From: Nitrospirota bacterium
GTDB lineage: Bacteria > Nitrospirota > Nitrospiria > SBBL01 > JAADHI01
DNA length: 39,888 nt
Direction of reading: 5' to 3'
Assembly: GCA_029261155.1 (NCBI GenBank)
Contig: JAJDBW010000039.1
Span: 1-39,888, forward strand
In this document: positions 1 through 39,888 of the stretch, piece after piece
Layout: each line of letters starts with the position of its first letter
Numbering within the stretch: the first letter of the stretch is position 1
Program-made: the position numbers and the translations under genes
The notes under the pieces: generated by a model
The model's database searches: none
The model's input: the letters and a program-made list of their open reading frames with translations, nothing else
What the model was told of the DNA's origin: nothing

Positions 1-153
1 CTGCCCTTCGATGAATGGACGGAGACTTTCGGCTCAGAAAGACTCACCGGGGCGCTTTTAGACCGGCTCACCCATCACGTCCACATCCTTGAGATGAACG
101 GCGAGAGTTACCGGCTCAACCAGAGCAATAAAAGAAAAAACAAAGGGAAGTAA
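1..153 (+). CDS. istB: IstB-like helper ATPase of IS21 family, C-terminal fragment
   Basis: This is the last 50 codons of an open frame that begins before the window. It contains LPFDEWTETFGSERLTGALL, followed by LLDRLTHHVHILEMNGESYR, the characteristic C-terminal end of IstB AAA+ helper proteins. It ends in a lysine-rich tail and TAA at 151-153. IstB loads and stimulates the IstA transposase during IS21 transposition. The P-loop lies upstream and cannot be seen, so intactness is unknown. The terminal repeat downstream agrees with this assignment. Confidence 0.85.
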   Translation: MPFDEWTETFGSERLTGALLDRLTHHVHILEMNGESYRLNQSNKRKNKGK

Positions 154-248
154 CAGGTAAAAAAAGGGAATGATTAAGTAAAGATCTTTAACCTAGGTGG
201 CCCACTTTTGCGGCGCCACGCTGGCTCCTTTTTACAACGCCATTGACA
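1..248 (+). mobile_element. IS21-family insertion sequence, right end (partial)
   Basis: The window opens inside an IS21-type element. The end of an istB reading frame (1-153) is followed by a terminal region at about 196-248 ending in ATTGACA. Read on the minus strand this end starts TGTCAATGGCGTTG, then has AAAAAGGAGCCA and GCAAAAGTGGGCCA blocks, which is the known terminal pattern of many IS21 members. The left end and istA lie outside the window, so a target-site duplication cannot be tested. The outside sequence from 249 continues an open frame with no promoter of its own, which fits insertion into a gene. Confidence 0.85.
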
Positions 249-249
249 T

Positions 250-393
250 AAAGACACTCTGGCGGATTTTAGTATCAAATGTCCTGAAGACTTAACGGAG
301 AATCTATTGAGAGATAAACGGGACAGTAAAAATATCTACAAGCCTTCGCCATTGCAAACGGTATTTCTCAAAAAATTCCGTCGTCATGAATAA
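250..393 (+). pseudogene. 3' remnant of a gene interrupted by the IS21-family insertion
   Basis: An open frame starts exactly at the IS boundary without a start codon and runs 47 codons to TAA at 391-393. It reads KDTLADFSIKCPEDLTENLL and ends PLQTVFLKKFRRHE. It has no start codon or ribosome binding site, and the frame meets a stop inside the IS terminal repeat, so it looks like the tail of a host or element gene cut by the insertion. I do not recognise the family. A chance open frame of 48 codons cannot be excluded. Confidence 0.45.
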
Positions 394-1195
394 CATTCCA
401 ACTCCGGCCCATCTAATTTCGTTTACGACGACCTTCTACTGGATATTTTAAGGAGAACGTTTTTTCCCACACACTTGAGGTTAAAGTATCCCCTGCGCTC
501 ATTTCTGCCTTGCCTGACACGTTGTTTGAACCCGCTACCTGTCCATAAGCCTATGATCTTTAGATTCGCGCTGCTATGTTCCTTCTTGTTGATTCGCTTC
601 CGATCCTTTTGTCCGGTTCACTTCGTCCTATCCACTGTTGAGATTTCCTGTTTTAGATTGAAGATGGTCTACTGCCATTGAAAATCGATAAGAACGTCCC
701 CAAACGTTTTTTCAGGACATATTGGTTATTCCATTCTCACTTTAAATTTCATTTCGACTTCCTACTCGCCACAGTTTATTAAAAGATTCTGAAGGACACA
801 TCCCCAGAGAGGTTTGTGGTCCTACTTCGTTGAACTCTACTCCCTGTCTCATTAAACCCGTAGCGCTCAGAGCTGTCTCAGTATTTTTAAACCCAAAGTT
901 CTGATTAGATCGCTTAGAGGATCTAATTTGAAACAACAAAGCAAAGCTGTCGTTGTGCTTCGCTCTTTAACCCTTGGCTCATTGGTGAATGATTATTCCC
1001 GATGGGCTTTTTTATTTTCCGATCTTTGACCTTCGATTTATTTCCATCACAGGAAGTTTTTTGAGCGAGGCCGGAATCTTAGAGGGATGTGTTTTATTGC
1101 GCCCCTCATTCCATCTTTTCAAGCTTTTTCACCAGGAGATATTTTTCCTTTCGTATCTCTACTTTCATCAAAGCAACCCACACAAGGAGGAAGAC
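394..1195. other. Long stretch without a supportable gene
   Basis: About 800 bases between the broken remnant and the first small gene. Open frames here are short, lack ribosome binding sites and have compositions unlike the neighbouring genes, on either strand. An AAGGAG at 450-455 is not followed by a convincing frame. The only clear structures are a terminator-like hairpin at 977-1017 and a weaker imperfect hairpin at about 1073-1112 (GGAAT..GAGGG pairing with CCCTC..ATTCC) ahead of the 48-aa gene. It may be decayed coding sequence. Confidence 0.5.
977..1017 (+). terminator. Intrinsic-terminator-like hairpin
   Basis: GCTCATTGG (977-985) pairs with CCGATGGGC (999-1007), allowing two G-U pairs, and is followed by TTTTTTATTTT. 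It lies about 180 bases before the 48-aa gene and would end transcription entering from the IS side. Confidence 0.6.
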
Positions 1196-1342
1196 ATGAA
1201 AATGAAAAAAGTAAATCCGGAGAAAGAAAGTATGCCCAGGAACCGAACGCGTCGCATTTCGAGTGTAGATTCCGATTTCACCGATCTCAAGCACCACCTG
1301 AGGGAGACACGGATCAATCGAGTTTTAGGCTCTCAGTGGTAA
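1196..1342 (+). CDS. Small basic protein, 48 aa, cassette gene a copy 1
   Basis: The start is set by AAGGAGG at 1184-1190, six bases before ATG. The frame is open further upstream, but that part has no ribosome binding site. The protein is rich in Arg and Lys in its first half and ends in a conserved stretch SDFTDLKHHLRETRINRV. The same stretch is found in the paralogue at 4464-4613, while the surrounding residues differ, which argues that the protein is expressed and under selection. I do not recognise a family. It may bind nucleic acid, judged only by charge. Confidence 0.7.
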   Translation: MKMKKVNPEKESMPRNRTRRISSVDSDFTDLKHHLRETRINRVLGSQW

Positions 1343-1385
1343 GAAATTTCCATCAAACGTCAATCAATCAACCCAGGAGGAAGAC

Positions 1386-1700
1386 ATGATTCAGAAAACA
1401 TTTGAGATTGCCCTCGCGATGATTCTAGCCGTGACCACTCTGGCTTTTATCCTTGCGGTTGCCAGTTTTACCCTCGCCGGCTTTGGATACCTGACACAGC
1501 AGGCTTATGGATCCCCAAGAGAGATGGTCTTTGCGCTGTTTATGATCGCGGTTACAAGCCTTCTGCTAACCGGTGTTTTTCAACTCTCTCGGTCCTGGAT
1601 GGATTTTCAAAAGGGAAGTGATGTAGATGCGCTGGATAACAGATCTTCTAGCGGATTGAGAATGCTTCAAACAAAAAAAGGACCAACCAGCGCTAACTGA
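1386..1700 (+). CDS. Small two-TM membrane protein, 104 aa, cassette gene b copy 1
   Basis: ATG at 1386 follows AGGAGG at 1376-1381. Residues about 8-35 and 47-67 are strongly hydrophobic, predicting two membrane helices joined by a short loop. A charged tail ends LQTKKGPTSAN. The paralogue at 4661-4987 keeps the MIQKTFEIA start, both hydrophobic segments and the tail while other residues vary. No family is recognised; a holin-like or other small inner-membrane role cannot be told apart from sequence. The last codons form the left arm of a terminator-like hairpin. Confidence 0.7.
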   Translation: MIQKTFEIALAMILAVTTLAFILAVASFTLAGFGYLTQQAYGSPREMVFALFMIAVTSLLLTGVFQLSRSWMDFQKGSDVDALDNRSSSGLRMLQTKKGPTSAN

Positions 1701-1715
1701 TTGATCCTTTTTATT
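1674..1715 (+). terminator. Terminator-like hairpin overlapping the end of gene b, copy 1
   Basis: An A-rich arm with AAAAAGGACCAA near the stop codon faces TTGATCCTTTTTATT. The stem has one mismatch in this copy; the equivalent stem in copy 2 is fully paired. The T-run follows at 1708-1713. Confidence 0.5.
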
Positions 1716-1719
1716 CTGA

Positions 1720-1817
1720 GAAGGCCCCCAAATAGATGAGACGACTTCTTGATTAACCAAGAATGAGTCTACTGAGTGGGGGCCTTCTTGTCAATACAAA
1801 AACCTATGACAAGGAGG
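1720..1817 (+). promoter_or_regulatory. Candidate two-state RNA leader that can sequester the ribosome binding site of the 54-aa gene, copy 1
   Basis: GAAGGCCCCC (1720-1729) is complementary to GGGGGCCTTC (1778-1787). The overlapping strand CCTTCTTGTCA (1783-1793) is complementary to TGACAAGGAGG (1807-1817), which contains the Shine-Dalgarno sequence of the gene starting at 1826. The two helices share CCTTC, so full pairing of both at once is impossible. A small extra hairpin, TTCTTG with CAAGAA, sits in the large loop at 1746-1763. The same arrangement recurs in copy 2 with a changed but still paired left arm. I infer translational control; the trigger is unknown. Confidence 0.55.
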
Positions 1818-1825
1818 AAATAAAG

Positions 1826-1990
1826 ATGAAAACACGTAACCAAGGCGGACGCTTTTTACACCACGATCAAGGCAGTGCACCCAAAGGACGCAATATGAGC
1901 CCACTTCGTTACCAAAAGGGGCAACGGGAAGAAGAAAGGATCTTTAACTACACCCTCGCCCTTGACGGTGCACGGGTCTGGTCCTTCTGA
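1826..1990 (+). CDS. Small conserved protein, 54 aa, cassette gene c copy 1
   Basis: ATG at 1826 is preceded by AAGGAGG at 1811-1817. The frame is open upstream to 1763, but the strong ribosome binding site decides this start. The protein begins MKTRNQGGRFLHHDQG and ends LALDGARVWSF. In the paralogue at 5106-5270 most base changes are at third codon positions and the ends are identical, a sign of purifying selection. It has many charged residues and no hydrophobic segment, so it is probably cytoplasmic. No family is recognised. Its leader may control translation. Confidence 0.7.
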   Translation: MKTRNQGGRFLHHDQGSAPKGRNMSPLRYQKGQREEERIFNYTLALDGARVWSF

Positions 1991-2045
1991 GCACGGCGCC
2001 GACAGGAACACTCATCTTTTCAACCCACTTCAAAGGAGACAGAAA

Positions 2046-2462
2046 ATGAAAATGATCAAAACGAATCGATCGACTCAAGGAAGTGCACCTATTCACAATC
2101 TGATCAACAGCTTTACCCGGGAAAAGAATAACCCTTCACAGTTGCGACGTAGTCAGGCCAATTTCTTCGTTCGGAAATATGGTCTGCGCTATCCGGAAGC
2201 CCATCGGATCTCCTACTTCATCTACCTGGTGAACGGGGAGACCAATCAAGCTTTTCTTGAGGCCATGGAGACCTGGGTTCGAGAGCTTGCATTGTCTAAG
2301 GGCTCAGTAGAAGCGATCCTTGATGCGATCTCGATCCTTTCGGTGACCCGGATCGATTTCGATCGGGTCGAGACCTGTGCATCTGTCAGACGCGAGGTGA
2401 TTCTGTATGTGCAGAGGCGTTTTGCGATGCCGACAGGGGTAGAACTCAAGGCCGCCGCTTAA
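2046..2462 (+). CDS. Conserved hypothetical protein, 138 aa, cassette gene d copy 1
   Basis: AAAGGAGA at 2033-2040 lies just before ATG 2046. The first 40 residues are basic and Asn/Ser/Gln-rich; the rest looks like a compact mostly helical domain, with RKYGLRYPEAHRISYFIYLV near residues 50-69 and a C-terminus VQRRFAMPTGVELKAAA. No catalytic motif is apparent and the family is not recognised. The copy at 5330 is interrupted by a stop, so this is the only full-length version in the window. A conserved hairpin and direct repeats follow. Confidence 0.7.
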   Translation: MKMIKTNRSTQGSAPIHNLINSFTREKNNPSQLRRSQANFFVRKYGLRYPEAHRISYFIYLVNGETNQAFLEAMETWVRELALSKGSVEAILDAISILSVTRIDFDRVETCASVRREVILYVQRRFAMPTGVELKAAA

Positions 2463-2492
2463 CACTCATCGGATCGAAAGCAACCGAAAGCA

Positions 2493-2533
2493 AAAGAGGG
2501 GAGGAAGGTCAGCACGACTTCCTCTTGCTCTTT
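2493..2533 (+). terminator. Hairpin after gene d, copy 1
   Basis: AAAGAG (2493-2498) pairs with CTCTTT (2528-2533), and GAGGAAG (2501-2507) pairs with CTTCCTC (2518-2524), giving a two-part stem. There is only a short T-run, so it could be a weak terminator or a 3'-end protecting structure. A perfect palindrome TTCGGCCGAA follows at 2532-2541. The whole structure is kept in copy 2. Confidence 0.5.
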
Positions 2534-2551
2534 CGGCCGAACCCTTCAAAG

Positions 2552-2589
2552 TGCGCGGTTCTGTATCACTACTGCGCGGATCTGTAACA
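2552..2589. repeat. Pair of 17-bp direct repeats, 21-bp period, copy 1
   Basis: TGCGCGGTTCTGTATCA (2552-2568) and TGCGCGGATCTGTAACA (2573-2589) differ at two positions and start 21 bases apart, two helical turns. Both are retained in copy 2 at 5830-5867. The spacing suits a DNA-binding protein, but no function is shown. Confidence 0.6.
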
Positions 2590-2638
2590 GCTTGATCGAA
2601 AATGACGCTTTTAAGTGGTCTTCTCAGCGGCATGAGGT

Positions 2639-3415
2639 TTGCTGTATGTATTCAAAACAAAGCAAAAAAGGTTCATACCGGTGGTTATTGATGAAAGATT
2701 TGACGAGGTTTTGGTGCAGTATAATTTACTGAAAACCCCACCCAGCAAAAAGGAAATTGAAGAAAGGGAAGAAGAGGTTCGGGCGGAACTTATCACCCTT
2801 CAAAAAAGGAAGAGACGAATTATGACTTTCTTAGAGGTTTTTCTTCCTCTTATATTTCTTTCTTTTCCCATGCTTTGGATAATGGGTGTGATGTCTTCCA
2901 AGCCAGCAGTCTTCGTCGCCGCCATAACGGTCATTTCGATTTGGACTTTAAGGCGGATCTTAATTTGGTTCAGCGTAGCGCAATCCGTTATCGATGTGTT
3001 TGGGTCAGTTTACGTTTTTTCTCTAATCGGATTGGTTTTTGGATTCTCGTACACAGGGCTCTTCTTCTATGTATGTCTTATCTCTTTTGCCATCTCGATT
3101 TGTATTTTAGAGACGGTTTATCGGCATAAAATCACTTTCCCATTGGATATCGCTCGGGCTAAAGCAGGGGCCTGTCAGAAGATATTATCCGTGCATTGCG
3201 CGGATGTCGTCGGATGGTGTCTTAGGGACGATGTGATCGCCAAATACCAGAACGCTGTTTGTGCACAGGGCAGAGATATTACTGAAGGGGAATATCTTGC
3301 GATGAAAAAATGGATTGCCCCCGAGGATAACAGAACTTCGTGGGGAATGACTCATCTTAAAATGCAGGCTGCTTGTGAGGCTTTGCGGGTTCCTATTCGA
3401 CCGACGATCAATTAA
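2639..3415 (+). CDS. Predicted four-TM membrane protein, 258 aa
   Basis: The frame has no early ATG; TTG at 2639 is the only reasonable start, with a GAGG just upstream. The N-terminal 60 residues are charged and probably cytoplasmic, with a Glu/Lys/Arg-rich helix at 37-60. Hydrophobic segments follow at about 63-84, 87-110, 116-137 and 138-159. A soluble C-terminal region of about 95 residues contains four cysteines. No family is recognised. The start lies in the last bases of the duplicated block, so the gene may have acquired its present start through the duplication. Confidence 0.55.
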   Translation: MLYVFKTKQKRFIPVVIDERFDEVLVQYNLLKTPPSKKEIEEREEEVRAELITLQKRKRRIMTFLEVFLPLIFLSFPMLWIMGVMSSKPAVFVAAITVISIWTLRRILIWFSVAQSVIDVFGSVYVFSLIGLVFGFSYTGLFFYVCLISFAISICILETVYRHKITFPLDIARAKAGACQKILSVHCADVVGWCLRDDVIAKYQNAVCAQGRDITEGEYLAMKKWIAPEDNRTSWGMTHLKMQAACEALRVPIRPTIN

Positions 3416-3469
3416 AGGTCAGATTATTATTTAAAGAAGGCGAATTGGCTTGAATAAAGCATTTATGCA

Positions 3470-3601
3470 ATGAAGAATTGGATGGACTTGGAAAATGCCC
3501 GAAATTACCGAAGACGTCGCGAAGAACAAGAGCTGTTGCCGGAGAATAATTTGAAATCACCGATCCACTTTAAGGGGGGCGTGAATATACCTTATCCATG
3601 A
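3470..3601 (+). CDS. Small basic ORF, 43 aa, coupled to the next gene
   Basis: ATG 3470 (or in-frame ATG 3482) opens a frame reading MKNWMDLENARNYRRRREEQ and ending in TGA at 3599-3601. That stop overlaps the ATG of the next ORF in an ATGA arrangement typical of translational coupling. The protein has an Arg-rich helix. There is no strong ribosome binding site and no recognised family, so the call rests mainly on the overlap. Confidence 0.4.
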   Translation: MKNWMDLENARNYRRRREEQELLPENNLKSPIHFKGGVNIPYP

Positions 3602-3849
3602 TAAAAGATGTACTCCTAAAAGATCTTACCGATTACTTTGAAATGCGGAGACAGTGCGTTCAACAAGAAACAGAAACGCCTGAACTCGCGGCGCTTCTTC
3701 TTCAAAAATATGGCTACGGAATGGCTTCCGCGATTGACATCGTTTTTGTTGGTTTAGAAGATCTAAAACCAAAAGTAAATATCATGAAAATCGTGGACTC
3801 CTTAGTCTCTATGATTGATCCCGAATGGAAACAGCATGGACACTTGTGA
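3598..3849 (+). CDS. Hypothetical protein, 83 aa
   Basis: The ATG overlaps the stop of the 43-aa ORF. The sequence is mixed-charge and likely mostly helical, with MASAIDIVFVGLEDLKPKVN in its middle. It contains no cysteine pair or catalytic motif that I can name. The start has no good Shine-Dalgarno sequence and probably depends on the preceding ORF. Family unknown. Confidence 0.5.
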   Translation: MIKDVLLKDLTDYFEMRRQCVQQETETPELAALLLQKYGYGMASAIDIVFVGLEDLKPKVNIMKIVDSLVSMIDPEWKQHGHL

Positions 3850-3976
3850 TGGAAGGCAAGACCCGCATCCATATTAAAAGGCAAATTAAAATCCCCTCTG
3901 TAGCCGTATCGCAATAATGTTTTAATTTTTGGTTTTATATACGAACCCGCTCCGAAAGTTAAGGAGAATCATTGAC

Positions 3977-4010
3977 CCCCTTGAAGACTTTTCTTCCAAG
4001 GGGTTTTTTA
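3977..4010 (+). terminator. Intrinsic terminator ahead of a small zinc-ribbon gene
   Basis: CCCCTTGAAGA pairs with TCTTCCAAGGGG (one bulge) and is followed by TTTTTTA. The T-run ends less than 20 bases before the start codon at 4029. Confidence 0.75.
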
Positions 4011-4028
4011 TTGCCGAAAGGAGAACGC

Positions 4029-4184
4029 ATGAAATGCCCACAGTGTTGCGGAACCATGGTTCCTGAACGAATTGAGACCGAAAAAGGCAGCTGTGATGCC
4101 ATCAAATGTATAAATTGCGGCAACTATGACTTTGGAATTTCGCCGCTTCTAAAAAAATCTCGTGCAAGAAATAAAACACCCTGA
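4029..4184 (+). CDS. Small zinc-ribbon protein, 51 aa
   Basis: AAAGGAGAA at 4017-4025 directly precedes ATG 4029; the longer upstream frame runs through the terminator hairpin and is not used. Two cysteine pairs, CPQC near residues 3-6 and CINC near 26-29, form a treble-clef or zinc-ribbon core. The basic C-terminal tail KKSRARNKTP could contact nucleic acid. Similar tiny CxxC proteins are common on phages and plasmids, with unknown roles. Confidence 0.65.
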   Translation: MKCPQCCGTMVPERIETEKGSCDAIKCINCGNYDFGISPLLKKSRARNKTP

Positions 4185-4260
4185 TGTGGGATTAAGCCCA
4201 GATCTGCACTTTATTTTACCCGCAAGAACCTAAACAACAACCAAAAAAGGAGAATAGATA

Positions 4261-4413
4261 ATGAAAACCATCGTAGTCGATCCAATAGTCGAAGCCCGTC
4301 TTTACCAATATGCCGAAAAGGTTCGTCCCTATCTGAATGAGGCTTTTTCAGGCCCAAATATGAGCACGCGCCATAACGCTCTTCATGAACGGTTGTCAGA
4401 AGTAAGTAAGTAG
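4261..4413 (+). CDS. Small hypothetical protein, 50 aa
   Basis: AAAAAAGGAGAA at 4244-4255 precedes ATG 4261. The frame begins MKTIVVDPIVEARLYQYAEK and closes with TAG at 4411-4413. It is mostly helical in appearance, with no motif recognised. The strong ribosome binding site supports translation. It is the last ORF before the second copy of the cassette. Confidence 0.55.
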   Translation: MKTIVVDPIVEARLYQYAEKVRPYLNEAFSGPNMSTRHNALHERLSEVSK

Positions 4414-4463
4414 CTCACATCAAAGCAGAAACTAATTTCATTTAACTTTTAAAGGAGGAAGAC

Positions 4464-4613
4464 ATGAAAATGAAAACTGTGTATCCGGAAAGAGAAAGTA
4501 TGCCGACCACCCGAAGCCGCCGTATTTCAGAAGTTGCTTCTGATTTCACCGACCTCAAACATCATCTGAGGGAAACGCGGATCAATCGGGTTATGAGCCA
4601 AACGCAGTGGTAA
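4464..4613 (+). CDS. Small basic protein, 49 aa, cassette gene a copy 2
   Basis: AAAGGAGG at 4451-4458 precedes ATG 4464. The protein shares the stretch SDFTDLKHHLRETRINRV and a C-terminal Gln-Trp end with the copy-1 protein; the first 25 residues differ at several positions but stay Arg-rich. One extra residue is present near the C-terminus. Function unknown. Conservation of the core despite divergence elsewhere is the main sign that it is a real gene. Confidence 0.7.
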   Translation: MKMKTVYPERESMPTTRSRRISEVASDFTDLKHHLRETRINRVMSQTQW

Positions 4614-4660
4614 GGATTTTACATGAAGCATCAACAATTCAACCCACCAAGGAGGAATCA

Positions 4661-4987
4661 ATGATTCAGAAAACATTTGAGATCGCCATTTCGTTAGTCC
4701 TGATCGTCACTACTTTGGCTTTTGCTTTGGCCACCGGCAGCTTCATGGTTGTGAGTATAGGTGTCCTCACCCACAAAACCTTCGGATCGATGAACAATCT
4801 TCTGGTGTCTCTGTTCATGATTTTTGTCACAGGCCTGCTCTTCGTCGGGAACCTAAAGGCCTTTAGGTCTTGGAATGGGTTTTGGCAGGTGAACGATGCG
4901 GACGAAGATGAACTGGAAGCAGGAACCGGGTCTAGAAGTACAGCAAGAGTGCTTCAAACAAAAAAAGGATCAACCAGCGCTAACTGA
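4661..4987 (+). CDS. Small two-TM membrane protein, 108 aa, cassette gene b copy 2
   Basis: AAGGAGGA at 4649-4656 sets the start at ATG 4661, although the frame is open to 4607. It begins MIQKTFEIAISLVLIVTTLA and has a second hydrophobic segment at about residues 46-66. An acidic stretch (DADEDELEAG) is longer than in copy 1. The tail LQTKKGSTSAN matches copy 1 except for one residue. Role unknown; a membrane location is predicted. Confidence 0.7.
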   Translation: MIQKTFEIAISLVLIVTTLAFALATGSFMVVSIGVLTHKTFGSMNNLLVSLFMIFVTGLLFVGNLKAFRSWNGFWQVNDADEDELEAGTGSRSTARVLQTKKGSTSAN

Positions 4988-5002
4988 TTGATCCCTTTTA
5001 TT
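4961..5002 (+). terminator. Terminator-like hairpin overlapping the end of gene b, copy 2
   Basis: AAAAGGATCAA in the last codons pairs with TTGATCCCTTTT after the stop, and TTTTATT follows. The core GGATCAA/TTGATCC is perfect here, while copy 1 has one mismatch. Confidence 0.55.
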
Positions 5003-5003
5003 C

Positions 5004-5097
5004 GAAGGCCTCTACTCAGAGAGACATCCACAACACAGGGATTAGTCTACTGAGTGGGGGCCTTCTTGTCAATACCAAACAACCCATGACAAGGAGG
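5004..5097 (+). promoter_or_regulatory. Candidate two-state RNA leader before the 54-aa gene, copy 2
   Basis: GAAGGCCTCTACTCAG (5004-5019) pairs along all 16 positions (two G-U) with CTGAGTGGGGGCCTTC (5050-5065). The overlapping strand CCTTCTTGTCA (5061-5071) pairs with TGACAAGGAGG (5087-5097), covering the Shine-Dalgarno of the gene at 5106. The left arm differs from copy 1 by changes that convert G-C to G-U pairs and extend the helix, while the shared right arm and ribosome-binding-site arm are identical. Conservation of pairing despite sequence change supports a real RNA structure. Confidence 0.6.
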
Positions 5098-5105
5098 AAA
5101 TAAAG

Positions 5106-5270
5106 ATGAAAACAAGAAACCAAGGCGGACGTTTTTTACACCATGACCAAGGCAATGGACCCGTGGGACGCGACATGAGCCCCCTTCGCTATCAAAAAGG
5201 ACAGCGGGAGGAAGAACGGATCTTTAACTGCACCCTCGCCCTTGACGGTGCACGCGTCTGGTCCTTCTGA
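5106..5270 (+). CDS. Small conserved protein, 54 aa, cassette gene c copy 2
   Basis: ATG 5106 follows AAGGAGG at 5091-5097. It has the same length as the copy-1 protein, with identical N-terminal MKTRNQGGRFLHHDQG and C-terminal LALDGARVWSF stretches. Differences cluster in the middle (GNGPVGRD against GSAPKGRN) and include a Tyr-to-Cys change. The mostly synonymous base differences support selection on the protein. No known family. Confidence 0.7.
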   Translation: MKTRNQGGRFLHHDQGNGPVGRDMSPLRYQKGQREEERIFNCTLALDGARVWSF

Positions 5271-5329
5271 ACACGGCGCCGGTGGTAACACTCATCTTTT
5301 CAATTAACCCACTTAATAGGAGACACACC

Positions 5330-5740
5330 ATGAAAACGATTAAATCGAATCGATCGACTCAAGGAACCATTCACAATCTGATCAACAGCTTTACCCGAGC
5401 AAAGAAAAGCCCTGCCCAGATACGGCGCAGCCAGGCCCCTTTCTTCGTTCGGAAATACGGTCTGCGTTATCCGGAAGCCCATCGGATCTCGTATTTCATC
5501 TACCTGGTGAACGGGGAGACCAATCAAGCTTTTCTTGAGGCCATGGAGACCTGGGTTCGAGAGCTTGCATTGTCTAAGGGCTCGGTAGAAGCGATCCTCT
5601 AAGCGATCTCGATCCTTTCGGTGACCCGGATCGATTTCGATCGGATCGATACCTGCGCATCTGTCAGACGCGAGGTGATTCGGTATGTGCAGAGGCGTTT
5701 TGCGATGCCGACAGGGGTAGAACTCAAGGCCGCCGCTTAA
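5330..5740 (+). pseudogene. Cassette gene d copy 2, interrupted by an in-frame stop
   Basis: The frame starts at ATG 5330 after AGGAGA and matches copy 1 from residue 1, apart from a three-residue deletion. It hits TAA at 5600-5602 after 90 codons. At the matching place copy 1 reads CTTGATGCG and this copy CTCTAAGCG. Downstream the frame stays open and nearly identical to copy 1 up to the ancestral stop at 5738-5740. The product is therefore a 90-aa N-terminal piece unless the stop is read through. A sequencing or assembly error is possible but would have to explain three adjacent changes. Confidence 0.75.
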
Positions 5741-5770
5741 CACTCATCGGATCGAAAGCAACCAAAAGCA

Positions 5771-5811
5771 AAAGAGAGGAGGAAGGTCAGCACGACTTCC
5801 TCTTGCTCTTT
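5771..5811 (+). terminator. Hairpin after gene d, copy 2
   Basis: AAAGAG (5771-5776) pairs with CTCTTT (5806-5811), and GAGGAAG (5779-5785) pairs with CTTCCTC (5796-5802), as in copy 1. The TTCGGCCGAA palindrome follows. The T-run is short, so its strength as a terminator is doubtful. Confidence 0.5.
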
Positions 5812-5829
5812 CGGCCGAACCCTTCAAAG

Positions 5830-5867
5830 TGCGCGGTTCTGTATCACTACTGCGCGGATCTGCAACA
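5830..5867. repeat. Pair of 17-bp direct repeats, 21-bp period, copy 2
   Basis: TGCGCGGTTCTGTATCA (5830-5846) and TGCGCGGATCTGCAACA (5851-5867) repeat the arrangement at 2552-2589. The first unit is identical between copies and the second differs at one base. Confidence 0.6.
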
Positions 5868-5997
5868 GCTTAATCGAAAACAACGCTTTTAAGGCGTCTT
5901 CTCAGCGGCATGAGGTTTGCTCATGAGATATTTCATCTTCAATTGAAGAAAAAAGAAAATAGATCTTCAACGTGTGTTTTGTTAGGAGATAAATCAA

Positions 5998-8220
5998 TTG
6001 AATAAAACAACAATACCAACTTTAAAACTGACGGAAAATGCCCTTCGGGTCTTGGAGAAACGTTACTTGATCAAAGACGACGAAGGCGATGTGGCTGAAG
6101 TCCCGGAAGATCTCTTTCGCCGGGTGGCGGAGAATATCGCCAAGGCCGAAGGTTTGTACGATTCCAATGCCAACCTAGCCGAAATGGAAGAGAGCTTTTA
6201 CCAAATCATGAGCGCGCTGCGCTTTTTGCCCAATTCACCCACCTTGATGAACGCAGGCCGTGATCTTCAGCAACTCTCGGCCTGTTTTGTCCTTCCCGTG
6301 CCCGATTCTATGGAGGGCATTTTCGAAACCCTTAAACAAGCCGCGATCATCCATAAAACGGGTGGCGGTACCGGTTTTTCCTTTTCCAGGATTCGGCCGA
6401 AGCACGACCGGGTGAAGACGACAGGGGGTGTCGCTTCAGGGCCCATCTCTTTTATGAAGGTCTTTAACCATGCGACGGAAGCCGTTAAGCAGGGCGGTAC
6501 CCGCCGGGGCGCCAATATGGGGATTCTCCGAGTCGATCATCCCGATATCCTCGACTTCATCTCGTGCAAGGCGGATACAAGCGAGATCACTAACTTCAAT
6601 ATTTCCGTGGCCATGACAGAGGCCTTTATGGAAGCCCATCAAAGCGGAGAAGATTACGATCTGATTTCTCCCCGGACCGGCCAGGTGGTCGGTCAACTCT
6701 CGGCCACACAAGTCATGGATAAGATCGCAGCACAGGCCTGGCAAACAGGAGAGCCGGGGCTGTTCTTTATCGACGAGGCCAATCGGACCAATCCGACACC
6801 GCATGTGTCCGAGATCGAAGCGACCAATCCCTGCGGCGAGCAGCCCCTGCTTCCCTATGAAAGCTGTAACCTCGGGAGCATTGTATTGGACCGCCATCTC
6901 AAAGAAGAGGACGGCAAATACCAGATCGATTGGACCTTACTTGAAGAAACCATCCGCATCGCTGTCCGATTTCTCGATAACGTCATCGACATGAACCGCT
7001 ATCCAATCTCAGAAATCGAGAAGATCACCAAGGCCAACCGCAAAATCGGGCTCGGCGTGATGGGTTTCGCCCGAATGCTCTTCAAATTGGAGCTTCCCTA
7101 CAATTCCGATGAAGGGATAAAAACGGCAAAAGAACTCATGGCCTTTATTAAAAGGACGGGCGATGAGGCTTCTGCCAGGCTTGCGGAGGAAAGGGGCGTC
7201 TATCCCAACTGGCCGGGATCTTTGCACGAGGCCAAGAACCAAAAGCTTCGAAATTCATACGTGACCACTATCGCACCGACCGGGACGATCTCAATGATCG
7301 CGGATACCTCCGGGGGCTGTGAACCTGAATTCTCCCTGGTTTGGTACAAAAACGTGATGGACGGCGAACACCTGCCCTATGTGCTCGACTATTTTATCGA
7401 GATCGCAAAGCGGGAGGGATTTTACAGCGAAGATCTCTTGGATCGTGTGATTGAGAACAAGGGCTCCGTACAAGGCCTCACTCAGGTCCCGGAACATTGG
7501 CAGAAGGTCTTTGTCACCTCTCACGACATACAAGTGGAATGGCATGTGATCATGCAAGCGGCCTTTCAGGAATACTCCGATTCAGCCGTATCGAAAACAA
7601 TCAATCTACCTCACTCCGCAACCGTGAAAGACGTTAAGGAAGCCTATCTCATGGCTTATACCCTGGGTTGCAAAGGGATTACGGTCTACCGGGACGGGTC
7701 CCGAGACCATCAGGTCTTAAACGTGGGGACGGACCTCAAAGGCCAATCCAAGAGGCCCGGGCCGGAGTCCTCCTTGGAGCTGACCCCCGAATTGCGGGTC
7801 AAGGTCAAGACCCGGCATGGCAGCTCTTATGTTCATGTCGCCTTCGGGATCGGGGAGAAGGGCATGGCTGAGTTCCTGAAGATCCTGAAACGGGAAGGCC
7901 GGTTCTACCAACTGTTTTTGTCTCCCTCTCCGCACATAAAAAACAGGGAGAGCCTGGATTTAATCTGCCGTTTGATCAGCGATGATCTCGTTGAAGGAAA
8001 ACCGATCGAAAAAAACATGGAGCAGATGCTCAAATCCAATGCACAATTCGGAGACATGAGCACCGATGTTTACGCCTTGATTAAAAGCTTGGCTGCCGTC
8101 ATGTCGCTACTCAAAAACAATACGACAATGGATATACCCTGTCCAGAATGCGGGTTTACTCCGGTCCGAATGCAAGAGGGTTGTCTTAGCTGCACTCGTT
8201 GTTCTTGGAGCCGGTGCTAA
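5998..8220 (+). CDS. nrdJ: Adenosylcobalamin-dependent (class II) ribonucleotide reductase
   Basis: It reduces ribonucleotides to deoxyribonucleotides with a cobalamin-generated thiyl radical, in the cytoplasm. The 740-aa protein starts at TTG 5998 behind TAGGAG (5984-5989). Landmarks: [12 protein letters not shown] at about 77-87, Cys96 in SACF and Cys290 as the probable redox pair, and NPCGE at 277-281 holding the thiyl Cys279 and Glu281. [19 protein letters not shown] lies near 430 and YRDGSR near 570. The C-terminal ~150 residues resemble the tail domain of NrdJ-type enzymes and end in CPECG...CTRCSWSRC, cysteine pairs fit for re-reduction. No cobalamin riboswitch is seen upstream. A 14-bp palindrome (5936-5949) lies in the leader. 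Element-borne RNRs commonly raise dNTP supply for replication. Confidence 0.93.
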
Positions 8221-8233
8221 TTTAAAAACCTTG

Positions 8234-8262
8234 GAGAGGGGCGGCTTGCCGCCTCTCTCTTT
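8234..8262 (+). terminator. Terminator-like hairpin after nrdJ
   Basis: GAGAGGGGCGGC and GCCGCCTCTCTC form a stem of about 12 pairs with one G-U, followed by a short TTT. The right arm could also pair with the AGAGG ribosome binding site of the next ORF. Confidence 0.6.
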
Positions 8263-8272
8263 AGAGGTCTAA

Positions 8273-8443
8273 GTGTACGAAATTGCCGAGACGAATATTG
8301 CCTTAGCCTGCCCGAAATGCGGCGGGCTGATGCATGAAGAAAGAATGCTGGATCTGCTTTCTAGCGAGGAATGGGAAGTCATCGCCCGCAAATGTCATCA
8401 TTGCGCCAGGGTGATCTTTCCCCCGACTCGTGTTCCAGAATAA
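8273..8443 (+). CDS. Small zinc-ribbon protein, 56 aa
   Basis: GTG 8273 follows AGAGG at 8263-8267. The frame contains CPKCGG near residues 13-18 and CHHC near 41-44, a classical four-cysteine zinc ribbon, with the acidic stretch LLSSEEWEVIA between. It ends at TAA 8441-8443. No enzymatic motif is present. It is the second tiny CxxC protein in the window and, like the one at 4029, follows directly on a terminator-like hairpin. Confidence 0.6.
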   Translation: MYEIAETNIALACPKCGGLMHEERMLDLLSSEEWEVIARKCHHCARVIFPPTRVPE

Positions 8444-8495
8444 TCTATTCCGGAATAACAGGATAAAACCCCATCATCAAACATAAGGGTAAGTC

Positions 8496-8717
8496 ATGAA
8501 CGATAAGCATGTAAGACATACGAAAGGCATCTCTGCGCTCCCTGCAGAAATAGAAGTCACTCCTTTAAGCGTTGAAGACCGGCTGGTGCTCGACGCCATT
8601 CTTAATAAAGATCTCCATAGCGATTTGAAAGGCGTTTCTCCAAAATATCTAGACCGAATAAAGGGAAAAATTCAATCCCTGAGGAAAAAAATATGCCGCG
8701 TCTGCAGAAAACGGTAA
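8496..8717 (+). CDS. Hypothetical protein, 73 aa
   Basis: ATG 8496 follows a moderate AAGGGTAAG. The protein starts MNDKHVRHTKGISALPAEIE and has a basic C-terminus with a single CRVC pair. It is not similar to anything I can name. It sits immediately upstream of the promoter of the toxin-antitoxin operon and could be a separate small transcript. Confidence 0.5.
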   Translation: MNDKHVRHTKGISALPAEIEVTPLSVEDRLVLDAILNKDLHSDLKGVSPKYLDRIKGKIQSLRKKICRVCRKR

Positions 8718-8731
8718 ATCACGATATCCGT

Positions 8732-8784
8732 TTGACCCCTTAACATCCTTATGATACTATAATTCTATCAATTATATGAATCAT
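8732..8784 (+). promoter_or_regulatory. Promoter and palindromic operator of the Phd/PIN operon
   Basis: TTGACC at 8732-8737 may act as -35. TATAAT is present at 8758-8763 (20-base spacing), or TACTAT at 8755-8760 with 17-base spacing. Overlapping it, ATGATACTATAATT (8751-8764) and AATTATATGAATCAT (8770-8784) form an inverted repeat. Antitoxins of the Phd family repress their own operon by binding such palindromes, so autoregulation is expected. Confidence 0.5.
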
Positions 8785-8794
8785 GGAGGTTGAT

Positions 8795-9073
8795 ATGATT
8801 AAAGAGGCTTCGGCCATGAAAGTACGGCAGAATTTTGGAGAATTGATCAATGAAGTCCAGCTTCGTCATGACAGCGTCGTGGTCACGCGTTCAGGGAAAC
8901 CTGTCGCAGCGATCGTCGATATAGATCTTTTTAATAAAATCCGTTTATTCGAGGACGAGTTCGAAAATGCCGTCGCCGATCTTCAGGCCGCATTTAAAGG
9001 GGAATCCGTCGAAGCGGTCGACGGCCTCTTGAAACAAGCCAAGCGCGCCGCGAGAAAGCACCATAAAAAATGA
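8795..9073 (+). CDS. Phd/YefM-family antitoxin
   Basis: GGAGGT (8785-8790) favours ATG 8795 over the in-frame ATG 8783, which lies inside the operator palindrome. The 92-residue protein shows the Phd/YefM pattern: an N-terminal AMKVRQNFGELINEVQ segment and VVVTRSGKPVAAIVDIDLF, followed by a helical C-terminal tail that would wrap the toxin. It would neutralise the PIN nuclease encoded next and, with it, repress the operon. Its stop overlaps the toxin start (ATGA), giving coupled translation, as usual for such pairs. Confidence 0.88.
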   Translation: MIKEASAMKVRQNFGELINEVQLRHDSVVVTRSGKPVAAIVDIDLFNKIRLFEDEFENAVADLQAAFKGESVEAVDGLLKQAKRAARKHHKK

Positions 9074-9477
9074 AGGCCGTGCTGGATTCGAACGTGATCC
9101 TGTCTGGCCTCATTCTACCTAAAAGTGTCCCTGGGCGGATCGTACAAGCATGGCGCGAGGCTCGATTCGATATGGTTTTATCGGATGCGATACTCGAAGA
9201 AATCGAGCGCATCCTGAGGTATCCGAAAATAGCGAAAAGATTAAAATGGTCGGAAAATAGAATTGATCGCTTTATCCTGCTCCTAAAGTTCAAGGGCCTC
9301 GTCGTTTATCCTAGGATTCAGGAATTTGAAGATTTACGAGATCCAGGGGATGTCCCCATCCTCGCTGCATTGGTCGAATCGAATGCGGAGGTCTTGGTGA
9401 CAGGGGATAAGGATTTGTTAAGTCTATCCGATCGATACCCGATCGTCACACCCGCTGAATTTTCCAAACGATTATAA
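9070..9477 (+). CDS. PIN-domain ribonuclease toxin
   Basis: The 135-aa protein has the PIN-fold acidic pattern: D6 in VLDSNVILSG, an acidic residue in ILEEIERIL near 41-48, D in RDPGDVPILAAL near 90-100, and the C-terminal TGDKDLLSL near 110-118. These acidic residues coordinate metal for RNA cleavage in VapC-like and COG1569-type toxins. Length is normal for the family. It overlaps the antitoxin stop by four bases and is followed by a strong terminator, so the two genes form a closed operon. The RNA target cannot be predicted. Confidence 0.88.
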   Translation: MKAVLDSNVILSGLILPKSVPGRIVQAWREARFDMVLSDAILEEIERILRYPKIAKRLKWSENRIDRFILLLKFKGLVVYPRIQEFEDLRDPGDVPILAALVESNAEVLVTGDKDLLSLSDRYPIVTPAEFSKRL

Positions 9478-9503
9478 CCGCTATTAATAAAAAAATGACG
9501 AAG

Positions 9504-9537
9504 GGCCCGGATAAGGTAAATTCTCCGGGCTTTTTTT
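9504..9537 (+). terminator. Intrinsic terminator of the toxin-antitoxin operon
   Basis: GCCCGGA (9505-9511) pairs with TCCGGGC (9524-9530) and is followed by TTTTTTT. Confidence 0.85.
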
Positions 9538-9642
9538 ATATCGATAACGCTCCTTTTTAACCACAGGAAGAAGCGTACCGAAGGGAGATTGCACTCCCTG
9601 AGAAAAGCACCGGCTCTAAAGAAAATAAAAAAAGGAGGAAGT

Positions 9643-11169
9643 GTGTTAGAACCCCTTGAACAAGGACAAGGTCCAGTCCATGTGTCAAATGCCATTACCC
9701 ATCCTGAGGTTCGCCTATTCACCGAACCGGAATCCATTCTCAACGTCTCGAAAATTCCACCCAACTACGCGGGCGTTATTCGTCCAGGGATAAAAATACC
9801 CTGTAGGGAAGGCGCCTCGGTACTCACGTCGGAAGAACTCCAAACCTATAACAAGATGTTTCGGGAGAAAAGGTCGCCCGATGAAATCGAAAAGGTACTG
9901 GGAAAGTCCCTTCGACCCTATAATGCGCCATATTTTTCGGTCTACCGCTCCGAATGCCTCAGCAATCCCGACCATGCGGATCAGATCCGCTCTCTCTATG
10001 GGGATGCTGAAGGAAACATCCATCGCTTGAAAGTCATCCTTGTTTCAGAAAATTGGTGGGAGTACCTTCCGCACAATCTGGCGGCTTTTAGAACATCGGG
10101 TCTGTATTGCAGCTCGAAGCGCGTCGAGGGTCAGCTGATCGCGACCAGAAATCCGGAACCCAATACTGTAAAGGAGAAGGAGACCTCTGGGAAACGGGTG
10201 TTTAAAAGAGAGAAAATCACCTTGCCCTGCCTTCCCGATCAATGTCCCATTTATCAATCCAAGGGCTGCTCGTTCTCCGGAATACTCCATTTTATGATCC
10301 TGGGTGTCTCAGGCGCCGATGTCTGGCGTCTCCCCTCGACCTCTTGGCACGCCATCGGAGGGATTTATAAAAAACTCACGCACTTTCAGCGGCTCCTTCA
10401 AAAAAAGGGAAGGAGCATCGTGGGGATTCCGTTTACGCTTTACAAGGTTCAGGCCAATCTCTCGCGTTGGGAGCCTGGAAAAGGGCTTGTACGCACAAAA
10501 CAATGGATTTTTCGGATCGACAGCCCGGATCTCCCCGTCGCCAATTTCATTTTCCAAACGTCGGGGTTCGATTCGCCTAATCGCCTGGAAGATAAAACCC
10601 TCGCCCGCCATCGGTCGCCCCTGGAGCAGAATATCGAACCCTCCATCGATGCCCAAAGTACACCGGGCGGGGTTGAGGACATTTTAAAAGAAACGGGTAG
10701 CGATGCGCCCATATCGCAGCCGAAACAGAAAGGACCCGATACGCTCAAAGCAAAAGAAGATCAAGTATCGGCCGGAGAACCGGAAGAGAAGCGGACGCTT
10801 GAAGAAGACCCAAAAAAGCTTCTCAGTGAAATCGGGAAGAATATCTTTCAAGAGATCGATCCCATCGGGAGCGTCCCCCTGCAACTCGTCAAAGATTTCC
10901 TGACTCAGCACGGGAAAAAGGATTTCGATTCCCTGACCCTGGAGGAAGCATCGGATTTACACCAAAAGGTCCTCGATGCGAAGAGAACAAGCGGTGTCTT
11001 TTTGTGCGACACCTGCCACTCTACTCTAACACAAACGGTGGCGGCCTATTCCATCGACACGTATCAAGCGCCGCTTTGTCTGAAATGCCAGCATAAAAGC
11101 CCTTCTCAACTGCCGCATCGGACATCGGTCACGCCTAAAGCGCACGGAAAAGTTGCATCCTTCTTTTAA
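9643..11169 (+). CDS. Gp3-like / recombination-directionality-factor-like protein with C-terminal zinc motif
   Basis: AAAGGAGG (9631-9638) places the start at GTG 9643, giving 508 aa; an in-frame TTG at 9589 has poor spacing. The N-terminal ~280 residues follow the layout of phage phiC31 gp3-like proteins (often annotated hydrolase or metal-binding protein on plasmids). They show RPGIKIP, YFSVYRSE, FRTSGLYC, a cysteine cluster CLPDQCPIYQSKGC at about 195-210, and GADVWRLPSTSWHAIGGIYK. A low-complexity charged linker (about 330-400) leads to CDTCH...CLKCQ near 455-480, probably a zinc knuckle. Gp3 reverses serine-integrase direction, but most homologues are uncharacterised. No integrase is seen here. 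Confidence 0.7.
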   Translation: MLEPLEQGQGPVHVSNAITHPEVRLFTEPESILNVSKIPPNYAGVIRPGIKIPCREGASVLTSEELQTYNKMFREKRSPDEIEKVLGKSLRPYNAPYFSVYRSECLSNPDHADQIRSLYGDAEGNIHRLKVILVSENWWEYLPHNLAAFRTSGLYCSSKRVEGQLIATRNPEPNTVKEKETSGKRVFKREKITLPCLPDQCPIYQSKGCSFSGILHFMILGVSGADVWRLPSTSWHAIGGIYKKLTHFQRLLQKKGRSIVGIPFTLYKVQANLSRWEPGKGLVRTKQWIFRIDSPDLPVANFIFQTSGFDSPNRLEDKTLARHRSPLEQNIEPSIDAQSTPGGVEDILKETGSDAPISQPKQKGPDTLKAKEDQVSAGEPEEKRTLEEDPKKLLSEIGKNIFQEIDPIGSVPLQLVKDFLTQHGKKDFDSLTLEEASDLHQKVLDAKRTSGVFLCDTCHSTLTQTVAAYSIDTYQAPLCLKCQHKSPSQLPHRTSVTPKAHGKVASFF

Positions 11170-11197
11170 ATCTCGTTTTTCTATGGCTCATCCCCGG

Positions 11198-11233
11198 AGG
11201 CCTTGAAGCACTTTGCTTCAGGGCTTCTTTTTT
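11198..11233 (+). terminator. Intrinsic terminator just before the primase gene
   Basis: AGGCCTTGAAGC and GCTTCAGGGCTT form a 12-pair stem (two G-U) with loop ACTTT, followed by CTTTTTT. The start codon lies 14 bases after the T-run. Confidence 0.75.
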
Positions 11234-11246
11234 ATAGGAGGAAATA

Positions 11247-12284
11247 GTGAGGCTCGATGAAATAAAAGCCATTCCCATCCTAGAAGTCGCCGAACGACTG
11301 GGCATTGCCGTCAAAGGACGAAGTGCGCATTGTTTTTCGCACAGTCCCGACCGGCATCCCTCGTTGGTTTTCAATCCGATTAAAAACAAGTTCCGATGTT
11401 ACGTCTGTCCGGACATTCATGGGTCCGTGATCGATTTAGTCATGCAGGTACGCAACTGCTCGTTCAAAGAAGCCATAAACGAACTGAACCCGGATCGGTT
11501 CACCCACAACAATCACCACAATCATCGCCTTCCAGCACCAAAGTGGCGCAAGAAGAACCACAGTGTTTCGTCGCCTGGTATTTCTCTGAATTATAAAGAC
11601 ACTCTCTTTAATACCTTGCTCAGTGTCGCCCCCATGGCGCAGGAAGGATGCCGGTACATAAAGGCGCGAGGGATCGACATCGCCACTGCGGAGTCCATGG
11701 GTGTCGGATTTCTCCGGCCGGAAGCCTTCTGCAGCCTCTACAAGGTCATGATCGACCTATACGGCCGTAAGGCATTAAAACAATGCGGCTTGAGCCATTT
11801 TTTCCTTCTTGCGAATGAAGGATTATCGTTTCTCTTATTTCCCTATCGGCATCATGGCCGGATCCATCTGATTAAAGCGCGGTGTCTGCTCACGAAGACG
11901 GAAGCGGACCAAAGGGAGATTAAGCGCTTTGTCGCCACGCAAGAGGCAGACATCTTCTACAACCAGGACACGATTCCCATCTCGACGACGGTTTACCTGT
12001 GTGAAGGCGAATTCGATACCCTGACCCTGCTTCAACGCGGGTACTCCGCTATCGGCATACCGGGGGTGAGCAGTTTTAGGAAAGAATGGTTTGAATGGCT
12101 TATGGATAAGCATGTGGTGCTCTGCCTCGATCGCGACGCCGGTTCCGAGCTCGCTATAGCGTGGTTCCAGGAAGCCTGCGAAGCACGCGGCATACCCTAT
12201 TCTCATTTCGATCTCCCGGAAGGCATGGATATCAACGAATATTTTTACGAAATGGAGGCTTGTGTTGGATACGCTCAATCCTGA
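11247..12284 (+). CDS. DNA primase with CHC2 zinc finger and TOPRIM domain
   Basis: TAGGAGGAA (11235-11243) leads to GTG 11247. The 345-aa protein has an N-terminal CHC2-type zinc site, C29, H32, C51 and C54, with DRHPSLVFNPIKNKF between. Its C-terminal half holds TOPRIM motifs: CEGEFDTLTLL near 250-261 with the catalytic Glu, and LCLDRDAGSELA near 291-302 with the metal-binding Asp pair. It would make RNA primers for element replication. It is shorter than chromosomal DnaG (about 600 aa) and lacks a DnaB-binding C-terminal domain. It overlaps the next gene, a helicase, by 23 bases, suggesting a joint role. Confidence 0.88.
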   Translation: MRLDEIKAIPILEVAERLGIAVKGRSAHCFSHSPDRHPSLVFNPIKNKFRCYVCPDIHGSVIDLVMQVRNCSFKEAINELNPDRFTHNNHHNHRLPAPKWRKKNHSVSSPGISLNYKDTLFNTLLSVAPMAQEGCRYIKARGIDIATAESMGVGFLRPEAFCSLYKVMIDLYGRKALKQCGLSHFFLLANEGLSFLLFPYRHHGRIHLIKARCLLTKTEADQREIKRFVATQEADIFYNQDTIPISTTVYLCEGEFDTLTLLQRGYSAIGIPGVSSFRKEWFEWLMDKHVVLCLDRDAGSELAIAWFQEACEARGIPYSHFDLPEGMDINEYFYEMEACVGYAQS

Positions 12285-14148
12285 CCAATTAAAGGTGGTT
12301 TCCATTCGAAATAAACCGGTCTTGGTACTCGCCGGGCCAGGAACGGGAAAGACCCAAACCATCGTCGAGCGGATCGCGGCGCTCATTCGCGAAGAAGTGG
12401 ATCCGGACCGCATTCTGGCGATCACCTTTACCAATAAAGCGGCGCAAGAGATAATAGCGCGTATTTTAACGCTCACCGGAAAAAGACCGTCCTGGATTCG
12501 GACGATTCACGGGGCCTGCGCTCAATTGTTGCGCACACATATCCATAAGCTTGGGATTACCAACGCCTTTCAAATCGCATCGTTAGAACTCGCCAAAAAA
12601 ACTCTAAAAGACGTGATCCGGTCTCTCAATCTGTCTGAGGTGACATGGGATGCTAACAAGGTTGCACGGGATATCTCGCGCATTAAATCGTCCGGGGAGT
12701 CCAATCAGACCGCAGACACCATCGAAGATAAAACCCTAAGTGCCATTTTCCTGGGGTATCAAGAAAAAATGAAGGCTCATGGCACCATCGACTTTGATGA
12801 CCTGGTTTATCTCACCTTAAAATTGTGCACCGAGGACGCCGAGGTCTTGGCCGAAATCAGGGATCATTGGCAACATGTGATTTTGGACGAGTTTCAGGAT
12901 TGCGACCTCTCTCAATATGCCCTGATCTCTCTTTTAGGCAAGGATAAAGGTCTTGTGGTCGTGGGCGATGACGATCAGTCCATTTATTCGTTTAGATCCT
13001 CAACGCCTGAAGTATTAAGCATGTTCGAGCAGGATTTTTCACCGGAGATTGTGACTCTTAAAACAACTTATCGGCTTCCCAGAGTCATTCAGGAAGCGGC
13101 TTGCACCTTAATTAAAAACAATCTAGGCCGGTATGAAAAGGAATTGGTCTGCGCTAAAGACGACACCGGCCGCTTAGAAGTCCATGGCTTTTGTTCAGAG
13201 GGCGAGGAAGCAGATTTTACCGCCGGCCGGATCCAAGCCTTGTTGAGTACGGGTATGGCGCCGGAAGAAATCGGCGTCCTGGGCCGCCGCAATGCCGACC
13301 TTGCGAGGGCGGAAGGCGCACTCAAGCGTCTCAAGATTCCAACACGCAAGACGGCCGAGCGGTGCTTTTACGAATACCGAGCGATCCGCGACATGATGGC
13401 CTATATTACCGTTCTGGCGCTTCCTGAGAACACCGCCGCCTTGGAACGGGTGTTAAAGATCGAAAAAGGCATCCCAAAATCGGTTATGGACCTACTGGAG
13501 GATCTATCGGAGCGCAATGAGATCAGTTTGTATCACGCTTTTGAGCTTGCAGTAGAACATCAATATGTCAGCGGAGAACCGAGCGTCGCCCTGAAGCGTT
13601 TTCTTGAACGCATCAATGGCCTGCGTCAGCGCATGTCCGAGCTTTGCATTTCCGATCTGATGCGCGCTTGTGCAGGGGTGTTCTCCTACCTTGAGCACCT
13701 GAAGAAGGTCTCTCGCGGGGAAGAAGGTTTTACTCGCAGCATCGATCGTTTAAAAGATCTTGCCCATATGGCGGACGAGTTTGAATTGCAGTCCGGCCCC
13801 GGCCTGATCAATTTCATAAATGAAATGGCGATCGCCGCCATTCAAGGGGGTGTAACAAAATCCCAAAAAAGCATCCGTTTAAGCACGCTCCACAGCGCCA
13901 AAGGTCTTGAATTTAAGGTGGTCTTTCTCATGGGCGCAACGCAGGGGAATCTGCCTCATATACATGGGAAAGTGGAAGAAGAGCGCCGACTGATGTATGT
14001 GGGCATCACCCGGGCGAAAGAACAGTTGTACATTACGCACGCCCGATATATCGGAAACGAAGTGCGGCAACGCTCTTTATTTGTCGACGAACTCGGGCGA
14101 TGGGCTTCACAAAAAATAGAAAACAAGGCGAAAGCGGTCAATGAATAA
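12262..14148 (+). CDS. UvrD/PcrA/Rep-like SF1 DNA helicase
   Basis: GTG 12262 lies inside the primase gene and has GGAGG (12254-12258) before it. The 628-aa protein carries the SF1A motifs in order: LNPDQLKVV Q-motif near 5-13, AGPGTGKT Walker A at 24-31, FTNKAAQEI motif Ia, ILDEFQD Walker B near 210, GDDDQSIYSFR motif III, TTYRLP motif IV, STLHSAKGLEFK motif V and MYVGITRAK motif VI. It should be an ATP-driven 3'-5' helicase for replication or repair. It is about 100 residues shorter than chromosomal UvrD, mainly at the C-terminus. Overlap with the primase gene implies coupled expression. Confidence 0.93.
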   Translation: MLDTLNPDQLKVVSIRNKPVLVLAGPGTGKTQTIVERIAALIREEVDPDRILAITFTNKAAQEIIARILTLTGKRPSWIRTIHGACAQLLRTHIHKLGITNAFQIASLELAKKTLKDVIRSLNLSEVTWDANKVARDISRIKSSGESNQTADTIEDKTLSAIFLGYQEKMKAHGTIDFDDLVYLTLKLCTEDAEVLAEIRDHWQHVILDEFQDCDLSQYALISLLGKDKGLVVVGDDDQSIYSFRSSTPEVLSMFEQDFSPEIVTLKTTYRLPRVIQEAACTLIKNNLGRYEKELVCAKDDTGRLEVHGFCSEGEEADFTAGRIQALLSTGMAPEEIGVLGRRNADLARAEGALKRLKIPTRKTAERCFYEYRAIRDMMAYITVLALPENTAALERVLKIEKGIPKSVMDLLEDLSERNEISLYHAFELAVEHQYVSGEPSVALKRFLERINGLRQRMSELCISDLMRACAGVFSYLEHLKKVSRGEEGFTRSIDRLKDLAHMADEFELQSGPGLINFINEMAIAAIQGGVTKSQKSIRLSTLHSAKGLEFKVVFLMGATQGNLPHIHGKVEEERRLMYVGITRAKEQLYITHARYIGNEVRQRSLFVDELGRWASQKIENKAKAVNE

Positions 14149-14182
14149 CCCGCATAGATTCCTTCCCCTATAGAAAGGAAAG

Positions 14183-14638
14183 ATGCTTATGAACCTCAAA
14201 ATATTGCAAGAGATCCATCCCATCATCGCAGAGGCCTGGGAGATGGGGCTCGATCCAGATTTGGACGGAGATGTCATCGTGTTATCCGATCCTCTGATGG
14301 ATTCAGGGCGCTCCGATGAGGCAAGAGAAGAAAAGAAGCTCACCTTGAGCCGGCGAATAAAGGGAGAGGCGGCGGCGGTCCGGTGCTATCTCCGATCGGT
14401 GCAAAGTCTTATGGTAAAAATCGAGAGTGAAAAACTGGGAGAGACGGTTTGGATTGTCGGCCATAAAAGGCTGATGAAAAATATCCCCGCTGAAGAAGTC
14501 GGGTATTTTCCTCAAGAAGTCATGCGGATCAAGCAGGCCAAATGGTCTGACGAGAATCTCAAAAAAATTCATTCGATCAAGAAAATATTCGGCGGGACCA
14601 TCGAATCGATAACCCTAAGAGAGCCTCATGCCGATTGA
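14183..14638 (+). CDS. Hypothetical protein, 151 aa
   Basis: AAAGGAAAG just before ATG 14183 (second in-frame ATG at 14189 also possible). The sequence is hydrophilic, with a likely helical N-terminus (IHPIIAEAWEMGLD) and a mixed C-terminal part containing VWIVGHKRLMKNIPAEEVGY. No cysteines beyond one and no catalytic motif are recognised. It follows the helicase gene by 34 bases and ends before a terminator, so it may be the last gene of the primase-helicase transcript. Confidence 0.65.
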   Translation: MLMNLKILQEIHPIIAEAWEMGLDPDLDGDVIVLSDPLMDSGRSDEAREEKKLTLSRRIKGEAAAVRCYLRSVQSLMVKIESEKLGETVWIVGHKRLMKNIPAEEVGYFPQEVMRIKQAKWSDENLKKIHSIKKIFGGTIESITLREPHAD

Positions 14639-14714
14639 ACGGATTGTCGTTTTGAATTGGTTGCGAGAAAAACAGCCGTCTTAGTCTAATTCACTCAATA
14701 TCGCTTAACAAATT

Positions 14715-14747
14715 AAAGGCCCTGGTTTCCGCCAGGGCCTTTTTTAT
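14715..14747 (+). terminator. Intrinsic terminator before the DUF6573 gene
   Basis: AAAGGCCCTGG and CCAGGGCCTTT form an 11-bp perfect stem with loop TTTCCG, followed by a T-run. Confidence 0.9.
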
Positions 14748-14777
14748 TGCTTACATAATTCCAATGAAGAGGTGCCC

Positions 14778-15194
14778 ATGAAGTCTTGGAAAAAAAATAA
14801 GAATCGTTCTGGATCCATCTCCGTAGAACACACTCACTCCCTTTCTCCCAGAGATCAGGCTTTGAAAAACGGAAGCCTGATCGACGTGTCCTCCCTCGCG
14901 GCAGAAGCCGAAATAACCTTTCCCGTGGCCATGACGGCCGCGGCTTCGAGGACCACGGGTTGTTCGGAAAATCCCATGAACTCCGATGTGACGATGGACC
15001 GGATTTGGAGTGTGGTTTATATGCTTCAACTCGCATTGAAATATAACCGGGGCCCGTCCGCGACTCCTTTTCCTGTTTACATCAGAAAGGGGAAGGAAAT
15101 TAAAAAGTTCAATCTAAAGGCGGTCATCTCGAAGGACATTCTCTATACCCAAGTCATTACGATCATGCTCCCGAACGAAAAGATCCCCTATTAA
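14778..15194 (+). CDS. DUF6573 family protein
   Basis: GAAGAGG (14767-14772) supports ATG 14778. The 138-aa protein has the family layout as I recall it: RDQALKNGSLIDVSSLAAEA at about 25-44, a short FPVAMTAAA segment, MDRIWSVVYMLQLALK near 73-88, and a C-terminal VITIMLPNEK end. These proteins are frequent on plasmids and mobile elements, often near replication genes, and have no assigned function. No catalytic residue stands out. It lies alone between two strong terminator hairpins. Confidence 0.75.
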   Translation: MKSWKKNKNRSGSISVEHTHSLSPRDQALKNGSLIDVSSLAAEAEITFPVAMTAAASRTTGCSENPMNSDVTMDRIWSVVYMLQLALKYNRGPSATPFPVYIRKGKEIKKFNLKAVISKDILYTQVITIMLPNEKIPY

Positions 15195-15214
15195 AAGTAA
15201 ATCTTAAAACCGCT

Positions 15215-15258
15215 AAAACAAAGAAGCCCCAGTATTACTTAGGGGCTTCTTTGTTTTT
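15215..15258 (+). terminator. Intrinsic terminator after the DUF6573 gene
   Basis: ACAAAGAAGCCCC and GGGGCTTCTTTGT pair over 13 bases without mismatch around loop AGTATTACTTA, followed by TTTT. The stem is so symmetric that it may also work on the minus strand. Confidence 0.9.
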
Positions 15259-15270
15259 CAAGGAGATGAA

Positions 15271-15438
15271 ATGGAAATTGAAGAGAAATACATTTTGAGC
15301 AAAAGCGGCCTCGATGAAGACCGGGACGACGCAGATATATATCAGAAGAGAGTCAAGGAAGCGATAAGGCGCGCACACCAATTAGAGATTGACGACTGTG
15401 TGAAGCGCATCATTGAAATTGACCATGGCATCCTGTGA
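15271..15438 (+). CDS. Small hypothetical protein, 55 aa
   Basis: CAAGGAG (15259-15265) precedes ATG 15271; the closer ATG 15266 gives only a ten-codon frame. The product is acidic and probably helical, starting MEIEEKYILSKSGLDEDRDD and ending in TGA at 15436-15438. The T-run of the preceding terminator ends about 13 bases before the start codon. No family is recognised. Confidence 0.55.
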   Translation: MEIEEKYILSKSGLDEDRDDADIYQKRVKEAIRRAHQLEIDDCVKRIIEIDHGIL

Positions 15439-15490
15439 CCCCTGTTGTTCTACAGCTATTTTACCCCCAGATATAAAAAGGAGTATTCCA

Positions 15491-16909
15491 ATGTACAAGT
15501 TAAAAGATTATCTGGCGGCAGGCTACCCCGCTTTGTATCTAAAAACGCTAGAACCAGCGCGCGCAATTGAAACCTTGGTCCACGAAGTCTTGGAAATCAA
15601 GGGGAACCCGATCGTATGGGACATCCATCAAGGCGTCGTGAATCCGGGTAAGGGCGTCTCCGATCCCTGTGATGCTTATGAAGTTCTGCAACGATTGAGT
15701 CAGGCCCCGGAGAATACCACCTTGTTTGCCTGGAACTATCACCACTTCCTTCAAGGCATTGAAATTATCCAAGGCATACAAAATCATCTGGACGAATGGA
15801 AATCCAAGGGGCAATCGCTCATTGTCGTGGCGCCGACGATCAAAATCCCATTGGAGTTGGAACGGATCTTTACGCTGTTGTCCTTCGAATTGCCGGATCG
15901 GACCGAACTGCATTCCATCCTCAAAATGATTGCGGAATCCGCTAAGAAAGCCATGCCTGAGGATGCAGATGCCATTTTGGATATTGCAAAGGGACTCACC
16001 ACCTTCGAAGCAGAAAACGCCTTTGCCCTTGCTGCATCCAGTCCCAAGGGGTTCTCGACTCAGATCATCACGGAACAAAAAGCACAGATTGTTAAGAAAA
16101 ACGCCTCCATTGAGATCCATACCGCGACAGAAGGTTTTGACAAACTCGGCGGCTTGGACCAGTTGAAGAAATTTGCCTCTCGGATCGCCCCATCGCCCCT
16201 CGCCCGAGGCCTCCTTTTACTCGGGGTCCCCGGCTGCGGAAAGAGCCACTTTGCCAAGGCCCTCGGCGGGGAACTCGGCATTCCGACGCTCATCCTGGAT
16301 ATGGGACGGCTCTTTGGGTCCCTGGTGGGAGAGTCCGAAGAGAGAATACGTCAAGCCTTGGCCGTTGCCGACGCCATGGCGCCCTGTGTCTTGATGATCG
16401 ATGAGATCGATAAGGGCCTGTCCGGTGTAGGGTCTTCGCATCAGTCCGATGGCGGCGTCGGATCTCGCATCTTCGGGGCGTTTCTCACCTGGTTGAACGA
16501 TCATCAAAGTCAGGTGTTTACTGTGGCCACAACCAACAATATCGCGCATCTTCCTCCCGAGTTTCTAAGGGCCGAAAGATGGGATGCTGTCTTCTTTGTC
16601 GACCTTCCGACAAAAGAAGAACGCGATGCCATTTTAGAAATTCATGCCAAGGACTTTGGCCTCGAAATATCAGAGCCACCCGATTTGTCAGCCTGGTCGG
16701 GCGCAGAAATTCGATCGCTTTGCCGGATTACCGCCATGATGGGTGTTTCCATGAAGGATGCTGCCCAATATGTTACCCCCTTGTCTAAAAGCATGGGCAA
16801 GAAACTCAATGACCTTCGGGAGTGGGCTGCAAGCAAAACCATTCCCGCGTCGACCCCGGTGCAACAGGCCCATGGCCGAAAAATGTCCCCTTCAATCAGC
16901 CACAATTAA
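15491..16909 (+). CDS. Ycf46-like AAA+ ATPase
   Basis: AAAAAGGAG (15477-15485) fixes ATG 15491; the frame is open further upstream without a ribosome site. The 472-aa protein has an N-terminal ~200-residue domain (YLAAGYPALYLKTLEPARAI, then IVWDIHQGV) as in plastid/cyanobacterial Ycf46. An AAA core follows, with GVPGCGKS near 245-252, VLMIDEIDKG near 300, TTNN sensor 1 near 345 and RAERWDAVFFVDLP near 360. It should be a soluble remodelling ATPase. It is followed at once by DUF1257 and DUF2997 genes, a linkage known from cyanobacteria and phages, so the three probably act together. Confidence 0.85.
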   Translation: MYKLKDYLAAGYPALYLKTLEPARAIETLVHEVLEIKGNPIVWDIHQGVVNPGKGVSDPCDAYEVLQRLSQAPENTTLFAWNYHHFLQGIEIIQGIQNHLDEWKSKGQSLIVVAPTIKIPLELERIFTLLSFELPDRTELHSILKMIAESAKKAMPEDADAILDIAKGLTTFEAENAFALAASSPKGFSTQIITEQKAQIVKKNASIEIHTATEGFDKLGGLDQLKKFASRIAPSPLARGLLLLGVPGCGKSHFAKALGGELGIPTLILDMGRLFGSLVGESEERIRQALAVADAMAPCVLMIDEIDKGLSGVGSSHQSDGGVGSRIFGAFLTWLNDHQSQVFTVATTNNIAHLPPEFLRAERWDAVFFVDLPTKEERDAILEIHAKDFGLEISEPPDLSAWSGAEIRSLCRITAMMGVSMKDAAQYVTPLSKSMGKKLNDLREWAASKTIPASTPVQQAHGRKMSPSISHN

Positions 16910-16940
16910 ATCGTCACCCCTTAAATTATAGGAGCATCTG

Positions 16941-17372
16941 ATGTCGCATATTACTGAGATTAAGATAAAAGTCACCGATTTGTCGGTACTTAAAGCCGCA
17001 TGTCAACGGCTGCACCTCGATTTTTCCGAAGGTCAAAAAGACTATGTCTGGTATGGAAGCGCAATCGGAATGATCCCAAAAGACCAGACGCTGGACACTC
17101 CGGGTATCTGTGACCATGCCATTAAAGTCCCCGGTGCGAAATACGAAGTTGGCGTCCGCAAACAAGGAAAGGAATATTTGCTTCTCTGGGACAATTGGAC
17201 GGGAGGCGGATTGGAGCAGATTTTAGGAGAAAACGCGGGTCTGTTGATGCAGGCCTACGGCATAGAAAAGACGAAGCGGGAGGCGCGGCGGAAGGGCTAT
17301 CTTGTGCAGGAAACAAAACAGGATAACGGCGTCGTGGTGCTGAATCTTTCTCCTACAGGAGGCACCCTATGA
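16941..17372 (+). CDS. DUF1257 (Ycf35-like) protein
   Basis: ATAGGAG (16929-16935) precedes ATG 16941. The 143-aa protein begins with the family signature MSHITEIKIKVTDLSVLKAA, has VGVRKQGKEYLLLWD in the middle, and ends in a basic, helical segment plus VVLNLSPTGGTL. DUF1257 proteins are small and of unknown biochemical role; their repeated linkage to a Ycf46-like ATPase suggests that they form a complex with it. The stop overlaps the start of the DUF2997 gene in an ATGA junction. Confidence 0.82.
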   Translation: MSHITEIKIKVTDLSVLKAACQRLHLDFSEGQKDYVWYGSAIGMIPKDQTLDTPGICDHAIKVPGAKYEVGVRKQGKEYLLLWDNWTGGGLEQILGENAGLLMQAYGIEKTKREARRKGYLVQETKQDNGVVVLNLSPTGGTL

Positions 17373-17563
17373 GTGTGAAATCAATTCGGATCACGTTCGA
17401 TGTCAAAGGAGAAGTCACCATTGAGATGCCGGGATATGTCGGGAAGAAATGCCAAGAGGCCTCCCAATTTATCGAAAAGGCGCTTGGAGAAGTCGCGTTA
17501 AAAAAACAGACTGCCCAATTCTATCAAAGAGAAGCAGATCAGCGCCTAAAACAGAGCCACTAA
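17369..17563 (+). CDS. DUF2997 family small protein
   Basis: The 64-aa protein shows the DUF2997 pattern: an N-terminal beta-rich SIRITFDVKGEVTIEMPGY, GKKCQEASQFIEKALGEV near 26-43, then a Gln/Arg-rich tail with FYQ. Its ATG overlaps the stop of the DUF1257 gene, so translation is coupled. The family regularly accompanies DUF1257 and Ycf46-like ATPases. Function unknown; the single Cys of the GKKC motif is the most conspicuous residue. Confidence 0.8.
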   Translation: MSVKSIRITFDVKGEVTIEMPGYVGKKCQEASQFIEKALGEVALKKQTAQFYQREADQRLKQSH

Positions 17564-17597
17564 GGGGTGTTGAAAGGCAATCCATGGAGAAACGAAG

Positions 17598-18512
17598 ATG
17601 AAGATATTTGAAAGTGGCTGTCTCGTTAAGTTAAATATCAGCGTTTGGGAAGGTCGCATCAAACTTCCAACCCATGATATTCAGGTCGATGCCGATAAAG
17701 ACCTGATTCGTGCAACAAAGTACCTTGTAGATCGAGATTGTCTAAAACCGATTAAACAAATTCGTCAAAAGGCACGTCAGGTTTTGTATGGGAAAACGCT
17801 TCCATTTCCAATTCCGGGTGTGCTGTTTATACCCAAAGACATCCTCAGTGAGGTGGACACGATCCTGCAAGAATTCCAGCAACTCTTTTCCGCCCGCGCC
17901 GCCTATTTCGAACGCAATTACTATCTTTTCCAAAGCGCTGTAAAAGGGCGCTTACAGGACCTGTTTAATCCTATGGATTATCCCTCTAACATCGGATCTC
18001 GGTTTTCCTTCTCCTGGCAGTTTTTTGTGATCGATGCCCCCGGCCAGACCAGCTTGCTCAGTCCTGAAATTTATACCCGCGAGAAAGAGAATTTTCAGAG
18101 AACGATAGAAGAATTTCAATCCATGGCCGTGACCACGTTAAGAATCCGGTTTGCGGAGTTGGTCGATCACATGGTCGACCGGCTCTCTGGGGAAAAGAAA
18201 GTATTTCGAAATTCCATGATTGACCATATCACTTCCTTTTTGACGGATTTCGAGAAACTCAATATTACCAATGACGAGGCGCTCTCGCTTCAAGTCGATC
18301 GCTGCCGGTCTGTCATTTCCGGTGTAAACGCGCAGGCCCTCCGCTCCAACGATTTCTTTAGGACGGACCTCGCCGACAAGATGGGCACGATTCAAGGTGC
18401 CCTCGACCGGATGATGGTGCCGCGGCCTAAAAGAAAAATACGTTTTGAAAACCTGGAAGAACAAGGATCTGACCGAAAGGAGGACCCAATTGAAGATCTT
18501 GTTCCATGCTGA
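17598..18512 (+). CDS. DUF3150 family protein
   Basis: ATG 17598 follows GGAGAAACGAAG. The 304-aa protein starts LVKLNISVWEGRIKL, the marker of DUF3150, and goes on with CLKPIKQIRQKARQVL and GVLFIPKD. The long helical middle contains ERNYYLFQSAVKGR and a RIRFAELVDHMVDRLSGEKK segment. DUF3150 proteins occur on plasmids and phages, often with AAA ATPases; no activity is established. It overlaps the next gene by 23 bases. Confidence 0.78.
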   Translation: MKIFESGCLVKLNISVWEGRIKLPTHDIQVDADKDLIRATKYLVDRDCLKPIKQIRQKARQVLYGKTLPFPIPGVLFIPKDILSEVDTILQEFQQLFSARAAYFERNYYLFQSAVKGRLQDLFNPMDYPSNIGSRFSFSWQFFVIDAPGQTSLLSPEIYTREKENFQRTIEEFQSMAVTTLRIRFAELVDHMVDRLSGEKKVFRNSMIDHITSFLTDFEKLNITNDEALSLQVDRCRSVISGVNAQALRSNDFFRTDLADKMGTIQGALDRMMVPRPKRKIRFENLEEQGSDRKEDPIEDLVPC

Positions 18513-18741
18513 TGGCACCGCAATCACCGTGTATACGGAAGCAATCGATTTGTCTGAGCTTGGACAATTGTCCATACATCGCGCATCGCATGTTGAGCCG
18601 GATGAAAACGGGACCTGGGAAGCCGACCTCTCTCCCGTAGGAGGACCGCTTCTTGGTCCCTATGCAACACGATCACTGGCACTATCTGAAGAACAAGCCT
18701 GGTTAGACGCTCATCTGAATCAACTGAAGAAAACTCACTAG
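18490..18741 (+). CDS. Small conserved mobile-element protein, 83 aa
   Basis: AAAGGAGGA (18476-18484) inside the end of the DUF3150 gene points to TTG 18490 as start; no ATG suits. The central HVEPDENGTWEADLSPVGGP, followed by LLGPYATRSLALSEEQAWL, matches a pattern I recall from small proteins on plasmids and prophages, but I cannot give a family name. The Trp/Pro/Gly-rich middle suggests a compact fold. Translational coupling to DUF3150 is likely. Confidence 0.65.
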   Translation: MKILFHADGTAITVYTEAIDLSELGQLSIHRASHVEPDENGTWEADLSPVGGPLLGPYATRSLALSEEQAWLDAHLNQLKKTH

Positions 18742-18771
18742 GATGGACCCGATATTAAGAAAGGACCAAAT

Positions 18772-19482
18772 ATGAGTATCCTTAATATAATAGCGAAGTT
18801 GCATTCTTCGGCGGACTCTTTCGAAAAAAACGGAAATACGGCAGCCGCCTTGGTTTATGCTGCTAAAGTTCAAGAACTGTTGACCAAACATAAACTGTCT
18901 ATGTCTGAAGTTGACATAGAAACCTTAAACCAAAAAGACCCGATCGGCCAAAAAATTGTCGATCCTCCGCATATTCGGGCAGGACAAAAGGCTCAAAATT
19001 GGGTAAGCACCCTCGCAAGAGTTGTCGCTATCGCTCACTACTGTAAGTCGATCACTCACACCCGTTCGACTAAAATAGGTTTCATCGGCCGATTAAGCGA
19101 CAGAGAAGTCGCCATTTATATGTTTGGATATTTACTGTACATCTGCCAGTTAGAGTGTTTGCGAGAGGAGAAAAAAGCACAGGCAAAAAAAGGGTTTCGG
19201 TCCTCGTTTCGCAGAGCTTTCGCCATTACGGTCCATAATCGATATCAGGAACGAACTAAAACCCCTCATCCGAACCAGGCAGACAGGAATGCCCTGGTCT
19301 TGAGTTCCGAAAAAGCCGTAACGACCTGGGTTCAAACGAATTTAAAAACGAAGTCCAGTAAAGTACCGAAGGTAAATAATCTAAATTCCGAGGGACTCAT
19401 GGCCGGAAAGCGAAGCGGCGACTCCGTGGAATTAAGCAGGCCGGGTATAAAAAAGGGTCCGGTTTCTTTGCAAATCAACTAA
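18772..19482 (+). CDS. DUF2786 domain protein
   Basis: AAAGGACC lies before ATG 18772. The N-terminal ~45 residues match DUF2786: ILNIIAKLHSSAD, then AALVYAAKVQELLTKHKLSM. The next ~110 residues (WVSTLARVVAIAHYCKSI, IGFIGRLSDREVAIYMFGYL) look like the domain that usually follows DUF2786. The C-terminal 60 residues are basic and low in complexity. DUF2786 proteins are frequent in phages and plasmids and have no known function. The 236-aa length is normal. Confidence 0.8.
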   Translation: MSILNIIAKLHSSADSFEKNGNTAAALVYAAKVQELLTKHKLSMSEVDIETLNQKDPIGQKIVDPPHIRAGQKAQNWVSTLARVVAIAHYCKSITHTRSTKIGFIGRLSDREVAIYMFGYLLYICQLECLREEKKAQAKKGFRSSFRRAFAITVHNRYQERTKTPHPNQADRNALVLSSEKAVTTWVQTNLKTKSSKVPKVNNLNSEGLMAGKRSGDSVELSRPGIKKGPVSLQIN

Positions 19483-19493
19483 AGAGAACGAAA

Positions 19494-20096
19494 ATGAAAA
19501 AGGAAAATAAAATCATAATATTCGATTGTGAAATTATCTCTGCAATTAATTTAAAAACCGAATTAAAAGACATTAAAACCTGTGCCGGATGGGATGACTT
19601 TAAAAACATGGGAATCTCCGTGATCTGTGCGTTTGATTACCAGACGGGACGGTATCGTGTTTTTACCACCGACAATATGGACGATTTCCGGTCCTTAGTG
19701 GATCGAACGGATATCGTGATTGGTTATAACTCTCTTACCTTTGACAATCCCCTTTGTCGGGCCAATCAAATCAATGTCGAAGACAGCAAATCGTGGGATC
19801 TCCTAAAAGAGATCTTGTTGAGCGCAGGCATCGAAGAACCGTTTGAGGACAACAGCTATGAAACATTTAGTTTGAGTGCATGTGCCTTCGCAAACCTAGG
19901 GATAAGGAAAAAGAGTGACGGCGCCGACGCTCCGATCCAATGGCAACGGAGGCGTATTGGAACCGTGATCGATTATTGCCTCAACGATGTTTTTTTAACC
20001 AAGGGTTTATTCGAGCTTGTAAGAAAGCGGGGATATATCATTGATCCGCGCGATCCATCAAATAGGATCACCATCCCATTTCCACATGAAATTTAG
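19494..20096 (+). CDS. DEDDy exonuclease-like (RNase H fold) protein
   Basis: ATG 19494 is 11 bases after the previous stop. The 200-aa protein has the acidic motifs of the DnaQ-like superfamily: D11 and E13 in IIFDCEI, GYNSLTFDNP near 77-86 with the second Asp, and IDYCLNDVFLTKGLF near 159-173, where Tyr and Asp fit the DEDDy form. It should hydrolyse DNA or RNA from the 3' end with two metal ions. No polymerase or other domain is fused. It could proofread, trim ends or work with one of the element helicases. Confidence 0.72.
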   Translation: MKKENKIIIFDCEIISAINLKTELKDIKTCAGWDDFKNMGISVICAFDYQTGRYRVFTTDNMDDFRSLVDRTDIVIGYNSLTFDNPLCRANQINVEDSKSWDLLKEILLSAGIEEPFEDNSYETFSLSACAFANLGIRKKSDGADAPIQWQRRRIGTVIDYCLNDVFLTKGLFELVRKRGYIIDPRDPSNRITIPFPHEI

Positions 20097-20174
20097 GCCC
20101 TTGGCTTCAGTGAGAAAAAATGTGTTCACACTCGCGATATCTGAACACCTAATAAGAAAGGATTTCACAACCAT

Positions 20175-20393
20175 ATGAAGAATAAGCCGATGTCTTTAAA
20201 GAAAAAAGAGGTATTTAAGCGCACGGCATTTGAGCATCTGAAAAAATTATATGACTTGGTTAAATCCCAACTGGAGAAAAAAGGCGATAAAGCAGATGAT
20301 TGCCAGCGATGTAACCTTCTCAATCGCTTATTCGATGTAGAGAAGGCGATTAATGGCGTTGAAGCCAGTGACATGATGGTGCTCGAAACCTAA
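20175..20393 (+). CDS. Small basic helical protein, 72 aa
   Basis: ATG 20175 has AAGAAAGGA at some distance upstream (in-frame ATG 20190 is an alternative). The protein is Lys-rich with a long helix, FKRTAFEHLKKLYDLVKSQL, and a single CQRC pair. No family is recognised. It precedes a strong terminator hairpin that in turn lies against the methyltransferase gene. Confidence 0.5.
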   Translation: MKNKPMSLKKKEVFKRTAFEHLKKLYDLVKSQLEKKGDKADDCQRCNLLNRLFDVEKAINGVEASDMMVLET

Positions 20394-20423
20394 AACAATA
20401 CAGAAGTAATTTCGACAAACTCA

Positions 20424-20469
20424 GGGGGGTTCGCGTGTGACCAAGGCACACCGGACTCCCCTTTTTTTA
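20424..20469 (+). terminator. Intrinsic terminator before the methyltransferase gene
   Basis: GGGGGGTTCGCGTGTG pairs with CACACCGGACTCCCC around ACCAAGG with one bulged base, and TTTTTTT follows. The start codon is 11 bases beyond the T-run. Confidence 0.8.
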
Positions 20470-20479
20470 TAGGATGCCT

Positions 20480-23062
20480 ATGGGGGTAAACCCAGCGATA
20501 CAACTTGATCTATTCGGTCTATTTAACCAACCCACAAATAACGAACCCGTTACAAAGATACTCCTCTCAAACGACGAACGAAAAGAAGAACCCCAGTCAT
20601 TGTTTCAGTTTTATTCACATCGAATCTCCGCTTCGCCTTGGGTCACGTCCTTCCAAGATAAAACCGCTCGGAGCGCAGGCTACATCGATGCCGTCTCGGG
20701 GCTCTCTTCCCTCAGAAACCGAATTGAGCGCCTCGTTGCGGAGACACAAAACAATTCTAATCAATCTCTGGCCCTGCAGTGGAGAGAGGTCGGGGAAGCC
20801 CAACAATCGATTTATTCGAAATATTCGGGGGAGGGCGGCTTGCCGATCACCAACGCCCTGGTCAGAGCGCACTTGACCTTCCTACGAGAGCATCATTCCC
20901 CGATAGAGCAAAGGCGCCTGCTCCTAGCAGGCCTGCACGGCTACTTGGGCGGCACCGCCTTTCCGGGGGAAGTCAGACCACTGGTCGCGGCACTTTTAGA
21001 TCAGCTAAAATCCATTTCTTCCGGAGAAATCAGCACCTCTCGGATTCACTTTCTGCTCAACAATTTAGAACAAATTGAATCCGCCGTCAGGGCCGGCTCA
21101 GGTCTTACCGAAAATCGGTCGCTGAATTCGGAGGAGGGGAACGGGGCCTATTACTCGCCGGAGCTGTTTCAGGAATTACTTCGGTTGATCCCCTTGACCG
21201 TCCTTGCGGGTCAGGAAATCAATGTCTTTGAGCCGAACGTGGGCAAAGGGAGCCTCATTCGGCCGCTGGTGCATCGGCCCGGCATTTTGATCTTTGCCAA
21301 CGATCTCAATCCAATCTCTGCGGAGGTCACGGCCCTTACGACAATGGTGGATCCCTCTCGGATGGCCCAATCTTGCGAGGATAAAAAACCGCTCCCCATC
21401 GCTAGTAATTGCATTGTCGCCAAGATGCACGCGTTTCATCTTACGGAGGCCATTCCGGATGGTCAATTCGATCTGCTGATTGCCAATCCCCCGTATATCT
21501 TCGACGAACCGGTAAAACGGATCAAGCAAAAGTTTAATGCCATGGGTTTGAAGTGCCGTAAGGAAGGCATTTCTTTAACGGAATTTACCCGAACCATTCT
21601 CCCGATGAAGGTCCGGGAGGGCGGCATATCGATCATGATCACTTCTTCACGCTCGAATAATTTCAAAAGGGTAAAACACGATAACGGGACCTTTAGTCAT
21701 CCCATCATGATTTTGGGAATCTCCGGTCAACCCTTCTCATTAAATGATGCGAATTTGATGGGGGTCTCCATGCCGGCCTATTCCTTCGAAGACGGCGCCC
21801 TCACAGAGAAGACACAAATAAAGGCAGAGTGTTTTATATCGATCAATGTCGTTGTCTCGGGTCGAGAGGTGACGGGAAAGACCGCCTCTTTTTCCGATTG
21901 CGAGCTTATCCATCTCGATGTCGACGCTTTGCCGGAGTTCGTAAATCACTGTCTCCGTCCAAATCGATGGAGTGTGTTGGAGGATCGTGTCCTGGGCACA
22001 TCGATGCAGATGTTTCAAACGGCAAATGTGCTACGGCTTTTCCATCAAGTCAAAGAAGCCGCCTTGGCCCATCTTGAAGCGGAACGACAGTCAGCCAAAC
22101 GCCGTTATCAGCCGATCAAGGCCAAACAGTTTGAAAAGCGCATTCAAGAAGTCAAAACAAAACGATTTTCTCAGATCCTCACCTTCGAGGCGCTCTTCAC
22201 TTGGGTTCAGGTGCTTGAAAAAAAGTGGGCGATTCCTATTCAGGCCCCGATCGCAGGGCGCTTAAAGCAAAATCCTTTAAGAAAATCCCTCTCGAAGCAA
22301 AGTGAAAACACGACCGTTTCACCGATGGTGGTAGATGTAGTTCAACGCGCCTTTCGATCGGCGCTCTCCACCTCCAATCGATTTTTTGCCAGATGCTATC
22401 TCTTCTCGGCGATTTTTCCGATCGAAGCCAACCATGTGATCGCTCGGGCATACGGGGCTTACAATGGACTCCATTTTACGACAGACCATCCCGTATTAGG
22501 ACGGGTTCCCTATCCGTTTTCGCTCTATTTACTAAAGGAGAAGGAAATCGTTCGCATTCTCCAGGCCTTTCCGGAAATAGAGCAAAAAGCGGTCTTAGAA
22601 GACCTTAAACGAAAGACCTTCGATCTTAATCACAACGTCGCGCGGTTCAATCATGCGGGGAGGAGGGGGGAAGAAATACTTCAAGAAGCGCTTGGCGGGG
22701 ACTGGTTTCAAAATCTGCTTATCGGAACATTCCCAAAAAAGAAAGAGATTCAGCCACTGCTTGTCATCGATAACGCTTTGATTCAAGGCATAGGGCAAAG
22801 GCTATTGTCGATCATTCGACAAGATGCAAAACGCCTCAACGAGATCAATGAGGCCATGGAAGAAATGAAGTTTCTAGATAAGCAACGGCAGTATCTACAC
22901 TATCTAAAAGGGTTAACCCAATCACCCATCACGGCTATCAAGTTACAAAATTTAATGGGAAAAACCCGTACCCATATAAGCGAGATCCAACAAGGCATCA
23001 AGGCCTTGGAGGCTCCGGCCCGGCCGATTAGAAAGATCCGCCAACTCAGTTCCGCAGCCTAA
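20480..23062 (+). CDS. Large N6-adenine DNA methyltransferase-like protein (possibly DUF6094-type)
   Basis: TAGGA before ATG 20480 is better spaced than for ATG 20474. The 860-aa protein has a ~200-residue helical N-terminal region (with LDLFG near its start), then a SAM-binding site INVFEPNVGKGSL near 245-257 and catalytic NPPY near 334-337. Such NPPY enzymes methylate adenine N6. The C-terminal half (about 500-860) is basic, contains a helical RHxR/coiled part (EMKFLDKQRQYLHYLKGL) and could recognise DNA. No nuclease motif is evident, so it looks like a solitary modification enzyme. Its size resembles type IIG or phage-plasmid methylases. The recognition site is unknown. Confidence 0.75.
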   Translation: MGVNPAIQLDLFGLFNQPTNNEPVTKILLSNDERKEEPQSLFQFYSHRISASPWVTSFQDKTARSAGYIDAVSGLSSLRNRIERLVAETQNNSNQSLALQWREVGEAQQSIYSKYSGEGGLPITNALVRAHLTFLREHHSPIEQRRLLLAGLHGYLGGTAFPGEVRPLVAALLDQLKSISSGEISTSRIHFLLNNLEQIESAVRAGSGLTENRSLNSEEGNGAYYSPELFQELLRLIPLTVLAGQEINVFEPNVGKGSLIRPLVHRPGILIFANDLNPISAEVTALTTMVDPSRMAQSCEDKKPLPIASNCIVAKMHAFHLTEAIPDGQFDLLIANPPYIFDEPVKRIKQKFNAMGLKCRKEGISLTEFTRTILPMKVREGGISIMITSSRSNNFKRVKHDNGTFSHPIMILGISGQPFSLNDANLMGVSMPAYSFEDGALTEKTQIKAECFISINVVVSGREVTGKTASFSDCELIHLDVDALPEFVNHCLRPNRWSVLEDRVLGTSMQMFQTANVLRLFHQVKEAALAHLEAERQSAKRRYQPIKAKQFEKRIQEVKTKRFSQILTFEALFTWVQVLEKKWAIPIQAPIAGRLKQNPLRKSLSKQSENTTVSPMVVDVVQRAFRSALSTSNRFFARCYLFSAIFPIEANHVIARAYGAYNGLHFTTDHPVLGRVPYPFSLYLLKEKEIVRILQAFPEIEQKAVLEDLKRKTFDLNHNVARFNHAGRRGEEILQEALGGDWFQNLLIGTFPKKKEIQPLLVIDNALIQGIGQRLLSIIRQDAKRLNEINEAMEEMKFLDKQRQYLHYLKGLTQSPITAIKLQNLMGKTRTHISEIQQGIKALEAPARPIRKIRQLSSAA

Positions 23063-23116
23063 TTCCAGGCCTACCCATCGGTTAACCCAACGATCAGAAA
23101 ACTTTTGGAGATAACG

Positions 23117-24769
23117 ATGACAAAGATCGATTCAAAGCAAGACCTGCACGTCGATGTGAATCTTCCTGCGCTGCTTAGAAATTTTGGAGAGGCCTTCTCA
23201 GGAGACCGGATTTGGATTCGGGAGCTGCTGCAAAACGCAAGACGCGCCAAGGCCTCGGAAATTCGTATCTGTACAAACGTATTGGATGACCGCCAATTAC
23301 GGATTAAAGATGACGGCTGCGGCATCCCCGATATGCAAGCCCTTCTTACACTGGGGGCCTCGGGTTGGGATTCGGCCACGATCAATCAAGAAAATCCCTT
23401 TGGATTGGGATTTTACGCTGCGCTCTATGCAGCCGAAACACTGATCATTCGATCGAACAACCAACGCTTGGTCATCGAGGTGGATAAGCTCTTAAACGGA
23501 GAGAAGCTTCGACCCGAAGCGTCAGAAACTCCTGTCGGGACAGAAATCGGAATCATCCTAAAAAAGTCGCCTTGGACATCCGACAATCCCTCAGACGAAG
23601 AAATGCGCAAGCAACTTGAGTCCCTCGTCGAAGGTTTTCCTATCCCCGTGTATCTTGACGATTATGCCTTAAACCGGCCCTATGCCCTTGATGCTTGGGA
23701 GGGACTCCGTTTCGATCTTGATAAGGGCATCGCGCTGGTCGAACTCGATCCTGGAATTGATTACCATGACAGGCGAAGCAAATCTTTCTTTCAAGGACTC
23801 AATATTTCAGGAAACAATCTGCCCCATCCCTGGCCGAACTTCGGCCATAGAGGAATGAGGGTTTTCATGCACCTTCAATCCAACGACTGGCGCCTCCGGG
23901 TCCCGGATCGGGATACGCTCTACCGATCCGATCAGACCGATAAGGATGTTCGTCAACTCGATCGGGACCTATGCGGTGTGGCCGTCGGGCATATCATTGA
24001 AGCAGGAGAAACAAGCAGATATTTTGATGTGCTCCTATATTGGGGATACTGTGACGCGATTCGAAACTGCCCTATTCCCCCAGATCGTTGGCATGTGATG
24101 ACGTCCTCCCTGCATCTTCCGCACTACGAGGAAGAAGATTGCAATTATGCCACTGAACAATTAGAAGAAGGCCTGATTCCGAACCCGGAGAACGATTTCC
24201 GATTTATCAGGGATTTCTCAATGATCGACCCTAATGAAGAAACCATAGGCCATCTCTTCGCCGCTTACCAATTTAATATCCCATTTCTCGATTCCTGGGA
24301 CGACCCAGGCCATTGGTTTTCTAAGACCGCTCAGGGCGAGTCCTTAGATGATTTTTACGACCATAACCTTTCTATCTCTGTTCATGAGGAAGACCGGATC
24401 GCCGAAGGAAGCTGGTGGGGGAAGAAGGTGGTCCTTTGCAAGCGCTTCTTTCTTACGCTGGAAGGGTATGGAACGAAGGAGGTCATAGAAGCCGCCTTCA
24501 TTGAGGATACCTTCTGGATCGTCGATAGGCCAGCACACTTCTACTACCCCATCGACCACGCCTTTGGGTTTCAGATGGAGTTTGGAGATTTCGATGAAAC
24601 CGCATACGACAATGCGATGAATGAATTTCGCGCGCATCTCGCCATTATGAAAAACGACCTGTGCGGACTTATCCTAAGCGCGATCGATGTGTATCAAGAG
24701 GCTTTAGATGGTCACGCATTTTCCGTTCGCTCAAAAAATGGCGCGTTGGAGATCTCCTTGATCTCATAG
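23117..24769 (+). CDS. GHKL-type (HSP90/MutL-fold) ATPase
   Basis: GGAG (23107-23110) supports ATG 23117, giving 550 aa. The N-terminal ~200 residues hold the Bergerat-fold motifs: N-box ELLQNARRAKAS at about 36-47, DDGCGIPD near 65-72 (G1), ENPFGLGFYAALYAAE near 92-107 (G2), and a TPVGTEIGI-like strand. The order and spacing match HSP90-like ATPases. The remaining ~350 residues are acidic, rich in Trp and Tyr, and match no domain I know. It may be a chaperone or a DNA-transaction ATPase. It follows the methyltransferase by 54 bases, so joint transcription is likely. Confidence 0.8.
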   Translation: MTKIDSKQDLHVDVNLPALLRNFGEAFSGDRIWIRELLQNARRAKASEIRICTNVLDDRQLRIKDDGCGIPDMQALLTLGASGWDSATINQENPFGLGFYAALYAAETLIIRSNNQRLVIEVDKLLNGEKLRPEASETPVGTEIGIILKKSPWTSDNPSDEEMRKQLESLVEGFPIPVYLDDYALNRPYALDAWEGLRFDLDKGIALVELDPGIDYHDRRSKSFFQGLNISGNNLPHPWPNFGHRGMRVFMHLQSNDWRLRVPDRDTLYRSDQTDKDVRQLDRDLCGVAVGHIIEAGETSRYFDVLLYWGYCDAIRNCPIPPDRWHVMTSSLHLPHYEEEDCNYATEQLEEGLIPNPENDFRFIRDFSMIDPNEETIGHLFAAYQFNIPFLDSWDDPGHWFSKTAQGESLDDFYDHNLSISVHEEDRIAEGSWWGKKVVLCKRFFLTLEGYGTKEVIEAAFIEDTFWIVDRPAHFYYPIDHAFGFQMEFGDFDETAYDNAMNEFRAHLAIMKNDLCGLILSAIDVYQEALDGHAFSVRSKNGALEISLIS

Positions 24770-24804
24770 AAAGAACCCTTCTTTCATTTAAGTTACCGAT
24801 ATGG

Positions 24805-24845
24805 CGGCCCGCTTCAGATCACTCTGTTGCGGGCCGTTTTGTTTT
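24805..24845 (+). terminator. Intrinsic terminator after the GHKL gene
   Basis: CGGCCCGC (24805-24812) pairs with GCGGGCCG (24829-24836), followed by TTTTGTTTT. It lies 26 bases before the start of the next gene. Confidence 0.85.
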
Positions 24846-24870
24846 CAATGTCATTATCAAGGAGAACAAC

Positions 24871-26031
24871 TTGACCGTAAAATATATTTATGAATTAACA
24901 AAAAGACCCGGCGAAACACTCTATGACGCCCTGAGAGAGACGGATTTCGACTGGTTGAGAGACGGCGAAACGTCATTCTATTTCGAAGATTCCGCAGTGG
25001 GAAAAGACCTGAGAGAACGATTTGTCGACTGGCTTAAATCTCACATGTCCGCTCGCGACTGGAACGAATTGGCCCAGTCAACCAAGGAAGAGGATCTCAA
25101 AGACTGGTTTTTGCACCATCCTATACCGGGTCGAGAAGAAGATTTAAGACGCGCATATTCGGACGAAGAAGTTTCCTTTCTCTTATCGACCTATTCAAAA
25201 AAGTCCAATATGCCCTTGCTCCTGGATCATCTCGATAAATCCGATGATGCCGAAATCGCCTTGGCCTTCAACCTTATTTCTTATCCGTCCGTCGATGCGG
25301 AAGGCCGATATGTCGATACGGGAGATGACCGGCATCTACCGGCCGAAGCTGCCAATGGAGTCAAAACCTTAACGGCTCAGGCCAACAAAAGAGCCGAGGA
25401 GACAAGCCGATTCGCAGGCTCCGCAAAACCGATTAACGAATCCGAACAACTTATTGATGAAGAGTTAAACGCGCTTTACCGGCAGGCCTCGGAAATCGAG
25501 AAGAAGGCCGTGCTTGCAAAGATTCGCGTCGAGGGTTTCGAATGCAAGATCTGCGGCGGGGAGCCAAGGTATCCGCAACCATGCAATAGATCCGAGCTCG
25601 CTGTCTGTCCCTCCTGCGCACATCCGATTTGTCCGAACTGCGCGAATATGATGGAAAACGACCCCATGACGATGGAAGAGTCTAATGCCTATCTGGATTC
25701 GTGTGACGACGCAGCTGGAATGGCTTATTGCGGCCAATGCGGCGATTGGAGCGTTGAATTCATGCTCCGCTTTTTAAAGCTCAAGGGCTGTCCCATCCCT
25801 CCTGAATACACCCATTACAAAGCAAGGCCGAGATCCTTTCGTCTTTGTACAACCTCGACCGTCGCGTCGCTTCAAGATGTCGAAAAAATAGCGGAAGCCG
25901 TCCTGCAACGCTTCCATGAAGGGATCTCCGGCATCATTAAATATCAACATGACTCTGGAGAAATCTGGGGCATCCCAGAACGCCACGAGGAAGGATGGGT
26001 GGTCACGATCTGCTATCCCGATGAGCGATAA
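24871..26031 (+). CDS. Cysteine-rich hypothetical protein, 386 aa
   Basis: AAGGAG (24859-24864) and the terminator upstream favour TTG 24871; the frame stays open into the GHKL gene but that part would cross the hairpin. The first ~140 residues are acidic and helical. Cysteine pairs follow: CKIC near 225, CPSC near 246, CPNC near 254 and CGQC near 287, consistent with two zinc sites. The C-terminal ~90 residues end in EIWGIPERHEEGWVVTICYP. No family is recognised. Proximity to the GHKL ATPase suggests a link. Confidence 0.7.
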   Translation: MTVKYIYELTKRPGETLYDALRETDFDWLRDGETSFYFEDSAVGKDLRERFVDWLKSHMSARDWNELAQSTKEEDLKDWFLHHPIPGREEDLRRAYSDEEVSFLLSTYSKKSNMPLLLDHLDKSDDAEIALAFNLISYPSVDAEGRYVDTGDDRHLPAEAANGVKTLTAQANKRAEETSRFAGSAKPINESEQLIDEELNALYRQASEIEKKAVLAKIRVEGFECKICGGEPRYPQPCNRSELAVCPSCAHPICPNCANMMENDPMTMEESNAYLDSCDDAAGMAYCGQCGDWSVEFMLRFLKLKGCPIPPEYTHYKARPRSFRLCTTSTVASLQDVEKIAEAVLQRFHEGISGIIKYQHDSGEIWGIPERHEEGWVVTICYPDER

Positions 26032-26107
26032 GTCCTTGGCCCCACCGATTCAAATTTTTTATCTTCCGGGAAGACTTCCGGGAGAATTGGGTACACCGGA
26101 GATATGT

Positions 26108-26527
26108 ATGAAGACCAGACGGAAGCAAAATGATTTGATCGAATCGTGCCTGGCCATCTTAAAGCTGAGTTCTGGAGGCGCCGACTTGCTTCAGGAAGAT
26201 CGCTTATTGCTGGACCTGGCCAAGAAGGGCTACTTGAACGAAAAAGGTGAAGCAGCCGTCTTTGAACTCCACAAATCGATTCTGGAAGAACGATATTATT
26301 GCTGGTTTCATGACATACCTTATCTGACGATCGATACCAACGGATATGTGTATTGGAAGGGTCAGTTGGTGGAGAGTTTTAAGCCGCGCTGGGCGCAATC
26401 CAGTCCAGCTAACAAACACGCGAATGAAATCGCCCGCCGCTGCAGAATTTTGGAGAAGAAGGGGATAGCGTGCGATCTGAGGGCTGTCGTTGTGGAATGG
26501 AAGGAGCCCACGATTCGAAAAAAGTAA
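26108..26527 (+). CDS. Hypothetical protein, 139 aa
   Basis: CCGGAGAT before ATG 26108 is the best ribosome site. An in-frame ATG at 26021 overlapping the previous gene would add 29 residues, but has no ribosome site. The protein is basic, with DLLQEDRLLLDLAKKGYLNE near 26-45 and a Tyr/Trp-rich YYCWFHDIPYLTIDTNGYVY segment. No known family. Two direct repeats CTTCCGGGA (26063-26071 and 26075-26083) lie upstream, and each can pair with the CCGGAG ribosome site. Confidence 0.6.
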   Translation: MKTRRKQNDLIESCLAILKLSSGGADLLQEDRLLLDLAKKGYLNEKGEAAVFELHKSILEERYYCWFHDIPYLTIDTNGYVYWKGQLVESFKPRWAQSSPANKHANEIARRCRILEKKGIACDLRAVVVEWKEPTIRKK

Positions 26528-26542
26528 CGATTAAGTTGGTAG

Positions 26543-26592
26543 AAGGGATTGGGGGAATTTACGTCGACCCACTCGCGTTCCCCCGATCCCTT
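26543..26592 (+). promoter_or_regulatory. Strong stem-loop upstream of PRTRC parB
   Basis: AAGGGATTGGGGGAA (26543-26557) and TTCCCCCGATCCCTT (26578-26592) pair over 15 positions with one G-U. The 20-base loop contains the palindrome GTCGAC. No T-run follows, so it is not an ordinary terminator. It lies between the previous stop and the ParB start at 26624. It could be an RNA control element, an operator or a partition site; the sequence does not decide. Confidence 0.55.
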
Positions 26593-26623
26593 GAACTTAA
26601 AACCGTGTAGGCATGAGGAAAAT

Positions 26624-28327
26624 ATGGACATTGAAGTCAAAGACAAGAAGATGATTCTTATACAAATACCCCTTAATGAGATTCATGGGCACCCCCTAGA
26701 ACCGCGCACGTATATCGATCTCAGCGCGATGGACAATTTCATAGAAAATATCAAAGCGAATGGGCTGATCAACCCGATTACCGTAACGCCCCGGCGCGAA
26801 GGCGGCTACTACCGCCTTGCGGGACAGCGCCGTCAATGGGCCTGTGAAGAACTTGGCTATAAAACCATCGATGCCAATCTGCGCGAAGGGCTCTCGGATC
26901 TAGAGATTCAAGCCATTCTCCTTGCCGAAAACCTTCAGCGAGAAAACCTCCCGCCGCTAGATGAGGCGGATACCTTTGCGAAATTTCTGGAAACGCAGCC
27001 CATGGACGAATTACTGGCCTTGATCAATCGTGAGCAATCCTATGTTCAACGTCGACTAAAATTGAGGCAATTAAACGATGCCGTCCGTAAAAAGCTACGG
27101 AAGAGGGAAATCTCCCTTGCCGTTGCGGAACAACTGGCATGCCTTCCAACCGAGAGGCAGGCGGACATTTTATCCATTGTAGAAGACCAAAAACTCAATG
27201 TGGTCCAGCTCTCGAATCTCTTGATGCAGCAAAAAAGCCGGGAACTCAAAACGGCGACTTTCGATACGGCGGAGTGCATGACCTGCATACACAACAGCGC
27301 AGGACAAGCCGATTTATTCGCCCAGGCGGTCACCGGACTGGGCAATTGTCTCAATGCGGACTGTTGGCGGCAAAAAGAAAGGGCGAAAGGAGACGAATTA
27401 ATAAAGCAAATCGAGGCGATGGGGCCCCGTGCGGTCATGACCGAAAAACAAGCCATCGGTATAGCCGATCTCCCTCCCGATGTGGATTCTACCCAGTCCT
27501 TGATGCACAACGGCGCGGAGCTTGGAGCGGCCAATTTAGCCGATTGTCAGAGCTGCCAATTCCTGGTTGTTTTTATCTCCGCAAGAGGGCATTTGCTTCA
27601 GCAAAACATCTGCACTCAAAAAACGTGTTACCAGGAACGCTCTTTGGTCTTTAGAAAAGGCAATCGAGAACAGAATAAGACAAAAACCATACATGGAAAG
27701 GGCGGAAAGAAGACCACTTCGGCAAAAGAAAACCGGACACCCGCGCCGCTTAAGATGACGGCCAAGGATGCGCCCTCCCGGGTCAAAGAGTTTAAGCGTA
27801 AACGCTATGACGCTTTCCTGCAAGAGCGCTTTGTAAAAGAAAGCGAAGACAATATCCTTCGGCTCGCGTTTATAGCGATGAGCGATTCCACATGGTCTTC
27901 ATATCAACCGGCCCGAGAGATCCTAAAGGAACTCTCCGGAGGATCGGATGGGGAGCCCTTTTCGCTTAAAACCTTGGAATCTACACGGGGCTTGGAAAAA
28001 ACCGTATTGATGCAAGGATTGGGACAACTTGCAAGGCATGTGATCGAAAAGCTGCCCATAGAAACAATCGAACAAATGATCTTTATCGATTTGAAGCAGA
28101 ATTCAGAGACCCTCTTTTCAGTAGAAAAAGACTATCTGGCGCTCTTAACAAAAGGCGAGATCGAAGCCACGATAGACGAGATCGGTCTTGTGGCTTATCT
28201 AGAAGGCACGGGAAAATTGGTCAAAAAACTTTCCAACAAACCGAAAGCGGATTTTATCGAAGGGATATTAAATTCTGGTTTTACCTTCCCGGTCCTGCCG
28301 GGATGGCTCAAATCCGAAACGCTCTAA
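26624..28327 (+). CDS. PRTRC system ParB-family protein
   Basis: TGAGGAAA (26614-26621) sets ATG 26624; 567 aa. Residues 1-110 are a ParB/Srx-type domain (IPLNEIHGHPLEPRTYIDL, YYRLAGQRRQWACEELGYKT, AILLAENLQRENLPPLDEA). A helix-turn-helix region follows, then cysteine groups CMTC near 219, NCLNADC near 243, DCQSC near 308 and CTQKTC near 331 that suggest two zinc sites. The Cys-rich insert and long C-terminal helical part match the ParB member of the PRTRC cassette rather than chromosomal ParB. It heads the cassette. No ParA is visible. Partition or regulation is inferred. Confidence 0.9.
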   Translation: MDIEVKDKKMILIQIPLNEIHGHPLEPRTYIDLSAMDNFIENIKANGLINPITVTPRREGGYYRLAGQRRQWACEELGYKTIDANLREGLSDLEIQAILLAENLQRENLPPLDEADTFAKFLETQPMDELLALINREQSYVQRRLKLRQLNDAVRKKLRKREISLAVAEQLACLPTERQADILSIVEDQKLNVVQLSNLLMQQKSRELKTATFDTAECMTCIHNSAGQADLFAQAVTGLGNCLNADCWRQKERAKGDELIKQIEAMGPRAVMTEKQAIGIADLPPDVDSTQSLMHNGAELGAANLADCQSCQFLVVFISARGHLLQQNICTQKTCYQERSLVFRKGNREQNKTKTIHGKGGKKTTSAKENRTPAPLKMTAKDAPSRVKEFKRKRYDAFLQERFVKESEDNILRLAFIAMSDSTWSSYQPAREILKELSGGSDGEPFSLKTLESTRGLEKTVLMQGLGQLARHVIEKLPIETIEQMIFIDLKQNSETLFSVEKDYLALLTKGEIEATIDEIGLVAYLEGTGKLVKKLSNKPKADFIEGILNSGFTFPVLPGWLKSETL

Positions 28328-28373
28328 CATTAAACCCACCGCGTTACATCCCTATTACATAAGGAGTCTCAAT

Positions 28374-28793
28374 ATGATTGATTTCAAAAATATCGCCGAT
28401 CTGATCCCGCCTCAAGGAAGCATTGCCTTTACCGTTACGCCGGGCCGGATGGGCCGATTGATCGTTCTGGTTCAGCCGATCTACCCAAAGATAGATGGAT
28501 TGTCCGGAAAAGAAGAAAAAACCTATACACAGGCCCGCACCCCTTTGGTCCTGGAAGGAACGCCTGAGGAGCTAAATGCGGATTTCATGGACATTCTGAC
28601 AAAAACCCGAACGGAGGAAGAGGGGCTTCACCTGGCCTTTAATAAAAAGCAGCAGGCCATACAAAAGGCCATCGACACAAAAGAAGGCAAAGACCCAAAA
28701 ACCAGTGAAAAAGAGACACAGGCGCCCACACAAAAAGACGCGCCCTCCGTTACGCCTACGGACGACGACAAAGCGCTGAAGCTTTTTGGATAA
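28374..28793 (+). CDS. PRTRC system protein E
   Basis: AAGGAG (28361-28366) precedes ATG 28374. The first ~85 residues match protein E of the cassette: GSIAFTVTPGRMGRLIVLVQ and ARTPLVLEGTPEELNADFMD. The C-terminal ~55 residues are a Lys/Thr/Glu-rich linker ending DDDKALKLFG. The 139-aa protein lies between ParB and the ubiquitin-like protein C, its normal position. Its biochemical role is unknown. Confidence 0.85.
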   Translation: MIDFKNIADLIPPQGSIAFTVTPGRMGRLIVLVQPIYPKIDGLSGKEEKTYTQARTPLVLEGTPEELNADFMDILTKTRTEEEGLHLAFNKKQQAIQKAIDTKEGKDPKTSEKETQAPTQKDAPSVTPTDDDKALKLFG

Positions 28794-28816
28794 ACCCAAT
28801 ACATAAGGAGAAAACA

Positions 28817-29209
28817 ATGGAAGTACGAAAAGTCACAAGGTCGTTCGAGTACAACGGAATAGTGCTCGAGGATCCAGATCCAACAATGAATCCCGAAGCT
28901 GTGAAGGTCTTCTACGCAAACGTATATCCGGAATTGGCTCAGGCCGTGGTCGAAGAGCCGCAAAGACGGGGAGACACCCTCGTCTACCTTATGAATCGTG
29001 CTGTTGGAACCAAGGGGGGCGAGTCATCGCCCCCCGTCACCGTGGAAACCCTTGCTCAAGAAGGAGAGACCGATGGAGACAAAGGAAATAAAAACAGGAG
29101 CGTGCCATGTCCTCACAAACTCTTAAGCGATCTGCTCAGACTTCATGGGGCAAAAAATCAGTCGCCCAACAACACTGTGGGAAAACTGCCCCTTTCCCTG
29201 CTGCCTTAA
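28817..29209 (+). CDS. PRTRC system protein C (ubiquitin-like) with unusual C-terminal extension
   Basis: AAGGAG (28804-28809) precedes ATG 28817. Residues 1-66 are the usual protein C, a beta-grasp ubiquitin-like family: VTRSFEYNGIVLEDPDP, VFYANVYPELAQAVVEE, LVYLMNRAVGTKG. Most members, as I recall, end near the GTKG. Here the frame continues for ~62 residues after GTKGG (Gly67-Gly68), and the last 103 bases overlap the protein F gene. The tail may be a leader removed by the JAB protein A, or merely a lost stop codon. Length is 130 aa. Confidence 0.82.
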   Translation: MEVRKVTRSFEYNGIVLEDPDPTMNPEAVKVFYANVYPELAQAVVEEPQRRGDTLVYLMNRAVGTKGGESSPPVTVETLAQEGETDGDKGNKNRSVPCPHKLLSDLLRLHGAKNQSPNNTVGKLPLSLLP

Positions 29210-30180
29210 TTCCCCTACCCCGAATTGACGCGGCCCCCTCAACATTCGACTACGCCGAGTCGGAGATTTCAAGTCATAAACTGGCTCAAATCGGCCTCTG
29301 GATGGCTCAAGAAATTAAGCCTCAAGGTATAGCACGGCCTGGCCCTTGGGATCGGACCACCGAACACAATCGAATCAAGGCCGACCTGATTGTGTGGATC
29401 GAGGCCATGCTTGTCAGACTCGGATCGAAGGCCTTGAAGGAACACGGGTTCGTGATCGAACTTGAATCCATTGGCTCCGCCTGTGGGGACGCCGCAGCCT
29501 TTATTTGCCTTTATTTCCCAAGAGAGGTTCATGTCTTATCTTGCAATGTCCTGCCGGCGATCGCGGAAGAAAATCCAGGCCTCGAAGCGGTTGTGCGGGT
29601 GGCCTTTCAATCGCTCTATTGGTTCAAATACGGTTACAACTACGACGATTGCTTTGAACAATTCCAAGACTGGCAGGGAGAACAACTTTATGATCTTGAT
29701 CTATCCGAAGCGGAGCGGGCGGAAATTGCCCAAGATATAGAGCAAGCCAAAAACGAAATTCCACCTGCATATCGCTTCCTTTTTAGAGGCGAAAAACAGC
29801 CTGAATTCCCCCCATTTCCAGGTTGTCCGCCTGAAGACTCTTGGTTGAATGCCTGGTGGCATTGGGCAAAAAGGGCGGCGGAGTCAATCCGTTTGTGGGA
29901 AAAACCCATTCCCAATTCCATGGAAACCGATTTGTATGACAGAGAACAGGTCGATCACGGATATCTGACCCCCTTTCTTTGGCCTGTGCCGGGGCGGTTA
30001 ATGGATTTCTTTTGGGAACTGCTCGATTCCGAAGCGCAAACGGGTGGCGATGTCGTCATGGCCTTTCCAATCGATAGCGCCGCGGAGGCGGCCACTAGCA
30101 TTGCCGGCATCGGAATGTTCTCACAATGGATCGATCTTTTTATCGAGGCCTGTTTGTTATCCGATAAGAACATCAATTGA
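29107..30180 (+). CDS. PRTRC system protein F
   Basis: AGGAG (29096-29100) supports ATG 29107 inside the protein C frame. The 357-aa protein shows family features: IPLPRIDAAPSTFDY near 36-50, an internal region DCFEQFQDWQGEQLYDLDL, and a C-terminal MFSQWIDLFIEACLLSD. It is Trp-rich and soluble. Protein F is specific to PRTRC cassettes and has no assigned activity. It is followed by AGGAGG and protein B nine bases later. Confidence 0.85.
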   Translation: MSSQTLKRSAQTSWGKKSVAQQHCGKTAPFPAALIPLPRIDAAPSTFDYAESEISSHKLAQIGLWMAQEIKPQGIARPGPWDRTTEHNRIKADLIVWIEAMLVRLGSKALKEHGFVIELESIGSACGDAAAFICLYFPREVHVLSCNVLPAIAEENPGLEAVVRVAFQSLYWFKYGYNYDDCFEQFQDWQGEQLYDLDLSEAERAEIAQDIEQAKNEIPPAYRFLFRGEKQPEFPPFPGCPPEDSWLNAWWHWAKRAAESIRLWEKPIPNSMETDLYDREQVDHGYLTPFLWPVPGRLMDFFWELLDSEAQTGGDVVMAFPIDSAAEAATSIAGIGMFSQWIDLFIEACLLSDKNIN

Positions 30181-30189
30181 GGAGGAGAT

Positions 30190-30909
30190 ATGAATATACA
30201 CCCGCTTCGCTTAACCACAGCGTTGTTGCTCTATTCAGGAGATGCGCCCGGCGGAGCCCCTCACTACTGGCAAGTCCATCCCATCGGGATAGACAAGCAC
30301 GGGGTTCCTCATCTGGAGGCCGGGCAGGGGATGACGCAAGACTGTATTGAAGCGCTTTGTAAAAAAGTGCTCCCCTCCCTTGTGAGTAACACAGGATGGA
30401 TCGATAAAAATTTACTCGCTTACGGTTCGGGAACGAGTGGCCCCTTGGTCTTTTTCCGCCCTTCCATGAGAAGACCGATCTACTTCGGCCGTGGTGCGCC
30501 CTTAAAAAGCGGTGTAGCGCCGTGGCCCGCGATGGTGATGGTGGCCAGTCCCGGGGAGCTGTCTGTCTACGTTGTGCGGGGCGATCAGAGACCGGACCTG
30601 AAAACCCCGCTTTATTGTGCCCCTTTCTACAACGTGTATTACAACCACAAGGTTTGTATCGGCCAAAGCAAGATTCCTCCAAATTGCACGCCTTCCAGTA
30701 TCGATGGATGGTCAGAGGCCTTTTACAAAAGCGCCTTCACGCACCCCAACGCCAATAACGAAGATTTTTTGCGACAGGGCACACTGGAACAACTGTGGGG
30801 AGAATTGCTCTCGGGCAGAAGAAAACGATTTCCGTACGCATGGCTTAAGCCCGCCAATAAAACATTACAACAACTCTTGGCGGAGGAGGATCTCTATGAA
30901 CCGAAATGA
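30190..30909 (+). CDS. PRTRC system protein B (E2-like)
   Basis: GAGGAGG (30180-30186) lies before ATG 30190; 239 aa. The N-terminal TTALLLYSGDAPGG strand and the segment YCAPFYNVYYNHKVCIGQSK near 139-158 match protein B, which belongs to the prokaryotic E2-like family D. The Cys in KVCIG is the likely conserved thiol. The SFT-like FTHPNANNE follows. If it is an E2, it would receive the ubiquitin-like protein from the ThiF E1. Its end overlaps protein A by 14 bases. Confidence 0.85.
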   Translation: MNIHPLRLTTALLLYSGDAPGGAPHYWQVHPIGIDKHGVPHLEAGQGMTQDCIEALCKKVLPSLVSNTGWIDKNLLAYGSGTSGPLVFFRPSMRRPIYFGRGAPLKSGVAPWPAMVMVASPGELSVYVVRGDQRPDLKTPLYCAPFYNVYYNHKVCIGQSKIPPNCTPSSIDGWSEAFYKSAFTHPNANNEDFLRQGTLEQLWGELLSGRRKRFPYAWLKPANKTLQQLLAEEDLYEPK

Positions 30910-31537
30910 CCAATTGTTGCAACAACACTTGCCGATCCTCATGGTTCCGAAATACGAGCCCTTGAGCCCCTTGAGAGAAAACGCCTCGCGGTTTCTTATG
31001 TCTGAGAAGGGTCTATGGATTGAATCGAGGACCCCTTGGGGCCTGTTTAGAAAACCCCTCTTCGAGAGTCCGCGCGCCTTGCCCTATGGCCAGGTCAAAG
31101 AAGAGATTGGGCTTTCCTGCGGCGCCATTCCTCTTACCCTGGTCGAGCAATTCGCAGTACAGGCACATCAGGTTTCCAAAACCGGGCTAGAGACGGCTGC
31201 TTGGATCATATGGAGCGAAAAGAGCGGTTGGTCTTACTTGGATTTGAACATGACTGAGCAATCGCCGGGTTCCGTCCAATTCACGTGGCCAAAACTTGCG
31301 GCCGATCAGCACCTCGTACTGGATATGCACAGCCACGGTATTGGTCCTGCTTTCTTCTCCCCAACGGACAATACATCGGATCAAGGTATGGCGCATTTTT
31401 CACTGGTCTTAGGACAATGTGATAAGGGGAGCGCACCTTCTGAGGTGCAATCTGCCATTCGCTTGTGTCTTTCCGGTTTCTTCTTCGAGCTCGACCCAAA
31501 GGAGGCCTGGATACGGCGCTTGAAGGGGCAGCCATGA
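30896..31537 (+). CDS. PRTRC system protein A (JAB/JAMM metalloprotease-like)
   Basis: GGAGGAGG (30882-30889) inside the protein B gene supports ATG 30896; 213 aa. Near residues 145-158 it has HSHGIGPAFFSPTD, the H-x-H-x7-S-x2-D zinc motif of JAB/JAMM isopeptidases. A catalytic Glu upstream could be in EEIGLS near 66. JAMM proteins cut after ubiquitin-like C-termini. A 62-residue extension on protein C beyond a Gly-Gly would be a natural substrate. The stop overlaps the ThiF start (ATGA). Confidence 0.87.
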   Translation: MNRNDQLLQQHLPILMVPKYEPLSPLRENASRFLMSEKGLWIESRTPWGLFRKPLFESPRALPYGQVKEEIGLSCGAIPLTLVEQFAVQAHQVSKTGLETAAWIIWSEKSGWSYLDLNMTEQSPGSVQFTWPKLAADQHLVLDMHSHGIGPAFFSPTDNTSDQGMAHFSLVLGQCDKGSAPSEVQSAIRLCLSGFFFELDPKEAWIRRLKGQP

Positions 31538-32331
31538 GACACTATTTTAATCTGCACGGCGCACAATGCCCAATTAAGGTACATCTCGTTGGATGCGGGG
31601 GAACCGGCAGTCACTTGGCCACGCGCCTTGTACAACTCAATACGACTTTATTGGCCTTGGGTCATCCCGGCATCGAGGTGTCGATGTACGATCCGGATTT
31701 GGTCAGCGAGGCCAATGTCGGACGGCAACTGTTTTACAATCAAGACATCGGATTACCGAAAGTAACGGTTCTTGTAACGCGGATTAACCAGTGTACCGGC
31801 TTTCGCTGGGAAGGCGTTCCAGTGGCATACCCGGCTCCTCACTCCAGAACACCGGATATTGTCATCACCGCCGTCGACAGTGCCAAGGCGAGAATCAAGA
31901 TCGGTAAAGCATTAAAGAAGAACCGTAAGCAAATTTATTGGCTCGATTGCGGCAATATGAAGCGATCCGGCCAGGTTGTGTTTGGCTTATGCGGTCTGGT
32001 AAAGCAACCCAAAGGACAGCAAAAGAAGGCCGTTAATCGCTTGCCCACGGTGCTCGATCTCTATCCGGAACTCGCGAAATCCCGGACGGGTGACGATCAA
32101 GGACCTTCCTGTTCGTTGGCGGAGGCCATTCAACAGCAGGATCTTTATATCAATGCATTTATGGCCCTGGAGGCCTCCGAAATGCTTTGGAAGGCCTTTC
32201 GCTACGGTTATTTGGAGTATTCGGTTGCCTACATCAATCTGGAGCCTCGAAACACGGGGATTCTTCCGATTGACCCGAAGGTGTGGAGACGGTTCGGCTA
32301 TCAATATGGCCGGCGATGTAAAAAGAGCTAA
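31534..32331 (+). CDS. PRTRC system ThiF-family (E1-like) protein
   Basis: The start overlaps the protein A stop. The 265-aa protein has the adenylating Rossmann motif VGCGGTGSHLATRL near 19-32, YDPDLVSEANVGRQLF near 52-67 (the Asp and Arg used for ATP and Mg), and ITAVDSAKAR near 110. GPSCSLAEAI near 190 carries a candidate catalytic cysteine. It would activate the C-terminus of a ubiquitin-like protein, presumably protein C. This is the last gene of the cassette, followed by a new promoter. Confidence 0.9.
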   Translation: MRHYFNLHGAQCPIKVHLVGCGGTGSHLATRLVQLNTTLLALGHPGIEVSMYDPDLVSEANVGRQLFYNQDIGLPKVTVLVTRINQCTGFRWEGVPVAYPAPHSRTPDIVITAVDSAKARIKIGKALKKNRKQIYWLDCGNMKRSGQVVFGLCGLVKQPKGQQKKAVNRLPTVLDLYPELAKSRTGDDQGPSCSLAEAIQQQDLYINAFMALEASEMLWKAFRYGYLEYSVAYINLEPRNTGILPIDPKVWRRFGYQYGRRCKKS

Positions 32332-32336
32332 ACTCA

Positions 32337-32365
32337 TTGACACTTAAATGATATTCTAGGATAAT
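32337..32365 (+). promoter_or_regulatory. Sigma70-type promoter
   Basis: TTGACA (32337-32342) and GATAAT (32360-32365) are separated by 17 bases, matching the -35 and -10 consensus at 11 of 12 positions. It lies between the PRTRC cassette and the coiled-coil gene. The expected transcript start near 32372 leaves a very short leader. Confidence 0.6.
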
Positions 32366-32380
32366 ATTAAAAGGGAGCAA

Positions 32381-32701
32381 ATGATGTCAGTTTCTGCAGA
32401 TATAAAAAAAATGTTTCAAGATCTCATTGTCCCGGAACTCACCGGTATAAAAGCGGCGCAGGAACAGACCAATGTTGAGATGAAGTCTCTCAGAAATGAA
32501 ATGAAGACTGAAATCCAGCGTCTGGATGAAAAAGTAGGTTCCGTTCGAAATGAGGTTGGATCCGTACGAAATGAAATCTCTTCCTTTCGAGGTGAATTCA
32601 AATCGGAAATAAAGCGCTTGGATGAAAAATTAGAGACTGCCATTCAAGTCCGAGAGCGTCTCGTTGCATTGGAATCGAAAATGTCGGTACTCGGCCACTA
32701 A
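32381..32701 (+). CDS. Coiled-coil protein, 106 aa
   Basis: AAGGGAG (32371-32377) before ATG 32381 (or ATG 32384). From residue ~15 to 95 the protein is a heptad-like helix with repeated units RLDEKVGSVRNEVGSVRNEI and IKRLDEKLETAIQVRERLVA. Small predicted coiled-coil proteins of this sort are common on chromosomes and plasmids and are of unknown function. It has its own promoter and is followed by a terminator, so it may be a single-gene transcript. Confidence 0.68.
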   Translation: MMSVSADIKKMFQDLIVPELTGIKAAQEQTNVEMKSLRNEMKTEIQRLDEKVGSVRNEVGSVRNEISSFRGEFKSEIKRLDEKLETAIQVRERLVALESKMSVLGH

Positions 32702-32727
32702 ATTATAATAATAGGCAGTTTACCTGA

Positions 32728-32766
32728 AGGCCCAACTTTCTGAAAAAGAAGGTTAGGCCTTTTTAT
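32728..32766 (+). terminator. Intrinsic terminator before the giant helicase gene
   Basis: AAGGCCCAACTTTCT and AGAAGGTTAGGCCTT pair over 15 positions with one mismatch and one G-U, followed by TTTTATTTT. The start codon at 32790 is 24 bases away. Confidence 0.85.
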
Positions 32767-32789
32767 TTTCCACAGCCAATAGGGGGAAT

Positions 32790-35700
32790 ATGGTTGAAAA
32801 AACATTAGAAGCACTCACTAAAAGGCTAAATTTTTTGCAGTACTTCCGAACCAATATTGAATCGCTGGCTGAATCACCAGAGGACCTCGAAGAAGAGCTG
32901 AGGGAGGCCATTGATTGCCTAGAACCAATTGATCCGATCCAACGTATCCAAATTCCGGAGGCTCGTGGTGTCACCCTCCACTTTCCAAAAAAACATCATC
33001 GGAGCAAGCCCGTCCATATCAAAACCGCGCAACACGATTCCGGGCTTTTCCTCCTTCCTTATACCGAGAAATTCCGCAAGGCCTTTATTGCTGAATTGAA
33101 GCCAGACCTTGCACCATTAACATTTTTGATGAAACAGCTGCGTAATTTGGAATTGGCTTTTCACAAAGAAGAAAAAAGTATTGCCCTCGAAGAAGCAAAG
33201 GCAGATGCAAAAAAGGATCAAACCGAAGAAGGAGATAAGAAAGAAAAGATAAAGACAGAAAAAATAAAAAAGGTAAATCGTTATCTCAACGATTACCGCT
33301 TTTTCAAATATCTCTACACCACGATTCCGGACAACACAAAACTTGGCAACCTGCTCTTGGGGATAGGGGAAATAGCCCTTCAAAGACAGCTAGAGATTGG
33401 ACACATCACGGAGCAATTGGATCCCGAAGACGATGAGCGAATTGGCCCCGAACTGAAAGACGCTTTAATTCGGTTTCGGAAGGTCGCACTGCTCTGCGAC
33501 AACATGTTCGTCTCTTCAATTGCGTCTTGGGCCGCGCTTTCTTCCTTCGTCTCCATACGCGCTAAAAATATAGAAAAACACCTGCTCGAAACTTTTCCCT
33601 CCGATATTTATCAAGTCTCGTATATTCAATTTGAATCCTTCATCAACGAACTGACAGAACCTTTTTCCGGTTCACCCACGAAGATGCAGGTGAAGGCGCT
33701 CTACTACGCCTTTCTGACAATGGAAACCTTTCTCTCTGGAAAACGCCACCCGAAAGATTATTTCCGATTAAACAATTTTTCACAGGTGGGCGCCGGCAAG
33801 ACCTACACCACACCGATTTTCATCAAAATGTTTTCAGTCATGATCCAAAATCGGCAAGTGACGAAGGGCCAAGCCCCGGCTCCCTTCGTGACACTCTTCT
33901 TAACCGAGGCGAATCTTTGTGAAAATGTGATCAAATCGATGATCGAAATGGGAGTGTCCAAAAACACCCTGCACAGTACGAAGCTGAAAAATCTTGCTTC
34001 ATTAACTCTTAAGGCCGGGGATTGTGTGGTGCTTAGTCGGCATGAGGTCGGATTAAAAGATGCTGCATCGATTACACGGCCCTTAGAATCGCTTATTCGA
34101 AAAGGATTTCACTTCATGGTCGTCTCCGATGAATCGTCTTTCCTAAAAAACATCGAGAGCGGTATTTCATCCGCCGTCGAGACACTTATCGGCTATCTAA
34201 AGAAACGAAGAGTCCTTTGGGTAGACTATCGCTTGACCGCGACCCCGGCGAACAACGATACGGGAGACTTTCTATACTTGCTGGGCTCGAATCTTATCAA
34301 CCTGGGGTCTTTTCTACATCGCTACCCCGATATCGCGCAGTCCATGAACAGCTGCGTCGATAATCTTTTTGCAGTCTGCAAAAGACCGATTGCCCTGCCT
34401 CAATTATTAAACCTCCTGAGAATCAGCCACTCGCGCACCGGGGTCTTGATTGCATGGGATCTCATAGAAGTCAAGAATGACCATACATCCAACATTAAAC
34501 AAATGTACGAGCTTTTTTATACCGATTGCGCGGGAGCGGTCCTGGTTCATTATTATCAAGCGATTTGTCATTTAGGCCTTTTCTCGATCAAGTCTTGGCT
34601 TGGAAAAAATCAAGACGGGGAGTCTATACAGCCGGGAATTTTGGATTTCATGAACAAATTGGGAATCTCTTATGCGCGGGTGGTTCAGCCTTTTCATGAT
34701 GAGATTTCACCTCTCATGGGATTGGACCGCCCCTTGGTTCACTCGGGCTCGCGAGATCTGGATGCCCTCATTCCCTGTCTACCGCTAATAAAAGAAATGA
34801 CCTCCGCACTGACCTATGATCGCGCGCTAAACGCAGAAGACGAAGTACACTTTCAAATCAATGCAAAGCAGCTACAACCCAATCTGCTGGAATCGGTTAC
34901 CAATCTCGAAGTTTTAGAAAAAATCCGCCAATTCTTAAACCTCACGATGTATGTCAATCTTGTCCGAAAGGTCCGATCTTATCATCGTGCCTGGTATGCC
35001 GTACAAAGGGATGTCGAGCGGGAATGCCGGACATTGCGCTTAGAGTTTCTTGCATCGTATGCCTATATGCATGGCGTAGCGCTTACCCAAAAACATGAAG
35101 AAGTCCGGAGAATGGTACATAAAGGGTTTCAAGTTGTAGAGGAAACGGAACTTCACCCGTATTTAGCCGCCAACTCCGATCAAAAAAAAGAAATACTTGC
35201 CCTTTTTAAAGGAATGACCGATGGGGCCGTCCTCGGGCATCGCTTACTCGAAGAGCTGGCGCAGTTCTTCGCACCCGTGCGTTATTTTGAACTCCTGACC
35301 TTATTGGAAAAACGAGAAAAAGAAAAAAAGACGCGACGGGACGCAATAGAAGACGACGAAATCGAAAGGAAACGCGCGTTGATCATGGATACATTGGGGG
35401 TTGCTTTGAATTTCAAAAACCGGGGCGACTCCTTCGATGAAATAATGGCGGTTTTTAAATCTGATCTCGCGCAGGTCAAGATAGAAAAGGATCAATTGTT
35501 CCATTTCCGGCCCTCAATCCTGGCTAAATATCCCGTCTTTCTCACCGAAACCTTGGCAACACTAGAAGAGCTCGCAAAAGGACTGGGTGAGTTTGACGGA
35601 CAACGTATCCATGAAATCCTTCGTGACATCGGATCGGGAAATGTCGATTTGGCTCAAACACTGGCTGAGTATGGCATTATTTTTAAGGCCTCAGAATCGG

Positions 35701-36647
35701 TCAATTTCCCTCTGGTGCTTCGCTTTTCCGATCGGATTCTTCATCGTCTGGCCGCAATATTGGCAAAAGAAGATATCTCGCTTGAAATAGGAAAGGGTGA
35801 GGTTGATCAGTTCCGAGATCGGTTCCGAAAAGTGATTGCAAAATGCGGCAGTTTTGAAAATTATGCAGAAAAGATGTCAAAGCTCACACGAGCTCATGAG
35901 GTGCCGCTTCTCATTTCGTGCCGGTATCGCTTCTCACAAGAGAGCCTGCTTTCGGCAACACAAGCAGACTTCTCGGTCACAGGTCAAACAGAGAAATCGG
36001 CGCGATACCGGGTGCTGGAGGCCTTCGATCATTTAGACGAAAAGATGGGTCGAACGCTGGTAGCGACTACAAAATCGATATTGAAGGGTTTTAATATATT
36101 TTATGCTCAATACGGCTTTATGTCCGAGGGCATGGACAATGCGGAGGTCCGCCTACAAATGGCAGGGCGGCTTCGACCCCTCTTCCCACAGCACTTGAAA
36201 CAAATTGATGAATTGGAGAGGGCCCTTGTTGTCTCCCGGCCGGACGCTCCGGTGATTCGCCATCTTAGGCGCTTAAAAGAGAACATCAAGATCTTTGATG
36301 TGGTCTCTCCGCAAATTATTTCGGGTTTTCCAGATATACAAAACGGTAAGGCCTTCATGCTCAATACGCTGCTTTTCTCACAGACACATCAACGGTCCTT
36401 TCCTGAAATATTTACTGATGAAGAAGTGTTCCATTTTGTTGACACCAAACCGGAATTCAACGCCGCGACAGTTGAAGGATTTTGCAGAATATCGATCGAG
36501 GGATCCATTAACCATTATGTGAAGACTCGTGTGAAGGATAAAGTTCTATCTGTTCCGGATCTGATTGCATTGTTGGAACAAGAAATTCAAGAAGTGGCTG
36601 AAAGTAACATGAAGTTATCGAGTTATTTTGATTTTCTGACCGCTTAA
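32790..36647 (+). CDS. Very large SF2/SNF2-like helicase, 1285 aa
   Basis: AGGGGGAA (32779-32786) leads to ATG 32790. Motifs in order: QVGAGKT (Walker A) near 332-338, VVSDESSFLK (DExx box) near 443-452, and RLTATPANND (motif III) near 482-491. VTGQTEKSARYRVLEAFD lies near 1061-1078, LVATTKSILKGFNIF near 1090-1104 and LQMAGRLRP (motif VI) near 1123-1131. The lobes are thus separated by some 570 residues of helical sequence, including a Glu/Lys/Arg-rich stretch. The first ~330 residues form an uncharacterised N-terminal part. It should be an ATP-driven DNA translocase. No nuclease or methylase domain is seen. The exact family is unknown to me. Confidence 0.72.
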   Translation: MVEKTLEALTKRLNFLQYFRTNIESLAESPEDLEEELREAIDCLEPIDPIQRIQIPEARGVTLHFPKKHHRSKPVHIKTAQHDSGLFLLPYTEKFRKAFIAELKPDLAPLTFLMKQLRNLELAFHKEEKSIALEEAKADAKKDQTEEGDKKEKIKTEKIKKVNRYLNDYRFFKYLYTTIPDNTKLGNLLLGIGEIALQRQLEIGHITEQLDPEDDERIGPELKDALIRFRKVALLCDNMFVSSIASWAALSSFVSIRAKNIEKHLLETFPSDIYQVSYIQFESFINELTEPFSGSPTKMQVKALYYAFLTMETFLSGKRHPKDYFRLNNFSQVGAGKTYTTPIFIKMFSVMIQNRQVTKGQAPAPFVTLFLTEANLCENVIKSMIEMGVSKNTLHSTKLKNLASLTLKAGDCVVLSRHEVGLKDAASITRPLESLIRKGFHFMVVSDESSFLKNIESGISSAVETLIGYLKKRRVLWVDYRLTATPANNDTGDFLYLLGSNLINLGSFLHRYPDIAQSMNSCVDNLFAVCKRPIALPQLLNLLRISHSRTGVLIAWDLIEVKNDHTSNIKQMYELFYTDCAGAVLVHYYQAICHLGLFSIKSWLGKNQDGESIQPGILDFMNKLGISYARVVQPFHDEISPLMGLDRPLVHSGSRDLDALIPCLPLIKEMTSALTYDRALNAEDEVHFQINAKQLQPNLLESVTNLEVLEKIRQFLNLTMYVNLVRKVRSYHRAWYAVQRDVERECRTLRLEFLASYAYMHGVALTQKHEEVRRMVHKGFQVVEETELHPYLAANSDQKKEILALFKGMTDGAVLGHRLLEELAQFFAPVRYFELLTLLEKREKEKKTRRDAIEDDEIERKRALIMDTLGVALNFKNRGDSFDEIMAVFKSDLAQVKIEKDQLFHFRPSILAKYPVFLTETLATLEELAKGLGEFDGQRIHEILRDIGSGNVDLAQTLAEYGIIFKASESVNFPLVLRFSDRILHRLAAILAKEDISLEIGKGEVDQFRDRFRKVIAKCGSFENYAEKMSKLTRAHEVPLLISCRYRFSQESLLSATQADFSVTGQTEKSARYRVLEAFDHLDEKMGRTLVATTKSILKGFNIFYAQYGFMSEGMDNAEVRLQMAGRLRPLFPQHLKQIDELERALVVSRPDAPVIRHLRRLKENIKIFDVVSPQIISGFPDIQNGKAFMLNTLLFSQTHQRSFPEIFTDEEVFHFVDTKPEFNAATVEGFCRISIEGSINHYVKTRVKDKVLSVPDLIALLEQEIQEVAESNMKLSSYFDFLTA

Positions 36648-36722
36648 ATCATAAGCGCATCTTATTGATCGAGACGGTCTTGCCTTAGAACGGCCTGAAT
36701 GATAGGAGAAAGAAGAAAGCCA

Positions 36723-36908
36723 ATGGCACCAGAAATAGTAATTTACAAAAAAAGGATAGAACAACTTGAAAAAGTCTACACAGAACTTTGGTGCGCGACA
36801 GAAGATGGGTTTGATTCAGATACCTTTTTCAAACTGAGGGAAACATTTCGAAAAGTCATGCTACCCGGTATTGTCATTTCTCCATCTGGGAGCCCGTCAA
36901 AAACGTAA
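36723..36908 (+). CDS. Small hypothetical protein, 61 aa
   Basis: ATG 36723 or in-frame ATG 36699 could start this frame; TAGGAG at 36703-36708 is rather far from the first and downstream of the second. The protein is helical at its start (EIVIYKKRIEQLEKVYTELW) with a polar tail. A strong terminator follows at once, which supports a transcript ending here. No family is recognised. Confidence 0.5.
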   Translation: MAPEIVIYKKRIEQLEKVYTELWCATEDGFDSDTFFKLRETFRKVMLPGIVISPSGSPSKT

Positions 36909-36921
36909 AGGTATTTATATT

Positions 36922-36966
36922 TAAAGAGGACCCCTTCTGAAATTTGAGGGGGTCCTCTTTTTTTTT
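36922..36966 (+). terminator. Intrinsic terminator at the end of the helicase region
   Basis: AAAGAGGACCCC pairs with GGGGTCCTCTTT around a ~13-base loop, followed by nine T. It separates the plus-strand run from the convergent SRAP gene. Confidence 0.92.
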
Positions 36967-37115
36967 GCCCTTTTTTTGGGAAGGTATTTGGCCTGGTTGG
37001 GTTACTGGCCAAAAAAAAGAACTATTCTCGTCTAATATTCGAATAAATTCGAAACTCTTGGAAGGACTGGAGGGGTTAATTTTCACTTGCGAGCTTTTAC
37101 TTTTGACCGTGGTGC

Positions 37116-37793
37116 TCAACAACGCTCCCCCACACGCTCCCAACACTCTGGCCCGTCATTCCTCGGTGAATTCACAAGTTTAGAAACCGGATAATAGGCC
37201 ATCTCCTGATCCGGATAAGGCTCGAATACCTCTTCCATCTCCTTAATGTCCACTCCCGGGTCCAACCAGGAATCCATCATTTCCGGCCGGATGATCACCG
37301 GCATTCGGTCATGAATTTCATTTAACAGCGGATTGGCCGAAGTCGTCAAGATCGTATACGACCGCAAGAGCTGTCCTTCCGCGTCCCGCCATTCATCCCA
37401 CAGCCCTGCAAAAGCCATCGGCTCTTCAGACTTCAAAAAAATCCGCATCGGCGTCTTTGATTTTTCATCTTTCTCTTTTTTCCATTCATAAAATCCGTCG
37501 GCCAGGACAACACACTTCCGCTTATTCACCAAGCCCCGGTAGGCTGGCTTGTCCCCCACCGTCTCACACCGGGCATTGATCATTTTATACCCAATCTTCC
37601 TATCTTTCGCCCAAGAGGGAATCAAGCCCCATCGGTAGAGATCGAGCACTCGGGTACCATCGACATTGATAATGACCGGGGCTGTCTGAGAGGGCGCAAT
37701 GTTATAGCGAGGATAAAAATCGGTAGATTCCTGGACCTTAAAAATTGGAATGGTTTTTTCGGGGTGTTGGGAAAATGAATACCGTCCACACAT
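37116..37793 (-). CDS. yedK: SRAP (YedK/HMCES-like) abasic-site processing protein
   Basis: The start is the ATG at 37793 giving MCGRYSF, because Cys2 is the catalytic residue after Met removal; the frame is open upstream but that part is not used. The 225-aa length is normal. Family marks: NIAPSQ near 35-40, RWGLIPSWAKD near 57-67, INARCET near 75-81, ADGFYEWKK near 100-108, and EIHDRMPVII near 160-169 with the conserved His. SRAP proteins bind abasic sites in single-stranded DNA through a thiazolidine link and protect replication forks. It is the only minus-strand gene and is divergent from recD2, a possible DNA repair partner. Confidence 0.93.
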   Translation of the reverse strand: MCGRYSFSQHPEKTIPIFKVQESTDFYPRYNIAPSQTAPVIINVDGTRVLDLYRWGLIPSWAKDRKIGYKMINARCETVGDKPAYRGLVNKRKCVVLADGFYEWKKEKDEKSKTPMRIFLKSEEPMAFAGLWDEWRDAEGQLLRSYTILTTSANPLLNEIHDRMPVIIRPEMMDSWLDPGVDIKEMEEVFEPYPDQEMAYYPVSKLVNSPRNDGPECWERVGERC

Positions 37794-38154
37794 AAGATTA
37801 CCTTGAGACTGTTTTAATTCGGCATGACTGTGACGCCCGAAATCCTCAAAAAAAAGTATACTCCAGGTTTTACAAAATCCAAAGCGCGTTGCCGTTTTTC
37901 CATTTTTCAATACGGAAACATTAAAACAAGGCAGGAATTAGTTGACTTAAGCTCTTCACAATTGGGTGGGGCTAAGAATTATTGAATTCCAGGAGAATTT
38001 GAGGCGATTCTTCTGGTGAACAATAAGAGAAAATTTGACATTTGAATGGAGGACTGTCGAATATTACAGAGGATTCAGAGTAAATTCAACTTCACAATCT
38101 TTGACCGGGGTGAAATGATAGGCCTGCAGTCTCTCTTTTTATGAGTCGGTCCAG
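37794..38154. promoter_or_regulatory. Divergent intergenic region between SRAP and recD2
   Basis: AT-rich spacer of 361 bases without a convincing gene. On the plus strand TTGACA (38035-38040) followed 16 bases later by TCGAAT (38057-38062) is a possible promoter for the recD2-like gene. A GGTAATCTT-type leader precedes the SRAP start on the minus strand. No clear operator or terminator is seen. Confidence 0.35.
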
Positions 38155-39888
38155 ATGACCAACATCCTCGAAACACTTCATGGCATCATCAATCGCGTCA
38201 CCTACCATAACCCGGAAACCGGCTGGTCCGTTTTACGCGTCCAGCCTTTCGATCAGCCTTTGCAGCAAGAAACGGTCACGGTCCATCAAACAAAAGTCTT
38301 TGCCGGCGCAACTATGGAGTTTCGGGGGGCCTGGACCCTGGACCCCAAATACGGCCGTCAGTTTCGCGCAACCGAAGCGATCGAAAAAAAACCGGCAACG
38401 GCTGCGGCCCTCGAAAAATATCTGGGATCCGGCTTAATTAACGGGGTCGGTCCAAAAACGGCAAAGAAAATCGTCCGTCATTTTAATCAAGACACACTCG
38501 ATATCTTCGAGCGCGAGATCGAACGCCTGACCGAAGTGCCGGGGATCGCCGAAAAAAAGCTGCTGATGATCAAGGAGGCCTGGCGAGAGCATCGGGCGAT
38601 CCTGGAAGTCATGATGTTTTTACAAGGACACGGGATCAGCACCCTCTTCGCGGTCAAGATTTACAAAAAATACGGGGACAAGGCCATTCAAAATGTCACG
38701 GATGACCCGTATCGCTTGGCCAATGATTTCTATGGGATCGGGTTCTTCTCCGCCGACAAGGTGGCGCTGAGCCTCGGTCTAGCAGAAGACAGTCCACAGC
38801 GGATGATTGCCGCGATCAAACATGTCTTAGCCGCCAGCCGGGACCGTGGGCATTGCTATCTCACTGAAGCGCAAATTAACGAGCAGGTCAAAGAACTGAT
38901 CGAAATAGATTTAGGGGATCGCCTGCCGGCGCTCCTCGACCGGATGCAGCAGGAAGATCAGCTTCGAGTCCGGACGCTCATGATCGAGGGCGCCGAATGC
39001 AGCGCTTATTACTCAAAAACCCTCTACTACGATGAAACAACGGTCGCTCAAAAACTCCGGAAAAGAACCGGGTCCATGGTGTCCGATCAGAAGAGAATCG
39101 AAAACTGGATCAAGCAGTATTGCCAATCCCATTCAATCACCTTAAGTGACGAACAAGCCGATGCAGCACGGGGCGTTGTTTCTTGCCGGTTCTCAATACT
39201 GACTGGCGGGCCCGGCTGCGGTAAAACCACCACCACCCGTGTCATCGTGAGATTGCTGGAGGCCATGGGAAAGGAAGTCCTCCTTGCCGCGCCGACCGGA
39301 CGCGCCGCACAACGGATGCATGAAGTCATCGAGAGAGAGGCTAAGACTATCCATCGGATGCTGGAATGGAAGGGCGGGGAATTTCAGAAGAACGAGCAAT
39401 CACCCCTGAAAGCCGACTTCCTGATCGTCGATGAATGCTCCATGCTGGATGTCAGCTTAACGGCGGCCTTGTTAAAAGCAGTCCCCGACGATTGCCAACT
39501 CCTCTTTATTGGCGATTCGGACCAACTGCCCTCCGTGGGGGCCGGGAATGTTTTGAACGATATTATTCATTCGAAAATCGTGCCTTGTTTTCGTTTAACT
39601 CAGGTCTTCCGTCAGGCGGAGGCCTCTTCCATCATTCAATATGCCCACCAAATCAATAAAGGGAAAATCCCCCCTATCCCCTCTCCCTTTAAAAAGCCCG
39701 AACTCTGGAAGGACGGTGCCGATTGCCTCTTTCTCGATTCGGAGGAAGCGACAAAAGAACAGAGCCGTTTTATCGGCCGAGTTAAACGGCTCTTGAATTG
39801 GAAAACCGCTGAGCGAGAGGAGATCGTCTCGGGCGAAGGAGGTCCATTCGCGTTTAGAGTGGGTGAGGCCATCACATCGGCGTATGAG
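38155..39888 (+). CDS. recD2: RecD2-like SF1B helicase, 3' end beyond the window
   Basis: The frame is open from ATG 38155 to the last base (578 codons visible). It begins with an OB-like N-terminal part (TLHGIINRVTYHNPETGWSV), then two helix-hairpin-helix units (LINGVGPKTAKKIV near 94-107, LTEVPGIAEKKL near 124-135). Helicase motifs follow: LTGGPGCGKTTTT near 347-359, LAAPTGRAAQRM near 380-391, IVDECSMLD near 423-431, IGDSDQLPSVGAG near 450-462 and LTQVFRQAE near 482-490. RecD2 proteins are 5'-3' helicases of about 720-750 aa. The ribosome site is weak, so the true start could differ by a few codons. Confidence 0.88.
   Translation, partial: MTNILETLHGIINRVTYHNPETGWSVLRVQPFDQPLQQETVTVHQTKVFAGATMEFRGAWTLDPKYGRQFRATEAIEKKPATAAALEKYLGSGLINGVGPKTAKKIVRHFNQDTLDIFEREIERLTEVPGIAEKKLLMIKEAWREHRAILEVMMFLQGHGISTLFAVKIYKKYGDKAIQNVTDDPYRLANDFYGIGFFSADKVALSLGLAEDSPQRMIAAIKHVLAASRDRGHCYLTEAQINEQVKELIEIDLGDRLPALLDRMQQEDQLRVRTLMIEGAECSAYYSKTLYYDETTVAQKLRKRTGSMVSDQKRIENWIKQYCQSHSITLSDEQADAARGVVSCRFSILTGGPGCGKTTTTRVIVRLLEAMGKEVLLAAPTGRAAQRMHEVIEREAKTIHRMLEWKGGEFQKNEQSPLKADFLIVDECSMLDVSLTAALLKAVPDDCQLLFIGDSDQLPSVGAGNVLNDIIHSKIVPCFRLTQVFRQAEASSIIQYAHQINKGKIPPIPSPFKKPELWKDGADCLFLDSEEATKEQSRFIGRVKRLLNWKTAEREEIVSGEGGPFAFRVGEAITSAYE

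Follow-up and report, generated by a model that had tools for sequence, protein, structure and literature searches.

A putative antisense RNA opposite the leader of a 54-aa protein gene and its probable role in translational attenuation in Nitrospirota

The analyzed DNA, a stretch of 39,888 nucleotides from a Nitrospirota bacterium (the window), contains two copies of a plus-strand gene for a 54-aa protein (copy 1, 1826–1990; copy 2, 5106–5270), each preceded by a leader. DNA and protein searches located this gene at 16 loci in 8 genomes, all within two families, Manganitrophaceae and a sister family, of a single order of Nitrospirota, Ca. Troglogloeales, and the loci are thus not independent. 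The carriers include Ca. Manganitrophaceae GW715_bin.13, isolates OFTM249 and OFTM244, and Ca. Manganitrophus sp. GAC strains. The RNA element described below lies beside every 54-aa gene (16/16), and 0 of 247 genomes have one without the other; a covariance-model search found the element only beside the 54-aa gene and not in the 239 other genomes of the class. The element of copy 2 lies at 4960–5108 of the window, and a third copy is present in the same genome (G000:C7). One locus (G015b) is cut off by a contig end.

The cassette has the order Zn-ribbon, ~49 aa, ~104 aa membrane protein, RNA element, 54 aa, 138 aa and nrdJ, an arrangement seen again at several loci in each of the two families, the remaining copies retaining only part of it. 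The linked nrdJ (5998–8220 in the window) encodes a class II ribonucleotide reductase (RNR) of ~740 aa and is additional to a longer (~790-aa) housekeeping form. The extra nrdJ copies track the cassette: family members that lack it have a single class II RNR and carriers have at least two. The 54-aa protein has a charged sequence and returned no match in family searches, and AlphaFold confidence is low for both it (pLDDT 56) and the 138-aa protein (pLDDT 53). The 138-aa gene is intact in copy 1 (2046–2462) and has an in-frame TAA in copy 2 (5330–5737, adjoining nrdJ). Upstream of the cassette, positions 180–900 form a long stretch with no convincing gene.

The cassette unit also occurs on circular plasmids of 199–329 kb, and several copies of the element are on chromosome-sized contigs (e.g. 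G013:C1, 4.29 Mb). Between 9070 and 28327 the window carries plasmid- or ICE-like genes (PIN, RDF-like, CHC2/Toprim primase, UvrD helicase, AAA, DUF3150, methylase, ParB); because ParB, primase, helicase and DUF3150 genes are among them, the window contig may be plasmid-borne. A phage origin was considered and rejected, as the 138-aa protein was unmatched in phages and the 54-aa protein unmatched in viral contigs. On plasmid CP114562.1, nrdJ is split into several frames with a stop (G017:C2, 120997–123186). On plasmid CP114554.1, ~2.5 kb directly upstream of the cassette holds no annotated genes (L090, 2543–5036), and no clear iterons or repeats marking an origin were found in that stretch.

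The original prediction for copy 1 described two helices, GAAGGCCCCC (1720–1729) pairing with GGGGGCCTTC (1778–1787) and the overlapping CCTTCTTGTCA (1783–1793) pairing with TGACAAGGAGG (1807–1817), and the letters and coordinates of all four segments are correct. The first helix, P2, is longer than described and joins a 5′ arm at 1720–1742 to a 3′ arm at 1767–1787 that ends in CCTTC (1783–1787). The second helix, CCTTCTTGTCA:TGACAAGGAGG, is present in the window and conserved in homologous leaders. One of its strands consists of CCTTC and a toehold, TTGTCA (1788–1793), which together make up the anti-ribosome-site strand (CCTTCnTGTC across loci), and the other of the toehold complement and the Shine-Dalgarno. 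In copy 2, the P2 arms (5004–5025 and 5045–5065) pair over 16 continuous bp, and TGACAAGGAGG recurs at 5087–5097.

The folding energy of the copy 1 leader beats 200 of 200 shuffles (z = −5.5; −6.5 with P1, the hairpin preceding P2), and that of copy 2 is similarly far from its shuffles (z = −6.0). In the minimum-energy folds P2 is accompanied by all of the 6-bp TTGTCA:TGACAA helix in copy 2 and by part of it in copy 1. Therefore only CCTTC is contested, the competitors being GAAGG of P2 and GGAGG of the Shine-Dalgarno (5 bp). The proposal that the two helices are mutually exclusive thus holds for CCTTC:GGAGG and fails for TTGTCA:TGACAA, which coexists with P2; as modeled, the arrangement is a toehold with branch migration rather than two wholly exclusive helices.

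To compare the leaders we used a covariance-model alignment, as a MAFFT alignment put the P2 5′ arm in the wrong place. Across 15 leaders, 96% of the cells of the P1 and P2 structure are paired and 7 pairs have changed on both sides, and the covariation score lies above all 500 shuffles (0/500 reach it). P2 contains 23 G·U wobbles when read on the plus strand versus 2 on the minus strand. Because of this 23:2 ratio and the covariation beyond all shuffles, P2 is, on comparative evidence, selected in the plus-strand mRNA.

The second helix is retained, with compensation, in 15 of the 16 leaders. In the plasmid copies CCTG faces CAGG; G011a has a GACGA wobble, G015 has GAAGG with an exact CCTTC, and G003 and G001 have matched bulges. 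Compensation in the anti-ribosome-site helix also includes C-G in place of T-A and a T·G wobble; at several loci the final A of TTGTCA has no partner, and the second helix of G013 contains a single C:A mismatch. The anti-site strand binds its own Shine-Dalgarno region with a mean of −14.6 kcal/mol, versus −8.5 for 35 neighboring ribosome sites (P = 6e-8, with loci that are not independent). In G003c part of the anti-site strand is lost and the 54-aa protein has a divergent end, and this locus may therefore be decaying. Loss of complementarity in both helices of homologous leaders, which would have spoken against a switch, was not seen, and both are kept across the 8 genomes. The terminal loop is hypervariable, and the leader alignments contain no aptamer-like conserved unpaired core. 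In G013, the gene upstream of the leader (L064, 3423) has a ribosome site, CGACAAGGAGG, that nearly matches the site of the 54-aa gene in complementarity to the anti-site strand (−14.9 kcal/mol), making it a possible second target.

On the minus strand, all 16 loci contain TTGACA-N17-TAGACT (TAAACT in G015) with a spacing of exactly 17 bp, a motif with no other occurrence in the DNA examined. Its −35 and −10 boxes lie at 1789–1794 and 1766–1771 in copy 1 and at 5067–5072 and 5044–5049 in copy 2. The site was also picked up independently by a promoter scan, which scored 10 of 12 consensus matches over both boxes of copy 1 (4/6 in the −10 box). It is the only promoter-like site common to every locus, two loci having one extra weaker site, and the scan found no plus-strand promoter near the leader that is common to the loci. 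The invariant bases of the P2 3′ arm are part of this σ70-type promoter, and the invariant unpaired leader bases (the first and last A of AGTCTA, the last A of TGTCAA) likewise coincide with promoter positions.

The hairpin that had been described as terminator-like is a terminator, and the strand is minus. In a terminator scan, P1 (1675–1712) is an intrinsic terminator on the minus strand, with a stem followed by a U-tract. Its non-Watson-Crick positions read as G·U in 21 cases for minus and 0 for plus, an A·C on plus being a G·U on minus, and P1 is kept despite overlapping upstream genes in two different reading frames among lineages. We rejected P1 as a plus-strand terminator, as a plus-strand U-rich tail is found in the window genome only and the mismatches favor minus.

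With the promoter predicted in 16/16 loci and the terminator in 15/15 (one leader is truncated), folding of all loci predicts an antisense RNA of 72–87 nt with a 5′ tail, a small hairpin and the terminator hairpin. The predicted transcript spans 1673–1759 (~87 nt) in copy 1, its 5′ end being placed 7 nt from the −10 box, and 4960–5037 (~78 nt) in copy 2, both on the minus strand. In an anchored hairpin search, the wobbles of its first hairpin also favor minus (31:9). The RNA would include just one arm of P2, and its complementarity to the P1 region and to the P2 5′ arm would be complete. Its least conserved portion is the 5′ part, which differs between copies in one genome. Based on conservation, the minus strand very probably carries an antisense RNA gene.

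We propose, with a probability of about 0.7, that the leader is an antisense-RNA-controlled translational attenuator of the 54-aa gene that would switch as follows. Without antisense RNA, the P2 5′ arm would act as a pre-emptor that holds CCTTC and leaves the Shine-Dalgarno free (ON). An antisense RNA starting at the minus-strand promoter inside P2 and ending at P1 would pair with the P2 5′ arm and free the strand CCTTCTTGTC, which, led by the toehold TTGTCA:TGACAA, would close on GACAAGGAGG and seal the ribosome site (OFF). What the analysis shows is the sequence with its conservation and covariation, the asymmetry between strands, the match of promoter and terminator to consensus, and the predicted energetics; production of the antisense RNA, its intracellular pairing and the direction in which it acts are inferred.

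Constrained folding of both states is consistent with this model: P2 and the Shine-Dalgarno helix alternate around CCTTC. Blocking the antisense footprint lowers the mean openness of RGGAG from 0.49 to 0.15 and raises pairing of the Shine-Dalgarno to the anti-site strand from 0.22 to 0.80. Shuffling the P2 5′ arm alone likewise reduces ribosome site openness to 0.15, and when the toehold complement is shuffled, the bound state opens only modestly, from 0.15 to 0.24. For G003a, G003b, G003c and G001 little or no shift is predicted, and the base of P2 is eroded in these G003 and G001 loci. The translational on/off switch that had been suggested is well supported by conservation of both helices; the antisense strand had been missed, and the trigger is probably the antisense RNA.

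The alternative that survives best accepts the same RNA mechanism and differs in its purpose. Type I toxin-antitoxin loci have an antisense RNA over the leader of a gene for a small toxic, usually hydrophobic, peptide. Here, too, a small protein is found with an antisense RNA over its leader, and genomes hold several copies each, plasmid-borne as well as chromosomal, with a patchy spread, as would be expected if the 54-aa protein were harmful and the antisense RNA its antitoxin. However, the protein is charged rather than a hydrophobic membrane peptide, has no toxin family match, and shares its conserved cassette with a predicted membrane protein of small size, the 138-aa protein and nrdJ. We consider a toxin-antitoxin function unlikely, although it is the least unlikely of the alternatives.

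The antisense unit could also act mainly by transcriptional interference or by exposing the duplex to RNase III, in which case the ribosome-site helix would play a secondary part. The predicted overlap of convergent transcription is about 85 bp with full complementarity, but the compensatory retention of TGTC:GACA would be left unexplained, and we regard this possibility as improbable.

Less probable still is an autonomous cis-acting switch, such as a riboswitch, a thermosensor or a protein-bound leader, with a coincidental minus-strand promoter and terminator. Such a switch would fit P2 and the Shine-Dalgarno helix (P3) as plus-strand structures under selection that alternate around CCTTC, but not the hypervariable terminal loop that lacks an aptamer-like core, the coincidence of invariant unpaired bases with promoter positions of the opposite strand, or the minus-strand wobbles of P1. 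An Rfam scan covering riboswitch, leader and antisense RNA families gave nothing above gathering threshold, and a riboswitch or other known RNA was rejected on this basis. The antisense RNA is thus most likely what operates the switch, rather than an autonomous riboswitch-like element. Equally doubtful is a trans-acting small RNA with targets elsewhere and leader overlap as a by-product, since despite its complete promoter-terminator unit, a CCTTC that could meet other ribosome sites and the nearly as complementary ribosome site upstream in G013, its 5′ part is the least conserved, unlike a trans seed, it is restricted to the neighborhood of the 54-aa gene, and the plus-strand helices covary independently.

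If the attenuator reading is correct, comparative separation of the two strands would have identified translational attenuation by antisense RNA in a setting other than the classical plasmid models. Its tight pairing with the 54-aa protein and the extra ribonucleotide reductase offers a concrete way into the role of the cassette. Because the antisense 5′ part varies between copies of one genome, these copies offer a natural set of possibly insulated regulators. A far more speculative scenario, which we think unlikely, is that the attenuator, whether it departed from plasmid copy control or remained on megaplasmids, now governs a small-protein cassette linked to an accessory class II ribonucleotide reductase. 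Manganitrophaceae-type Nitrospirota would then have an element-borne, copy-number-like control of nucleotide supply.

The literature searched yielded no paper dealing with Manganitrophus small RNAs. Among Rfam families, the plasmid antisense RNA ctRNA_pGA1 (RF00236) gave a weak minus-strand match at 1669–1723 (E = 0.11, 18.9 bits versus a threshold of 45), which is likely to the terminator hairpin only; the element is not a member of that family. The original prediction knew of no described RNA element of such a kind, but plasmids pSK41 and pT181 use the same kind of mechanism. RNAI of pSK41, a staphylococcal RepA_N plasmid, is a ~83-nt antisense RNA, counter-transcribed to the rep leader, that has a 5′ tail and two stem-loops; according to the proposed mechanism it makes the leader form a stem-loop in which the rep ribosome site is hidden, without transcription termination (PMC5703833). 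The element described here resembles it in having a predicted short two-stem-loop antisense RNA with a 5′ tail opposite the leader and a helix that would hide the ribosome site. No sequence relation to the pSK41 or pT181 system was found, the phylum is different, and the antisense target is closer to the initiation site than the ~100 nt of pSK41.

In pT181, the 87-nt antisense RNAI acts with a pre-emptor arm, and the released strand of the repC attenuator folds into a hairpin containing the ribosome site (PMC5703833, PMC5435934). The antisense RNA size class, the pre-emptor arm and a released strand covering the ribosome site are shared with our element as predicted; the released hairpin of pT181, however, is mainly a transcription terminator, whereas the second helix here is followed by a U-tract in none of the loci, which argues against a pT181-type transcriptional attenuator. 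The element therefore has in common with this kind of control a predicted promoter and terminator that would define a short RNA on the strand opposite the leader and, in silico, a 5′ arm pre-empting an inhibitory hairpin, but not control of a plasmid replication initiator: the pSK41 target is such an initiator, whereas the target here is the 54-aa protein, with copies that are also chromosomal. As the 54-aa protein matches no family and copies reside on chromosome-sized contigs, we conclude by analogy that the element works like pSK41/pT181 rep control but, on the tests made, is not itself one: its predicted anatomy is that of their antisense control, and its target is different.
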